From assembly GCA_902603925.1 (NCBI GenBank), contig CACKWQ010000002.1, positions 49,944 to 113,943 of the forward strand: a stretch of DNA of 64,000 nucleotides. Direction: 5' to 3'. The notes under the pieces are model-generated. The model was not told the origin of the DNA. It searched no databases and saw only the letters and a program-made list of their open reading frames with translations. Made by a program: the position numbers and the translations under genes. How positions within the stretch are numbered: position 1 is the first letter of the stretch; every line of letters starts with the position of its first letter. Positions 1 to 64,000 of this stretch are shown one piece after another. Origin of the DNA: an uncultured Pelagibacteraceae bacterium. Lineage in GTDB: Bacteria; Pseudomonadota; Alphaproteobacteria; Pelagibacterales; Pelagibacteraceae.

Positions 1-508
1 TAATAGACAAAATTTGTAATGAACTTAAATAATTAGATATACTGAATACAATTAAATTCCATGGAAAACCAGTCAGGATTGTCCCTCTTAAATACTCAAA
101 AAGTGATAATACCAAAGCAAAAATTAAAATTGATGATAAGTTTTTTTTAATTGAAAAAAGTGATGTTATTAAAAAGGAAGCACCATAAAATAATCCTAAA
201 AAGGCCGGTATCAATATTAGGGCGAAAGGTATTAATTTTGTAAAGTTTGCATCAAACGTTAAAGAATTCGTTATCCAATAAATATTTGATAAAAAATATC
301 CAAATCCAAATATCCATCCAACTATAAAAGAGTAAGTTCTATTATTTGAATTAAAACAAAAAATAATGAAGATTATAGGATAGCAAATAAAATTTAAAAT
401 TGGGATGTTATAGGGTGGTAAACTAAATGAACTTATAAAGCCAATAATTAAGGCAACAATAAATATAAAAATACTTTTTTTTTGTTCTTTTTTAAAATTT
501 ATAATCAA
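1..508 (-). CDS. lnt: apolipoprotein N-acyltransferase, N-terminal part (runs off the left edge; TTG start proposed)
   Basis: Manual minus-strand translation is open from 508 to 1: LIINFKKEQKKSIFIFIVALIIGFISSFSLPPYNIPILNF...VGWIFGFGYFLSNIYWI...FEYLRGTILTGFPWNLI. Hydrophobic, with the Lnt-like EYLRG..LTGFPWN motif. Overlaps the end of ybeY. Confidence 0.8.
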   Translation of the reverse strand, partial: MIINFKKEQKKSIFIFIVALIIGFISSFSLPPYNIPILNFICYPIIFIIFCFNSNNRTYSFIVGWIFGFGYFLSNIYWITNSLTFDANFTKLIPFALILIPAFLGLFYGASFLITSLFSIKKNLSSILIFALVLSLFEYLRGTILTGFPWNLIVFSISNYLSSLQILSI

Positions 509-938
509 AGTCTTTAATTATTGTTTGTTCTTTATTTAACATCTCATTGTAATCGCTATTATTTTTGTGGTCGTAGCCGAGTAAATGTAAATATCCATGT
601 AACCACATTTTATCAAATTCATACTTGAAATTTGTTTTTTTAGATCTTTGATTTACAATTTCATAACAAATTGCAATATCCCCAATGTACCCTTTAGATA
701 TTTTTTTTTTTGAATGTGGAAAAGCTAAAACATCCGTAATTTTATTTTTCTTTCTAAATTTTAAATTAAGATTTTTCATTAGTCTTTTGTGAGTAAGCAT
801 AATGGAAAATTCAATATTAGACCTTTTTAAAAAATTTTTTTTTAAAATAATTTCTAATCTTTTTTTAACGTGTAGATTAGGATTAAATATTTTTAACTTC
901 CAAGGAGAATAGTCTACTATTACGTTGGCTTTTATCAT
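492..938 (-). CDS. ybeY: endoribonuclease / rRNA maturation factor YbeY
   Basis: HGYLHLLGYDH zinc motif (HGxLHLxGYDH) and TDVLAFP. Confidence 0.95.
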   Translation of the reverse strand: MIKANVIVDYSPWKLKIFNPNLHVKKRLEIILKKNFLKRSNIEFSIMLTHKRLMKNLNLKFRKKNKITDVLAFPHSKKKISKGYIGDIAICYEIVNQRSKKTNFKYEFDKMWLHGYLHLLGYDHKNNSDYNEMLNKEQTIIKDFDYKF

Positions 939-1945
939 TCATCTTCATTTTGTTGTGAATATGCTTTAACAATTTTTGAAACTAAAGGATGTCTTACAAC
1001 ATCATTATGATCAAAGTCCACTGTGGAAATTTCCTTTAGATGGCCTAAAATTTTTGTAGACCTTTTTAATCCTGATAAAGATTTGTTTGGTAAATCAATT
1101 TGAGAAGGATCACCATTAATTACAATTTTGGAATTCTCACCAATTCTTGTCAAAAACATTTTTATTTGTGTATCTGTTGCATTCTGTGCTTCATCTAAAA
1201 TTGCAAAAGAGTTTTTCAAGGTTCTTCCCCTCATAAATGCGAGCGGTGCAATTTCAATATCTCCAATTTCAATTTTTTTCTGAATTTTTTCGAAGTCTAA
1301 TAAGTCATATAAAGAATCATAAAGCGGTCTTAAATATGGATCTACTTTTTCCCTCATATCCCCAGGCAAAAAACCTAATCTCTCACCTGCTTCTACGGCA
1401 GGACGTGATAAAATTATTCTTTCGATTTTTTTTTCTAAAAGCATTGTTAAAGCAACAGCAACAGCTAAATAAGTTTTTCCAGTGCCAGCTGGACCAGAAG
1501 AAATAATAATATCGCTTTCTTTTAATGCTGAAACATATAATTTCTGCTTTTCAGACCTAGGAATTACAGATTTCTTGGGCGTTTTAATAATATACTCTAT
1601 TTTACTGTTTTTGTTATTTGATTTTTCATCAATCATAAATTTGTTTACAGATGAATGTATATCTTTTTTTTCAATTGATCCATTACTTAAAAATTGTCCA
1701 ATTAGAAATTTAATAGCATTTATGATGGTATCATTTTTTTCATTACTGCCCCTTACAGAAATTGAGTTGCCCCTCGTATAAATATTAGTTCCAGTGACCA
1801 ACTCTAATTCTTTTATGTTATTATTAAATTCACCAACAATATTAGATAATAATTCGTTACTTTGAAATATAATACTTAGTGAGTCGTTTTCTGAATAGAC
1901 TAGTTTGATATCAGGATTAATATTATTTTGAATTATTTTTCTCAA
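935..1945 (-). CDS. ybeZ: PhoH family ATPase (PhoL/YbeZ type)
   Basis: GPAGTGKTYLAVAVAL Walker A, LSRPAVEAGERLGFLPGD, ILDEAQNAT; adjacent to ybeY. Confidence 0.95.
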   Translation of the reverse strand: MRKIIQNNINPDIKLVYSENDSLSIIFQSNELLSNIVGEFNNNIKELELVTGTNIYTRGNSISVRGSNEKNDTIINAIKFLIGQFLSNGSIEKKDIHSSVNKFMIDEKSNNKNSKIEYIIKTPKKSVIPRSEKQKLYVSALKESDIIISSGPAGTGKTYLAVAVALTMLLEKKIERIILSRPAVEAGERLGFLPGDMREKVDPYLRPLYDSLYDLLDFEKIQKKIEIGDIEIAPLAFMRGRTLKNSFAILDEAQNATDTQIKMFLTRIGENSKIVINGDPSQIDLPNKSLSGLKRSTKILGHLKEISTVDFDHNDVVRHPLVSKIVKAYSQQNEDE

Positions 1946-3276
1946 TTATAAACTTTTGTATCACAATTTGGTATTCTACCAAACAATGTATTTTGATTAA
2001 AATTATTAATAATTACCTCTACCAACTTGCCTATTTGATTTTCATTACCATCTATTATTACTGAATTTAAATACTTATTTCTTCCAAATAGTTTATTTTG
2101 GTCTTTCATTTTGTTTTCTATTAATACCTCAACCTTGCAATTTTTAAATAGTTTATTCGTTTCTAACTGATAAGAAAAAAGAAGTCTTTGAATTACTTTA
2201 AGTCTCTCTTTAGAAACATTTGTATTGATTAGATTATAATCTGCTGCTTTTGTTCCTGGTCGAGGACTGAATATAAATGAAAATGAATTTATGAATTTAA
2301 TTTTCTTTACTAAACTAATTGTCTCTTCAAAGTCGTCATTTGTCTCACCTGGATATCCGATTATAAAATCACTAGAAAATTTTATGTCATTGTTTATCCT
2401 CATTAATTTTTCATAAACATCTATAAACTGCTCAACTGTATGTTTTCTATTCATTAATTTTAGTATTTTATTTGATCCGCTTTGTATTGGTAGATGAACA
2501 AATGGCATCAATTTTTTGCTGGACTTGTAACAATCTATTAGATCTTCTGTCATGTCTAATGGATGAGATGTCGTATACCTTATTCTTTTTAAATCAGGAA
2601 TTTTTTCAAGCTCATTAATTAAATTTGATAATCTAAATTCTTTTGAATTTTCGCGATAACAGTAGGCGTTTACATTTTGACCTAATAGAGTTATTTCTTT
2701 AACACCGTTTGAAATGAGTTGAGTAGCCTCATCTATTATTTTATAAAATGACCTAGAGTATTCGGGGCCTCTTGTAAAAGGCACAACACAGTAATGACAA
2801 AATTTATCACATCCCTCTTGGATCGTCAAAAATGAAGATATTTTATTGCTGTTATTCTTAATGTTATCGAAATGTATAAATTTATCAATTGTATCTATTT
2901 CTGTCTCCTCTTTTTTTTTATTTTTTTCATGTTTAAGTATAACATCTTTAATTTTGTGATATGATTGTGGCCCTATAACAATATCAATAAATGGTTCTCT
3001 CTTAAACATCTCCTCGTTCTCAGCTTGAGCCACACATCCAGCTATAACCATAATTGGTTTTTTTTTATTTTCATAATTTTTTTTTATTCTACCAACCTCA
3101 TGATATACCTTTTCTTTAGCTTTATCTCTTATATGGCAAGTATTTAATATATAACAGTCTGCATCATTCTGATTTGAGGTTTTTACAAAATCAATACCCT
3201 TTAGTGAGTCATAAATTCGGTTTGAGTCATATATGTTCATCTGACAACCAAATGTCTTAATAAATAATTTTTTCAT
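1942..3276 (-). CDS. miaB: tRNA-2-methylthio-N6-dimethylallyladenosine synthase MiaB
   Basis: FGCQMNIYDS, EGCDKFCHYCVVPFTRG radical SAM cluster, TRAM-like C-terminus. Confidence 0.97.
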   Translation of the reverse strand: MKKLFIKTFGCQMNIYDSNRIYDSLKGIDFVKTSNQNDADCYILNTCHIRDKAKEKVYHEVGRIKKNYENKKKPIMVIAGCVAQAENEEMFKREPFIDIVIGPQSYHKIKDVILKHEKNKKKEETEIDTIDKFIHFDNIKNNSNKISSFLTIQEGCDKFCHYCVVPFTRGPEYSRSFYKIIDEATQLISNGVKEITLLGQNVNAYCYRENSKEFRLSNLINELEKIPDLKRIRYTTSHPLDMTEDLIDCYKSSKKLMPFVHLPIQSGSNKILKLMNRKHTVEQFIDVYEKLMRINNDIKFSSDFIIGYPGETNDDFEETISLVKKIKFINSFSFIFSPRPGTKAADYNLINTNVSKERLKVIQRLLFSYQLETNKLFKNCKVEVLIENKMKDQNKLFGRNKYLNSVIIDGNENQIGKLVEVIINNFNQNTLFGRIPNCDTKVYN

Positions 3277-3285
3277 AATTGAAGA

Positions 3286-3711
3286 TTATTTTTTTTTTAC
3301 GCCGTAAAGTTCTAACTTGTGATCAACTAAATCGTATCCATATTTTTCAGCAATTTTTTTTTGCAACTTGTTAATTTCATCATCCTTAAATTCTATAATA
3401 TGTCCAGTTTTCACATCAATTAAATGATCATGATGACTTTCTCTGATTTCCTCGTATCTTGCCTTCCCACCTTTAAAATCATGTTTTGTTAATATACCCG
3501 CTTCTTCGAAAATTTTTACAGTTCTATAAACAGTAGCAATACTTATTTTAGCATCAATTCTAGAAACTCTGTTGTATAGCTCATCTACATCTGGATGATC
3601 TGCTTCTCCATAAGTCTCTTTTGACTCTGACATTACTTTGGCAATTACTTTTCTTTGATCAGTTAACTTAATTCCTTTTGATATACACTTCTCCTCGATG
3701 CTATCAGTCAT
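3286..3711 (-). CDS. fur: Fur family transcriptional regulator
   Basis: KLTDQRKVIAKVM..HPDVDELYNRV..ISIATVYRTVKIFEEAG; ESHHDHLIDVKTGHIIEF. Confidence 0.92.
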   Translation of the reverse strand: MTDSIEEKCISKGIKLTDQRKVIAKVMSESKETYGEADHPDVDELYNRVSRIDAKISIATVYRTVKIFEEAGILTKHDFKGGKARYEEIRESHHDHLIDVKTGHIIEFKDDEINKLQKKIAEKYGYDLVDHKLELYGVKKK

Positions 3712-3716
3712 AAACT

Positions 3717-4091
3717 TTATTTATATATTGGTTTTATATTATTCTTTATTAAAACCCCTTTTTTGAATAAGTCTAGTATATTATTGTAATTTTTTTGGCT
3801 TATTTGATTTTGATTAAAACCATATAAATTAATGTTATTTGAAAAACATAGTGCCTTACATACTACAATTGATGATCGTATGGTTGAAAATTTACCGGGT
3901 CCTTGATTCACAAATATTTGGCTTAAATCTCTTAACTTAAGTTTATTTCTTTTTAAAAAATCAAACACTATTAGACTAATTTTATCAAAATTTTCACTAC
4001 TGTTTGAATATTCATTGGTATAATAATTATTATTACAAATGATTTGTAAAAAAATTTCTTCACCTGTGGCATCTACAATTAAACTTGTCAT
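3717..4091 (-). CDS. tsaB: TsaB-like t6A biosynthesis protein, short form (start reassigned to internal ATG)
   Basis: MTSLIVDATGEE N-terminus; IFVNQGPGKFSTIRSSI matches the TsaB GPGSFTGLRI motif; adjacent to fur. Confidence 0.75.
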   Translation of the reverse strand: MTSLIVDATGEEIFLQIICNNNYYTNEYSNSSENFDKISLIVFDFLKRNKLKLRDLSQIFVNQGPGKFSTIRSSIVVCKALCFSNNINLYGFNQNQISQKNYNNILDLFKKGVLIKNNIKPIYK

Positions 4092-5097
4092 ATTTTTTTT
4101 AATAATATCAAAATCTTTTGCAGTTGAAAATAGTAACAAAAAATTTTCAAATGATTTTGGGACTTTATCTATAATGTATCACAGGTTTAACGAGTCAAAA
4201 TACCCTTCGACAAATGTAAATATGGACATTTTTATTAAACAAATAAACTTAATAAATCAAAATAATTTAGCTTTCCTTAGTCCAAAAGATTTTATTGAAA
4301 ATTTTTCTGTAAGGAAAAAAGAAAAAAAAATATTACTTACTATAGATGATGCATTTAGCTCTTTCTATAATCATGCATGGCCTTTTTTGAAAAAGAATAA
4401 AATACCTTTTATATTATTTGTGTCTACTGAGCCTGTGGGTAGAAAGGGATACATGAATTGGGATCAAATTAGAGAAATTGAGAAAGAAGATTTTGCATTT
4501 ATAGGAAATCATTCCCATAGTCATGAATATCTTGTAAACTTCAATTTTGATGCATTTAAAAAGGATATAGATGAGTCAAAAAATATATTTGAAAAAAATT
4601 TAGGGTATAATCCTCTAATTTTTTCATACCCATTTGGAGAATACACGCTAGAACAAAAATTATATATTAAAGACAATTTTGAAATTGCGTTTGGTCAACA
4701 TTCGGGTGTAATAGATTTAAATAAAGATAAATATGAATTGCCTAGGTTTCCAATAAATGAAAAATATGGAGATCTTGAAAGATTCAAATTTTTAATTAAT
4801 CTGTTACCTTTGGAATATAGGTCGGACTCACTAAATGATAAGTTTATTTCAAAAAAAAATAATCCTCCAAATTTAGAGATATTTTTTTTTGATGACCAAA
4901 AAGATTTAAATAGAATCAATTGTTTTTCAAACGAGGGTAATCAATGGCAAAATACTGAGACTTCTTTAAAAAATAATAAATTGCTAATTAAATTTAGAGA
5001 TAAATTTAAAGATAGGAGAGGCAGAATTAATTGTTCTCTGAACGATAACGGTAATTGGCGTTGGCTAGGATTACAATTTACAATAAATAATAATTAA
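4039..5097 (+). CDS. polysaccharide deacetylase family protein with signal peptide
   Basis: LSIMYHRF, KKILLTIDDAFSSFY, IGNHSHSHEYL, FSYPFGEY motifs; N-terminal MICKKISSPVASTIKLVIFFLIISKSFA resembles a signal peptide. Confidence 0.85.
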   Translation: MICKKISSPVASTIKLVIFFLIISKSFAVENSNKKFSNDFGTLSIMYHRFNESKYPSTNVNMDIFIKQINLINQNNLAFLSPKDFIENFSVRKKEKKILLTIDDAFSSFYNHAWPFLKKNKIPFILFVSTEPVGRKGYMNWDQIREIEKEDFAFIGNHSHSHEYLVNFNFDAFKKDIDESKNIFEKNLGYNPLIFSYPFGEYTLEQKLYIKDNFEIAFGQHSGVIDLNKDKYELPRFPINEKYGDLERFKFLINLLPLEYRSDSLNDKFISKKNNPPNLEIFFFDDQKDLNRINCFSNEGNQWQNTETSLKNNKLLIKFRDKFKDRRGRINCSLNDNGNWRWLGLQFTINNN

Positions 5098-6231
5098 TTA
5101 AATATTATTTTTAAACTCCTCACTCGTTGGCAATATTCTTGCAGAGTCAAAATCTTTTAAATTATTTTGTTCAATAATTTTTTTTAAGATTTTTGTGTAC
5201 TCTGTTCCAGTTTCTGCGTATTGATCCAAATAATTGGCTAACTCTAAACTATTCAGTGGCTCATCATTGTCTCTTTGAATTGCTCTTGCCTTTCTAAACT
5301 CTTTATAACTTGAGTGAGTGTTCAAATTTCTTTGATAGGCTCTTACCGATGATTTAAGAACACTAAATGTCATAATTTTGTGCTTATCTTCTTTATTTGC
5401 TCCAGACGGCTTAATGCCTTGACCAGAATATGTCCATTGCCCAAATAAAGCATTACCCTCTATTGCAAATCTTGATGTTCCCCAACCAGTTTCTTTGGCA
5501 GCTTGAGCGATGGCTAGTGAGACTGGAATTTCATCCATTCTTACTTTTAAAGTTGATAGGTCTCTTTTAGTTACTCCATATTGTTTAAATTTTTTATTTA
5601 ACCATTCTTTTTCGAGTTTAGTATTATTGTTTTTGTTTAAAATTTTAAACAATGTAAGCCTATCTCTTCTAATTCTGTTGTTTTCACTTAAAACTAATGG
5701 GAGAACTATTTTTATAAATAAATCTTTTCTATTTTTTGAGCTTTCTATATTTTTTAATTCGTGTGGTAACATTCCAACTTCAAAGGGTTTCACAATTTTA
5801 TTCTTTCTTACAGTGTTTAAGTTATATTTTTTATCCTCAAACATTTGATTTAAAGTGCTTGCTTCAATCCTTACAGATTTTGAAGGCCCGTTTTTAAATT
5901 CAATGTCCTCATAAAGATGCCGTTGATCCAAATCATCGTCAATTATATTTTCTGTAATAAGAGTTTCACCTGATAAAACTTTTTCTAAATATTTTTTTGA
6001 ATAATTTTCGTATGCTTTAGGTTTTTGAAAGGTGGTAAGTAATAAATTTGAAACATAGGGCATTACAAAAAATAATGATATAATAATGAGACTAAATATC
6101 GACGCTGCATAAATAGATCTTAATTCGGAATTAAATGGATTCTTCTTTCTTAATCTGGAAACTTTAAATCCTCTTTTAATTAGAATTTTATTAATTTCAG
6201 ATATTTTCATCGATTTAAATTTTCTTATCAT
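5098..6231 (-). CDS. Bax-like glucosaminidase domain protein
   Basis: IPVSLAIAQAAKETGWGTSRFAIEGNALFGQWTYSGQGI..; one N-terminal TM segment. Confidence 0.85.
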   Translation of the reverse strand: MIRKFKSMKISEINKILIKRGFKVSRLRKKNPFNSELRSIYAASIFSLIIISLFFVMPYVSNLLLTTFQKPKAYENYSKKYLEKVLSGETLITENIIDDDLDQRHLYEDIEFKNGPSKSVRIEASTLNQMFEDKKYNLNTVRKNKIVKPFEVGMLPHELKNIESSKNRKDLFIKIVLPLVLSENNRIRRDRLTLFKILNKNNNTKLEKEWLNKKFKQYGVTKRDLSTLKVRMDEIPVSLAIAQAAKETGWGTSRFAIEGNALFGQWTYSGQGIKPSGANKEDKHKIMTFSVLKSSVRAYQRNLNTHSSYKEFRKARAIQRDNDEPLNSLELANYLDQYAETGTEYTKILKKIIEQNNLKDFDSARILPTSEEFKNNI

Positions 6232-6249
6232 AAAACTAAGCAGTTTTCT

Positions 6250-6792
6250 CTATATAGATGTAACTTCTCTAACTTCAGGTACATAATGCGTTAATAGGTT
6301 TTCTACACCGCGTTTTAACGTCAGAGTTGAACTTGGGCACCCGGAACAACTTCCTTGAAGTTTTACAGTAACGACGCCATCCTCAAATTTTTCAAATGAA
6401 ATATCTCCGCCATCTCTTGCTACAGCAGGTCTAACTTTAGTCTCTAAAACATCAATTATTTTTTTTTCAATTTCTCCAAAATTTTCATTTGATTTTTTTG
6501 ATAATTTGTCGCTTAAAACATGTTCATTACCTTTTGAATAAAAGTCGTTGATATATGATATTATAATATGTTTAAGTTCTGACCACTCAACTTCGCTTCT
6601 TTTATTAACTGATAAAAAATTTTCATACAAAAAAATTCCTCTTACACCATTTATAGAAAGAATATTTTTAACCAATTCATTTTTAGTATCATTTATATCT
6701 AATACTTCAATTGGACCAACTTTTGAAACTATCTTGCCTGGAAGAAATTTTAAAGAGTTTGGATTTGGTGTGTTTTCAGTTTGCACAAACAT
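6250..6792 (-). CDS. NifU-like Fe-S scaffold protein (Nfu)
   Basis: MFVQTENTPNPNSLKFLPG Nfu N-domain and VRPAVARDGGDISFEKF...LQGSCSGCPSSTLTLKRGVENLL. Confidence 0.95.
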   Translation of the reverse strand: MFVQTENTPNPNSLKFLPGKIVSKVGPIEVLDINDTKNELVKNILSINGVRGIFLYENFLSVNKRSEVEWSELKHIIISYINDFYSKGNEHVLSDKLSKKSNENFGEIEKKIIDVLETKVRPAVARDGGDISFEKFEDGVVTVKLQGSCSGCPSSTLTLKRGVENLLTHYVPEVREVTSI

Positions 6793-6838
6793 AAAAGATA
6801 TATAATGGTAAATTTAAAAATTTAAAGTGCTTTTTACC

Positions 6839-7843
6839 TCAAAAACCTACAATTTTCTTCAATTCTTTAATTTTTTTAGAGGCAATTTCGTCAGCTTTTA
6901 ATGCTCCTTTGTTAAGAATTTCATCGATTAAATTTTCGTCCATTTTTAATTTTTTTATTTCTGAGGAAATCGGTGAAATTTTTTCTATTATTAGTTCTGT
7001 AAGTTTAATTTTCAAATCTGAAAAATTTTTTCCAGAAAACTCATTTAAAGTTTTATCTACATCCTGGTTATTAAGAGATGAAAATATTCCTATAAGATTC
7101 TTTGCTTCAGGTCTTTTTGCCAAACCATTCTTTTCATCAGGTAATGGGTGAGAGTCAGTTTTGGCTTTTTTAATTTTAATTGATATTTCATCATTGCTAT
7201 CTGTTAAATTGATACGACTTAAATCTGAGGGATCTGATTTACTCATTTTTTTTGTTCCATCTTTGAGACTCATTATCCTAGAAAAATCTTTTTGGATAAT
7301 TGGCTCAGGTAAAATAAAAAAATTTTTAGCTTCAAAATCTATATTAAATTTTTGTGCAATATCTCTTGTTAGTTCTAAATGTTGTTTTTGATCCTCACCA
7401 ACAGGAACGTGGGTAGAATTATATAATAAAATATCTGCAGCCATCAAAATAGGATACACATACAGGCCAATACTAGCTTTTTCTTTATCTTTTCCTGCCT
7501 TTTCCTTGAATTGTGTCATTCTGTTCAGCCACCCCATTCTTGAAGAACACCCGAGCACCCAAGCACACTCACTATGTGCTGAAACTGCAGATTGATTAAA
7601 AATAATACTTTTTTTTTGATTTAAACCACTTGCAATAAAGGCCGCCACAGTATCTCTTACGTTGCTTTTTAGTTCTTGTGGATCTTGTTTGGTTGTGATT
7701 GCATGCAGATCTACTACACAATAAATACATTCTGTATTTTCTTGATTTTGAAAATTTACAAAATTTTTAATTGCACCTAAATAGTTGCCTAGGTGGAGAT
7801 TTCCAGTTGGTTGAACTCCTGAAAATATTTTTTTTTTCATCAA
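6839..7843 (-). CDS. trpS: tryptophanyl-tRNA synthetase
   Basis: [18 protein letters not shown] (HIGH-like), KKMSKSD (KMSKS). Confidence 0.97.
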
Positions 7844-9373
7844 CTAATACTTTAATTTAATATCTGATAATTTTAAAGCTTTTGTAATAATGGATGTTAA
7901 AAGGTATAATAAAAACGTTACCAAAACCATTATAATTATTGTTATTAATTTATAATTACTTTCATAAACTAATAATTCTGAAAAATTTGAAATCATCATA
8001 TAAAAAATATAACATGCAAATGAAGATGTACAGACTATCCTAATCAATGGAAAAAAGATTGCATTAGTCAAATTAAAATAGTCTTTCTTTGCTAAAAAGA
8101 CATACAACATAAATACATTTATCCACGAAGATATTGTGGTTGCAATTGGAATAGCAACAAATCCATATTTAGGAAAAAAATATAAACTAATTAATATATT
8201 TATAATTACAGAAAAGACAGAAAAATAAAATGGAATTTTTGTATTGTGTCTTGCAAATAAAAATGCTGAAAAAATTTTGATAAGTGAGAAAGCTGGCAGT
8301 CCAAAAGAAAAGTAGAATAAAGCTTTAGCAGAATTCTTTACACTTACTAAATCAAATGACCCGTAACCGAATAAACTAGAGGTAATTTGCTCAGATGCAA
8401 TTATTATTGCTAATGATGCAGGTAAACTTAGAAATATACTTAGTTCAAAAGACTTATTTTGTATTAAATTTATTTTTTTATTTCTTTTTGAATTAATATG
8501 TTTGCTTAAGTTAGGCAGCAAAATTGTACCTATTGCGATTCCAGCAATAGCTAAATTAATCTGATAAATCCTATCTGCATAATACAAATAAGAAACTGCA
8601 TTAGCCTGAAATGAAGCAATTACAGTTCCCACTAAGATATTAATTTGTGTTACACCTGATGAGAATATGCTCGGTATTAATTTTTTAAAAAAGATTTTTA
8701 CTTTTTTTGACTTTTTAAACTTAAAGTTTATTTTTGGTTTAAAATATTTTCTAACAAAAAAATATAGAAAAGTTAGTTGAATAAAACCAGCGACAGATAC
8801 ACCATAAGATAGATACTCAACAATAATATCTTTTTCATTTTTTACAAAGTATAAAATTACTATTAAAATAATATTTAATATTATTGGTGCTCCGGCGGCT
8901 ACCCCAAACTTATTATGTGAATTTAAAATGGCTGAAAAGAAGGATGCTAAACTTATAAATAATAAAAACGGAAAAGTAATTCTTGTCAGAAAGATTGTTA
9001 AATCTAATTTATCAGAGCTTTCAGTAAATCCAGGGGCAATTATAAATACAAAAAAAGGCATAAATAATTCAATAAGCAAAACAATCGCAAATAGAAATAT
9101 GATTAGAAAATTAAAAATTTCGTTTGCAAAAATTGATGATTTTTTTTTTGATATAGATAATTCTGACGAATAACTAGGCACAAAGGCTGAATTGAACGTG
9201 CCCTCAGAGAATAGTCTTCTAAATGTGTTAGGAATTCTAAATGCAACAAAGAATGCATCTGACACCGGACCTGACCCTAAACTTATTGCTATGAGAAAAT
9301 CCCTTAAATAACCTAAAATCCTGCTTAAAAAAGTAAAGAAACTAAATGTGCTAGTTGACTTAATTAGATTCAT
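7844..9373 (-). CDS. murJ: lipid II flippase MurJ/MviN
   Basis: TFLSRILGYLRDFLIA..SDAFFVAFRIPNTFRRLFSEGTFNSAFVP; multi-TM. Confidence 0.97.
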   Translation of the reverse strand: MNLIKSTSTFSFFTFLSRILGYLRDFLIAISLGSGPVSDAFFVAFRIPNTFRRLFSEGTFNSAFVPSYSSELSISKKKSSIFANEIFNFLIIFLFAIVLLIELFMPFFVFIIAPGFTESSDKLDLTIFLTRITFPFLLFISLASFFSAILNSHNKFGVAAGAPIILNIILIVILYFVKNEKDIIVEYLSYGVSVAGFIQLTFLYFFVRKYFKPKINFKFKKSKKVKIFFKKLIPSIFSSGVTQINILVGTVIASFQANAVSYLYYADRIYQINLAIAGIAIGTILLPNLSKHINSKRNKKINLIQNKSFELSIFLSLPASLAIIIASEQITSSLFGYGSFDLVSVKNSAKALFYFSFGLPAFSLIKIFSAFLFARHNTKIPFYFSVFSVIINILISLYFFPKYGFVAIPIATTISSWINVFMLYVFLAKKDYFNLTNAIFFPLIRIVCTSSFACYIFYMMISNFSELLVYESNYKLITIIIMVLVTFLLYLLTSIITKALKLSDIKLKY

Positions 9374-9421
9374 AAATCATATTAGTCTTAACGTAGTTCT
9401 GTTAGTATATCTAATTAAAAA

Positions 9422-11710
9422 ATGAAAAGAAAAAAAATTGAACATTATTCTGATAAAGAGGCTTTAGATTTTCATAATAGTAATAAATCAGGCAAGATTG
9501 AGATAGTTTCTTCAAAACCAATGACTACAAAAAGAGATCTTGCTTTAGCTTATTCTCCTGGAGTTGCTGCGCCAGTAAAAGCGATATCTGCTAATCCTGA
9601 GCTTGCATATGAGTATACAACTAAAGGAAATCTGGTAGCAGTGATAAGCAATGGAACAGCAATTCTCGGATTGGGTAATTTAGGAGCAATTGCATCAAAA
9701 CCAGTGATGGAAGGTAAAGCAGTTCTATTTAAAAGATTTGCCGATATTGACGCAATAGATTTAGAAATAGATTCAAATAGCTCAGATGAAATAGTTAATT
9801 CTATAAAAAGTTTTGCAAAAAGCTTCGGGGGTATCAACCTAGAAGATATAGCTGCTCCAAACTGTTTTATAATTGAAGACAAACTGAAAAAAATATTAGA
9901 TATTCCGGTATTCCATGATGACCAACATGGGACTGCAATTATAACTTATGCAGCTTTAATGAATGCTTTAGATATATCAAAAAAAAATATAAAAAAAGTT
10001 AAAGTTGTTGTGAACGGAGCCGGTGCTTCGGCGATGGCATGCACAAATTTGCTAATCAAAGCTGGTGTCTCTAAAAATAATTTAATTATGTTAGATAGTA
10101 AAGGAGTTATTTTTAAAGGAAGGAAAAATTTAAATAAGTGGAAATTAATTTATGCATCAAAAACTAAAGCAAGAAAATTAGATCATGCAATAAAAGATGC
10201 AGATGTTTTTCTTGGGTTATCTTCTGCAGGCGTATTAAATAAAGAAAATGTAAAAAGTATGGCAAAAAATCCAATAATTTTTGCTTGTGCGAATCCAGAC
10301 CCCGAAATTACTCCAGAAGAAGTTGAGGAGGTAAGAGATGATGTAATAATTGCAACTGGCAGATCTGATTATCCAAATCAAGTAAATAATCTAATTGGCT
10401 TCCCTTATATATTTAGAGGAGCTTTAGATGTAAGGGCAAAAACAATTAATGATGAAATGAAAATAGCAGCTGCTAATGCGATTGCTTCTCTCGCTAGGGA
10501 AAGAGTACCAGATGAGGTAGTTGCTGCTATGGGTGGTGATAGACCGACCTATGGAAAAGATTATATAATTCCATCGACATTTGATCCAAGGCTTATAAGT
10601 GTAATACCTGTAGCTGTAGCTAAGGCTGCTATTAAAAGTGGTGTTGCAAGAAAAAAAATTATAAATTTTGAACAGTATGCTGAACAACTTAAACAAAGAT
10701 TAGATCCATCTTTAACAATTTTACAAGGTATAAATTCTCAAATTAGAAAAAATCAAAAAAAAGTTGTTTTTGCTGACGGTGAAGATGAAAATACACTGAA
10801 AGCAGCAATTGCTTTTAAAAATAGTGGACTTGGTATTCCGATTCTTGTTGCAAAAGATAAGGTTGTGAAAGAAAGACTAAAAGAGATAGGATATAGTGAA
10901 AATTTTAATATTGAGATAGTAAATTCAACTAAAAAAAAGTTTAGAGAAAAATATTCCAATTTTATTTTTAAAAAACTACATAGAACACAAGGTTTGCTTG
11001 AGAGAGACTGTGATAGATTGGTAAGAAATGATAGAGTAATTTGGGCTTCTTGTATGGTCGCATGTGGTGACGCTGATGCAATGGTGACAGGAAATACTAG
11101 AAGATACGGCCAATCGCTCCAAAAAATTACAAAAGTTGTTGAACCAAGACCTGGGGAAATTATGTTTGGATTAAATATGGTTGTGAATAAAGGAAGAACA
11201 ATATTTATTGGTGATACTAGCGTTCACGAGTATCCTACGTCAAAACAGTTAGCTGAGATAGCAATTTCATCAGCAAGAGTAGTAAGGTTATTTGGATTTA
11301 ATCCAAAAGTTGCTTTTCTTTCTCATTCAACTTTTGGACAGCCAATTACTAGTAGAACTAAACATATAAGAGATGCCGTTGAAATTCTTAAACGAAGAAA
11401 AGTTGATTTCAAATTTGATGGGGACATGCAGCCAGATGTTGCTTTAAGTGAGGAATATAAAGAATTGTATCCAATGTCAGAAATAGTTGGTAATGCGAAT
11501 ATTTTAATTATGCCAGGCCAACACAGCGCAGCAATTTCATATAAAATTATGAAAACAATGAGCAGTGCTAAAGTCATTGGCCCGTTGCTAATCGGTTTGG
11601 GTGCAGCAATTGAAATTGCACCTTTGAGATGTTCTACATCGGAAATATTAAATTTAGCCTCCGTCGCTGCTTATTCAGCTGGTGTGATAGACTATAATAA
11701 AAAAAATTAA
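9422..11710 (+). CDS. maeB: NADP-dependent malic enzyme with C-terminal phosphotransacetylase domain
   Basis: DLALAYSPGVAAPVKAI, FHDDQHGTAIITYAAL, C-terminal PTA-like domain; 762 aa. Confidence 0.96.
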   Translation: MKRKKIEHYSDKEALDFHNSNKSGKIEIVSSKPMTTKRDLALAYSPGVAAPVKAISANPELAYEYTTKGNLVAVISNGTAILGLGNLGAIASKPVMEGKAVLFKRFADIDAIDLEIDSNSSDEIVNSIKSFAKSFGGINLEDIAAPNCFIIEDKLKKILDIPVFHDDQHGTAIITYAALMNALDISKKNIKKVKVVVNGAGASAMACTNLLIKAGVSKNNLIMLDSKGVIFKGRKNLNKWKLIYASKTKARKLDHAIKDADVFLGLSSAGVLNKENVKSMAKNPIIFACANPDPEITPEEVEEVRDDVIIATGRSDYPNQVNNLIGFPYIFRGALDVRAKTINDEMKIAAANAIASLARERVPDEVVAAMGGDRPTYGKDYIIPSTFDPRLISVIPVAVAKAAIKSGVARKKIINFEQYAEQLKQRLDPSLTILQGINSQIRKNQKKVVFADGEDENTLKAAIAFKNSGLGIPILVAKDKVVKERLKEIGYSENFNIEIVNSTKKKFREKYSNFIFKKLHRTQGLLERDCDRLVRNDRVIWASCMVACGDADAMVTGNTRRYGQSLQKITKVVEPRPGEIMFGLNMVVNKGRTIFIGDTSVHEYPTSKQLAEIAISSARVVRLFGFNPKVAFLSHSTFGQPITSRTKHIRDAVEILKRRKVDFKFDGDMQPDVALSEEYKELYPMSEIVGNANILIMPGQHSAAISYKIMKTMSSAKVIGPLLIGLGAAIEIAPLRCSTSEILNLASVAAYSAGVIDYNKKN

Positions 11711-12300
11711 TCTTTTTTGATTCTTAAATTATCAACCATCAAAATACTCGCAATAACATCCTCTACATCTAAAATTTCTTTAGCCTCTTTAATAACCTCA
11801 TCTTTTTCTTCACTAGTTTCGGATATTCCATAAATGTAAATTACTTTCTTGTAAGTGTCCAAATTATAATTAACAGAGTTAATTTTCTTGTTGAAAATCA
11901 TGGCTGATCTTAGTTGTGATGTAATGAGAACATCTTTGGCTGATTGCTGAAAGTTAAATTTATCTTTAATTTTAATATCATTTTTAACGGATCTTGCACC
12001 CCTAATTTCCCAGGCTAATTTTGTTAACTTCAATTTTTCTTCAGGAGTATCTACTTTTCCTGTCAAAAATATTCTTCCATCTAAGACCTTAGACTTTACA
12101 TTCAAAAAATAATTTTTGTTCATTGATAAAATTTTTGCCTCAAGGCTCTTATCCATGATTGAATCATCTATTTGCGTTCCTAAAGATCTTGGGTCTAATG
12201 CAACTGATACACCTGTTCCAAATACACCTGTTGAAGACGCACCTATACAATTAGAAAGTAACAAAAATAAAAAAGTAAAAACTATAAATCTATTTTTCAT
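11707..12300 (-). CDS. BON-domain lipoprotein
   Basis: Lipobox-like LLLSNCIGAS; two BON-like repeats (VKSKVLDGRIFLTGKVDTPEEKLKLTKLAWEIRGARSVKNDI). Confidence 0.82.
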   Translation of the reverse strand: MKNRFIVFTFLFLLLSNCIGASSTGVFGTGVSVALDPRSLGTQIDDSIMDKSLEAKILSMNKNYFLNVKSKVLDGRIFLTGKVDTPEEKLKLTKLAWEIRGARSVKNDIKIKDKFNFQQSAKDVLITSQLRSAMIFNKKINSVNYNLDTYKKVIYIYGISETSEEKDEVIKEAKEILDVEDVIASILMVDNLRIKKD

Positions 12301-13147
12301 TTTTTAGTTTTAGACAGAAATCATAAATTGTTGATTTAGATACTCTGTCATCTATATTTAAAATTTTCACTATGTCTTTAACACTCAAAAAATTTATTAA
12401 CTTTTTTATGTTAACTTTATCTGATTCGGTGAGCAACAATGAGCTTTTTTTTTGTGTTTCTTTTTCTGAGATCACAATGGTTAGTTCTCCCTTTAAGGTT
12501 TTTTCAAAAGTATTTAAGTTTTTAATGTCATCTCTAATAAATTCCTCAAAATATTTAGTAATTTCCCTGCAAATAACAATTTTCCGATCATCAAAATAAA
12601 TTTTTAGGTATGGAATAATTTTGTTTATTTTTTTACTTGAGATAAAAAATATTATTGAACCAGGAAGGTTAGATAAAAACAAAAGTTCATTTTTTATTTG
12701 TGAATTTTTATCAGGTAGAAAACCCTGAAAATAAAAATTATTAGAAAAACCACTTATCGAAATTGCTGAGGTTAATGCTGATGGTCCTGGTATAGGTACT
12801 AAATTTATGTTATTTTTAATGCATTCATTTATCAATAATTTGCCCGGATCAGATACTAATGGAGTGCCGGCATCACTTATTAAAGAAACTACATTTCCTG
12901 ATAATAAAATATCCTTGATGTTTTTTAAAACTCTAGCTTCATTAAATTTATGATTTAATATTAATTTTGAGTTTATTTTATAATAATTTAAGAGTTTTTT
13001 TGCAACACGTGTATCCTCACATATTATAAAATTTGACTTTTTAAGAACATCCAAAGCTCTTAAAGTTATATCCCCTAAATTTCCAATTGGTGTTGAAACT
13101 ATATATAAACCACTTTTAATCTTATTTTTGTCTAGTTCTAGATGCAT
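12290..13147 (-). CDS. rsmI: 16S rRNA (cytidine1402-2'-O)-methyltransferase RsmI (start could be 13159)
   Basis: GLYIVSTPIGNLGDITLRALDVLK..CEDTRVAKKLL..SDAGTPLVSDPGKLL. Confidence 0.96.
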   Translation of the reverse strand: MHLELDKNKIKSGLYIVSTPIGNLGDITLRALDVLKKSNFIICEDTRVAKKLLNYYKINSKLILNHKFNEARVLKNIKDILLSGNVVSLISDAGTPLVSDPGKLLINECIKNNINLVPIPGPSALTSAISISGFSNNFYFQGFLPDKNSQIKNELLFLSNLPGSIIFFISSKKINKIIPYLKIYFDDRKIVICREITKYFEEFIRDDIKNLNTFEKTLKGELTIVISEKETQKKSSLLLTESDKVNIKKLINFLSVKDIVKILNIDDRVSKSTIYDFCLKLKNEK

Positions 13148-13177
13148 AATTATGCTCAATATATTATTAATAATACA

Positions 13178-14329
13178 ATGAAAATTTTTATTAGATACAT
13201 TTATATTTTATTTTTTGTTTGTTTTGTTTATGAAAAAGCAAGCTCGAGTGAGAAAATTAAAATTGGATTGGTTGTTCCATTATCTGGGGAATATGGTAAA
13301 ATTGGAAATTCAATTATTAATGCTACAAGATTAGCTTTAAATTCTATTAATAACGATAAAATTCAAATATTGCCAAGAGATAACAAATCTGATCCAACTA
13401 CCACACTTAATGTTGCAAAAAAGCTTTACGAAGATCAAAATGTTAAAATTATAATTGGTCCAATTTTTAAGAAAAATAATATTTATTTAGATCGAATACC
13501 CGAAGTTACATTTTTATCTTTAACGAACAAGTTAAGTAATAATCCTGACAATGTTATTAGCGCAGGTGTGAATGCTATTTCACAACTAAAAGCAATTAAA
13601 AAGTTTACAGAGGATCAAAACTTAAAAAGAACAGTTTTATTAAAACCTAATTCCGATTTCAAAAATGAAATTGATATTGCAATCTCAAATTTAAAGATAA
13701 ATCTTAAAGACAATTTTATTTATGAGTCAGATCCAACAGTCTTAACCTCTCAGATAGAGAAAATAACAAAATATAATATAAGAAAGCAAAATTTATTAGA
13801 CGAGATAAAGAGAGTTGAAAATTCTGATGATCCAAACAAGGAAAAAAAAATTGAAAAACTAAAAAAGAGGGACACTATTGGCGGTTTAAATTTTGACTCA
13901 GTTATAATTGCGGATTTTGACGAAAATCTTAAAAGCGTTGCTACATCTCTTCTTTATACCGACGTATCTACAAATAGAGTTCATTATATAACTTTAAATC
14001 AATGGTTTGATAAAGCTTTATTAAAAGATAAGTCACTTCAGCCTATATATTTTCCTTCAATAAATAAAAATAATTATGAAGAATTTATAATTAATTATGA
14101 ATTAAATTTTAATGAAGTTCCAAATCAAATATCCTTTTTAAGTTATGATATTGCTGGTCTAGTTTACTACTTGATTTATAAAAATAATTTTAAAGTTGAG
14201 AAAGAAATATTTTACGAAAAAAATAAGTTTAAAGGTAAAATTGGGGTTTTTGAGATAAATAAAAATATTATTACCCATGAATTAAATTTTTACGTAGCTG
14301 AAAATGAAAAGTTTAAAAAAATTTTCTAA
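13178..14329 (+). CDS. penicillin-binding protein activator (LpoA-like) / periplasmic binding protein
   Basis: Signal peptide MKIFIRYIYILFFVCFVYEKASS; KIGLVVPLSGEYGKIGNSIINATRLAL; next to rsmI as is common for LpoA-type genes. Confidence 0.75.
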   Translation: MKIFIRYIYILFFVCFVYEKASSSEKIKIGLVVPLSGEYGKIGNSIINATRLALNSINNDKIQILPRDNKSDPTTTLNVAKKLYEDQNVKIIIGPIFKKNNIYLDRIPEVTFLSLTNKLSNNPDNVISAGVNAISQLKAIKKFTEDQNLKRTVLLKPNSDFKNEIDIAISNLKINLKDNFIYESDPTVLTSQIEKITKYNIRKQNLLDEIKRVENSDDPNKEKKIEKLKKRDTIGGLNFDSVIIADFDENLKSVATSLLYTDVSTNRVHYITLNQWFDKALLKDKSLQPIYFPSINKNNYEEFIINYELNFNEVPNQISFLSYDIAGLVYYLIYKNNFKVEKEIFYEKNKFKGKIGVFEINKNIITHELNFYVAENEKFKKIF

Positions 14330-14921
14330 TTTTTTTAAAAGCTTTTATTCTATGATCAATTTTATGTTTTACTGATGGTTTCATTTGACCAAAAGTTAGT
14401 CTTTTACCATTTGGAATAAAAATTGGATCATAACCGAAACCATTTGATCCAATTTTTCTTTTTGAGATCCTGCCTTCTATTTTACCTTCAACTGTAACAG
14501 TTTTAAAATTAGGCCCATAGAGTGTAAGTGCACATCTAAATCTTGCCTTTACTTTAAATTTTGTATTAATCCAGTTTTTCTTTTTTTTATTTATTTTTTT
14601 ATAAATTTTTTTTATTGCAATATTAAAATTATTATTCTTGCCCGCCCATCTCGATGAATAAATTCCAGGCGAGTTATTTAACAAGTCTATTTCAAGGCCA
14701 GAGTCATCGGCTAAACATATCTTTCTAGATATTTTTGAGTAATATTTAGCTTTTATAAGAGAGTTACCTTTAAAACTTTTGCTCGTTTCTTTTGGACTTT
14801 TAATATTATAAAACTTTGGGGTTGTAATTTTTATCCTTTTTGGAAGCAAATCTCTTATTTCTCTTAATTTTCCTTTATTATTCGATCCTATATATATCTC
14901 TTTAATTTTTTTAACTAACAT
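14313..14921 (-). CDS. rdgB: XTP/dITP diphosphatase (RdgB/HAM1)
   Basis: IGSNNKGKLREIRDLL, CLADDSGLEIDLLNNSPGIYSSRWAG, GSNGFGYDPIFIP. Confidence 0.96.
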   Translation of the reverse strand: MLVKKIKEIYIGSNNKGKLREIRDLLPKRIKITTPKFYNIKSPKETSKSFKGNSLIKAKYYSKISRKICLADDSGLEIDLLNNSPGIYSSRWAGKNNNFNIAIKKIYKKINKKKKNWINTKFKVKARFRCALTLYGPNFKTVTVEGKIEGRISKRKIGSNGFGYDPIFIPNGKRLTFGQMKPSVKHKIDHRIKAFKKIRKFF

Positions 14922-14957
14922 CTAGAAATTTTAACTTTACTTACCATATACATACAA

Positions 14958-15590
14958 ATGGAGAAAGAAGAAATCAAAGAACGAAGTGCTGATGAGAATA
15001 ACTCATCGCTGGAGCAAAACAGTGAGACCTCATTATCAAAGGATGATGGAGAAGTTGCCAATAAAAAACAACCTACCTCTTTAGAAGAAGAGAATAAAAA
15101 ATTAGAAGATAAAATTATCAGACTATATGCTGAGATGGAAAATCAAAGAAGAAGGTATGAGAAAGAAAAAGATGAAGCATTTGAATATGGAGGTTTTTCA
15201 TTTGCAAAAGAAGCATTGAATTTATTAGATAACCTAGAAAGATCAAAACAGTATTTACAAAATGACGAGAGTCTTAAAAATAACGATGCCGTCGATAAAA
15301 TTTTAAATCATATAGATATAATTTATGATGATATGATCTCAATATTTAAAAAAAATAATATTACATTAATCGAGGCTATTGGCAAAAAATTAGATCCTAA
15401 TTTACATCAAGCAATGATTGAAATTGAGGACAATTCAAAAGAGGTGGGTACTGTTATCCAAGAAATACAAAAAGGTTTCTTATTAAAAGAAAGGCTACTT
15501 AGACCCTCGCTCGTTGGGGTTTCGAAGAAAGCTAGCAAAAAAGAGGAAAAAAAAGAAAACAATGATCAAAAAGATAAGAAAAATCAGTAA
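14958..15590 (+). CDS. grpE: nucleotide exchange factor GrpE
   Basis: AEMENQRRRYEKEKDEAFEYGGFSFAKEALNLLDNLERS; upstream of dnaK. Confidence 0.95.
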   Translation: MEKEEIKERSADENNSSLEQNSETSLSKDDGEVANKKQPTSLEEENKKLEDKIIRLYAEMENQRRRYEKEKDEAFEYGGFSFAKEALNLLDNLERSKQYLQNDESLKNNDAVDKILNHIDIIYDDMISIFKKNNITLIEAIGKKLDPNLHQAMIEIEDNSKEVGTVIQEIQKGFLLKERLLRPSLVGVSKKASKKEEKKENNDQKDKKNQ

Positions 15591-15610
15591 AAATATAATT
15601 TTTTATATGG

Positions 15611-15638
15611 CTTGTACAACTAAAATTAACCCCTATAT
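15611..15638 (+). promoter_or_regulatory. candidate RpoH (sigma-32) promoter of dnaK
   Basis: CTTG (15611-15614), 17-nt spacer, CCTATAT (15632-15638); fits the alphaproteobacterial CTTG-N17/18-CYTATNT pattern; ends 20 nt before the dnaK ATG. Confidence 0.7.
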
Positions 15639-15658
15639 GCATCCTAGGAATTAAATTT

Positions 15659-17593
15659 ATGAGCAAAGTTATTGGTATTGACCTTGGTACAACAAACTCT
15701 TGTGTAGCCGTGATGGAAGGAACTCAAGCAAAAGTGCTAGAGAACGCTGAAGGTGCAAGAACCACACCCTCTGTAGTAGCTTTTACTGAAAACGAAGAAA
15801 AATTAGTTGGACAGCCCGCAAAAAGACAGGCAGTAACTAATCCTGAAAATACTATTTTTGCAGTAAAAAGACTTATTGGAAGAAATTTTGAAGATGCAAC
15901 TGTTAAAAAAGATATAGAAACGTCTCCGTTCAATATAGTAAATTCAGATAAAGGGGACGCATGGATTGAAGCCAAGGGTACCAAATATTCTCCCTCACAA
16001 ATTTCTGCATTTGTTCTACAAAAAATGAAAGAGACAGCAGAAAAATATTTAGGACAAGAGGTATCTAAGGCAGTTATTACTGTTCCTGCATATTTCAATG
16101 ACGCCCAAAGACAAGCAACAAAAGATGCTGGCAAAATAGCTGGGCTTGAAGTTTTGAGAATTATAAATGAACCAACTGCTGCATCACTTGCTTATGGTTT
16201 GGACAAAAAACAAAATAAAAAAATAGCAGTTTACGATTTGGGTGGAGGTACTTTTGATGTATCAATTTTAGAATTAGGTGATGGAGTATTTGAAGTTAAG
16301 TCTACTAATGGAGATACTTTCTTAGGTGGGGAGGACTTTGATAACACTATAGTGGAGTACTTGCTTTCAGAATTTAAAAAGGAAAGTGGAATTGATTTAA
16401 AATCTGACAAATTAGCTTTACAAAGATTAAAAGAAGCAGCTGAAAAAGCAAAAATTGAATTATCTTCAGCAGCACAAACAGAAATTAATTTGCCATTTAT
16501 AACTGCTGATAAAACTGGTCCAAAACACATTAACTTAAAGATGACTAGAGCAAAACTTGAAGCTCTCGTAGAGGAACTAATTACAAGAACAATCCCTCCT
16601 TGTCAGACAGCATTGAAAGATGCTGGATTATCAGCTTCTGATATAAATGAAGTAATACTTGTTGGGGGTATGACTAGAATGCCGAAAGTAATTGAAGAAG
16701 TTAAAAACTTTTTTGGCAAAGAACCTAACAAAAGTGTTAATCCGGATGAGGTAGTTGCAATGGGTGCGGCCATACAAGCAGGAGTTTTGCAAGGTGATGT
16801 TAAAGATGTTTTATTGCTTGATGTAACCCCGTTATCTTTAGGGATAGAGACCTTAGGTGGTGTATCCACTAAGCTTATCGATAAAAATACGACAATTCCA
16901 ACAAAAAAAAGCCAAGTATTTTCTACAGCTGAAGATAATCAGCCAGCTGTTTCTATAAGAGTGCTTCAGGGTGAAAGAGAGATGGCATCTGACAATAAAA
17001 TACTAGGAAATTTTGAGTTGGTAGGAATTGCTCCAGCTCCTAGAGGAGTTCCCCAAATAGAGGTGACATTTGATATAGATGCAAATGGTATAGTAAATGT
17101 TTCAGCTAAAGATAAAGGAACCGGAAAAGAACAAAAAATTCAAATTCAAGCATCCGGGGGGCTTAGTGATGAAGACATTAGTAAAATGGTTAAAGACGCT
17201 GAAGCTAATAAAGAGGCAGACAAAAAAAAGAGAGAAGCGGTTGATGCACGAAATCAGGCAGACACTTTATTGCATTCAACTGAAAAAAATTTAAAAGAGC
17301 ATGGTTCTAAGGTTGGAGATGCTGATAAGAAGGCCATTGAAACAGCGTCAGCTAATCTAAGAAACTCTTTAAAGGGAACTGATATAGAAGAAATAAAGAA
17401 AAAAACTCAAGATTTGGTACAGGCTTCAATGAAGCTTGGTGAAGCAATTTATAAATCTCAACAAAAAACTAAATCTGATGATACACCTAATGATACACCT
17501 AATAAGTCAAAAAAAGAGGATAAAAAAGACGACAATGTTGTTGATGCAGACTTTGAAGAAGTAAAAGACGAGAATAAAGAGAAAAGCGCTTAA
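15659..17593 (+). CDS. dnaK: molecular chaperone DnaK
   Basis: [21 protein letters not shown]...; full-length Hsp70. Confidence 0.99.
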
Positions 17594-17621
17594 GATCGCA
17601 ACTGTTTGTCCGTAATTAGTT

Positions 17622-18752
17622 ATGGCAAAAAGAGATTATTATGACATCTTAGGTATTAACAAAAGCTCCAGTCAAGACCAAATCAAATCAGCGTATAGAA
17701 AATTAGCAGTTAAATTTCATCCAGATAAAAATCCTGGAGACAAATCTGCTGAAGAAAAGTTTAAGGAGGCCTCAGAAGCTTATCATGTCCTTTCAAATTC
17801 AGAAAGAAAACAAAATTATGATAATTTTGGTCATGCGGCCTTTGATAATAATTCAGGTGGGCGAGGAGGATTTGGAAATTTCGATTTTTCAAGCAGCTTC
17901 TCAGATATATTTGAGGACTTTTTTAGTGAAGGATTTAGCGGTGGAGCTAGCAGAAGATCTAGAAGATCAAACTACAGAGGTTCAGATCTAAGATATGATT
18001 TATCAATAAGTCTTGAAGAGGCCTTTTCTGGGAAAAAACAAGATATAAAATTTTCTAGCTCAGAGAAATGTGATATATGTAATGGTAACGGCTCTAAACC
18101 AGGATATAATGCAAGTTCATGTAATATGTGCGGAGGTAATGGCCAAGTCAGATCAAGCCAAGGTTTTTTTACGGTACAACAAACTTGTCCACAGTGTTCG
18201 GGATCCGGTGAAGAAATTACTAACCCATGTAACTCTTGTAATGGTCAAGGAAAGAAACAAGCTTCAAAAAGATTATCTGTTACCATTCCTAAAGGTGTAG
18301 ACGATGGTACTAGAATACGATTAGCAGGAAAAGGTGAGGCTGGATCAAGAGGTGCTGGGAATGGAGATTTATATTTATTTATAAATGTTAATTCCCATGA
18401 ATTGTTTAAAAGGTCTGATGAGCACCTATTTTTTGAATGTCCAGTATCAATTGCAGATGCTGCGCTTGGGGTATCAATTGAAATCCCCACAATCGATGGG
18501 GGCAAAGCTAAAATTAAAATTCCAGCAGGGACTCAAAATGGTAAGCAATTTCGTCTAAGAGGAAAAGGAATGCCTTTGATGAGAAGTGGAGGAGTTGGAG
18601 ACCTTTATGTTCAAGTAAATACTGAAATACCAGTATCTCTTAATAAAGAGCAAAAAGAATTGTTAGAAAAGTTTAGAGAGATTGAGAATGAAAAATCCAA
18701 CCCAAGTATAAAAAAATTCTTCCAAAAAGCTAAAAGTTTTTGGAGTAATTAA
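17622..18752 (+). CDS. dnaJ: molecular chaperone DnaJ
   Basis: J-domain YYDILGINKSSSQDQIKSAYRKLAVKFHPDKNPGD and four CxxCxGxG-type zinc repeats. Confidence 0.99.
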   Translation: MAKRDYYDILGINKSSSQDQIKSAYRKLAVKFHPDKNPGDKSAEEKFKEASEAYHVLSNSERKQNYDNFGHAAFDNNSGGRGGFGNFDFSSSFSDIFEDFFSEGFSGGASRRSRRSNYRGSDLRYDLSISLEEAFSGKKQDIKFSSSEKCDICNGNGSKPGYNASSCNMCGGNGQVRSSQGFFTVQQTCPQCSGSGEEITNPCNSCNGQGKKQASKRLSVTIPKGVDDGTRIRLAGKGEAGSRGAGNGDLYLFINVNSHELFKRSDEHLFFECPVSIADAALGVSIEIPTIDGGKAKIKIPAGTQNGKQFRLRGKGMPLMRSGGVGDLYVQVNTEIPVSLNKEQKELLEKFREIENEKSNPSIKKFFQKAKSFWSN

Positions 18753-18777
18753 TTTATTTTAATCTATTATAATATTA

Positions 18778-19623
18778 ATGATTATTTGGCTTGCATCATA
18801 TCCAAAAAGTGGAAATACATGGATTAGATCAGTTTTAATATCTTATTACTTTACTGAAGATGGAAAGTTCAACTTTGATAATTTAAGTAGAATTCCTGAT
18901 TACCCTAACAAAATTTTTTTGAATAAAGAAATAAATATAAATCAATTAAAAGAGGGAGAAATTTATAAATTTTGGCATGCATCACAGAAAAAAATTTTGG
19001 AAAGAAAAAAAGCTAAATTTTTAAAAACACATAATATGCTTGGATCTGTTGAAGGAGTAAAATTTACAAAATCAGAATTTACACTAGGGACTATTCATAT
19101 AATAAGAGATCCTAGAAATGTAATAACATCAATTAAAAATCATCTTGATTTCGATAGTTATGAAAAAACTTTAGAGTATATGAAGACTGATAGTGCGTTT
19201 ATAAAAGGTGAAGATAATGCAAGGTTTGCGTTTACTGGTTCATGGAGATCACACTATACTTCCTGGATGTCTGATCAAGATCTTAGAAGAATTACGATAA
19301 AATATGAAGATCTAGAGAGAAATACAATGATTACGTTTATTAAAATTATAGATTTTGTTAACAAAATTTGTAGATTTAATAGCGAAATAGACGAAAAAAA
19401 ACTTTTAAACTCAATCAATACCACTAGTTTTGATAAAATGAGCGAGGGAGAAAAAGAGGGAAAGTTTACTGAGAATGTAATAAACAAGTTTAATAAAAAA
19501 ATTAAATTTTTCTATATGGGGCCTAAAAATGACTGGAAAAAAATACTGCCTGAAAATATTAAATCTGAAATGAATGAATATTATAAGAAAGATTTAGAAA
19601 TACTTAACTACGATAGTAAATGA
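18778..19623 (+). CDS. sulfotransferase family protein
   Basis: WLASYPKSGNTWIRSVL (5'-PSB loop) and TIHIIRDPRNVITSIKNH (3'-PB motif). Confidence 0.88.
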   Translation: MIIWLASYPKSGNTWIRSVLISYYFTEDGKFNFDNLSRIPDYPNKIFLNKEININQLKEGEIYKFWHASQKKILERKKAKFLKTHNMLGSVEGVKFTKSEFTLGTIHIIRDPRNVITSIKNHLDFDSYEKTLEYMKTDSAFIKGEDNARFAFTGSWRSHYTSWMSDQDLRRITIKYEDLERNTMITFIKIIDFVNKICRFNSEIDEKKLLNSINTTSFDKMSEGEKEGKFTENVINKFNKKIKFFYMGPKNDWKKILPENIKSEMNEYYKKDLEILNYDSK

Positions 19624-20396
19624 AGAGAATTAATCTAACAATAACAGGTTGTATGGGTCGAATGGGAAAACAGATTATTAAATCCTCACAAAGTGATAAA
19701 AATTTTAAAATAGTTTCTCTTACTGAGAGTTTTAAGATGAGAAAAAAAGTAAATAAAATAGTACCTGAACTCAACAGTGAAGCATCTTTTAAAAAAACAA
19801 ATGTTATAATAGATTTCACAGTGCCAAAATGTACTTTAGAAGTTTTAAAAATAGCATCAAAGTTGAAAAAGAGAGTTGTAATAGGAACAACGGGCTTCTC
19901 AAGGGGTCAGGAAAAAATTATAGAAAAATATTCGAAGAAAATCCCAATTTTGAAAGCAGGAAATATGAGTTTAGGGATTAATTTACTTATGTATTTAACA
20001 GAAATAACCTCAAAATCTTTAGGCAATAATTTTTTAAGTAAAATTTTTGAAATTCATCACAAACATAAAAAGGACTATCCATCAGGAACTGCTTTAATGC
20101 TAGGAAAGGGCATAGCTATAGGTAGACGTAAAAATTTGAAAACTTTAATTGGCAAAAAGTATTTAAATAAAAAGACTTTTCCTTATGGAAAAAAAATTAA
20201 TTTTAACTCTGTAAGAAAGGGTGAAATTATTGGTGAACATGAAGTTAAATTTTCAAGTGGTAAGGAGATTATTTCTCTAAATCATGAGGCTTTTGATAGA
20301 GCCTTATATTCGGAGGGAGCTCTTACTGCAGCAAAATGGTTAATGAAGAAAAAACCTGGTCTATACTCAATGCGAGATATATTGAACTTTAAATGA
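19620..20396 (+). CDS. dapB: 4-hydroxy-tetrahydrodipicolinate reductase
   Basis: ITGCMGRMGKQI, IGTTGFS, EIHHKHKKDYPSGTAL. Confidence 0.96.
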   Translation: MKRINLTITGCMGRMGKQIIKSSQSDKNFKIVSLTESFKMRKKVNKIVPELNSEASFKKTNVIIDFTVPKCTLEVLKIASKLKKRVVIGTTGFSRGQEKIIEKYSKKIPILKAGNMSLGINLLMYLTEITSKSLGNNFLSKIFEIHHKHKKDYPSGTALMLGKGIAIGRRKNLKTLIGKKYLNKKTFPYGKKINFNSVRKGEIIGEHEVKFSSGKEIISLNHEAFDRALYSEGALTAAKWLMKKKPGLYSMRDILNFK

Positions 20397-21061
20397 GTTC
20401 GAGGAAATCTGATAAAATTAAAAGGGCCAAAATAGTATTAAAAATACTTAATAAAATATATCCTAGTATAACTGTACCTCTTGAAAGCAGAAATGTTTTC
20501 ACTTTATTGATATCTGTTCTTTTATCTGCGCAGTGTACCGATTTAAACGTAAATAATGTAACAAAAGATATTTACCCAAAATACTATAAACCAGAGCACT
20601 TTGTTAAACTTGGTAGAAAAAAGATTGAGAAACTGATAAAGAGAATAGGTATTTTTAGAGTAAAATCTAAGAGTATTTATCTATTATCAAAAACCTTAAT
20701 TAATAAATACAAGGGTGGTGTTCCAAAAACTTTTGAAGAATTAGAGAATCTACCTGGAGTAGGTCATAAAACAGCAAGCGTGGTCATGTCCCAGGGATTT
20801 GGTTATCCAGCTTTTCCAGTAGATACACATATACATCGTTTAGCTCAAAGATGGGGTTTAACAAATGGAAAAAATGTTGTGCAAACTGAAAAGGATTTGA
20901 AAGAACTATTTCCAAAACATAGCTGGAACAAGCTTCACTTGCAAATTATTTATTATGGAAGAGAATATTGTAAAGCTCGAGAGTGTTACGGAATATCTTG
21001 TAAAATCTGTACTACTTGTTATCCTGAAAGAAAAAAACCAATATTAACAAAGAAAGCTTGA
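20393..21061 (+). CDS. nth: endonuclease III
   Basis: LISVLLSAQCTDLNVN, LPGVGHKTASVV, FPVDTHIHR, C-x6-C-x2-C-x5-C cluster. Confidence 0.97.
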   Translation: MSSRKSDKIKRAKIVLKILNKIYPSITVPLESRNVFTLLISVLLSAQCTDLNVNNVTKDIYPKYYKPEHFVKLGRKKIEKLIKRIGIFRVKSKSIYLLSKTLINKYKGGVPKTFEELENLPGVGHKTASVVMSQGFGYPAFPVDTHIHRLAQRWGLTNGKNVVQTEKDLKELFPKHSWNKLHLQIIYYGREYCKARECYGISCKICTTCYPERKKPILTKKA

Positions 21062-21062
21062 C

Positions 21063-21992
21063 ATGAAAATTTTAGGTATAGGAAACGCAATAGTAGACGT
21101 TATATGCAAAGTAGAAGATAAATTTATAACTGAACATGGGTTAACCAAAGGAACAATGAAATTAATTTTTGAAGATAGTGAATTTCAAAAACTATTGACT
21201 AATCTTAAAATAGAAAAAACAGTATCTGGAGGTTCAGTAGCTAATTCAATTGTAGGCTTATCTCAATTAGGAGATAAGGTTGGATTTATAGGAAAAGTTT
21301 CTGATGATGAACTTGGAAATAAATATGAAGAGGGGTTGAAGCAAGAAAATGTAGAATATTTTTATTTAAAAAAGAAAGAAAATATTCCCACTGGAACTTG
21401 TTTAATACTAGTTACGCCTGATTCAGAAAGAACAATGTGCACATTTTTGGGAATTGCTGGTAAAATAAATGAAAATGACGTTGAAATTGAGGCTATAAAA
21501 AAAAGTGATATGATATTTTTAGAGGGATATCTATGGGATGAGGGTGAACCCAAGAAAGCTTTTGATAAAGCAATAAATTCAGCAAAGAAAGTTGCCATGT
21601 CATTGTCAGACCAATTTTGTGTCGACAGACACAAGCCACATTTCTTAGAATTAGTAAAAAGCAAAATAGATATTACTTTTGCAAATGAGCAAGAAATGAT
21701 GTCGTTAATAAATGCAAAACAATTCCAAGAAGTTATAGATTTTTCAAAAGGTCTGAAAAAAACTATTGTTGTTACTCGAGGAGAGAAGGGAGCTATAGCA
21801 ATAAATGGAGACGAAATAGTAGAGTGTGATATCAAGCAAGGACTTAAGGTTGTTGATTTAACTGGAGCAGGTGACTTATTTGCTGCTGGTTTTCTAAATG
21901 GTCAGGTAAATCAAAAGTCTCTAAAAGAAAGTCTTGAAAAAGGCACAGAAATGTCTTCAAAAATTATACAACAGATTGGAGCAAGGCTTTAG
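21063..21992 (+). CDS. PfkB family sugar/adenosine kinase
   Basis: VSGGSVANSIVGLSQLGDKVGFIGKV, VVDLTGAGDLFAAGFL. Confidence 0.93.
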   Translation: MKILGIGNAIVDVICKVEDKFITEHGLTKGTMKLIFEDSEFQKLLTNLKIEKTVSGGSVANSIVGLSQLGDKVGFIGKVSDDELGNKYEEGLKQENVEYFYLKKKENIPTGTCLILVTPDSERTMCTFLGIAGKINENDVEIEAIKKSDMIFLEGYLWDEGEPKKAFDKAINSAKKVAMSLSDQFCVDRHKPHFLELVKSKIDITFANEQEMMSLINAKQFQEVIDFSKGLKKTIVVTRGEKGAIAINGDEIVECDIKQGLKVVDLTGAGDLFAAGFLNGQVNQKSLKESLEKGTEMSSKIIQQIGARL

Positions 21993-22117
21993 AAAGATTT
22001 TTTATTTCTTTTAAAACTTCCTTTACCTTTTTTTGGTTTAACTGTCCGTGGCCTATATTTCTTAGAAAATAAATTTTTTGCAATAAAGTTTTTTTTGCCC
22101 TTAGATTTTATACCCAT
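21989..22117 (-). CDS. arfA: small basic protein, ArfA-like alternative ribosome-rescue factor (not in supplied ORF track)
   Basis: Manual translation MGIKSKGKKNFIAKNLFSKKYRPRTVKPKKGKGSFKRNKKSF*; LFxxKYRxRxVKPKKGKGSFKR resembles the ArfA core (LFRQRVEKNKKGKGSYMRK in E. coli). Confidence 0.78.
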   Translation of the reverse strand: MGIKSKGKKNFIAKNLFSKKYRPRTVKPKKGKGSFKRNKKSF

Positions 22118-22670
22118 AATCGGTGCTTAAAATGAAATTGCTATCTTTAAATGAATTCAAAATTTTTCTTCTTAATCTATAAATATGCGTTTCAACAGTA
22201 TGGGTTTCTAATTTGGAGTTATGCCCCCATACCTTTCTTTGAATATTATTAATTGACTTATCATTATCTACATTGTTTAAAAATAGAATTATTTCAGTTT
22301 CTTTCTGTGTAAGTTTTATTTTTATATCGTTTTTTGTAAGCTCTCTAGCATTAGTGTCTAATGTATAATCCTTAATCAATTGATGAGATTTATTTAAGAA
22401 ATTTTTTTTTAAAGAAAATACATTAATTTTTTGGATAAGATCATCAAACTTTATAGGTAGTTTTTCAATTATTAGGACACTATCTTTTTGAGGAATTTTT
22501 AAGTTATTTTGGGACAGGACTATGCAATCAGATAACTCAAGATTTTCAAAATAAATCATATCTTTTTTTTCTTCAATATGTTTTATATGAAAACTTGTAT
22601 GATCTTCTAACTCTTTCAATATCTCAAATAATTCAGAGAAATTGTATATATATAATCCTGATTTATTCAT
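22101..22670 (-). CDS. OmpR-type winged-helix regulator with degenerate receiver-like N-terminus (start reassigned from 22823)
   Basis: C-terminal KLTQKETEIILFLNN...VWGHNSKLETHTVETHIYRLRRKILN..YGYKI winged helix; N-terminus from MNKSGLYIYNFSELFEIL. Confidence 0.8.
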   Translation of the reverse strand: MNKSGLYIYNFSELFEILKELEDHTSFHIKHIEEKKDMIYFENLELSDCIVLSQNNLKIPQKDSVLIIEKLPIKFDDLIQKINVFSLKKNFLNKSHQLIKDYTLDTNARELTKNDIKIKLTQKETEIILFLNNVDNDKSINNIQRKVWGHNSKLETHTVETHIYRLRRKILNSFKDSNFILSTDYGYKI

Positions 22671-22683
22671 ATAATGGCAGTTT

Positions 22684-23175
22684 ATGATAATAAGAGTTAA
22701 AAATAAAGATACCTTAATTGCTGGAGAATTTAGGTTTAAGTGTAGTATCGGAAGATCAGGAACAAGATTGCACAAACTAGAGGGGGACGGGTCTACACCT
22801 AAAGGAATATACAAATTCGGCAAAGTTTATTGGCGCAATGATAGAGAAAAAAAGCCATTTACAGGTTTAAGTACTGTAAAGATAAAAAAAAAAATGGTTT
22901 GGTGTAATGATATTAAAAGTAAATATTATAATAAACAGATCAACAAAAATAAGAATATAAGGTCTGAAAAATTATTTAGAAAAGATTATAAATATAATTA
23001 TTTCATAACAATCAACTATAATACAAATAATACAAAAAAAGGAAAAGGTAGTGCAATTTTTTTACATCTTACGAGGAATTATTCAAAAACAGCTGGTTGT
23101 ATAGCTGTTAAAAAAAAAGACTTTTTAATATTATTAAAACTTATCAACAAAAATTCAAAGATAAAAATTTATTAA
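22684..23175 (+). CDS. L,D-transpeptidase (YkuD) family protein
   Basis: GRSGTRLHKLEGDGSTPKGIYKFGKVYWRND; catalytic-site-like IFLHLTRNYSKTAGCIAVKKKDFLILL. Confidence 0.82.
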   Translation: MIIRVKNKDTLIAGEFRFKCSIGRSGTRLHKLEGDGSTPKGIYKFGKVYWRNDREKKPFTGLSTVKIKKKMVWCNDIKSKYYNKQINKNKNIRSEKLFRKDYKYNYFITINYNTNNTKKGKGSAIFLHLTRNYSKTAGCIAVKKKDFLILLKLINKNSKIKIY

Positions 23176-23834
23176 GATCTGTTACCAAAGATTTTTGATC
23201 CAATTCTTAAAAAAGTAGACTTAAATTTTATTGCTTCTAAATAATCATGAGACATTCCCATGCTTATATCTGTAAAACCCATATTGTCGTTGAGATCTTT
23301 TAATTTTGAAAAATATTTTGCAGAACTCGATTCAAATGGTGGTAAGCACATTAAACCAATTACATCTAATCTACTTTGCTTACAAAAATTGTAAAGCTCA
23401 TCTAAATGTTCAACATCTATCCCAGATTTTTGTCTTTCAGAACCGATATTTATTTGAATAAAAATTTTAATTTTTTTATTTATACTAACTTGCTCTGAAG
23501 AAATTTTTTTAGCTAATTTCAAACTATCTACGGAATGAATATAATCAAAGATTTTTAAAGCATTTTTAACCTTATTTGTTTGTAATTTACCAATCATATG
23601 AAGTTTTATGTTTTTATTTTTAGCCTTAATATCTGTCCATTTTTCAATAGCTTCTTGAACTTTATTTTCACCAAAATTTATATGTCCATAGTCAACTAAA
23701 TGTAAAATATGGTCAATTGGAAATGTTTTCGATACTGCAATAATTTGAGTAGAATAATCTAGATACTTTAATTCAGAAATTTTTTCTTTTATTTCCTTCT
23801 CAATTTGAATTATGTTTTTAATTGTAGAATGCAT
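23172..23834 (-). CDS. yggS: YggS family PLP homeostasis protein
   Basis: IIAVSKTFPIDHI, FGENKVQEAIEKW, HMIGKLQTNKVKNAL, LSMGMSHDY-like SMGMSHDYLEAI. Confidence 0.95.
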   Translation of the reverse strand: MHSTIKNIIQIEKEIKEKISELKYLDYSTQIIAVSKTFPIDHILHLVDYGHINFGENKVQEAIEKWTDIKAKNKNIKLHMIGKLQTNKVKNALKIFDYIHSVDSLKLAKKISSEQVSINKKIKIFIQINIGSERQKSGIDVEHLDELYNFCKQSRLDVIGLMCLPPFESSSAKYFSKLKDLNDNMGFTDISMGMSHDYLEAIKFKSTFLRIGSKIFGNRS

Positions 23835-24383
23835 TATAAAAATTTAAAAAAGTATTACTTTATTAATTACTTTGATAAGAAACATATATTAAAATTAGAT
23901 AAAAATGTCGATATAATCTATAGAAATTATAGCAAAGATATCAGCCTCAAAGAAATAGGTGTCATAAAAAAACTCTGCAGAAAAACTGGTAGAAAGTTTT
24001 ATTTAAGTAATGCTATAAAATTAGCAATCAAGCATGATTTAGATGGTGTTTATATACCGTCATTTAATAGGGAATTAACGCATAATATATACAAAATAAA
24101 AAAAAAATTTAATATTATTGGATCTGCTCACAATATTCAGGAAATTAATATTAAAATACAACAAAATGTTAAGGAAATATTTATTGCACCAATTTTTAAA
24201 AGAAAAACAAAAATAATTGGTCTTTATGGTTTCTTAAAAATTAGATCTTCTTTTAATCAAAAATTAATCGCATTAGGTGGCATCAACGAAGATAATATTA
24301 AAAAGTTAAATTTGCTAAAAGCCGACGGTTTTGCAGCTATAAAATATTTTGATAAAAAAAAGGCCCCTAAAAAGGGGCCTTAA
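23829..24383 (+). CDS. thiamine phosphate synthase / TenI-like protein
   Basis: TIM-barrel-like pattern: FYLSNAIKLAIKHDLDGVYIP, IGSAHNIQEI, FIAPIFKRKTK, LIALGGINEDNIKKL. Confidence 0.7.
   Translation: MHYKNLKKYYFINYFDKKHILKLDKNVDIIYRNYSKDISLKEIGVIKKLCRKTGRKFYLSNAIKLAIKHDLDGVYIPSFNRELTHNIYKIKKKFNIIGSAHNIQEINIKIQQNVKEIFIAPIFKRKTKIIGLYGFLKIRSSFNQKLIALGGINEDNIKKLNLLKADGFAAIKYFDKKKAPKKGP
24360..24381 (-). terminator. intrinsic terminator, best oriented for the minus-strand porin gene
   Basis: Perfect 8-bp stem AAGGCCCC-TAAAAA-GGGGCCTT; on the minus strand the stem is followed by a T-run (GGGGCCTTTTTTTTATC). Confidence 0.85.
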
Positions 24384-24406
24384 ATTTTTGTTGTTATGCT
24401 TCTAAA

Positions 24407-25318
24407 TTAGAATGCAAATGCAACAGTAAGTTCTTTGTACGCGTCGTCAGCAGTTGCTGAACCATTAGTGTTGTCCTGCGTATTAGCGATTGCCGTGAAT
24501 GACATTCCACCCATAGTGTAAGATGCTGATACACCAGTTGATTGTTCATCACTGTTACCATCACCCATATCTACTTCAGTTCTTCCAACTGAAATTGACA
24601 TATTCTCGTTAACAGCCATACCAATAGCGATCTGAGTTGAAGTTTCATCAGCAGTTGCTTGTGCTGCGAAATCAAATTCAGTTCTCTGTACACCAACAGT
24701 CACATTGCCAGCAGAGTAAGTAACAAAAGCAGTAGTCATATCTTTTGTCTCACCATCTTCACCGCCACCAATACCGATACTTAGACCATCGTAACCGTTG
24801 TAAGTAATTACACCGTGTTGGTCAGATCCACCTGTATCGTCTGTGTATGCTAAGTTAACACCTACATCACCAAAACTGTTTTTGTAAAACACAGAATTTG
24901 TCTCTGAAAGGTTGTTAAAAGTAGTGATACCATTGTCATTTTGGTTCATGTCATCCCAAGCTTGTTCACCTGAGTTAGGAACCACTGATGCATATGCCAT
25001 CATACCAGCTACTGCACCAGAATTAGAGATACCAACTGTTCCAGTGTCTCCCATATCTAGTGTTACTGTTTGTGATGAAAAAGCAGCGTTAGTCATTGTG
25101 TATGAATAGCCAACAGAAAATCCGTTGTCTAATTCACCAGAACCACTGAACGTAATGCCTTTGGCCATTTTGAAACTGTTTCCAGTTACTTCATCATCGT
25201 CATTGCCGAAGTATGTCATCTTAGCTGAACCAGATACATCTAGTGCACCTGCGTAAGCTGAAGAAGCCACTAAAGATCCTGCAAGAGCAGTCAATCCTAG
25301 TTTTTTCATGTTGTTCAT
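24407..25318 (-). CDS. outer-membrane porin (Gram-negative porin family)
   Basis: Signal peptide MNNMKKLGLTALAGSLVASSAYA; beta-barrel repeats; terminal F (VAFAF*); SD-like GGAGTAAC upstream. Confidence 0.88.
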   Translation of the reverse strand: MNNMKKLGLTALAGSLVASSAYAGALDVSGSAKMTYFGNDDDEVTGNSFKMAKGITFSGSGELDNGFSVGYSYTMTNAAFSSQTVTLDMGDTGTVGISNSGAVAGMMAYASVVPNSGEQAWDDMNQNDNGITTFNNLSETNSVFYKNSFGDVGVNLAYTDDTGGSDQHGVITYNGYDGLSIGIGGGEDGETKDMTTAFVTYSAGNVTVGVQRTEFDFAAQATADETSTQIAIGMAVNENMSISVGRTEVDMGDGNSDEQSTGVSASYTMGGMSFTAIANTQDNTNGSATADDAYKELTVAFAF

Positions 25319-25535
25319 AAGTTACTCCATTTGTTAATAATTAATTATAAACAGGGTATTTCTAGCAAAAGGATGGTGGAATTTGAGTTTTTTCTGCATA
25401 AAATGACAATTATTTTAGATTTTGTTGCAAAAATGTCATATTAAAAATGCACTATTTGTGTGGTTTTTAAGCCTTTTTAATATAATTTGCTTAAATATAT
25501 ATATTTAATAAAAAGATCACTTAGATTTACTAAAG

Positions 25536-26087
25536 ATGAAAAACAAATTTCTCCTGTATTTTCTTGGATTATTGTTAGTTTTGTTTTCCCTAAATTCTTG
25601 CGGAATATACAGACCAGTAAGTGTTAAGGACGCGCCAATAGATCCTAAAGAAAGAATTAAAAAGAATATGGAGGAAGGAAAAGGTTTTAGAATCTTAGAT
25701 AGAAATAAATCGTCAGGAAAATTTGATTTTGCAAGTTCAAATGAGCTTTGGAGAGCTGCCTTAGATACAATTGATTTCATGCCACTAGCATCTGCAAACT
25801 ATAGTGGTGGGATAATTATAACAGACTGGTATAGTGACGATGCAAGTGGAAAAGAGTCTTTAAAGATCACAATTAGGTTTTTAACTAACGAGATACGATC
25901 AGACGCGCTTGATGTGAAAATTTTTAAAAAAGATTGTGGAACAAGTCAGAATTGTGCAATGTATGAAGAAAAAGGAAACTTAATATTAGAGATAAAAAAA
26001 AGTATTCTTAAAAAAGCAGCCCTTTATAAAAAAAACAAATTGAAATCAAAAGGTAAAGACTTGGGCAATACAGGTTTCGGTAATTAG
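25536..26087 (+). CDS. DUF3576-type lipoprotein
   Basis: Lipobox-like LFSLNSCGIYRP; NELWRAALDTIDFMPLASANYSGGIIITDWYSD. Confidence 0.8.
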   Translation: MKNKFLLYFLGLLLVLFSLNSCGIYRPVSVKDAPIDPKERIKKNMEEGKGFRILDRNKSSGKFDFASSNELWRAALDTIDFMPLASANYSGGIIITDWYSDDASGKESLKITIRFLTNEIRSDALDVKIFKKDCGTSQNCAMYEEKGNLILEIKKSILKKAALYKKNKLKSKGKDLGNTGFGN

Positions 26088-26102
26088 TAAAATATATCAA
26101 TC

Positions 26103-28646
26103 GTGAATAGATATAATTTTAAAGTTGTTGAAAAAAAATGGCAAAAGTTTTGGCTTGATAATAAATCTTTTAAGTCATCAAAAAATTTATCTAAGAAAAA
26201 GTTTTATTGCTTAGAAATGTTTCCATATCCATCCGGCAAAATACATATGGGTCATGTGCGAAACTATACAATTGGAGATGTTTTATCGAGACATAAAATC
26301 CTTCAAAATTATAATGTTTTACACCCTATGGGTTGGGATTCATTTGGAATGCCAGCAGAAAATGCAGCCCGTGAAAATAATTTAAATCCAAAAGATTGGA
26401 CAGAACAAAATATATCTACAATGAAAAGACAGTTACAAAATCTAGGTCTTTCAATAGATTGGGATAGAGAAATATCTACTTGTTCAGAAGAATATTATAA
26501 ACATCAACAATTATTTTTTATAGAAATGTATGAAAAGGGACTAGTTTATAGAAAAGAAAATTATGTAAACTGGGATCCAATAGATCGGACTGTTTTAGCA
26601 AATGAACAAGTAATTGACGGAAAGGGCTGGAGATCCGGTGCAGTAGTTCAAAGGAAAAAACTCAATCAGTGGTTTTTTAATATTTCAAAATTTTCGGATG
26701 AATTGCTTAAAGCATTGGATAATTTAGATATGTGGCCCAACAAAGTTAAGGTTATGCAAAAAAATTGGATCGGTAAGTCCTTTGGCTGTGAAGTCGATTT
26801 TAAAATAGAGGGTAACAGTGAAATAAAAAATATTAAATGTTTTACGACAAGACCAGATACTCTTTTTGGTTTTTCATTTTTGGCTTTATCCGTGGATCAC
26901 CCTTTGTCAAGATATTTTGATAAAGACCCAGAATTTCAAAATTTTAAAAATGAGTGTGCAAAAACTGGCACTACTGAGGAGTCTATTGCACAAGGTGAAA
27001 AAATAGGCTTTAAAACGAATCTTATGGCTTTAAACCCATTTGATCCAAAGCACAAAGCACCCGTCTACTTTGCTAACTTTGTTCTTATGGATTACGGATT
27101 TGGAGCAGTTTTTGGATGTCCGGGTCATGACCAACGGGATATGGATTTTGCATTGAAATATAATCTAGATATTAAAACAGTAGTCAAACCAGAAAATGAA
27201 AGTGATGAATTTTTAGTTGGAAAAAAAGCTTATGTAGATGGAGGAGAGATCATTAATTCAAAATTTTTAAATGGCTTCAAGGTTCCAGAGGAGTCAATTT
27301 TAAAAACAATAGAAATTTTAGAGGAAAAAAAGCTTGGAGTAAAAAAAATTAATTTTCGATTAAAAGATTGGGGTGTATCTAGACAAAGATATTGGGGCTG
27401 TCCTATTCCAATTATTTATGACGAAGATGGAAATCCAAAAACGGTACCGAAAAGTGATTTGCCGGTTAAACTTCCTTTAACAATTAAGTTAGGATCGAAA
27501 GGAAATCCTCTAGATAAAGATGAGGCTTGGAAAAAAGTGAGTATTGATGGCAAAAATTATATAAGAGAAACTGATACCTTAGATACTTTTGTGGACTCTT
27601 CATGGTATTTTCTGAGATTTTGTTCGCCTAATAACAATAAATATGGATTTGATTACGATCAAATAAACTACTGGATGCCTGTAGATCAGTACATAGGAGG
27701 CGTAGAACATGCCATATTACATTTACTTTACTCAAGGTTTTTCATGAGAGCTATTGGATACAAAAATAATAAATTCGATTTCTTAGAACCATTTAATGGA
27801 TTATTTACACAGGGAATGGTTTGTCATCAAACCTACAAGGATAAAAATGGTGCTTGGCTCAGTCCAGATCAGGTAATTACTAATGACGGTAAATTGTACT
27901 TTTTAAAGGGGGATACAGATCAAAAAGTAATTGTTGGCCCCTCAGAGTCAATGTCCAAATCAAAAAAGAATACGATAGATCCTGAAAATATAATTAATCA
28001 GTATGGTGCTGATGCTGTTAGAATATTTATATTATCAGACAGTCCACCTGAAAAAGATGTGCAGTGGTCAGAACAAGGAATGATTGCGTCATATAAATTT
28101 CTTCAGAAACTTTGGAATTTACACGAAAATATTTTAAGAAAATCTAAAGAGAAAAACAACAACAATATAGTTGAGCAAAAATTAGAAAAGTTTGTTAATG
28201 AAACGATAGTTAAGTTTAATTATAATTTAGAAAAGTTTAATTATAATGTTCTTATAGCTTCACTCTATGAAACGTATAATTTTCTTTCAGATATTATTAA
28301 ATTTGAAATTAGAGGAGAGATTTTAATAAGTAATTATAAAAAAGTATTAACTATCATTTCGCCTATTATTCCACACTTTACCAGTGAATGCTTTGAGACA
28401 TTAAAATGTGAAAAAAATATTGGATGGCCTGATGTTGATAAAGAGAAAATTAAAGTTGATAAAGTTAATTTCGTGATACAATTTAACGGGAAAAAAAGAG
28501 GAAACTTAATTACTAAAATAAATATTAATGAGAAAGATCTTTTAAAAGAAATTATGGACGATAGTAACCTAAATAAATATCTTAAAGATAAGAAGATTAA
28601 AAAGAGCTTCTTTGTTAAAAATAAACTTATTAACATTTTGATATAA
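26103..28646 (+). CDS. leuS: leucyl-tRNA synthetase (GTG start)
   Basis: [46 protein letters not shown]. Confidence 0.98.
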
Positions 28647-29089
28647 TGAAAAAATTTAAAATTTTATTAATATTGTTTATGTTTACCGTTGGTTGTGGAT
28701 ACCAGCCGATTTTAACATCTGATAATAAAAATTTTTCATATAAGAAAGCCGAAACAAAAGGTGACGATCGCTTGTCGTTTAGAGTTATAAGAAATCTAGA
28801 ACATTTAAAAAGTTCAGATAGTGAATACAATATTAAAATCGATATAGAAGAAAAAAAGAGTATTTCGTCTAAAGATAAGAAAGGAAATCCATCAATATTT
28901 AATTTAATGATAATAATTAAAATTGATATTGAAGGGAAAAATAAAAATCTTTCTCAAACCTTTTCTGAAAATTTAAATTATAATAATCAAAAAAACAAAT
29001 TTGATTTAAAAAAATTTGAAAATGAAATAAAGTTAAGTTTAACAGACAAGCTCTCTCAAAATATTTTATTCTATCTCCAATCAGTTTAA
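28646..29089 (+). CDS. lptE: LPS-assembly lipoprotein LptE-like
   Basis: Lipobox LFMFTVGCGYQPIL; located between leuS and holA. Confidence 0.82.
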   Translation: MKKFKILLILFMFTVGCGYQPILTSDNKNFSYKKAETKGDDRLSFRVIRNLEHLKSSDSEYNIKIDIEEKKSISSKDKKGNPSIFNLMIIIKIDIEGKNKNLSQTFSENLNYNNQKNKFDLKKFENEIKLSLTDKLSQNILFYLQSV

Positions 29090-29093
29090 AAAC

Positions 29094-30089
29094 ATGATTA
29101 TTAAAAACTTTGATTTAAAGAAACTAAATTCAAGTGAATCAAATTTTTATTTGTTTTATGGTGAAAACGAGGGTCACAAAGAAAGGCTAGAAAAAATTTT
29201 GTTTTTAAGTAAGTTTCAGGGTTCTGTTGAAAGATATGATGAAAAAGAGGTCTTAAACGACACAGAAACAATTATTTCAGGATTTTTAAACCAATCTTTT
29301 TTTGATAAGGAAAAGGTTATTATCATTTCGAGAGTAACTGATAAAATTTTAGATTTTATTAAGATTGTGTTGGATAAAAATATCCATGATATAAAAATTA
29401 TATTAAAATCTGGACTGCTCGAAAAAAGATCAAAATTGAGAACTTTTTTTGAAAAAGAAAAAAATATTGTTTGTGTACCCTTTTATCCAGACGATTTAAA
29501 AACACTTTCAAGTTTAGCTAATGCATTTTTTAAAGACAATAAAATTTCAATTTCACAAGAGACCATTAATTTAATAATTGATAAATGTAATGGTGACAGG
29601 AAAAATCTTGACAAAGAATTACAAAAAATTTTGATATATTTAAATGGAAAAAAGAAAATCAGCAATGAACAAGTTAATCAGTTAATTAGTTTAGCAGAAA
29701 ATTTTTCAGTTTCTGAATTAGTTGACAGTTGTCTCAGCAATAACTTTTCTAAAACAATTAAAATTTTAAATGAAAATAATTATAGCTCTGATGATTGTAT
29801 GATAATTTTGAGAACCTTTCTTAATAAAGCAAAAAAAGTTTTACGATTAAGGAAAAATTATGAGATTACTAAAAACATAGATGAAACAGTCACAAATTTT
29901 AAACCACCAATTTTTTGGAAAGATAAGGAAATAGTTAAAAAACAAGTTATAAATTGGTCTATAAAAAAGATAGAACAATTAATAATTTCAATTAATGAAG
30001 TTGAGCTTCAGATTAAAAAAAATTCAGTCAATTCAATAAACATTGTCTATGATTTTATTATAAACACACAAGGGTCATCTAATAACTAG
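29094..30089 (+). CDS. holA: DNA polymerase III delta subunit
   Basis: NFYLFYGENEGHKERLEKIL; VSELVDSCLSNNFSKTIKILNEN; downstream of lptE. Confidence 0.9.
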   Translation: MIIKNFDLKKLNSSESNFYLFYGENEGHKERLEKILFLSKFQGSVERYDEKEVLNDTETIISGFLNQSFFDKEKVIIISRVTDKILDFIKIVLDKNIHDIKIILKSGLLEKRSKLRTFFEKEKNIVCVPFYPDDLKTLSSLANAFFKDNKISISQETINLIIDKCNGDRKNLDKELQKILIYLNGKKKISNEQVNQLISLAENFSVSELVDSCLSNNFSKTIKILNENNYSSDDCMIILRTFLNKAKKVLRLRKNYEITKNIDETVTNFKPPIFWKDKEIVKKQVINWSIKKIEQLIISINEVELQIKKNSVNSINIVYDFIINTQGSSNN

Positions 30090-30930
30090 ACTTAATGATC
30101 TGAATTAATCTATTTAACTGATCTAAATCTTTGTAATCAAAAATTAACTGCCCTGAATTGTTTTTCTTGTTTTTTATAAAAACATTTAAACCCGTCTTTT
30201 CTACAAGCATTTTTTCAAGAGTAGAAATGTTTGGATCTTTTGTATATGTTTTGTTTTTTCTTACGTTCTTAATTGATCTTATTAAACTCTCTGTTTGTCT
30301 AACTGATAATTTTTTTGAAACGATTTTTTTTGCGATAACTTGTGAATTATCTAGACCTACCAAAACTTTAGCATGCCCATGTGAGATTTTATTTTCGGAA
30401 ATAAGTTTAATCACTTCTTCTGGTAAGGTTAGAAGCCTTAAATAATTAGCTACATGTGATCTGCTTTTACCAATGAATTTTGATACTTTTTCTTGATCGT
30501 ATGAAAACTCGTCAATTAAACTTTTATACCCATTTGCTTCTTCTATTGGATTTAAATCTTTTCTTTGAACATTTTCAACAATAGCAAGCTCTAAAGATTT
30601 TAAGTTATCTGCGTCTAAAACTATTACGGGCACTTCGTTCAGTCCCGCGGTCTGGGCTGCTTGCCACCTTCTTTCTCCTGCTATTAATTCATATTTATTA
30701 CTTTCATTTTTTGATTTTCTAACTACTAGGGGTTGGATAATTCCTCGTTCTTTGATTGAGTTACTAAGCTCGTGTAGGCTATCCTTTTCAAATATTTTTC
30801 TTGGCTGAAATTTGTTTGGTACAATTGAGCTTATTGGAATTTTATTATTTGGAATTTTTATATCAGTATCGCCAATTAAAGATGACAATCCTCTTCCAAG
30901 ACCTTTTTTAGCTTTAAATGGGTTCATCAC
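30079..30930 (-). CDS. parB: chromosome partitioning protein ParB
   Basis: KKGLGRGLSSLIGD, NKFQPRKIF, GERRWQAAQTAGL, HTH KFIGKSRSHVANYLRLL. Confidence 0.98.
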   Translation of the reverse strand: MMNPFKAKKGLGRGLSSLIGDTDIKIPNNKIPISSIVPNKFQPRKIFEKDSLHELSNSIKERGIIQPLVVRKSKNESNKYELIAGERRWQAAQTAGLNEVPVIVLDADNLKSLELAIVENVQRKDLNPIEEANGYKSLIDEFSYDQEKVSKFIGKSRSHVANYLRLLTLPEEVIKLISENKISHGHAKVLVGLDNSQVIAKKIVSKKLSVRQTESLIRSIKNVRKNKTYTKDPNISTLEKMLVEKTGLNVFIKNKKNNSGQLIFDYKDLDQLNRLIQIIKSSY

Positions 30931-31727
30931 GCAGCACTTTCCACCAGTTTATCTTGATTTAAAAATTCTTCAGTAAAATTAAAGTATGCCTTACTTCCTG
31001 GACAATTTTTGTCATAAATTAATACAGGCACTCCATGTGAGGGAGCCTCTGATAGCCTGACATTTCTTGGAACAGCTGTGTTATAAACCTTATTCTTAAA
31101 ATAATTTCTTGCTTCTGTTTCGACCTGACTTGAAAGTTTATTACGTTTATCAAACATCGTTAACAGTATACCTCTTATTAAAAGTTGGGGATTAAGATTA
31201 GATTTGATCCTCTCAATGGTCTTTATTAGCTGTGTTAATCCCTCCAAAGCAAAAAACTCGGTCTGCAAAGGAACAACAAGTGCGTTTGAAGCAACAAGTG
31301 CCATGATCGTTAAAAGGCTCAGTGATGGAGGACAGTCAATCAAAATATAGTCATAAGATACTCTAGAATTGTGTAATAATGCGGCTAATTCATCTTTTAA
31401 TTTGAAGGCTCTTCTGCTATCTCCGGCTGTTTCTACCTCCAATCCTGAAAGGTCAACATTTGAACTAATCAATTCTAAATTATCAAATTTAGTTTTATGA
31501 ATTACATCAAAAATTTTTTTACTTCCATTCAATACATTATAAATGGTGTTATCAGGATCACTGGTATTAGATAAGCCTAAACCAGTCGTGGCATTACCTT
31601 GTGGATCAAGATCGATAACTAAAATTTTTTTACCTTTCATTGATAATCCCGCCGCTAAATTAATAACTGTAGTCGTTTTACCCACGCCTCCTTTCTGATT
31701 TATTATCGAAATTATTTTTTTATCCAT
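30927..31727 (-). CDS. parA: chromosome partitioning ATPase ParA
   Basis: INQKGGVGKTTTVINLAAGL deviant Walker A; DLDPQGNATTGLG. Confidence 0.98.
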   Translation of the reverse strand: MDKKIISIINQKGGVGKTTTVINLAAGLSMKGKKILVIDLDPQGNATTGLGLSNTSDPDNTIYNVLNGSKKIFDVIHKTKFDNLELISSNVDLSGLEVETAGDSRRAFKLKDELAALLHNSRVSYDYILIDCPPSLSLLTIMALVASNALVVPLQTEFFALEGLTQLIKTIERIKSNLNPQLLIRGILLTMFDKRNKLSSQVETEARNYFKNKVYNTAVPRNVRLSEAPSHGVPVLIYDKNCPGSKAYFNFTEEFLNQDKLVESAA

Positions 31728-32364
31728 TTTTTTTTCTCAAATTTGAAACTTTGATTGTAAGTGACATTTCATTTGTTAAACTTTTTTTTTCTTCGTAATC
31801 GAAGTCCCATTTTTTTAACGCTTCACTTAAAATTTTTTTTCCACTTCTGCCTAAAAATAAAATTATATATTTAAATTTTCTGAAATTTTTAAAAGCAATA
31901 TCGAATATGACAGGTAGAGGTTTAAACGCTCTCGCAATTATTATATCGGTCTCTAAATTTTTTTGTTCAAATATATTTTTTTGGTGAATTTCAGTATTTA
32001 AACTTAGTTTATTAGTTATATTCTTTAAGAAATTGCTTTTGTGGTAGCTTTTTTCATAAAAAATTACTTTAAATGAGGGATTTTTTCGTTTCATTAATAT
32101 CCCAAGGACTATGCCTGGCAGCCCTGCCCCGGAACCCAAATCTGTGCATACTTTTATATCATTTTTATCAACAAATTCAATAACTTGTGCACTATCTTCT
32201 ATGTGCCTTTTATTTATTGTTTTTTCCGTACTAGAGCTAATTAAATTGATCTTTTTGTTTCTCTCCAGTATTGATAAAGAGTATTCGTTAAGATCCTCTA
32301 ATGTTTCACGTGAAACATTTTTAATATTTAGTTTTTTAATTTTTATAAAATTCGAATCAATCAA
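31720..32364 (-). CDS. rsmG: 16S rRNA (guanine527-N7)-methyltransferase
   Basis: [45 protein letters not shown]. Confidence 0.97.
32302..32317. promoter_or_regulatory. parS centromere site, perfect
   Basis: TGTTTCACGTGAAACA, exact match to the canonical 16-bp parS palindrome, within rsmG. Confidence 0.95.
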
Positions 32365-34232
32365 GCTATATGCTTAATAGACTTTCTTTTAAGATGAGAC
32401 AACAAAATATATACTGCTGCAGGTGTTACTCCTTCAATTCTAAGTGCCTGTCCCATTGTCTTTGGTCTTATTTTTTTAAATTTAGATTTAATTTCGTTTG
32501 AAAACCCTGAAAATAAGTCATAATCAATATTTTTAGGAATTAACAAATTTTCATCTCTTTTAAATGCAAGAATATCAGCATTCTGCTTTTTTAGATAGCC
32601 ACTATAATGTGAATTTATCTCCAATTGATCGTCTATTTCACGTGAAACATACTTAATTTCAGGCCAAATTTCACGGATTTTTAACATATCTACAGATTTC
32701 TGACTTAGGATTTGATTTGCATTACGTTTTACGCCGTCTTTTGCAATGTTTACCCCGAATTTAGAGACTTTTGTGGGAGAAATGGTAAGTTTGCTCATTT
32801 TTGATTGAATCTCAGATAATTGAACAAATTTATCTTTAAATACTCTAAATCTTTCCTTTGATACAATTCCTATATCTGAGCCTTTTTGTGTTAATCTTAT
32901 ATCTGCATTATCGGATCTCAAAGAAAGTCTAAATTCAGCTCTTGAAGTGAACATTCTATATGGTTCTGCTACACCTTTTGTTACTAAATCATCGATCATA
33001 ACGCCTATATAAGCATCTGACCTGTTTAAAATAAAAGGTTCTTTTTTTTTTATACTTAAGGCTGCATTAGCGCCAGCAACCAGTCCTTGCGCAGCAGCTT
33101 CCTCATAGCCAGTTGTTCCATTTATTTGACCAGCTAAATAAAGATTTTTTATTTTTTTTGTCTCTAACGTTAAGAATAATTCTCTAGGATCAACAAAATC
33201 GTACTCTATTGCGTATCCTGGCCTCAATATTTTTACATTTTCTAAACCATTGATTTTACTACACATTTCTTGCTGTATGCCGTAAGGTAATGAAGTGGAA
33301 ATTCCATTTGGATAAATTGTGTGATCATTTAAACCTTCTGGCTCTAAAAAAATTTGATGTCTTTGCTTTTCTGAAAATTTTTTTATTTTGTCCTCTATAG
33401 ATGGGCAATATCTTGGACCTATGCCCTTGATGCTACCTGAATACATTGCACTTCTTTTCAAGTTCTCTGAAATAATTTTATGCACAGCTTCATTCGTATA
33501 AGTCATTCGGCAGGAAATTTGTTTATTTAAATTCTTTTTTGTTAAAAAAGAAAAGAAGTAAGGATCTTTATCAGCATGCTGCTCTTCTAAATTTTTAAAA
33601 TTAATTGTACGACCGTCAAGTCTAGGTGGGGTCCCAGTTTTTAATCTACCAATTTTAAAATCATACTTTTGAAGTTGCTCACTTAAGCCTGAAGAAGGTT
33701 TCTCATTAAATCTTCCAGCAGGTGTTTTGTTTTCACCTATGTGTATCAATCCGTTTAAAAAAGTTCCTGTTGTAAGAATAATCTTAGATGAATTAATTTT
33801 CTTTCCTGATTTAGTAATAACTCCTTTTATAGCGTTTTTTGAAAATATAAACTCATTCACGGGGTCCGAAAATATGCTTAAATTACAGTAGTTTACAAGC
33901 TTTTCTTGCATATATTTTTTATATAGAGATCTGTCACTTTGAGTTCTCGGTCCTCTTACTGCGGGACCTCTGCTTCTGTTTAACAATCGAAATTGAATAC
34001 CTGATTTATCAGCTACCTCACCCATCAATCCATCTAAAGCATCCAGCTCCCTAACTAGATGGCCTTTGCCCAGTCCACCAATAGCCGGATTACATGACAT
34101 TTCCCCTATAGTTTCAAATTTATGTGTAAGAAGCGCGGTGTTAACACCTATTCTAGCCGCCGCTGCTGCTGCTTCACATCCAGCATGGCCTCCACCAATA
34201 ACTATTACATCAAATGATAAATCATTTTTCAT
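32361..34232 (-). CDS. mnmG: tRNA uridine-5-carboxymethylaminomethyl modification enzyme MnmG (GidA)
   Basis: [47 protein letters not shown]. Confidence 0.98.
32634..32649. promoter_or_regulatory. second parS-like site (15/16)
   Basis: TATTTCACGTGAAACA, one mismatch to parS, inside mnmG. Confidence 0.8.
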
Positions 34233-34307
34233 AAGCTTAATTTATTATTGATCTTAAAATTTACAAGAAAACACTTCAAGAAATTTAAATATAATTAGAG
34301 AGTGGCA

Positions 34308-35643
34308 CTATTTGCCTATACAGAAGTCATTAAAAATCGAACCTAAAATCTCCTCAACATCAATCTTTCCAACAATCATACCTAAATGTCTTGTGGCAAG
34401 TCGTAGATCCTCGGCAGCTTTATCAAAATCTCCTTCTGAGCTTTTACTTTTAAAATTTTCTAAACTTTCAACACACTTTTCTAAATTTTGTCGATGTCTT
34501 TCTCGAGTAATTATTGTATCCTCGTTAGACACAAATTTATTTTTTAATTTTCCTCTTATTGCAAAGATCAGTTTATCTAGGTTTTTTTCATCCTTTATTG
34601 AAATATAAATGGGGTTAAATTTACTTAACTCAGCTTCTATTTTTTTTATTCCTAAATCAGATTTATTTACAACCAAAACTGTTTTATCTGAGTTAACTAA
34701 ACCCCTCAAAACTCCTGTAAAATAGCCACTTTTAGGCTCTATAACAACAATATTTAAATCAGCATTTTCTGCTTTTTTGAGGGCTAATCTAATCCCTTTT
34801 CTCTCTATTTCGTCTTTTGCATCTCTTATGCCTGCGGTATCTGACAAAATAACAGGATATCCATCTAAATTTAAATGTGTTTCTACTACATCTCTTGTTG
34901 TGCCTGCAATCTCTGAAACTATTGCAACATCCCTCCTTGAAAGATAATTTAATAATGATGACTTGCCTGCATTTGTTGGGCCTAAGATGGCTATCTTAAA
35001 TCCCTCTCTAATTCTCTCCCCTACCTTTTGATCATTGATTACTTTTATAATGTCCTCTTTAACGTTTGATGTAATTTTTCTAATTTCGTCCAGAATGCTT
35101 TTAGGCAAATCGTCTTCAGGGAAGTCTATTATGGCTTCAATTCTTGACAAAGATTTTAAAAGTTTTTCTCTCCACTCCTCGTATTTTTTTTCCGTGGTGT
35201 CCAGACATTATTTCCATTGCTTGCCTTCTTTGAATTTCAGTTTCAGAAGCTATCAAATCTCCAATACTCTCCGCTTGAAGTAAATTTATTTTACCATTCA
35301 TAAAAGCAATCTTTGTAAACTCTCCTGGTTCTGCTAATCTAAAATTTTCTAATTTTGACAATGAATTTTGTATGGCTTCAATTATTGCTCTACTTCCGTG
35401 AATATGAAATTCGATCATATCCTCTCCTGTATAGCTTTGTGGTCCGGGGAACCATATAATTATACCTTTATCAATAATATCACCTGAGTTAATTTTATTG
35501 ATAGATTTAAGAGTTGCTACTCGTGGTTTCGGCAAAGAGCCTATTGTCATTTTTTTAAGAACTTTTAAACAATCAGACCCGGAAATTCTAATTACAGCTA
35601 AACCGGATATGCCGGGTCCAGAAGATAGAGCATAAATAGTCAT
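34308..35643 (-). pseudogene. mnmE: mnmE (trmE) split into two frames: N-terminal part 35137..35643, GTPase/C-terminal part 34308..35150+
   Basis: N part MTIYALSSGPGISGLAVIRISG..MEIMSGHHG; C part LSRIEAIIDFPEDDLPKS..GPTNAGKSSLLNYL..FCIGK*. The frame changes at an A8 tract (T8 on + strand, 35184-35191). Confidence 0.85.
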
Positions 35644-35650
35644 TTTAAGA

Positions 35651-37201
35651 CTATGATTCTAACAAACTAAACATCCGATTTAAATTCTTTTTATAGAATT
35701 CATTCTTGTTAATTGAACTGGAATATATAGGGCTTCTAGCTTGAGTTACACTTACGGTTTTTATAGGTGTTCTCGAGTTTTTGTGGTGATCTAAGCAGGC
35801 TTTATCAAACTCTAATTCACAAAATTTTAAAAGGTTTTTAATTTCACTCTCTTTGTCCTTTACTAATTTTTCGTAATTTAATTCATAAATGCAATGACCC
35901 ATTTTAGAGTTCCAAAAGTTCATAATTTTTCTATACAAGTTGTAATATTCTGCAATTTCTTCCTGGGAATATGTCCAATTCATATCGTTAGAGGCAAACC
36001 CATTTTTAAACAATGAAAGACAGACGTCTTTTGGGTTTCTTGTGCAGTGAATAATTTTAGAATCAGGAAAAAAAATTTTTATAAAACCTAACCATCGAAA
36101 ATTTTGTGGGGCTTTATCTGTTATAATAGATCTTTCAAATTTGTGCATCTTTAACAAATCATGATAATCAGAAGATAACTTTGATCTATCAGAAATCAGG
36201 TCTTCTTTAAGAATATTCTTATCAACCTTATCGTTTCTGAAAAAATTAGATTTTATAGATTGTTGTAAATAAATTAATTCCCCGGCACCATCCACATCTT
36301 TATGGGAAGCAATTATTTGCTCTGCTAGAGTAGTACCAGACCTAGGCATTCCACAAATAAAAATTATTTTTTCATTAATTTGGTTATTAACAATTTTATC
36401 GAAAGAAATATCTTCAAAAGCGTTTATTATACTATTAAACAATTCTTTGTCTTTTTTAAGATCAAAATTAATATTTTTTCTTTTAAGTTTATTTGCAAGT
36501 TCAAGAGATTTAAAGGAGTTCTCGTAATCCCCAATATCTTCTTGAGCTTTTCCTAAGGCATAAAATAGATCTATTTTTTGATCATTATATAAATTTGGGT
36601 TTTTAGATAACTCTAGCATTTGATTATAGTGTTTTTGGTTCTCTTTATAATCTACTATGCTGCTTAAAAGTTTATGCGCTGACATAATATTTTTGTTAAT
36701 ATTCAATATTTGATTTATTGTGGAAATTGCCTCTTCAAAGTTTCCAAGACTTTGATAAGAGGCGGCCAAGCTCATAAGAACAGTAATATTTTTAGGTTCA
36801 ATCTTTAGTGCTCTTCTGTAAAGAAGAATAGCACCATTATAGTCAGTTAGTTGTTGTTTAAGGTTTGCAAAATTATTAAGACATTTTAAATGATTAGGCT
36901 CTTGATCTAAAATATCATGATAAAGCTTTTCCGATAGATCAAATTTGCCCAAAAACTTTAAAGAATTTGCTAAATTATTTTTTGCTGCAATATTTTTGGG
37001 TTCTAAATCAATCGCTTTTTGAAAATAGTTTACTGATAAAGTGATATTTTGAAGCTGCTGAAGTGCCAAACCACCAAGATTGTACAGATAAGCATTTTTA
37101 GGAAATTTTTTTATAAGTTTATTACATTTTTCAAATGCATATTCATAATTTTTTACTTTTAAATTGTTATGAACTTTCTCTATTTCTTTGAGTAATTCCA
37201 T
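35651..37201 (-). CDS. TPR-repeat sulfotransferase
   Basis: TPR units (YLYNLGGLALQQLQNITLSVNYFQKAIDLEPKN) plus IFICGMPRSGTTLAEQIIASH and IIHCTRNPKDVCLSLF. Confidence 0.92.
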   Translation of the reverse strand: MELLKEIEKVHNNLKVKNYEYAFEKCNKLIKKFPKNAYLYNLGGLALQQLQNITLSVNYFQKAIDLEPKNIAAKNNLANSLKFLGKFDLSEKLYHDILDQEPNHLKCLNNFANLKQQLTDYNGAILLYRRALKIEPKNITVLMSLAASYQSLGNFEEAISTINQILNINKNIMSAHKLLSSIVDYKENQKHYNQMLELSKNPNLYNDQKIDLFYALGKAQEDIGDYENSFKSLELANKLKRKNINFDLKKDKELFNSIINAFEDISFDKIVNNQINEKIIFICGMPRSGTTLAEQIIASHKDVDGAGELIYLQQSIKSNFFRNDKVDKNILKEDLISDRSKLSSDYHDLLKMHKFERSIITDKAPQNFRWLGFIKIFFPDSKIIHCTRNPKDVCLSLFKNGFASNDMNWTYSQEEIAEYYNLYRKIMNFWNSKMGHCIYELNYEKLVKDKESEIKNLLKFCELEFDKACLDHHKNSRTPIKTVSVTQARSPIYSSSINKNEFYKKNLNRMFSLLES

Positions 37202-37236
37202 ATAGAAGTATTATTGATAAACTAATTTAAAATGAA

Positions 37237-38508
37237 TTAAACAGGTTTGTTCATAGAATTAAAAAACTCAGCATTATTCTTGGTGTTTTTTAATTTAGAG
37301 TTGATAAATTCTATAGCATCCATGGCTCCCATAGGTGCAATGATTCTTCTTAAAACATTCATTTTCTGTAAGTCGTTTTTTTCGAATATTAGCTCTTCTC
37401 TTCTTGTGCCAGATTTAGTTATATCAATTGCAGGGTAGATCCTTTTTTCAGATATTTTTCTGTCGAGAATTGTTTCGCTATTTCCTGTTCCTTTAAATTC
37501 CTCAAAAATCACTTCATCCATTCTACTGCCGGTATCGATTAGTGCTGTAGCTATAATTGTTAAAGATCCACCCTCTTCAATATTTCTAGCTGCCCCAAAA
37601 AATCTTTTTGGTCTTTGCAGGGCATTTGCATCAACGCCGCCTGTTAGGACTTTACCAGAGCTAGGTACAACTGCGTTATAGGCCCTTCCAAGTCTAGTTA
37701 TCGAATCTAATAATATAACAACATCTTTTTTGTGTTCTGTTAACCTTTTTGCTTTTTCAATTACCATTTCAGCAACTGCCACATGCCTTTGTGCTGGTTC
37801 ATCAAACGTCGAGCTAATAACTTCACCTTTTACAGTTCTTTGCATGTCGGTTACTTCCTCTGGTCTTTCATCTATTAATAAAACCATCAAATAACATTCC
37901 GGATGATTTGCAGTTATGGAATTTGCAATACTTTGAAGTATCATTGTTTTTCCGGCTTTAGGAGGCGAAATTATTAAAGATCTTTGACCTTTGCCAATTG
38001 GGCTTACTAGATCGATTAATCTTGGTGTTAAATCGGGCTTACTTACAACTTTTGTTGTCTCAACTTCCATTATTAACTGTTTATTTGGATATAGTGGTGT
38101 AAGGTTGTCAAAAGCGATCTTATGTTTCGTATTTTGTGGCTCTCCGAAATTTATTTTATTTACTTGAAGCAAAGCAAAATATCTCTCTCCCTCTTTGGGT
38201 GCTCTAATTGGTCCTTCGACAGTGTCTCCTGTTCTTAGTCCAAATTTTCTAATTTGATTTGGGCTTACATAAATATCATCTGCTCCTGGTAAGTAATTAG
38301 ATTCCATAGCTCTCAAAAATCCAAACCCGTCTTGCAGTAGCTGCAAAATGCCTCCGGCCGTAATTTCCTCGCCTTTTTCAGCTAATTTTTTCAATATAGC
38401 AAAATATATTTCTTGTCTTCTTAATGTGCTTGCATTTTCAATACCTAGCTTTTCAGCTTCTGATATAAGATTTTCAGATGATTTGCTTTTTAGTTCCTGT
38501 ATATTCAT
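37237..38508 (-). CDS. rho: transcription termination factor Rho
   Basis: [62 protein letters not shown]. Confidence 0.99.
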
Positions 38509-38567
38509 AGTGTGGGATTAGTTTGTTAGATAGGTGTAATATATATATTGGTAATATAATTTCAAGT

Positions 38568-38999
38568 CTAGAAGGGCTTTAAAATAGCCAAAAAAACGAT
38601 CAAAATAAGTAATATTGTAGGTATTTCGTTAGTTATTCTGAAAAACTTTGAACTTTTAGAATTACTATTATTTTTGAATTGTTTCAAACAATACCCTAGA
38701 TAAAAGTGATAGATTGTTAAAAAAATAACAAGAACTATTTTCATATGCATCCAGCCGACTGATAGAAGAGCAGAATTTTTGTGCAACATAATTAGTCCAA
38801 AAAACCAGGAGAGGATCATTGCTGGATACATTATAAAAAAATAAAGTTTTCTCTCCATTGTTTTAAAAACCTCTGATACAGACTCTGTGTCATTATTCTC
38901 TGCATGATAAACAAATATTCTTGGAAGATATAGGAGCCCAGCCATCCAAGAAATTACAGAAATTAAATGAAGTGATTTATAAATTAAATAAGTGTCCAT
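38568..38999 (-). CDS. hemJ: protoporphyrinogen oxidase HemJ
   Basis: KSLHLISVISWMAGLLYLPRIFVYHAE; adjacent to hemH/hemE. Confidence 0.92.
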   Translation of the reverse strand: MDTYLIYKSLHLISVISWMAGLLYLPRIFVYHAENNDTESVSEVFKTMERKLYFFIMYPAMILSWFFGLIMLHKNSALLSVGWMHMKIVLVIFLTIYHFYLGYCLKQFKNNSNSKSSKFFRITNEIPTILLILIVFLAILKPF

Positions 39000-39002
39000 A
39001 AA

Positions 39003-39998
39003 TTAAACATATTTTTTTACCAAATTTGAGAACAGATCAATATGCTCTTCACTATCATTAAGGCAAGGTATAAAGTCGAAATTTTCTCCACCTCCTTCAA
39101 TAAAGCTTGCTTTTCCTTCGATTGATATTTCTTCTAACGTTTCTACACAATCTGAAGCAAATCCAGGACATATTACTAAAATATTTTTTTTTCCTTCATT
39201 TGGTAAACTCTCTAAGGTTTTGTCAGTATATGGTTGTAACCACTCTTGGGGCCCAAACCTAGATTGAAAAGTTGTTATAATTGGTATTTGTAAATTTGTT
39301 TCTTCTCTAATCAATCTTGTGGTTTTGTGACAATAGCAATGATATGGATCCCCTTTTTCAAAATATTTTTTAGGAATACCATGATACGATGCTAATATTA
39401 AATCTGGTTTCCAATTTATCTTGTCTATTTTGCTCTTAATAGATTTGCTAATTGCTTTTATATAAAATGGATTAGATTCGTAATGAGGTATAATTTGCAA
39501 GCTTGGTTGCCATCTCATTTTAGATAATGATCTATATACCTCGTCGCAAACCGTGGCTGTAGTTGCTGCTGCATATTGCGGATAAAGTGGTAAAATAACT
39601 AGGTTTTCACATCCCATATCTTTTAATTTAATTATTTTGCTTTTAATACTTGGTTGCCCATATCTCATGGCATAATCGATAATTAGTTTTTCGTTTCCAA
39701 TCCTGTTTTTTAATTTAATGGACTGCATCTCAGTATAATATCTTAAAGGAGACATGTTTTTGTCTTTCATCCATATTTTTTTGTAAGCTTTTGCCGTTTT
39801 AGATGGTCTAAAGTTAAGTATAATAAAGTTAAGTATAACTTGCCAAAGAAAAGGGTTAACCTCTATAACTCTTCTGTCAGATAAAAATTCTTTTAAGTAT
39901 TTTCTAATATCCCACCAACCCGTAGAATTTGGTGTACCGAGGTTAATCAGTAATATTCCTGTGCTTCCAAATTTTACTTGGGGATGATTTTTGTCCAT
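39003..39998 (-). CDS. hemH: ferrochelatase
   Basis: GILLINLGTPNS, YHGIPKKYFEKGDPYHCYCHKTTRLI, TFQSRFGPQEWLQPYTDKT. Confidence 0.97.
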   Translation of the reverse strand: MDKNHPQVKFGSTGILLINLGTPNSTGWWDIRKYLKEFLSDRRVIEVNPFLWQVILNFIILNFRPSKTAKAYKKIWMKDKNMSPLRYYTEMQSIKLKNRIGNEKLIIDYAMRYGQPSIKSKIIKLKDMGCENLVILPLYPQYAAATTATVCDEVYRSLSKMRWQPSLQIIPHYESNPFYIKAISKSIKSKIDKINWKPDLILASYHGIPKKYFEKGDPYHCYCHKTTRLIREETNLQIPIITTFQSRFGPQEWLQPYTDKTLESLPNEGKKNILVICPGFASDCVETLEEISIEGKASFIEGGGENFDFIPCLNDSEEHIDLFSNLVKKYV

Positions 39999-41000
39999 CT
40001 AATAATCTTTCACCAATTTAACTAGGTATTCAACCATACTAGGTTTTGTTTTGGGTAATACACCGTGTCCCAAATTAAATATATACGGATGATCTTTAAA
40101 CATATCTAATATTTTTTTTGTCTCTTTTTTAACTCTGTTTTTGTCGGTCAGCAATATCCTAGGATCTAATCCACCTTGAATCGGTATATCAATTTGCTTA
40201 GATAATTTTTTAATATCGATGTTATAATCAATATTTACTGCATCCGGTTTAACAACGCGAGTATACTCTTTATAGTTTTCTATATTTCTTGGGAAACAAA
40301 TAATTGGTACTTTTAAACTTTTTGTGTATCTAACCAGCTCTTGCGTTGGATTATAAATCAATCTAGGTAAATTTTTATTTTTAACTAAACCCGCCCAACT
40401 GTCAAAGATTTGTATTAGGGTTGCTCCACTTTCAACCTGATTTTTTATATGCTGCTTTGTAAAATATAGAATTTTTTTTAGTGTTTTTTTTACTAATAGA
40501 TCATCATTAATTAGGTTAGTAGAAATATTTTTTTTAGGAGATTTCCTATTAATCATATATACTAGCGTGGTCCATGGTGCTCCTGCAAAGCCAATGAGAC
40601 ATTTGTTTTTTCCTTTAAGCTTTACAGATAAAGATTTCATTGACTTATAAACTGGTTTTAGTTTTTTTTTAAAAGTTTTTTTATCGACCTTGTTGATATG
40701 AGAAAAATTTAGATCACCTAATATGGGTCCATAATTTTTCTTAAAGGTTACATTTTGACCTAATGCATATGGGGTCATTAATATATCTGAAAATATAATT
40801 GCAGCATCTAGATCAAATCTTTTTAATGGCTGAAGTGTTATTTTTGGGACTAACTTTTCGTTTAAACATAGATTTATAAAATTAGGGTTCTTTTTTCTAA
40901 TTCTTCGAAATTCAGGCAGATATCGTCCTGCTTGCCTCATCAACCATATTGGATTAATGTCGGTTTTTTTTTTAACAATTACTTTCCTAATTGGATCCAT
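39999..41000 (-). CDS. hemE: uroporphyrinogen decarboxylase
   Basis: PIWLMRQAGRYLPEFRRIRKK, IIFSDILMTPYALG, FAGAPWTTLVYMI. Confidence 0.97.
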   Translation of the reverse strand: MDPIRKVIVKKKTDINPIWLMRQAGRYLPEFRRIRKKNPNFINLCLNEKLVPKITLQPLKRFDLDAAIIFSDILMTPYALGQNVTFKKNYGPILGDLNFSHINKVDKKTFKKKLKPVYKSMKSLSVKLKGKNKCLIGFAGAPWTTLVYMINRKSPKKNISTNLINDDLLVKKTLKKILYFTKQHIKNQVESGATLIQIFDSWAGLVKNKNLPRLIYNPTQELVRYTKSLKVPIICFPRNIENYKEYTRVVKPDAVNIDYNIDIKKLSKQIDIPIQGGLDPRILLTDKNRVKKETKKILDMFKDHPYIFNLGHGVLPKTKPSMVEYLVKLVKDY

Positions 41001-41263
41001 ATTAAATATTTAATATATATAGTTATATTTAGTTATATATACTGTGAATAACGTTAATTATTTTTTTTTAACACTTTATAAACTTTTTATACAACAAAAA
41101 ACTGTGATAAATAGTTGTAAATGAATAAAAACTAATAATTTAGTATCTTTTTTCAACAGGCTTGTTTTTGTTAATTATTAATATTTTAAAATAAGAAAGA
41201 AGCTCCAAGTAAATTTTTATGTGAATTTAATAATGATGTTATAAAATAGTTCTAAAGTTATAC
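41001..41263. other. candidate chromosomal replication origin (oriC)
   Basis: AT-rich non-coding gap between hemE and ppsR (RP001-type), the known Cori context in alphaproteobacteria; genes diverge on both sides; one perfect DnaA box; two TAGTTATAT repeats in the AT-rich part. Confidence 0.75.
41043..41051 (-). promoter_or_regulatory. DnaA box
   Basis: TGTGAATAA on + strand = TTATTCACA on - strand, matches TTATNCACA. Confidence 0.7.
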
Positions 41264-42088
41264 ATGCAAAATACATATCAAATATACTTAATTTCGGACT
41301 CTACTGGTGAGACGATTGATAGAATTTTTACTGCTTTAAAAGCACAATTTTCAAACTTTAAACATGAAATAAATCAGCTTTCGTTTACAAGAACCGAAAA
41401 CCAAATTAAAGAAATTTTAAAAGAAGCAGGCGGCAACAAAAATTCTATAATATTATACACATTAGTAGATCAACATTTAACAGATTTTTTGTTGGCTGAG
41501 GCTCATAAAATAAATGTTCCGTGTTACGGGGTGCTAGGTGATCTAATATCTAAGTTTTCAAAGCTGTTAAAAAAAAAAGCGCTAAATATCCCAAGTAGAC
41601 AACATAAGCTTAACGAAGAGTATTATGATAGAGTAGAAGCAATTCAATTTACAATGAGACATGACGACGGAAATGATATTAATGATATAGAGGATTCGGA
41701 CATTATTATACTGGGCGTAAGCAGAACAAGCAAAACCCCCACATCGATCTATTTAGCAAACCGAGGCTATAAAACAGCAAACATACCCCTTGTTAACGCA
41801 GACTCTATTCCTGATAATATTAAAAAAAATAAAAAGAAAATTTGTATAGTAGGATTAACAACAGACCCTGAAAGGCTAATCGACTTAAGAAAAAATAGAT
41901 TAAGAACTTTAAGGGAAAACGAAAAATCCACCTATACAAATATAAAAAAAATAACAGACGAAGTTGAAAATGCAAAAAAAACATTTAAAAAATATAGGTG
42001 GCCGGTTATTGATGTGACTAGAAAGTCTGTCGAAGAAACCGCTGCCTCAATAATTAAAATTCATGAAATAAAAAGAAGAAATGCTTAA
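41264..42088 (+). CDS. ppsR: pyruvate, phosphate/water dikinase regulatory protein (DUF299)
   Basis: IYLISDSTGETIDRIFTALKAQF; DIIILGVSRTSKTPTSIYLANRGYKTANIPLV. Confidence 0.96.
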   Translation: MQNTYQIYLISDSTGETIDRIFTALKAQFSNFKHEINQLSFTRTENQIKEILKEAGGNKNSIILYTLVDQHLTDFLLAEAHKINVPCYGVLGDLISKFSKLLKKKALNIPSRQHKLNEEYYDRVEAIQFTMRHDDGNDINDIEDSDIIILGVSRTSKTPTSIYLANRGYKTANIPLVNADSIPDNIKKNKKKICIVGLTTDPERLIDLRKNRLRTLRENEKSTYTNIKKITDEVENAKKTFKKYRWPVIDVTRKSVEETAASIIKIHEIKRRNA

Positions 42089-42668
42089 AATAATTCTTGC
42101 ATCAAAAAGCAAAGTCCGTAAAAAAATTCTTGAAGAAAATAAGATAAAGTTTTCTGTAATACCATCAAATGTCGACGAAACATCCATAAAAAAAAGTCTT
42201 TTATCCGAAGGAGCATCACCAGAAATAATCTCAAAAAATCTTGCCGAAGTTAAAGCAAATAAAGTAAGCCAGAAAGTTAACAACAGTTTAGTAATTGGTG
42301 CAGATAGCGTTATCGATCTAAGTGGAGAGTTGATTTCCAAACCAAATAATAGAAAAGAAGCAATGGATATATTAAAAAAGCTAAATGGAAAAACACATTA
42401 TTTAATAAGCTCTATATGTATATCTAAAAATGGTTCAATGACTTGGAATTTTACTGATAGGGCCTCTTTAAAAATGAAAAATCATAGCAATAAGGAGCTG
42501 GATGAATATTTAAACAAAATTAGCGATAACGACTTATACGCTTACAACGTTTACCAAATAGAATCTCACGGAAAACATTTGTTTAGTGAAATAAATGGAG
42601 ATGAAAATACAATCATGGGGCTACCCATTTTGAAAATAAAAGAATATATAGAAAATACAAAATGTTAG
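42081..42668 (+). CDS. maf: Maf family nucleotide pyrophosphatase
   Basis: IILASKSKVRKKILEE, VIGADSVIDLSGELISKP. Confidence 0.93.
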   Translation: MLKIILASKSKVRKKILEENKIKFSVIPSNVDETSIKKSLLSEGASPEIISKNLAEVKANKVSQKVNNSLVIGADSVIDLSGELISKPNNRKEAMDILKKLNGKTHYLISSICISKNGSMTWNFTDRASLKMKNHSNKELDEYLNKISDNDLYAYNVYQIESHGKHLFSEINGDENTIMGLPILKIKEYIENTKC

Positions 42669-42820
42669 TCTTAATTTGGTTTTCAGTATGTATAATATTT
42701 GCTTTTGTGCAATTTATATTGGGAGATTCAGGACATTCGCTAGAGTTATTTGCTCTTTTAACAGCAATTTTATTGTTTGCCATTAATAAGTTGAAAAATA
42801 AGGTAAAAATTAATAAATGA
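42662..42820 (+). CDS. 52-aa small membrane protein (not in supplied ORF track)
   Basis: Manual translation MLVLIWFSVCIIFAFVQFILGDSGHSLELFALLTAILLFAINKLKNKVKINK*; two hydrophobic segments; start overlaps maf end, stop overlaps aroE start as ATGA. Confidence 0.68.
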   Translation: MLVLIWFSVCIIFAFVQFILGDSGHSLELFALLTAILLFAINKLKNKVKINK

Positions 42821-43611
42821 AAAATTTTTTGGTAATTGGAAATCCAATTGAACATTCTTTTTCCCCAAAACTACATAATCATTGGATAAAAAAAAATAAT
42901 ATAAAAGCCACTTATAAAAAGCTAGAAGCTAATTTAGACGACCTAAAAAATATTATTGATGATGTAAGAGAGGAAAGGCTGGATGGTGTAAATGTAACAG
43001 TTCCGTTTAAAAATGAAATAATCAAACATTTGGATGAGCTAAGTGAAGAGTCAAGAAAATCGCTTTCTGTAAATACGATTTATAAGGTAAATAATAAAGT
43101 TGTAGGACACAACACAGACATAACGGGATTCGAACTAGCCATAAGATACACAAAATATGACATACAAAACAGAGAAATTTTAATTTTAGGAGCTGGCGGG
43201 GTCGTGTCTTCGATTATTATTGCCTTACAAAATCTTAAAGTATCCAAAATCAGATTAATGAACAGAACAGCAGAGAAAGCAAAAAAATTGAAAGAAAGAT
43301 TTAGTGAAATCGAAATTTTAAATTGGGGTGAAAGCTGTAAATTTGACATGGCGATAAATGCAACGAGTTTGGGTTTAAATAAAGTAGATAATATAAATTT
43401 AAATTATGAGGAAACCGGAGAGGAAAAATTTTTCTATGACGTAATTTATAATCCAATCGAGACTGAATTTTTAAAAAAGGCAAAAAAAAATTTTCATAGA
43501 ACAGAAAATGGTAAAATGATGTTTATTTATCAAGCTCATTTATCATTTACCTTGTGGCATAAAGTTATGCCTGAAATCAATGATGAGGTTATAAATTTAA
43601 TTTCAAAATGA
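42817..43611 (+). CDS. aroE: shikimate dehydrogenase
   Basis: VIGNPIEHSFSPKLHNHWI, GVNVTVPFKNEI, GHNTDITGF. Confidence 0.96.
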   Translation: MKNFLVIGNPIEHSFSPKLHNHWIKKNNIKATYKKLEANLDDLKNIIDDVREERLDGVNVTVPFKNEIIKHLDELSEESRKSLSVNTIYKVNNKVVGHNTDITGFELAIRYTKYDIQNREILILGAGGVVSSIIIALQNLKVSKIRLMNRTAEKAKKLKERFSEIEILNWGESCKFDMAINATSLGLNKVDNINLNYEETGEEKFFYDVIYNPIETEFLKKAKKNFHRTENGKMMFIYQAHLSFTLWHKVMPEINDEVINLISK

Positions 43612-44186
43612 CAATAATAGGGATTTTAGGTGACATTGGTTCTGGCAAAACTTTTATTTCAAACTTATTTGGCTTTCCCGTATTTAATGCAGACGCAGAG
43701 GTGGGCAAGATTTATAAAAAAAATTATAAGTGTTTTTTAAAACTTAAAAAAAAATTTCCTAGTTTCGTAAAAAGTTTTCCAATTAATAAAAAAGAACTTT
43801 CAAACTTAATTAAACATGACAAATCAAATATTGTTAAAATTGGTAAAATTGTTCATCCTTTTGTAAAAAAAAATTTAGAATATTTTTTTAAGAAAAATAA
43901 AAGTAAAAAAATTGTAATACTTGATATTCCACTTTTATTAGAGAATAAACTTACATCAAGTGATATGATTTTGATTTTTATAGATGCCCCTAAAAAAGAT
44001 TTAATTAAAAGGCTTAGAAAAAGAAAAAATTTTAACCTAAAACTCTATAATATAATTAAAAAAAACCAATTACCTCTCTCATTCAAGAAAAAGAAATCAA
44101 AGTTTATAATTAGAAATAATTTTAAAATCGAATATGTTAAAAAAAAAATAAAAGAAATTAAGTTAAAGATAAAAAATCATGATTGA
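43608..44186 (+). CDS. coaE: dephospho-CoA kinase
   Basis: IIGILGDIGSGKTFISNLFGFPVFNADAEV; VILDIPLLLENKL. Confidence 0.94.
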   Translation: MTIIGILGDIGSGKTFISNLFGFPVFNADAEVGKIYKKNYKCFLKLKKKFPSFVKSFPINKKELSNLIKHDKSNIVKIGKIVHPFVKKNLEYFFKKNKSKKIVILDIPLLLENKLTSSDMILIFIDAPKKDLIKRLRKRKNFNLKLYNIIKKNQLPLSFKKKKSKFIIRNNFKIEYVKKKIKEIKLKIKNHD

Positions 44187-44847
44187 AGTTATTTTAGATA
44201 CTGAAACTACAGGTTTATCTGTTAAAGAAGGCCATAGAATTATAGAAATTGGATGTGTAGAAATAGAAAATTTAATTCCCACAAAAAATTTTTTTCATTG
44301 CTATCTTAATCCTGGGAGAAAAGTTTCAGAAAGTGCTCTTAAAGTTCATGGTTATACAGACGAATTTTTGTCAGATAAAAAAAAGTTTAAAGAAATAGGT
44401 CAAGAATTCTTAGACTTCATTAAAGATAAAAGAATAGTTATACACAATGCAGAATTCGACCTTTCACATTTAAACAACGAACTTTCTATTGCTGGGCTTG
44501 AAAAAATTAGTAATAAAAATGTTGTTGATACTTTACAAATAGCTAGAGACAAATTTCCCGGATCTAATGTTAGTCTTGATGCATTATGTAAAAAATTTAG
44601 AATCGACAATTCTCGTAGAGTAAAACATACAGCATTAATTGACTGCGAATTATTGGTAAAAGTTTATGTAAATTTACTTGATCAAAAAGAACCTTCTTTT
44701 AATCTTAAAAATTCAGAGGACAACACCAATAAACAAGAACTAATAAATAATTCAAACTATTCTAAAAAAATTGTTGAAGCTACTGAAGAAGAAATTTTAC
44801 TACACAAATCATTTCTTAAAAGCAAAATGAAAAAAAATTTTTTCTAA
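44179..44847 (+). CDS. dnaQ: DNA polymerase III epsilon subunit
   Basis: EVILDTETTGLSVKEGHRIIEIGCVEI; VIHNAEFDLSHLN; HTALIDCELL. Confidence 0.97.
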   Translation: MIEVILDTETTGLSVKEGHRIIEIGCVEIENLIPTKNFFHCYLNPGRKVSESALKVHGYTDEFLSDKKKFKEIGQEFLDFIKDKRIVIHNAEFDLSHLNNELSIAGLEKISNKNVVDTLQIARDKFPGSNVSLDALCKKFRIDNSRRVKHTALIDCELLVKVYVNLLDQKEPSFNLKNSEDNTNKQELINNSNYSKKIVEATEEEILLHKSFLKSKMKKNFF

Positions 44848-45281
44848 ACCAACCTGTCGTTATATAATTTCTCGAAATCAATTTTTTTCTCAAACTTTAC
44901 ACCTGGATAACCCGCATCATCAAGTAATTTTAAAAATATATTTTCAAGTTTCGGGTAAATTTCTTTTTGTACATCGCACAATATTATTTTTTCCATAACA
45001 TTTTTATCTTTTACACTCTCATCTATTCTTACAACAGTCGCATAATTTAACTCAAAAACTGATTTTTTTTCGTTCTTATCTTTATCCCTAAAATATAATT
45101 TAGTGTTAATTTCTACCATTTTATTTTTTAAAGCTTTAGAATTAATATCTATGTTCAGTTGATAGGAAGAAATATGATCTTTAACAAAAATTAAAGTCTC
45201 CGTATTAGGGGTCTCTATTGATAAATCTTTAATAAAATTTATTAGGATTTTAAATTTTTTATCCATGTTATTTTTTATCAT
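44844..45281 (-). CDS. secB: protein-export chaperone SecB
   Basis: IKDLSIETPNT; NINSKALKNKMVEINTKLYF; YPKLENIFLKLLDDAGYPGV.. Confidence 0.88.
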   Translation of the reverse strand: MIKNNMDKKFKILINFIKDLSIETPNTETLIFVKDHISSYQLNIDINSKALKNKMVEINTKLYFRDKDKNEKKSVFELNYATVVRIDESVKDKNVMEKIILCDVQKEIYPKLENIFLKLLDDAGYPGVKFEKKIDFEKLYNDRLV

Positions 45282-45681
45282 CTAAATCCTCGGACTCACC
45301 ATCAATATATTTATCTACAAACCTATCTTTTTTAGAATATTTCTTTGATACTTTGCTCAGTAAAAATTTTCTTGTTAAAGGAAAAATTAATAGTAAGCCA
45401 AAAAAGTCAGTCGCAAAGCCAGGAAAAATTAAAAGAGCAGCAGCCACAGCCAAGGCAGCACCCGAGACTATCTCATAAAAAGGAAGCTCATTTTTCATCA
45501 ATTGCGTCATGCCAGATCTTAGGGTATTAAACCCCTCGTATCTCGCATACCACACACCCAACAAAGCTGTTAACAATATTAAAGATACGGTTGTAAGGGC
45601 GCCAATTTGAGAACCAATTTTAATAAATAGATAAATCTCTAAAAGAGGCACTCCAATTATAAGCAATAATGCTGTGTTCAT
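45268..45681 (-). CDS. fxsA: FxsA family membrane protein
   Basis: LLIIGVPLLEIYLFIKIGSQIGALTTVSLILLTALLGVWYARYEGF; FPGFATDFFGLLLIFP. Confidence 0.92.
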   Translation of the reverse strand: MNTALLLIIGVPLLEIYLFIKIGSQIGALTTVSLILLTALLGVWYARYEGFNTLRSGMTQLMKNELPFYEIVSGAALAVAAALLIFPGFATDFFGLLLIFPLTRKFLLSKVSKKYSKKDRFVDKYIDGESEDLDDKK

Positions 45682-45739
45682 TTGTCTTTAATGTAAATTG
45701 TCAGTTGAAATTTAGCAACATAGTAAATAATATATTATC

Positions 45740-46327
45740 ATGAACTACAGTTTTGAATACATAGATATTATCTTGCTCGCAATGATTGCGGGATTTATAT
45801 TCCTGAGATTAAGAGGAATATTGGGTAAAAAAAGTGGATATGAGGAGGATATATCTACGAGTTTTCCACACGATTTTCCAAACAAAAAGCCAACGAAAAT
45901 TTTCGATATCAATTCTTTTGATGATATTCAAAAAAAAGAATTTTTAAAGGGAGCTAACATTGCCTACGAAACCATCATCACAAATTTTGCAAAAGGCAAT
46001 ATTAAAGATATAAAATATCTGTTAAATAAAAAAGTTTTTGAACAATTTAGTGATGCCGTAAATGAAAGAAGATCAAAGGGATACACTTCTGAAACTACAT
46101 TTATTGGGATTAATTCATCAATTATAAAAGATCATAAACAAAACAATAATATGTTAGAAGTAACTGTAGATTTCGTTAGTGAAATTATTTCAACAATTAA
46201 AGACAAAGAAAAAAAAGTAATTTCAGGAAATCCAGAAAAAATTAAAAAAGTTTACGATACATGGAAATTTTCAAAAGACTCAAAGTCAAATAATCCTAAT
46301 TGGTTATTAATCGATACACAAGTTTAA
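45740..46327 (+). CDS. Tim44/TimA-like domain protein
   Basis: N-terminal TM; FLKGANIAYETIITNFAKGNIKDIKYLLNKKVFEQF; KVYDTWKFSKDSKSNNPNWLLIDTQ. Confidence 0.9.
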   Translation: MNYSFEYIDIILLAMIAGFIFLRLRGILGKKSGYEEDISTSFPHDFPNKKPTKIFDINSFDDIQKKEFLKGANIAYETIITNFAKGNIKDIKYLLNKKVFEQFSDAVNERRSKGYTSETTFIGINSSIIKDHKQNNNMLEVTVDFVSEIISTIKDKEKKVISGNPEKIKKVYDTWKFSKDSKSNNPNWLLIDTQV

Positions 46328-46741
46328 TTGAGAAAAAAAATTTCAGATAAAGATAAAAAAGATTGGGAGAATTTTATCAATGGAAGTGAAAAGCTTGAAA
46401 TTAAAGATATTATCAATTCTCCTGAAAATTTTAAGAATGAAAAAACAATAGATTTGCATGGATATACACTGAGTGATGCAAATTATGCAATTCAGGAGTT
46501 AATTAATAGATCTTATAATTTAGGAATAAAAAAGATAACTGTCATAACAGGGAAAGGACTTAGATCAAAAAATTATAATGATCCTTATAAATCAGAAAAC
46601 TTAGGAATTTTGAAATACTCTGTGCCTGAATTTATAAAGAAAAGCTTTGAATTAATGAAAAAAGTCAAAAAAATAACATATGTGGATATCGAAAACCGCA
46701 ACAAAGGAAGCTTTAACATATACCTAAAATCAAAAAAATGA
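46328..46741 (+). CDS. Smr/MutS2-C domain protein (TTG start)
   Basis: IDLHGYTLSDANYAIQELINRSYNLGIKKITVITGKGLRS. Confidence 0.88.
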   Translation: MRKKISDKDKKDWENFINGSEKLEIKDIINSPENFKNEKTIDLHGYTLSDANYAIQELINRSYNLGIKKITVITGKGLRSKNYNDPYKSENLGILKYSVPEFIKKSFELMKKVKKITYVDIENRNKGSFNIYLKSKK

Positions 46742-47382
46742 AACTTGATATAAAAACAAAAACTAAAAATTTTAACAAGAAAATTAAAGAAGGATTTAAA
46801 AATAAAACAGAAAATTTAAATACAAAACTTAAAGAACGTTTGAGTATGGAAAAGCAAAGTTTTTCTAACGTTAAAAAAAATATAAAGAGTAAATTCAAAG
46901 ATTTCTTCGAGTGGGTAAAAGGAGCAGAACTAATAGAGCTAGAGAAATGTGATATCAGCGATGACCCGGTTAGACCAGAGCTTACAAATGAATTTAGAAC
47001 AAGTTATGGTAGAAAAATTTTTGGTGTAAAATACCAAAATGAAATCCATGCTGTAATGTGTTTTGCATTTACAAACGACATTCCAAAAAGTGTATTGGAA
47101 TTAGATCAATTAAGCAAAGATGCTTTTCTACAGAGTGTTACTCGTGACCAAAACGTGGGAAAAATTGCAATTGCATATACCGTTTGGTCTAAAAAGAAAG
47201 GTGGTGGTAAATTAATAGTTAAAGAAGTTTATAAAATGATTAAAAAATCAAATCACTTAAATAGATTAGTTACTCTTTCTCCATTAACCGAGATGGCAAA
47301 AAAGTTTCATTTAAGAAATGGGGCTGAGCTTTTACAGATTAACGAGCAAACACAAAACTTTGAATATAAAGTTATAAAATAA
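46738..47382 (+). CDS. hypothetical protein: Lys-rich N-terminus plus GNAT-like C-terminal domain
   Basis: Open reading frame overlapping smr stop by 4 nt; [58 protein letters not shown] resembles acyltransferase folds only weakly. Confidence 0.6.
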
Positions 47383-48736
47383 ACTTTGATAAATCGGTGT
47401 CTTTTGTAAGTTCGCCTATATTTTTATTTATATAATTTGAGTCCACTACTATTTTCTCCCCAGCCTTATCTGTGGCTGTAAAGCTTATATCGTCAAGAAC
47501 TCTCTCGATTATGGTGTGAAGTCGTCTAGCGCCGATATTTTCAACCGAAGAGTTAACCTCTGTTGCTATATTTGCAATTGTATCTATCCCGTCTTCTGTA
47601 AACTCTAAGTCAACTTTTTCAGTTTTAAGTAGTGCTTTATACTGCTTTATCAAACTATTATCCGGCTCTCTAAGTATTCTTTTAAAATCATCACTATTTA
47701 ATGGATCAAGTTCTACTCTTATTGGTAATCTACCTTGAAGCTCAGGCAGAAGATCTGAAGGCTTTGCCAATTGAAAGGCTCCCGAGGCAATAAACAAAAT
47801 ATGATCAGTTTTTACTGGTCCATATTTAGTGCTCACTGTTGTTCCTTCAATTAAAGGAAGCAAGTCTCTTTGAACACCTTCCCTAGAGACATCACCACCA
47901 ACTCTGTCTGTTCTCGCAGAAATCTTATCAATTTCATCAAGAAAAACAATTCCGTTATTTTCTGTAGTATTTTTGGCTGATTTAATAATTGTGTCTTGCT
48001 CTATTAATTTATCAGACTCTTCATTCATTAAAATCTCATAAGATTCTTTCACGCTCATTTTTTTTCTTTTTGGTTTATTACCCATCGATTTTCCTAAAAC
48101 ATCAGAAATATTAATCATTCCGATATTAGCACCTGGCATCCCAGGTATCTCAAAAGATGGCATATTTCCACTTTCGCTTACAGCGATTTCGATTTCATTC
48201 TCATCAAGATCACCATTTCTTAATCTCTTTCTAAAACTTTCTCTAGTTGCAACACTAGCTTTTGACCCAACAATTGTATCTAGAACCCTATCCTCTGCAA
48301 GTTTTTGGGCCTGAGATCTTACCTCTTTCCTTTTTTTTACTTTTTCCATCGAAATTGCAATTTCAAGAAGATCTCTAACTATTTGCTCAACATCGCGACC
48401 TACATAACCGACTTCTGTAAATCTTGTTGCTTCTACTTTAACAAACGGTGCCTCAGCTAATTTTGAAAGTCTCCTAGATATCTCAGTTTTTCCAACTCCA
48501 GTTGGCCCAATCATTAAAATATTCTTTGGTAAAACTTCATCTTTCATATCCCCGGTCAAAGCTTGTCTTCTCCATCTATTTCTAAGTGCAATCGCAACAG
48601 CACGTTTAGCTTTATTTTGCCCAACTACAAATCTGTCAAGCTCAGAAACAATTTCTCTTGGTGACAATGAAGTGGCGATATTATCATTCTCTTTTTTGTC
48701 TTTTGGTTTTAAGGTTGTTACGTTCGATTTGTCCAT
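47372..48736 (-). CDS. hslU: ATP-dependent protease ATPase subunit HslU
   Basis: [50 protein letters not shown]. Confidence 0.98.
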
Positions 48737-49251
48737 TATACCTTTTTGATTTGAAGATTATTGTTAGTAAAAACGCATATTTCGGATGCAACTTGTATTG
48801 CTTTTTTAGCAACTTCCTCTGCTGATAGGTTTGTATCCATCAAAACCTTTGCTGCAGCGAGAGCATAATTTCCACCAGAACCAATTCCTATAACATCTCC
48901 TTCAGGCTCAAGCACATCCCCAGTTCCAGAAATAATAAAACTTTTCTCTTTATCTGCTACAGCCATCAACGCCTCCAGTCTTCTCAAATATTTATCCGTC
49001 CTCCAGTCCTTTGCTAACTCCACTGCTGATCTTGATAAATTTCCTGCATGCTTTTCTAGTTTAGACTCTAATCTTTCAAATAGAGTCAAAGCATCCGCTG
49101 TTGAACCAGCAAAACCAGCAACAACATCTCTTTTTTCAATTTTTCTAACTTTGTTTGCAGTACTCTTTATGACGGTATTCCCCATACTTACTTGACCATC
49201 GCCTGCCACAACTACGTCATTATTTTTTCTTATTAATACAATTGTTGTCAT
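48736..49251 (-). CDS. hslV: ATP-dependent protease proteolytic subunit HslV
   Basis: [45 protein letters not shown]. Confidence 0.98.
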
Positions 49252-49257
49252 AGAGCT

Positions 49258-49286
49258 TAAATGGATATTAATTTTTATACTTCAAG
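49258..49286 (-). promoter_or_regulatory. possible RpoH promoter for hslVU
   Basis: Minus strand CTTGAAG-N-TATCCATTTA, similar to E. coli sigma-32 elements CTTGAA and CCCCATNTA; ends 6 nt before the hslV ATG. Confidence 0.45.
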
Positions 49287-49340
49287 GGTATGAGACTATT
49301 ATTGATATAAATAGATAATCTATATATATGTTGTTTTAAA

Positions 49341-49931
49341 ATGAAGAGAAAAGCCAAAATAACTAGAAAAACTAACGAAACCAGCATAAGTGTCGATATG
49401 AATATTGATGGAAATGGAAAATACAAGATTGATACTGGTATAGGGTTTTTAAATCATATGCTTGAACAATTATCTAAGCATTCATCAATTGATATGAATA
49501 TTAAAGCAAAGGGAGACACACATATTGATCTCCACCACACAACAGAAGACTCTGGTATTGCAATTGGAGAATGTTTAAAAAAAGCATCCAACAAATTTAA
49601 AGGAATTAGACGATATGCTCATGCACTAATCCCTATGGATGAAGCTTTGACAAGGGTGGTTATAGATGTTTCAAACAGACCTTATCTAATTTGGAATGTA
49701 AATTTAAAGGTTGAGAAATTAGGAGAAATGGATACTGAGCTTTTTAAAGAGTGGTTTCAGGCTTTCTCACAGTCTGCAGGAATTACCTTACACATTGAAA
49801 ATATCTACGGTGACAATAGTCATCACATTATAGAGTCATGTTTTAAAGGCCTTGCAAGATCGTTAAGGTCTGCAATGGAAATAGATCTAAGAAACAAAAA
49901 AGCTATTCCATCCACAAAAGGTTCTTTATAA
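49341..49931 (+). CDS. hisB: imidazoleglycerol-phosphate dehydratase
   Basis: [35 protein letters not shown]. Confidence 0.98.
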
Positions 49932-49944
49932 AATTAAAGAATTA

Positions 49945-50571
49945 ATGAAACTATCTATAGTTGATTATAAATCTGGCAACATAAGCTCTGTTATCAATTC
50001 ATTTAAAGAAGTGGCACAAGATAAAGTAAATATTGAAGTCACATCTGATATTAAAAAAATTAGTTTAAGTGACAAAGTAGTTTTGCCAGGACAAGGTTCG
50101 TTTAAAAGTTGCGTTGATGCTTTGAATAATATTAATGGTTTAGTCGATACACTTAATGAATTTGTGGATGTTAAAAAAAAACCATTACTTGGTATTTGTG
50201 TAGGTTTACAGATGTTTGCTGATGTTGGATATGAAGAAACAGAAACAAAAGGTTTGGGTTGGATATCTGGAAAAGTATCGAAAATCGATAATCAAAGAGG
50301 AAAGTATAAGCTTCCTCATATTGGATGGAACCAAATAAATATTGTTAAAGATAGTAAAATTTTTAAAAGTATAGAAAATAATTCTCATATGTACTTTGTT
50401 CATAGTTATGAATTTATACCTACTGATAATAAGGTTATCTCAGCAACTACCGATTATTCAACAAAAATAGTTTGTTCAGTTGAGAAAGAAAATATATTTG
50501 GAACACAATTTCATCCCGAGAAAAGTGATAAAACTGGTTTAAAATTAGTTGATAATTTTATAAATTTGTAA
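49945..50571 (+). CDS. hisH: imidazole glycerol phosphate synthase, glutaminase subunit
   Basis: VLPGQGSF, LLGICVGLQMFAD, GTQFHPEKS. Confidence 0.97.
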   Translation: MKLSIVDYKSGNISSVINSFKEVAQDKVNIEVTSDIKKISLSDKVVLPGQGSFKSCVDALNNINGLVDTLNEFVDVKKKPLLGICVGLQMFADVGYEETETKGLGWISGKVSKIDNQRGKYKLPHIGWNQINIVKDSKIFKSIENNSHMYFVHSYEFIPTDNKVISATTDYSTKIVCSVEKENIFGTQFHPEKSDKTGLKLVDNFINL

Positions 50572-51297
50572 ATGAAAATATTTCCTGCAATAGATATTAA
50601 AGATAAAAAATGTGTAAGATTAGTCAAAGGAGATTTTGATAAAAAAACTGAGTATGAAATGTCTCCAGTAGAACAGGCTAATAAGTTTAAAGATTATGGT
50701 TTTAAAAATTTACACATTATCGATCTAGATGGAGCCTTAACTGGCGAGACAGTAAATCTCGAAATTATTAAAGATATAGTCAATAAATTTGATATTAAAA
50801 TAGAAGTAGGCGGTGGTGTTAGAAACTTTGATAGTATCCAAAAATATGCAGATGCAGGTGTTGAAAAGGTTATACTAGGAAGTGCTGCGATCAATGATAA
50901 GGAATTTTTAGAGAATGCCTGTAAAAAATTTCCAAATAAAATTGCGCTTGGTCTAGACGCTAAAGATGGCTATTTGGCTGTTTCTGGGTGGAAAAAAAAT
51001 TCTAATTTAAAAACTTTGGATTTTTTGAAAGAGGTAAATGACTTTGGTGTATCAAGATTAATTTATACGGACATAAATAAAGATGGAATGAAAACAAGCC
51101 CAAATTTTGAAGGAACAGAAAAAATAGCTGATACCTCAAATTTTCCTGTTATAATTTCAGGGGGTGTTTCTTCGATAGAGGATATTAAAAAAGCAAAAGT
51201 GCTTAACAATAAAAATATAGAGGGCATAATAGTTGGAAAAGCAATCTATGATGGAGATATAAAATTAGAAGATTTAGCAAAGGAGATTAATGCTTAA
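50572..51297 (+). CDS. hisA: ProFAR isomerase
   Basis: [33 protein letters not shown]. Confidence 0.98.
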
Positions 51298-52045
51298 AAA
51301 TAGGATAATACCTTGCTTAGATGTCAAGAATGGTAGAGTTGTTAAAGGAATAAATTTTGTCAATTTACAAGATGCCGGTGACCCAGTGGAACAAGCTAAA
51401 ATTTATAGTGATGGTGGTGCAGACGAAATATGTTTTCTAGACATCACCGCTTCAAATGAAAATCGAGATACAATCTATCATGTAGTGAAAGAAACCTCGA
51501 AAAAATGTTTTGTTCCACTAACAGTTGGTGGCGGAGTAAGAACTGTTGAGGATATAAATAAACTACTAAACTGTGGAGCAGATAAGGTATCTATAAACAC
51601 CTCAGCAGTCCAAGATAAAAATGTAGTATTAGAAAGTTCAAAAAAATTTGGATCACAATGTATTGTTGTTGCTATTGATGCTAAAAAAAATGGAGATAAA
51701 TGGGATGTATACACTCATGGTGGAAGAAATAATTCAGGATTGGATGCTTTAGAGTTTGCTAAAAAAATGGAAGATAGCGGGGCAGGAGAACTATTGGTTA
51801 CTTCTATGGATAGAGATGGCACACAAATTGGGTATGACATTGACTTAATGAAAAAAATATCATCAATGGTTAATATTCCTTTGATAGCATCAGGAGGAGT
51901 AGGTAATCTTGATCATTTGGCTGAGGGTATAAAAGAGGGTAATGCCAGTGCAGTTTTAGCGGCTTCAATATTTCATTATGGAAAACATTCTGTTATAGAA
52001 GCAAAAGAATATTTAAATAGCAAAGGAATACCAGTAAGAATATAA
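51290..52045 (+). CDS. hisF: imidazole glycerol phosphate synthase, cyclase subunit
   Basis: [30 protein letters not shown]. Confidence 0.98.
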
Positions 52046-52317
52046 TGCTTAATACTTTAGAAGAACTGATTAATTTAATAAGAGACAGAAAAAAAAGCTT
52101 TAATGAAGTCTCATATACTAAGAAATTATTAGATGACAAAAAACTAAGTGTGGCTAAGGTCAAAGAGGAAATAAGTGAACTCATCGAGGCGGTAGAGAAC
52201 AAATCAAATACAGTTCATGAGGCTGCCGATGTTTTTTATCATTTAGTGGTATATCTTGAGGCTAATAACATAAATATAGAAGATGTTATGGCCGAACTGG
52301 AAAAACGTAAGAAATAA
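52045..52317 (+). CDS. hisE: phosphoribosyl-ATP pyrophosphohydrolase
   Basis: KVKEEISELIEAVENKSNTVHEAADVFYHLVVYLE; follows hisF. Confidence 0.94.
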   Translation: MLNTLEELINLIRDRKKSFNEVSYTKKLLDDKKLSVAKVKEEISELIEAVENKSNTVHEAADVFYHLVVYLEANNINIEDVMAELEKRKK

Positions 52318-52405
52318 CTTCATTAATTATATATTATTTGCTACAAATCTATAAAAATTAGGTTTATTGCGGATTGCCTGATTAAATAAATCTAGAAATT
52401 AAATT

Positions 52406-53344
52406 ATGAGTCATAAATATTATAAACCCGCAAAATCAAGATTACATAGAAGCGAATTAGCGGTGCCAGGCTCTGCTCCTAAAATGTTTGAAAAAGCACT
52501 CAATTCAGATGCCGATTATGTTTTTTTAGATCTAGAGGACGCTGTTTCACCAAATGATAAAATAGCTGCAAGAGAAAATACGATTAAAGCCCTAAAGGAG
52601 ATTAATTGGAGAGAAAAAGGAAAAACGATTTCAGTAAGAATAAATGGATTAGATACTCACTACATGTATCGTGATGTAATAGATATCGTAGAACAAGTTG
52701 GAGATAAAGTAGACACAATACTAATTCCTAAAGCAGGAACCGCAAGCGATGTTTATATGGTTGATTGTTTGCTGACACAGATCGAGGAGAGTAAAAAAAT
52801 TAAAAATAAAATTGGTTTAGAGTGTCTCATAGAAACCGCGCTAGGAATGTCGAATATAAAAGAAATCGCAACTTCTAGCGAAAGATTAGAGGCACTTCAT
52901 TTTGGTGTTGCAGATTATGCAGCAAGTTTGAGAGCAAGGACAGTTGTAATTGGAGGACTAAATCCAGATTATCCCGGAGATCAATGGCATCATGGTTTAT
53001 CTCAAATGGTTATGACTTGTAGAGCCTATGGATTAAGAGCAATAGATGGACCATTTGGAGATTTTAATGATCCTGATGGATATATTCTTTCTGCAAAAAG
53101 AGCTGCAGCGATTGGAATAGAGGGAAAATGGGCAATTCATCCTTCTCAAATAGAATTAGCAAACCAAGTTTTCACACCTCTAGAGACAGAAGTGAAAAAA
53201 GCAAAAAGAATTATAGATGAACTTGATAAAGCTGCCAAGGAAGGCAAAGGTGCTGCTCAATTAGATGGAAGAATGATAGATGCTGCGTCAGCTCGTATGG
53301 CTGAAAATATAGTCAACATAGATAAACTAATTCAAAATAAATAA
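52406..53344 (+). CDS. mcl: L-malyl-CoA/beta-methylmalyl-CoA lyase (CitE/HpcH family)
   Basis: SRLHRSELAVPGSAPKMFEKAL..DYVFLDLEDAVSPNDK..NGLDTHYMYRDVIDIVE..GVADYAASLRARTVVIGG..KWAIHPSQIELANQVFTP. Confidence 0.88.
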   Translation: MSHKYYKPAKSRLHRSELAVPGSAPKMFEKALNSDADYVFLDLEDAVSPNDKIAARENTIKALKEINWREKGKTISVRINGLDTHYMYRDVIDIVEQVGDKVDTILIPKAGTASDVYMVDCLLTQIEESKKIKNKIGLECLIETALGMSNIKEIATSSERLEALHFGVADYAASLRARTVVIGGLNPDYPGDQWHHGLSQMVMTCRAYGLRAIDGPFGDFNDPDGYILSAKRAAAIGIEGKWAIHPSQIELANQVFTPLETEVKKAKRIIDELDKAAKEGKGAAQLDGRMIDAASARMAENIVNIDKLIQNK

Positions 53345-53345
53345 T

Positions 53346-54509
53346 ATGGATATCCACGAATACCAGGCAAAAAAACTATTAGCTGATTTTGGAGTTATTA
53401 TTCCAAGAGGTGGAATTGCATATAGTCCAGAAAATGCTGAAAATAAAGCTAGAGAAATTGGAGGATCTAAATGGGTTGTAAAAGCACAAATTCATTCAGG
53501 CGCTAGAGGAAAGGCTGGGGGAATTATATTATGCAATTCACCATTAGAAGTCGCGCAAGCAACCGATAAGCTTTTAGGAAAAAAATTAGTTACAAATCAA
53601 ACAGGACCTCAAGGAAAAATAGTAAATAGAATATATGTAGAGGAAGCTACTGATATTAAAAAAGAATTTTATTTAGGATTAGTTTTTGATAGAAGTTCCG
53701 AAAGCATAATGGTTGTAGCATCCACAGAAGGAGGTATGAGTGTTGAAGAAATCTCAAAAGAAAAACCTGAGAGCATTATAAGATCTAAAATAGAAGTAGC
53801 TGTAGGAATGCAAAAATTTCAAGCTAGAGAGATAGCGTTTGGTCTAGGGGTTGAACCTGAATTAATTAATAGAACAGCTGAGACTATAATTGGATGCTAC
53901 AGAGCATTTAGCGAGTTAGATGCAACTATGGTTGAAATTAATCCTTTAGCTGTTTCTGGACAAGGACAAATACTCGCTTTAGATTGCAAGATGAGCTTTG
54001 ATAATAACGCTTTATTTAGAAGAAACCAAATATCTGAACTTAGAGACAAAACACAAGAAAACCCTAGCGAGGTTTATGCGTCAGATAGGGGCTTAAATTA
54101 TGTAAGTTTAGACGGAAACATTGGAAATATAATTAATGGCGCAGGTCTTGCTATGGCGTCCATGGATATGATCAAATTGGCTGGTGGTGAACCTGCAAAC
54201 TTTTTAGATGTTGGAGGAGGAGCGACACCTGAAAAAATAGTAAAAGCATTTAAATTAATTTCGATGGACGAAAAAGTTAAAGTTATTTTAGTTAATATAT
54301 TTGCTGGCATTAATAGGTGCGATTGGGTAGCCGAGGGCATAGTCCAAGCTTTAGATAAAATTGAAATAAATGTTCCACTTGTAATTAGACTAGCAGGCAC
54401 AAATGTAGAAAAAGGAAATAAAATTTTAAGAGATAGTAAAATTAAATATATTGAAGCAAATTCACTTGAGGATGCAGCGAATAAAGCTGTAAAAATTTTA
54501 AAAAAATAA
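53346..54509 (+). CDS. mtkA: malate-CoA ligase beta subunit (SucC family)
   Basis: MDIHEYQAKKLLADFGVIIPRGGIAYSPENAENKAREIGGSKWVVKAQIHSGARGKAGG; MtkA-type rather than housekeeping SucC features and linkage to mcl. Confidence 0.78.
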   Translation: MDIHEYQAKKLLADFGVIIPRGGIAYSPENAENKAREIGGSKWVVKAQIHSGARGKAGGIILCNSPLEVAQATDKLLGKKLVTNQTGPQGKIVNRIYVEEATDIKKEFYLGLVFDRSSESIMVVASTEGGMSVEEISKEKPESIIRSKIEVAVGMQKFQAREIAFGLGVEPELINRTAETIIGCYRAFSELDATMVEINPLAVSGQGQILALDCKMSFDNNALFRRNQISELRDKTQENPSEVYASDRGLNYVSLDGNIGNIINGAGLAMASMDMIKLAGGEPANFLDVGGGATPEKIVKAFKLISMDEKVKVILVNIFAGINRCDWVAEGIVQALDKIEINVPLVIRLAGTNVEKGNKILRDSKIKYIEANSLEDAANKAVKILKK

Positions 54510-54511
54510 TT

Positions 54512-55399
54512 ATGGCAGTTATAATTGATAAAAATACCAAAATTATAATCCAAGGATTTACAGGTAAAATGGGTACATTTCATGCAGAAGAAATGATTAA
54601 ATATGGATCAAATGTTGTCGGAGGAGTAACTCCAGGCAAAGGAGGAACAAAACATTTAAATCTTCCAGTTTTTAATACTGTAAAAGAGGCTGTTGATAGT
54701 ACAAATGCTACTGCTTCAATTTTGTTTGTTCCGCCAGCATTTGCTGCCGACTCTGCTATGGAAGCAGCTGATGCAGGCATAAGAACATGCGTTGCTATAG
54801 TTGATGGTATCCCATCTCATGACATGATCAAAATTAAAAGATATATGAGAAGGTATTCTAAATCTGAGAAAATGAGTTTAGTAGGACCCAACTGTGCAGG
54901 TATAATAAGTCCTGGTAAATCAATGCTAGGTATTATGCCTGGACATATTTATAAAGAAGGAAGAGTTGGAATAATTAGCAGATCTGGAACTCTCGGTTAT
55001 GAAGCTGCTCAGCAATTAAAAGATCTAAATATTGGGGTTTCCACGAGTGTTGGAATTGGAGGAGACCCAATTAATGGTAGCTCATTTAAAGATATCATTG
55101 GAAGATTTGAAGAAGATGATGAGACAGACGCAATACTTATGATTGGAGAAATTGGAGGCCCTCAAGAAGTTGCCGCTGGAGAATTTGCAAAACAAAACAT
55201 GAAAAAACCTGTCATCGCATATATAGCTGGTTTAACAGCGCCTAAAGGGAGAGTGATGGGTCATGCTGGAGCAATAGTTTCAGCATATGGGGAAAGTGCG
55301 GTCGAAAAAGTAGAAATTTTAAAAGAATTTGGAATAACAATTTCAAAAAATCCATCAGTGATGGGTGAGACAGTCAAAAATGTGTTAAAAAAAAATTAA
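54512..55399 (+). CDS. mtkB: malate-CoA ligase alpha subunit (SucD family)
   Basis: NTKIIIQGFTGKMGTFHAEEMIKYGSNVVGGVTPGKGG; GHAGAIVSAYGESAVEKVEILKEFG; paired with SucC-like gene. Confidence 0.78.
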   Translation: MAVIIDKNTKIIIQGFTGKMGTFHAEEMIKYGSNVVGGVTPGKGGTKHLNLPVFNTVKEAVDSTNATASILFVPPAFAADSAMEAADAGIRTCVAIVDGIPSHDMIKIKRYMRRYSKSEKMSLVGPNCAGIISPGKSMLGIMPGHIYKEGRVGIISRSGTLGYEAAQQLKDLNIGVSTSVGIGGDPINGSSFKDIIGRFEEDDETDAILMIGEIGGPQEVAAGEFAKQNMKKPVIAYIAGLTAPKGRVMGHAGAIVSAYGESAVEKVEILKEFGITISKNPSVMGETVKNVLKKN

Positions 55400-55401
55400 T
55401 T

Positions 55402-55767
55402 ATGAATTACGATGATAATAATATATTCGCTAAAATTTTAAGAGGTGAAATACCTTGTAAAAAAGTTTATGAAGATGAATTCGTTTTATCTTTTTACGAT
55501 GTTAATCCGCGAAAAAAAATACATGTTTTAGTTATTCCAAAAGGTAAATTCGTAAATCTCGATCATTTTAATAAAAACGCGTCAGACAAAGAAATAGTTG
55601 GTTTAATTAAGGGTATCACTTTAGTAGCTAATAAACTTGGTATTTCATTTGACAAAGGCGAAGGATATAGAACTCTGTCAAATATAGGTTTGAATGGTGG
55701 GCAGGAAGTTCCTCATTTACACTTTCATTTATTTGGAGGAGAAAAAGCAGGAAGAATGATCGGCTAA
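55402..55767 (+). CDS. HIT family hydrolase
   Basis: NIFAKILRGEIPCKKVYEDEF; GQEVPHLHFHLFGG (HxHxH). Confidence 0.96.
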   Translation: MNYDDNNIFAKILRGEIPCKKVYEDEFVLSFYDVNPRKKIHVLVIPKGKFVNLDHFNKNASDKEIVGLIKGITLVANKLGISFDKGEGYRTLSNIGLNGGQEVPHLHFHLFGGEKAGRMIG

Positions 55768-55768
55768 A

Positions 55769-56275
55769 ATGATAGAAATTTACAGAAGTTACTTAGAAAT
55801 TAAAAAACTCGATGACTTAAATGAAACATCTAGGCCGAACAAAAATTGTAAAATTGAACTGGTAAATCCATCTAACTTTCAACTCAATAAATTTTTTTAT
55901 AAACAAATTGGCAAGAAACACAGATGGATAGACAGGCTCTCTTGGAATGAACAGGTTTGGAGAAATTATATAGATAATTCAAGAGTAAGCACTTATGTTA
56001 TTAAAGAAAAAAGTGATTTAGCTGGATACTTTGAACAAATTTATAACGAACAAAACAATGAATATGAAATAGCATACTTTGGTATTTTAGAGGAGTTTAG
56101 ATCAAAAAAATATGGAAGCTACCTTTTGTCTAATGCAATAAAATCCAAGCTGAAAGATGGTGCAAAAAGAGTATGGGTTCATACATGTTCACTTGACCAT
56201 GAAAATGCTCTTAAAAATTACTTAGCAAGAGGAATGAAAGTTTTTAAAGAGGAAAAAATCAAAATATCAGCATAA
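55769..56275 (+). CDS. GNAT family N-acetyltransferase
   Basis: EYEIAYFGILEEFRSKKYGSYLLSNAIKSKLKDGAKRVWVHTCSLDHENALKNYLARGMKVFKEE. Confidence 0.88.
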   Translation: MIEIYRSYLEIKKLDDLNETSRPNKNCKIELVNPSNFQLNKFFYKQIGKKHRWIDRLSWNEQVWRNYIDNSRVSTYVIKEKSDLAGYFEQIYNEQNNEYEIAYFGILEEFRSKKYGSYLLSNAIKSKLKDGAKRVWVHTCSLDHENALKNYLARGMKVFKEEKIKISA

Positions 56276-56830
56276 TTAGTGCATCTTGGGAAGTTTAAAA
56301 ATTTTCTTATCTATATCATTATTTATTTTTAGATCAAAAATATAAGTTACAGTTAAATTTTGGTAAACATCCTCCGTTTGCCATCCAATTAAATTAAGAC
56401 TGTCTTTTTCAAAAAACAAATTAAGTATTTTATTTTTTTCACTAATTGAAAACATGTAGAATTTTTCGTTAACTAATTCTTCTCTGAGTTTAGATATATT
56501 TTTAATAATAAAATCTTTATCTAATAGCAACGCTAGTGGCGTGGACTCTAAAGGATATCGGTAATATTGTAAGTTTTTATCACTTTTTATAACTAATGAC
56601 TTTCCATTTGAAACTAAAATTTTATTGAACTTATACTTATATTTACAAAAAATTTTTTTTGGATATAAAATTGTGCATTCGCCGGTTTCATCTTTTCCAT
56701 CAATTGTTTGAGTAAAATTAAAACTAAAGTTATTTATTCCCTCAAAATTTTTTATTATTTCTTTTTTAACAGATCCAATTGAATGTGAAATTAAACTAAA
56801 AAATATTAGTATTACCAAAAGTAATTTCAT
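56276..56830 (-). CDS. lolA: outer-membrane lipoprotein carrier LolA-like
   Basis: Signal peptide; NNFSFNFTQTIDGKDETGECTILYPKKIFCKYKY..LVIKSDKNLQYYRYPLESTPL; next to ftsK. Confidence 0.88.
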   Translation of the reverse strand: MKLLLVILIFFSLISHSIGSVKKEIIKNFEGINNFSFNFTQTIDGKDETGECTILYPKKIFCKYKYKFNKILVSNGKSLVIKSDKNLQYYRYPLESTPLALLLDKDFIIKNISKLREELVNEKFYMFSISEKNKILNLFFEKDSLNLIGWQTEDVYQNLTVTYIFDLKINNDIDKKIFKLPKMH

Positions 56831-58950
56831 TTTAGAACTTCTCTTTTGCCAACATGATTTGCTTTACTTACTTCCCCTCTATCTTCCATCATATCTATGA
56901 TTCTTGCAGCTCTGTTATATCCAATTTGAAGTTTTCTTTGTAAAAAGGACGTTGATGCCTTTCCCTCATTTTTAATTAGTTCTAAGGCCTCGCTATAAAG
57001 TTCATCTTTTTCATTATCATTTTTTTCAAAAGATAATTCTTTTTCATCAGCAAAATTTAAAATTTCATCAATGTAATCAGGCTCTGCTTGAGACCTTATA
57101 AAGCTGTTAACTTTTTCAATTTCCTCATCTGAAACAAAAGGAGCATGAATTCTAACGATTCTATTTGCTGAGGACATATATAACATATCTCCTTTACCTA
57201 GTAATTGTTCTGCACCCTGTTCTCCTAAAATTGTTCTACTATCTATCTTCGATGTTACCTGAAATGAAATTCTTGTAGGAAAATTTGCTTTTATTGTTCC
57301 AGTTATCACGTCAACACTCGGTCTTTGTGTTGCCATTATTATATGAATTCCAGAGGCTCTAGCCATTTGAGATAATTTTTGAATATATCCCTCTATTTCT
57401 TTGCCAGCAACATGCATTAAATCTGCCATCTCATCTACTATTACAACTATATATGGCATTGGAAGTTTTTTGTGTTTAGAATTGTAACTGTCGATATTTC
57501 TTACACCTTCGCGTGTCATAAGTTTGTATCTACTTTCCATTTCTTTTACAACCCAACCTAAAACAGAAGCTGCTTTTTTTGCTTCAGTAATTACAGGACA
57601 AAGTAAGTGTGGTATTCCTTCATAGGTTGATAATTCCAACATTTTAGGATCAATTAAAATAAATTTACATTTTTGTGGGTTATGTTTGTAAAGCAAAGAA
57701 AGAATTATCGTATTTATGCAAACTGATTTACCAGATCCTGTGGTTCCGGCTATAAGCAAATGTGGCATAGAACTCAAATCCCCAATAACTGGTATTCCCG
57801 AAATACTTTTGCCTAATGCTATAGGTAGATTGAAATCTTTATTTCCAAAGTTTTGATTTGATAAAATTTCTCTCAGATAAACACTTTCTCTAATTTGATT
57901 AGGTAATTCTATACCGATTGTGCTTCTCCCGGGTATAGTTGAAATTCTAGCTGACTCCGAACTCGTGTTTCTTGCTATATCCTCAGAAAGATTTATTATC
58001 TTTGAAACTTTTACTCCTGCTGCAGGCTCAAATTCATTTAGAGTAACTACAGGTCCATAATTAATTTTTTTTATCTTACCTTGAACTCCAAAATCTAACA
58101 AAATTTTTTCAAGAAATGACTCGTCAATTAAGTTTTCTTGTTTTTGATTTCTCTCCCCCTTTTTAGGAAGATTTAGTATATCAAGTTTAGGTATTTTAAA
58201 TTTAGACTCGTTTATTTTTGACAGTCTGTTAAAAGGCAGGTTTTCCTGAATGCGAGTTTCTATTAGATTAGAATTAACTTTTTCAAAATAGTTCGCCTCA
58301 TTTTCTCTGATTAGATTTTCAGAATTCTTAACTTTTAGTTTACTATTTTTAACAATATAGTTAAAAACTGATATGACCACACTTATTTTAAAATTTACAG
58401 AAATCAAAAATAAAAATATTATAATAAGGACAAGTATATAAAATGAAAAGTCTTTATTTAAGTTTAATAAATTAATTAAAGAAGTATCAACTAAATAAGC
58501 ACCAACAAAACCACCATTTCCGTTAATCATTAATTGAAAAGATTCGTTATAAAATAATGAAAAAAAAAGTGATCCAAAAATAATATATAACACAGTATAA
58601 AAAAAATTTTCTATAATAATTAAGATTTGCTTTAATTTAACAATTCTCAGTCCATTAAAAAAAAAAGTGAGAGGAACGAGATAGGAAATGAGACCGAATG
58701 ACTGAAATATAAAATCAGAAATGTAGCTTCCCCTAAAACCCATTATATTGTTAATTTTTACAGTTTCTTTAAAAATAAAATTTGGATCCTCCGGGGCATA
58801 GGTTGCCATTGATAAAGCTATAAAAATTGAAAACAAGATTACAGAAAATCCAAATAACTCAATAACTCTATTCAGAGTAAAATCCCTCGTTTTAGCTAAA
58901 ATGTTTTTTATATTCATATAATTCGACTCAGAATTGTCACTTTGTATCAT
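56827..58950 (-). CDS. ftsK: DNA translocase FtsK
   Basis: GTTGSGKSVCINTIILSLLYKHNPQKCKFILIDPKMLELS; N-terminal TM segments; C-terminal gamma winged helix. Confidence 0.97.
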   Translation of the reverse strand: MIQSDNSESNYMNIKNILAKTRDFTLNRVIELFGFSVILFSIFIALSMATYAPEDPNFIFKETVKINNIMGFRGSYISDFIFQSFGLISYLVPLTFFFNGLRIVKLKQILIIIENFFYTVLYIIFGSLFFSLFYNESFQLMINGNGGFVGAYLVDTSLINLLNLNKDFSFYILVLIIIFLFLISVNFKISVVISVFNYIVKNSKLKVKNSENLIRENEANYFEKVNSNLIETRIQENLPFNRLSKINESKFKIPKLDILNLPKKGERNQKQENLIDESFLEKILLDFGVQGKIKKINYGPVVTLNEFEPAAGVKVSKIINLSEDIARNTSSESARISTIPGRSTIGIELPNQIRESVYLREILSNQNFGNKDFNLPIALGKSISGIPVIGDLSSMPHLLIAGTTGSGKSVCINTIILSLLYKHNPQKCKFILIDPKMLELSTYEGIPHLLCPVITEAKKAASVLGWVVKEMESRYKLMTREGVRNIDSYNSKHKKLPMPYIVVIVDEMADLMHVAGKEIEGYIQKLSQMARASGIHIIMATQRPSVDVITGTIKANFPTRISFQVTSKIDSRTILGEQGAEQLLGKGDMLYMSSANRIVRIHAPFVSDEEIEKVNSFIRSQAEPDYIDEILNFADEKELSFEKNDNEKDELYSEALELIKNEGKASTSFLQRKLQIGYNRAARIIDMMEDRGEVSKANHVGKREVLK

Positions 58951-58981
58951 TTAATTTTTACTGATAAAATTAATTTTATTT

Positions 58982-60076
58982 ATGAAAATTTGTATAATTG
59001 GAAATGGTTTAACTGCCCTGATACTCGCCAAAAACTTGTTAAAAAGGAAAATTTCGGTTTATTTGGTTGAAGATCCTAAAAAATATAATATTTCAAACGT
59101 GAGAACAATTGGTATTACCGAAAAAAATTTAGATTTTTTAAATCAACTTTACCCTAAAATAAATAAAGAAGGATTTCCAATCAAAAAAATTGAAATTTTT
59201 AATTATAAAAATTCTGAGAAGATTTTGGAATTTGATTCTAGAAAAAAAAATGAAATGTGGATGTTTAAATATAAAAAAATTTATGATTTTGTAAAAAAAA
59301 AATTGTATAAAGAAAGTAGATTTCATACGACAAAAAAAAATCTAGACCGATTAATCCTAAATAAAAATTTCTTAAATTCATATGATTTAATAATAGATAC
59401 CCAGCTTAATAACTCATTTAGTAGAGCAAATTTTTCAAAGAGAATAAAAAAAGATTACTTTAGTAAAGCATTTGTAACTATTTTTAAGCACAAAAAGATT
59501 TTAAACAATTCAGCAAGTCAGATATTTACAAGTTATGGACCACTCGCATTTTTACCTTTATCTTCGACAGAAACATCTGTTGTATTCTCTGTTAAAAATT
59601 TTAAAAATTCCATTATTCAGCAAAACGAGGTTAAGGAATTAATTAAAAAATATAACTTAAAATATGAAATAACTAAATTCGATAAATTTGAGGTATTTGA
59701 TTTAAAATTATCTTTGTTTAGAAAATATTTTCATAAAAATGTATTAGCCTTTGGAGACACTTTGCATAGAATACATCCTCTTGCAGGACAAGGTTTTAAT
59801 ATGAATTTAAGAGACACTAAAGCCTTGATGCGTTTGATAGATTATAAATTAAAACTTGGTTATCCTTTAGATAAGTCTATTCTACGTGATTTTGAAAAAA
59901 ATTATAAGCATACAAATACCTTGTTTGCTAGTGGTATAGATTTAATTCATGAATTCTTTCAAGTTGAAAAAAAAATTCCAATTAAGATTTCAAAGAAAAT
60001 TTTTAAAATTTTTAATTCAAAAAAAATTTTTAATGACCTGAGTAAAAAATTTGCCAATGAAGGTTTAAATTTTTAA
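58982..60076 (+). CDS. FAD-dependent ubiquinone biosynthesis hydroxylase (UbiH/Coq6 type)
   Basis: IIGNGLTALILAKNLLKRKISVYLVE; LAFGDTLHRIHPLAGQGFNMNLRDTKALMRLID. Confidence 0.85.
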   Translation: MKICIIGNGLTALILAKNLLKRKISVYLVEDPKKYNISNVRTIGITEKNLDFLNQLYPKINKEGFPIKKIEIFNYKNSEKILEFDSRKKNEMWMFKYKKIYDFVKKKLYKESRFHTTKKNLDRLILNKNFLNSYDLIIDTQLNNSFSRANFSKRIKKDYFSKAFVTIFKHKKILNNSASQIFTSYGPLAFLPLSSTETSVVFSVKNFKNSIIQQNEVKELIKKYNLKYEITKFDKFEVFDLKLSLFRKYFHKNVLAFGDTLHRIHPLAGQGFNMNLRDTKALMRLIDYKLKLGYPLDKSILRDFEKNYKHTNTLFASGIDLIHEFFQVEKKIPIKISKKIFKIFNSKKIFNDLSKKFANEGLNF

Positions 60077-60084
60077 TGATTGAA

Positions 60085-60729
60085 TTATTGAATTGTTGTA
60101 TTGCTAAAATTGTCAGCTATATACGTTTTTAATATTTCTTCTAATTTTTGCCTTCTATAGTTTAAATTTGGACTTTCAAGTAAAATTTGTTTCTCCTCTA
60201 AAGAAAATGGAGATGCCATTGACAGGGTATTTATTGTTTGGTCTAAACTTTGTTTTTCTAAATCTTTCCAATTTATTGCATAACCTTGTTTTTTAAAAAG
60301 AGATTTAAGATTTTTAAATATTAGTTCAAGATCTGAAAATTTAATTTCTTCATCTTTTGAGCTCAAATCGTTTTGAAATGTTTCAAAATCTATTCTACAA
60401 GTTCTATATAACTTTTCATTTTCTAGCTCTTCTAATATTTTAAACCTAACGATACCACTTAATACAATTAAATATCTTCCATCCCCTGTCTCATTAAAGC
60501 TTGTTATTTTTCCTAAACAACCAATATCATATAGGTCGGGCTTGTTTTCAGTACCTGTCTTTTTAGGCTGTATCATCCCAATCATGCGATGACTTTTCAT
60601 ACTATCGTCAATCATTTGAAGATATCTAGGCTCAAAAATATTTAGAGGCACAGTAGTTTCAGGAAAAATTATAAAATTTGATAGAGGAAATACGGGTATA
60701 ATGTCTGGTATTTTTATTTTATTGTTCAT
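60085..60729 (-). CDS. LON N-terminal (substrate-binding) domain protein
   Basis: IPVFPLSNFIIFPETTVPLNIFEPRYLQMIDDSM; DIGCLGKITSFNETGDGRYLIVLSGIVRFKI. Confidence 0.93.
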   Translation of the reverse strand: MNNKIKIPDIIPVFPLSNFIIFPETTVPLNIFEPRYLQMIDDSMKSHRMIGMIQPKKTGTENKPDLYDIGCLGKITSFNETGDGRYLIVLSGIVRFKILEELENEKLYRTCRIDFETFQNDLSSKDEEIKFSDLELIFKNLKSLFKKQGYAINWKDLEKQSLDQTINTLSMASPFSLEEKQILLESPNLNYRRQKLEEILKTYIADNFSNTTIQ

Positions 60730-60791
60730 AATTTATTCTATCAAATAATTTGCATTTGTAAAAACTGCTAATTATAATCAAATTTACATAA

Positions 60792-60866
60792 GCGGGCATA
60801 GCTCAGTGGTAGAGCGTCTCGTTGCCAACGAGAAGGTCGTGGGTTCGAGTCCCATTGCCCGCTCCA
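60792..60866 (+). tRNA. tRNA-Gly (anticodon GCC), CCA encoded
   Basis: GCGGGCA acceptor pairs TGCCCGC; anticodon arm CTCGTT-GCC-AACGAG; GGTTCGAGTCC T-loop; ends TCCA. Confidence 0.97.
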
Positions 60867-60879
60867 TTAAGGAGAAAAA

Positions 60880-61218
60880 ATGAGTGATTTAGCAGACAAA
60901 AAATGCATACCATGTGAGGGCGGTATACCGAGTTTTGATTTATCAGAAATACATAAGTATTTGAAAAAAGTAGATGGATGGGATGTAAATTCTAATGATA
61001 ATAAATCTTTTTACTTAATAAAGGAATTTAAATTTGATAACTTTTTAAAAAGTCAAAATTTTGTGAATAAAGTTGGAAATATTTCAGAAGAGGAAGGTCA
61101 TCATCCAGATATATCTTTTGGCTGGGGCTATGCTAAGATCAAAATCTTTACTCATGCAATCAATGGATTGCATGAAAGTGATTTTGTTTTAGCTGCTAAA
61201 ATTGATAAAATAGTTTAG
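60880..61218 (+). CDS. pterin-4a-carbinolamine dehydratase
   Basis: DGWDVNSNDNKSFYLIKEFKFDNF..EEGHHPDISFGWGYAKIKIFTHAINGLHESDFVLAAKID. Confidence 0.95.
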   Translation: MSDLADKKCIPCEGGIPSFDLSEIHKYLKKVDGWDVNSNDNKSFYLIKEFKFDNFLKSQNFVNKVGNISEEEGHHPDISFGWGYAKIKIFTHAINGLHESDFVLAAKIDKIV

Positions 61219-62759
61219 TGTTTAAAATGTCTAGTTTTCGAAAATACTAATACAATACCTAATTTGTTTGCAAATCTGATAATTTCCTTATCTCGAATTG
61301 ATCCTGAGGGCTGTATTACAGCAGATACCCCAGACATGACTAACTTTTCTAAACCATCTACAAAAGGAAAAAAAGCATCAGACGCGGCGATTACTTCATC
61401 TTTATTAGTAATTTTTTGAAAAGTTTGCATTTTCTCGATTGCTATTTTGCAACTGTCAACTCTACTTGGTTGACCAGCCCCAATTCCAATAGTTGAGAAG
61501 TTTCTTGTTAACACTATAGCATTAGATTTTACAAACCTACAAATATTAAAAGCAAAAATCAAATTTTTCATTGTATCTTTGCCAGGTTTTGTTTTAGAGA
61601 CAACTTTAAAATCTTTATTTTTAAAAATTTTTGAGTCATTCGACTGAATTAAAAGAGTATTAAAATTGGACTTCATATCAAAAAAATCTGTATTATCTAA
61701 TTTACTAGAATCTATTATTCTCAAATTTTTCTTCTTTTTTAAAATCTTCAATGCTTTTTTCGAAAACCCCGTTGCAACAACAATCTCTAAAAATATTTTA
61801 TTTAATTCGTTTGCCAATTTCTCGTTTATTTTAAAATTACAGGAAACAATTCCCCCAAATGCACTTACTGGATCACATTTTAAAGCCAATTTAAAACTTT
61901 GAAAATTATCTTTGTTTATAGAAACTCCGCAGGGATTTGCATGTTTTACAATCACACATCCAACATTTTTTGGTAAGGATTTTGATATCTCTAGAGCAGA
62001 ATACAAATCATTATAATTGTTATAACTTAATTTCTTGCCATGTAGTTGCTGTATTTTTTGATTTGAAAGCCCAATAGCATAGATTCCTGCTATTTGATGT
62101 GGATTTTCACCATATCTTAAATCATCAATTTTATTACCATAAATAAGTTTTTTTGATGGAAAATTATTTTTTGATATTCCAAGAAAATAATTAGAAATTA
62201 CAGAATCATAATATCCAGTTTCTATAAATGCCTCTTGGCACAGCCTTTCTCTGAACACCTCACTTGTTGAACCCTTATTAAAATTTAATTCATTTATTAA
62301 ATCATTATACTGATCAACAGAGGTAATTACTGCAACATTTTTGTAATTTTTGGCGGCACCACGTACCATTGATGGTCCTCCTATATCAATATTTTCAATA
62401 ATACGTTTCTTTTTACTAAAATTCTTTACTATTTCTTGAAAAGGATAAAAGTTAACTATTACTAAGTCTATTTCTTTAAAATTATATTTTTTTAATTGAT
62501 TTTTATGAGAAGTTTTTTTTCTATCACTCAGGATCCCAGCATGAATCATAGGGTGCAAAGTTTTTACTCTACCATCTAACATCTCAGGAAACTTTGTATA
62601 TTCTGAGATCTCTTTACTTTTAAAACCTAACTCTTTTATCTTTTTAAAAGTTCCTCCTGAACTGATTATTTCAATTTTAAATTTTTTTAAAGTTTGTAAG
62701 ATTGGTTTTAAATTTTTTTTATTGGAAACTGATATTAAAGCTGATTTAATTTTTTTCAT
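61215..62759 (-). CDS. purH: bifunctional AICAR formyltransferase/IMP cyclohydrolase
   Basis: ALISVSNKKNLKPIL, VKTLHPMIHAGIL, KHANPCGV, GAGQPSRVDSCKIA. Confidence 0.98.
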   Translation of the reverse strand: MKKIKSALISVSNKKNLKPILQTLKKFKIEIISSGGTFKKIKELGFKSKEISEYTKFPEMLDGRVKTLHPMIHAGILSDRKKTSHKNQLKKYNFKEIDLVIVNFYPFQEIVKNFSKKKRIIENIDIGGPSMVRGAAKNYKNVAVITSVDQYNDLINELNFNKGSTSEVFRERLCQEAFIETGYYDSVISNYFLGISKNNFPSKKLIYGNKIDDLRYGENPHQIAGIYAIGLSNQKIQQLHGKKLSYNNYNDLYSALEISKSLPKNVGCVIVKHANPCGVSINKDNFQSFKLALKCDPVSAFGGIVSCNFKINEKLANELNKIFLEIVVATGFSKKALKILKKKKNLRIIDSSKLDNTDFFDMKSNFNTLLIQSNDSKIFKNKDFKVVSKTKPGKDTMKNLIFAFNICRFVKSNAIVLTRNFSTIGIGAGQPSRVDSCKIAIEKMQTFQKITNKDEVIAASDAFFPFVDGLEKLVMSGVSAVIQPSGSIRDKEIIRFANKLGIVLVFSKTRHFKH

Positions 62760-64000
62760 CTATATTTTTTTTAATTCCCAGTTTACAATTTGATCATAGT
62801 TTTTTGTTTCCCCATAAATAAACAAATTTTGATTTTCATTATAAGAATTTTTTTTTCCAAAATAAAGCCCAGTTTCAACATCAACTAAAAAATCTGAACA
62901 TGTAAATCTCCATCCAGAGTTTTCAAATTCAATTAAAACTGCTTTTCTATCAATTGTCTTTGTAACTTTGGTACCTGGATATAAATGGAATCTAATTTCA
63001 AAATTAGAGGGTTTAAACTTTCTATTCTTTATCAATGCATCCTTGCCTTTTAGCAAATATTTTTTAATATCATATTCAATTTCTCTTTTATGAATTATAC
63101 CGTGTGTTTTCAAATATCCATCATGTGAGGCGGCTAAAAACATTTTTTCTTTTTCATTAATAATTTTTTTGTCAAATATCTTAACATTGCCTAATGCATA
63201 TTTATTATTCATGTTGTTCTTGCTAAATCTAGTGACAGATAAATTATCGATGATTACTGTAGAATGAACTGCTGTTGACCTAGATATATCATTTAACTGA
63301 TGATCTTGTTTTTGATAATACCCAGAATTACATATAATTTTCTGCCCTGAATAAATAAATTCGAATGAAAGTATTCCTGATTGGTAATTTTGTGAAAATT
63401 TTTTGTCAGGTACTTTTCCTACATCCATTATTATTGAGTTCTTTTTATTTTTTAGAAGGATATAGCCACCTAACAAATTTGAGTTACTCTTAAAGTTATA
63501 ACCGTGCATTTTCAAATATTCATCAAAATCATAGTAGTCAGTCTCGTGATTGCCATTAAATAGCCCTACCTGTTTATTAGATTGCCATAATAAGTTGTAC
63601 GCTTGTCCTAAATAATAAATTGTTTCATCTAAGTAATCTGGTATCTCATTTTGAGAATCTTTTAAAAGCTCTCTTATAAGTACAAAATATTTTAAATAGA
63701 ATGCTAGCTGCCTAAAATTTCTAGACTTGGGAAATCCATCAACATCTAAAGAATATCTAATAATACTCTTAATTAATTTAAATCCATAGTTGATATAATT
63801 ATCATCTTTAAAACTTAGACCTGTAAGTACTATGGCCGTACATCCAATTAATTTATCATCAACAGACTCGGACCTATTAATTTCATTTATTAAATGGTTG
63901 ATTTGTTTTTGTATAACAAAATTAAATTTATACTTATAATTTTCTGAACTATCCTCGTAAGTGAGTTTTGAATTACTTATCCAAGAAATAATTCTTTTTG
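62760..64000 (-). CDS. heparinase II/III-like protein, partial (frame stays open to the right edge beyond the listed start at 63515)
   Basis: C-terminal STAVHSTVIIDNLSVTRF...AASHDGYLKTHGIIHKREIEYD; upstream in-frame translation continues (GNHETDYYDFDEYLKMHGYNF..) without a stop. Confidence 0.8.
   Translation of the reverse strand, partial: KRIISWISNSKLTYEDSSENYKYKFNFVIQKQINHLINEINRSESVDDKLIGCTAIVLTGLSFKDDNYINYGFKLIKSIIRYSLDVDGFPKSRNFRQLAFYLKYFVLIRELLKDSQNEIPDYLDETIYYLGQAYNLLWQSNKQVGLFNGNHETDYYDFDEYLKMHGYNFKSNSNLLGGYILLKNKKNSIIMDVGKVPDKKFSQNYQSGILSFEFIYSGQKIICNSGYYQKQDHQLNDISRSTAVHSTVIIDNLSVTRFSKNNMNNKYALGNVKIFDKKIINEKEKMFLAASHDGYLKTHGIIHKREIEYDIKKYLLKGKDALIKNRKFKPSNFEIRFHLYPGTKVTKTIDRKAVLIEFENSGWRFTCSDFLVDVETGLYFGKKNSYNENQNLFIYGETKNYDQIVNWELKKI

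Follow-up and report, generated by a model that had tools for sequence, protein, structure and literature searches.

Assembled mnmE of a draft SAR11 genome is split by one extra A in a homopolymer, probably an amplification or assembly error

In the 64,000-nucleotide stretch of DNA that we analyzed (the window), the tRNA-modification gene mnmE changes frame by one base at a run of eight A, which raises the question of whether the cell carried a broken gene, a gene expressed in an unusual manner, or an intact gene that was altered on its way into the deposited file. The source genome (G000) is a draft of 843 kb in 39 contigs, is 63% complete and has a G+C content of 29.5%. The genomes nearest to it are AG-xxx single-cell assemblies of Pelagibacteraceae (SAR11); of the five that a genome search ranked closest, four (G153, G331, G304 and G159) have single-cell records. 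Based on its fragmentation, its completeness and the origin of these relatives, G000 is presumably a single-cell genome (SAG) itself. The features of the locus are as follows.

34308 to 35643, minus strand: mnmE (trmE), the gene for the tRNA uridine-5-carboxymethylaminomethyl GTPase, with its frame broken by a single base (PF12631 and identity to sister genes).
35137 to 35643, minus strand: N-terminal open frame of 168 aa, the last ~16 aa of which are out of frame (open reading frame list).
35184 to 35191, minus strand: A8 homopolymer, one A longer than the A7 (or shorter) run of the closest relatives (sequence and 107 relatives).
34308 to 35183, minus strand: C-terminal open frame with the remaining helical domain, the GTPase domain and CIGK (open reading frame list and translation).
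32361 to 34232, minus strand: mnmG (gidA), the intact partner gene, a 623-aa open reading frame (open reading frame list).

The single-base frame change is genuine in the deposited sequence. The run lies within mnmE and is exactly eight A long; on the minus strand its surroundings read ..CAC CAC GGA, then seven further A, then TACGAGGAGTGG.., and downstream of it the final 292 codons of mnmE are out of frame. The N-terminal frame ends in ..MSGHHGKKIRGVERKTFKIFVKN*, its stop about 16 residues beyond the run, and the alternative frame after the run reads YEEWREKLLKSLSRIEAIIDFPEDDLP.. and stays free of stops until NDFCIGK*, which ends at 34308. A tblastn search with the read-through MnmE as query returned two pieces, residues 1–163 and 152–444, in different frames. 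The initial annotation had reported a split of this kind, and the open reading frames, the translation and tblastn all agree with it; its further statements, that the GTPase domain and terminal CIGK are intact in the second frame and that mnmG is whole, were likewise confirmed by the stop-free second frame and the adjoining mnmG frame.

Apart from the break, the gene is a typical MnmE. A profile search matched both pieces, with an E-value of 7.4e-41 for PF12631 (MnmE_helical) and a second, N-terminal match, and the full-length alignment to intact relatives showed the family's domain order of N-terminal domain, helical domain and inserted GTPase domain. The GTPase motifs GPTNAGKSS, DTAG and NKSD are present in the C-terminal frame, as is the terminal CxGK motif with its catalytic cysteine, and protein identity to intact sister MnmEs is 75–77%. 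The gene thus resembles other Pelagibacteraceae MnmE/TrmE genes (PF12631) in domain order, G motifs, CIGK and mnmE-mnmG neighborhood, but its closest relatives are all intact, each a single continuous frame where that of G000 is broken by one extra A.

One reading of two stop-bounded frames is that MnmE is made as two separately translated chains, and the halves do roughly correspond to the N-terminal domain on one side and the helical plus GTPase domains on the other. However, the break falls inside a conserved segment, no relative is split here, and neither ATG nor GTG is available to start the C-terminal half. Its first 112 codons offer only TTG, ATT or CTG, and no clear ribosome-binding site was found ahead of any of these. 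We therefore consider a functional split very improbable.

The initial annotation had proposed comparing the length of the run in sister genomes. Relatives were retrieved with the C-terminal half only as the query, so that there was no retrieval bias against split genes, and the comparison set contained one genome per species. The frame was open across the site in all 107 relatives spanning the whole gene, with runs of A2 to A7, and the out-of-frame arrangement was seen in none of the 107. In the five closest genes (75–77% protein identity) the run was A7, or A5 where a codon had changed; it codes for two lysines (or Lys-Arg). A scan of 399 genomes of the genus found an MnmE match in 324, every full-length match being intact among the matches listed, and each of the full-span DNA matches checked was, modulo 3, one base different from the window. 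Only three of the 324 genomes (G000, G050 and G246) had an mnmE spread over two frames, each with its break at a different position, and in G050 and G246 the gene was in each case broken by one extra A inside an A run. The other short MnmE matches checked end at contig ends, except that of G046. On these sequence comparisons, which took in more than 400 relatives, the extra A at this site is private to G000.

The exception in G046 (contig 25, L167) is an mnmE that lacks its N-terminal half with no contig end nearby, possibly on a chimeric contig.

Because the extra base is private, conserved programmed slippage at this site is ruled out. The initial annotation had offered three origins for the break, of which sequencing or assembly error became the best supported and a recent mutation stood as a possibility, while slippage as a programmed feature found no support. 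In favor of programmed transcriptional or ribosomal slippage regulating MnmE, an A8 run is capable of slipping. In addition, MnmEG modifies the tRNA that reads lysine codons such as the two at the A8 run, and this makes feedback at the site thinkable. Against this, no relative is out of frame here, and the length of the A run is not conserved. The frame could be restored by ribosomes shifting +1, or in an mRNA one A shorter (or two A longer), whereas the usual −1 ribosomal shift on an A run yields the wrong (third) frame; here the initial annotation needs amending, as ribosomal slippage of the classic kind would not rescue the gene. Its description of A8 as a typical slippage substrate carries little weight, as the window has 98 coding A/T runs of at least 8 and no other frame break. 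We find programmed slippage hardly credible. Fainter still is the prospect of a real A8 under feedback, in which loss of MnmE would leave tRNA-Lys(UUU) under-modified, slipping at AAA AAA would increase, and some MnmE would be made as a result.

The reading that we prefer is that the eighth A is probably an amplification or assembly homopolymer error. A run of this length is nothing out of the ordinary here: the window has 63 runs of exactly 8 A/T, 56 of them within open reading frames, and the 98 coding runs include 10 of length 10 and two of length 11. Compared with the open reading frames of five sister contigs, no further frameshift besides that in mnmE was found in ~58 kb of comparable sequence, and none of the longer runs in the window (A9–A11) had a detected frame break. 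This counts against a homopolymer error, since slippage errors should favor the longer runs. Across ~328 kb in which G000 could be compared with its relatives there was one further frameshift, also an extra A, in the gene of a small CxxC protein (contig 1, ~67.3 kb; L179). The broken gene, at ~67,300, resembles DUF1178, an assignment that we presume from reading the sequence rather than from a profile search. With only this one other frameshift in ~328 kb, a systematically bad assembly is ruled out.

The published workflow that produced this collection of single-cell genomes gave 3.0 indels per 100 kb in the SCGC benchmark (PMC11247762; also PMC8443664), a rate at which ~2 would be expected in the 64 kb window and ~25 in the whole assembly, so no further cause is needed for the A8. 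The densities observed here, one in ~58 kb of the window and two in ~328 kb of the genome, do not exceed this rate; the ~0.5 frameshifts per 100 kb seen are fewer than the benchmark of 3 per 100 kb, which is a point against the error reading. In other respects the mnmE lesion is like the homopolymer indels described for SAGs (PMC11247762): it is an isolated one-base change in an A run, it is private to one assembly, lesions of its kind occur at low density, and they recur at different places in sister assemblies.

In the sister genome G153, the homolog of window positions 39999–41000 carries one extra A. In a comparison of 108 non-redundant loci (~493 kb comparable), the transcription terminator gene rho of L099 is broken by an extra T, and the rho genes of L052 and L064 have an extra A at an identical E-K-K-P site; the same A9 is present in L071. 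SAG-type assemblies had six A/T-run frameshifts in ~1.14 Mb of comparable sequence. With the same scan, none was found in ~807 kb of comparable sequence from G314 and G098, two closed, single-contig genomes that may not be isolates; at the draft-assembly rate ~3.5–4.2 would be expected there (Poisson p ~0.01–0.03). The A/T-run frameshifts that we saw were all single-base insertions (nine of nine, with no deletions), a bias for which the present data offer no explanation.

A pattern scan of the rho E-K-K-P site found A9 in three genomes (G060, G079 and G256) versus ~90 with an in-frame A8. The extra A occurs at the same site in three different SAR11 species, probably as a recurrent homopolymer error. 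A special hotspot in rho was considered and set aside, as three of ~91 genomes is suggestive but was noticed post hoc and in assemblies of the same type.

The main competitor to an error is a genuine A8, the product of a recent slippage mutation in the lineage that would leave a possibly leaky, near-null mnmE. A runs are natural indel hotspots, and the gene shows no decay. When dN was measured against the sisters and two outgroups, neither mnmE half had a clearly raised value, and there is no second lesion, so that an old pseudogene was rejected. The break, if real, would thus be very recent, and halves that are otherwise intact and evolving like the genes of the sisters are as expected of such a mutation; the same absence of decay is also in keeping with an error. 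Moreover, several bacteria can live without mnmE. Frameshift alleles bypassed by A-run slippage occur among AT-rich endosymbiont genes. With a real A8, slippage by RNA polymerase (a transcript with one A fewer or with two A more) or a +1 ribosomal shift at AAA AAA A would still yield some full-length MnmE. In E. coli, a gene whose 8A repeat had an inserted or deleted A retained activity at basal expression (PMC3812077), and by such bypass MnmE would not be wholly lost if A8 were real. Those M.HaeIII 8A variants (PMC3812077) are similar to the present case in having a one-base change in an A8-type run of an otherwise intact gene; here, however, the extra A is private to one genome, and bypassing an insertion would take the loss of an A from the transcript, which is the rarer event. 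Slippage of transcripts in A/T runs mostly produces insertions (PMC5574713), which would rescue deletions in the DNA and not insertions, so that selective tolerance fails to predict the insertion bias. A further argument against a real A8 is that similar lesions, those in rho included, lie scattered across draft single-cell assemblies but not in the two closed genomes. On balance we regard a real mutation as possible but rather unlikely.

An amplification or assembly error accounts for the private extra A, as relatives have A7 at most, and for +1 A/T-run lesions that recur in sister assemblies but are missing from the two closed genomes. Most likely, then, the extra A is real in the deposited file and absent from the chromosome of the cell. 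We infer an in vitro origin: one A would have been added to the A7 run of mnmE by polymerase slippage in whole-genome amplification, or in the assembler consensus, and in the living cell mnmE would be an ordinary intact gene of 444 residues adjoining mnmG.

These findings advise caution with AT-rich single-cell genomes, in which about one detectable A/T-run gene break can be met per 100–200 kb. Such breaks in SAGs should not be taken as pseudogenization or recoding without reads, and gene-loss calls in SAR11 surveys would be affected, "mnmE absent" and "rho broken" being two examples.

A frameshift of another kind was observed in G314, a closed, low-G+C genome of the SAR11 genus. On its contig 1, at ~140,244 (L202), a G9 run throws an acyl-CoA-synthetase-like gene out of frame, which could reflect phase variation or an error. 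The G000 homolog of this gene (C2, 16430–18145) reads GGTGGTGGA at the corresponding place.
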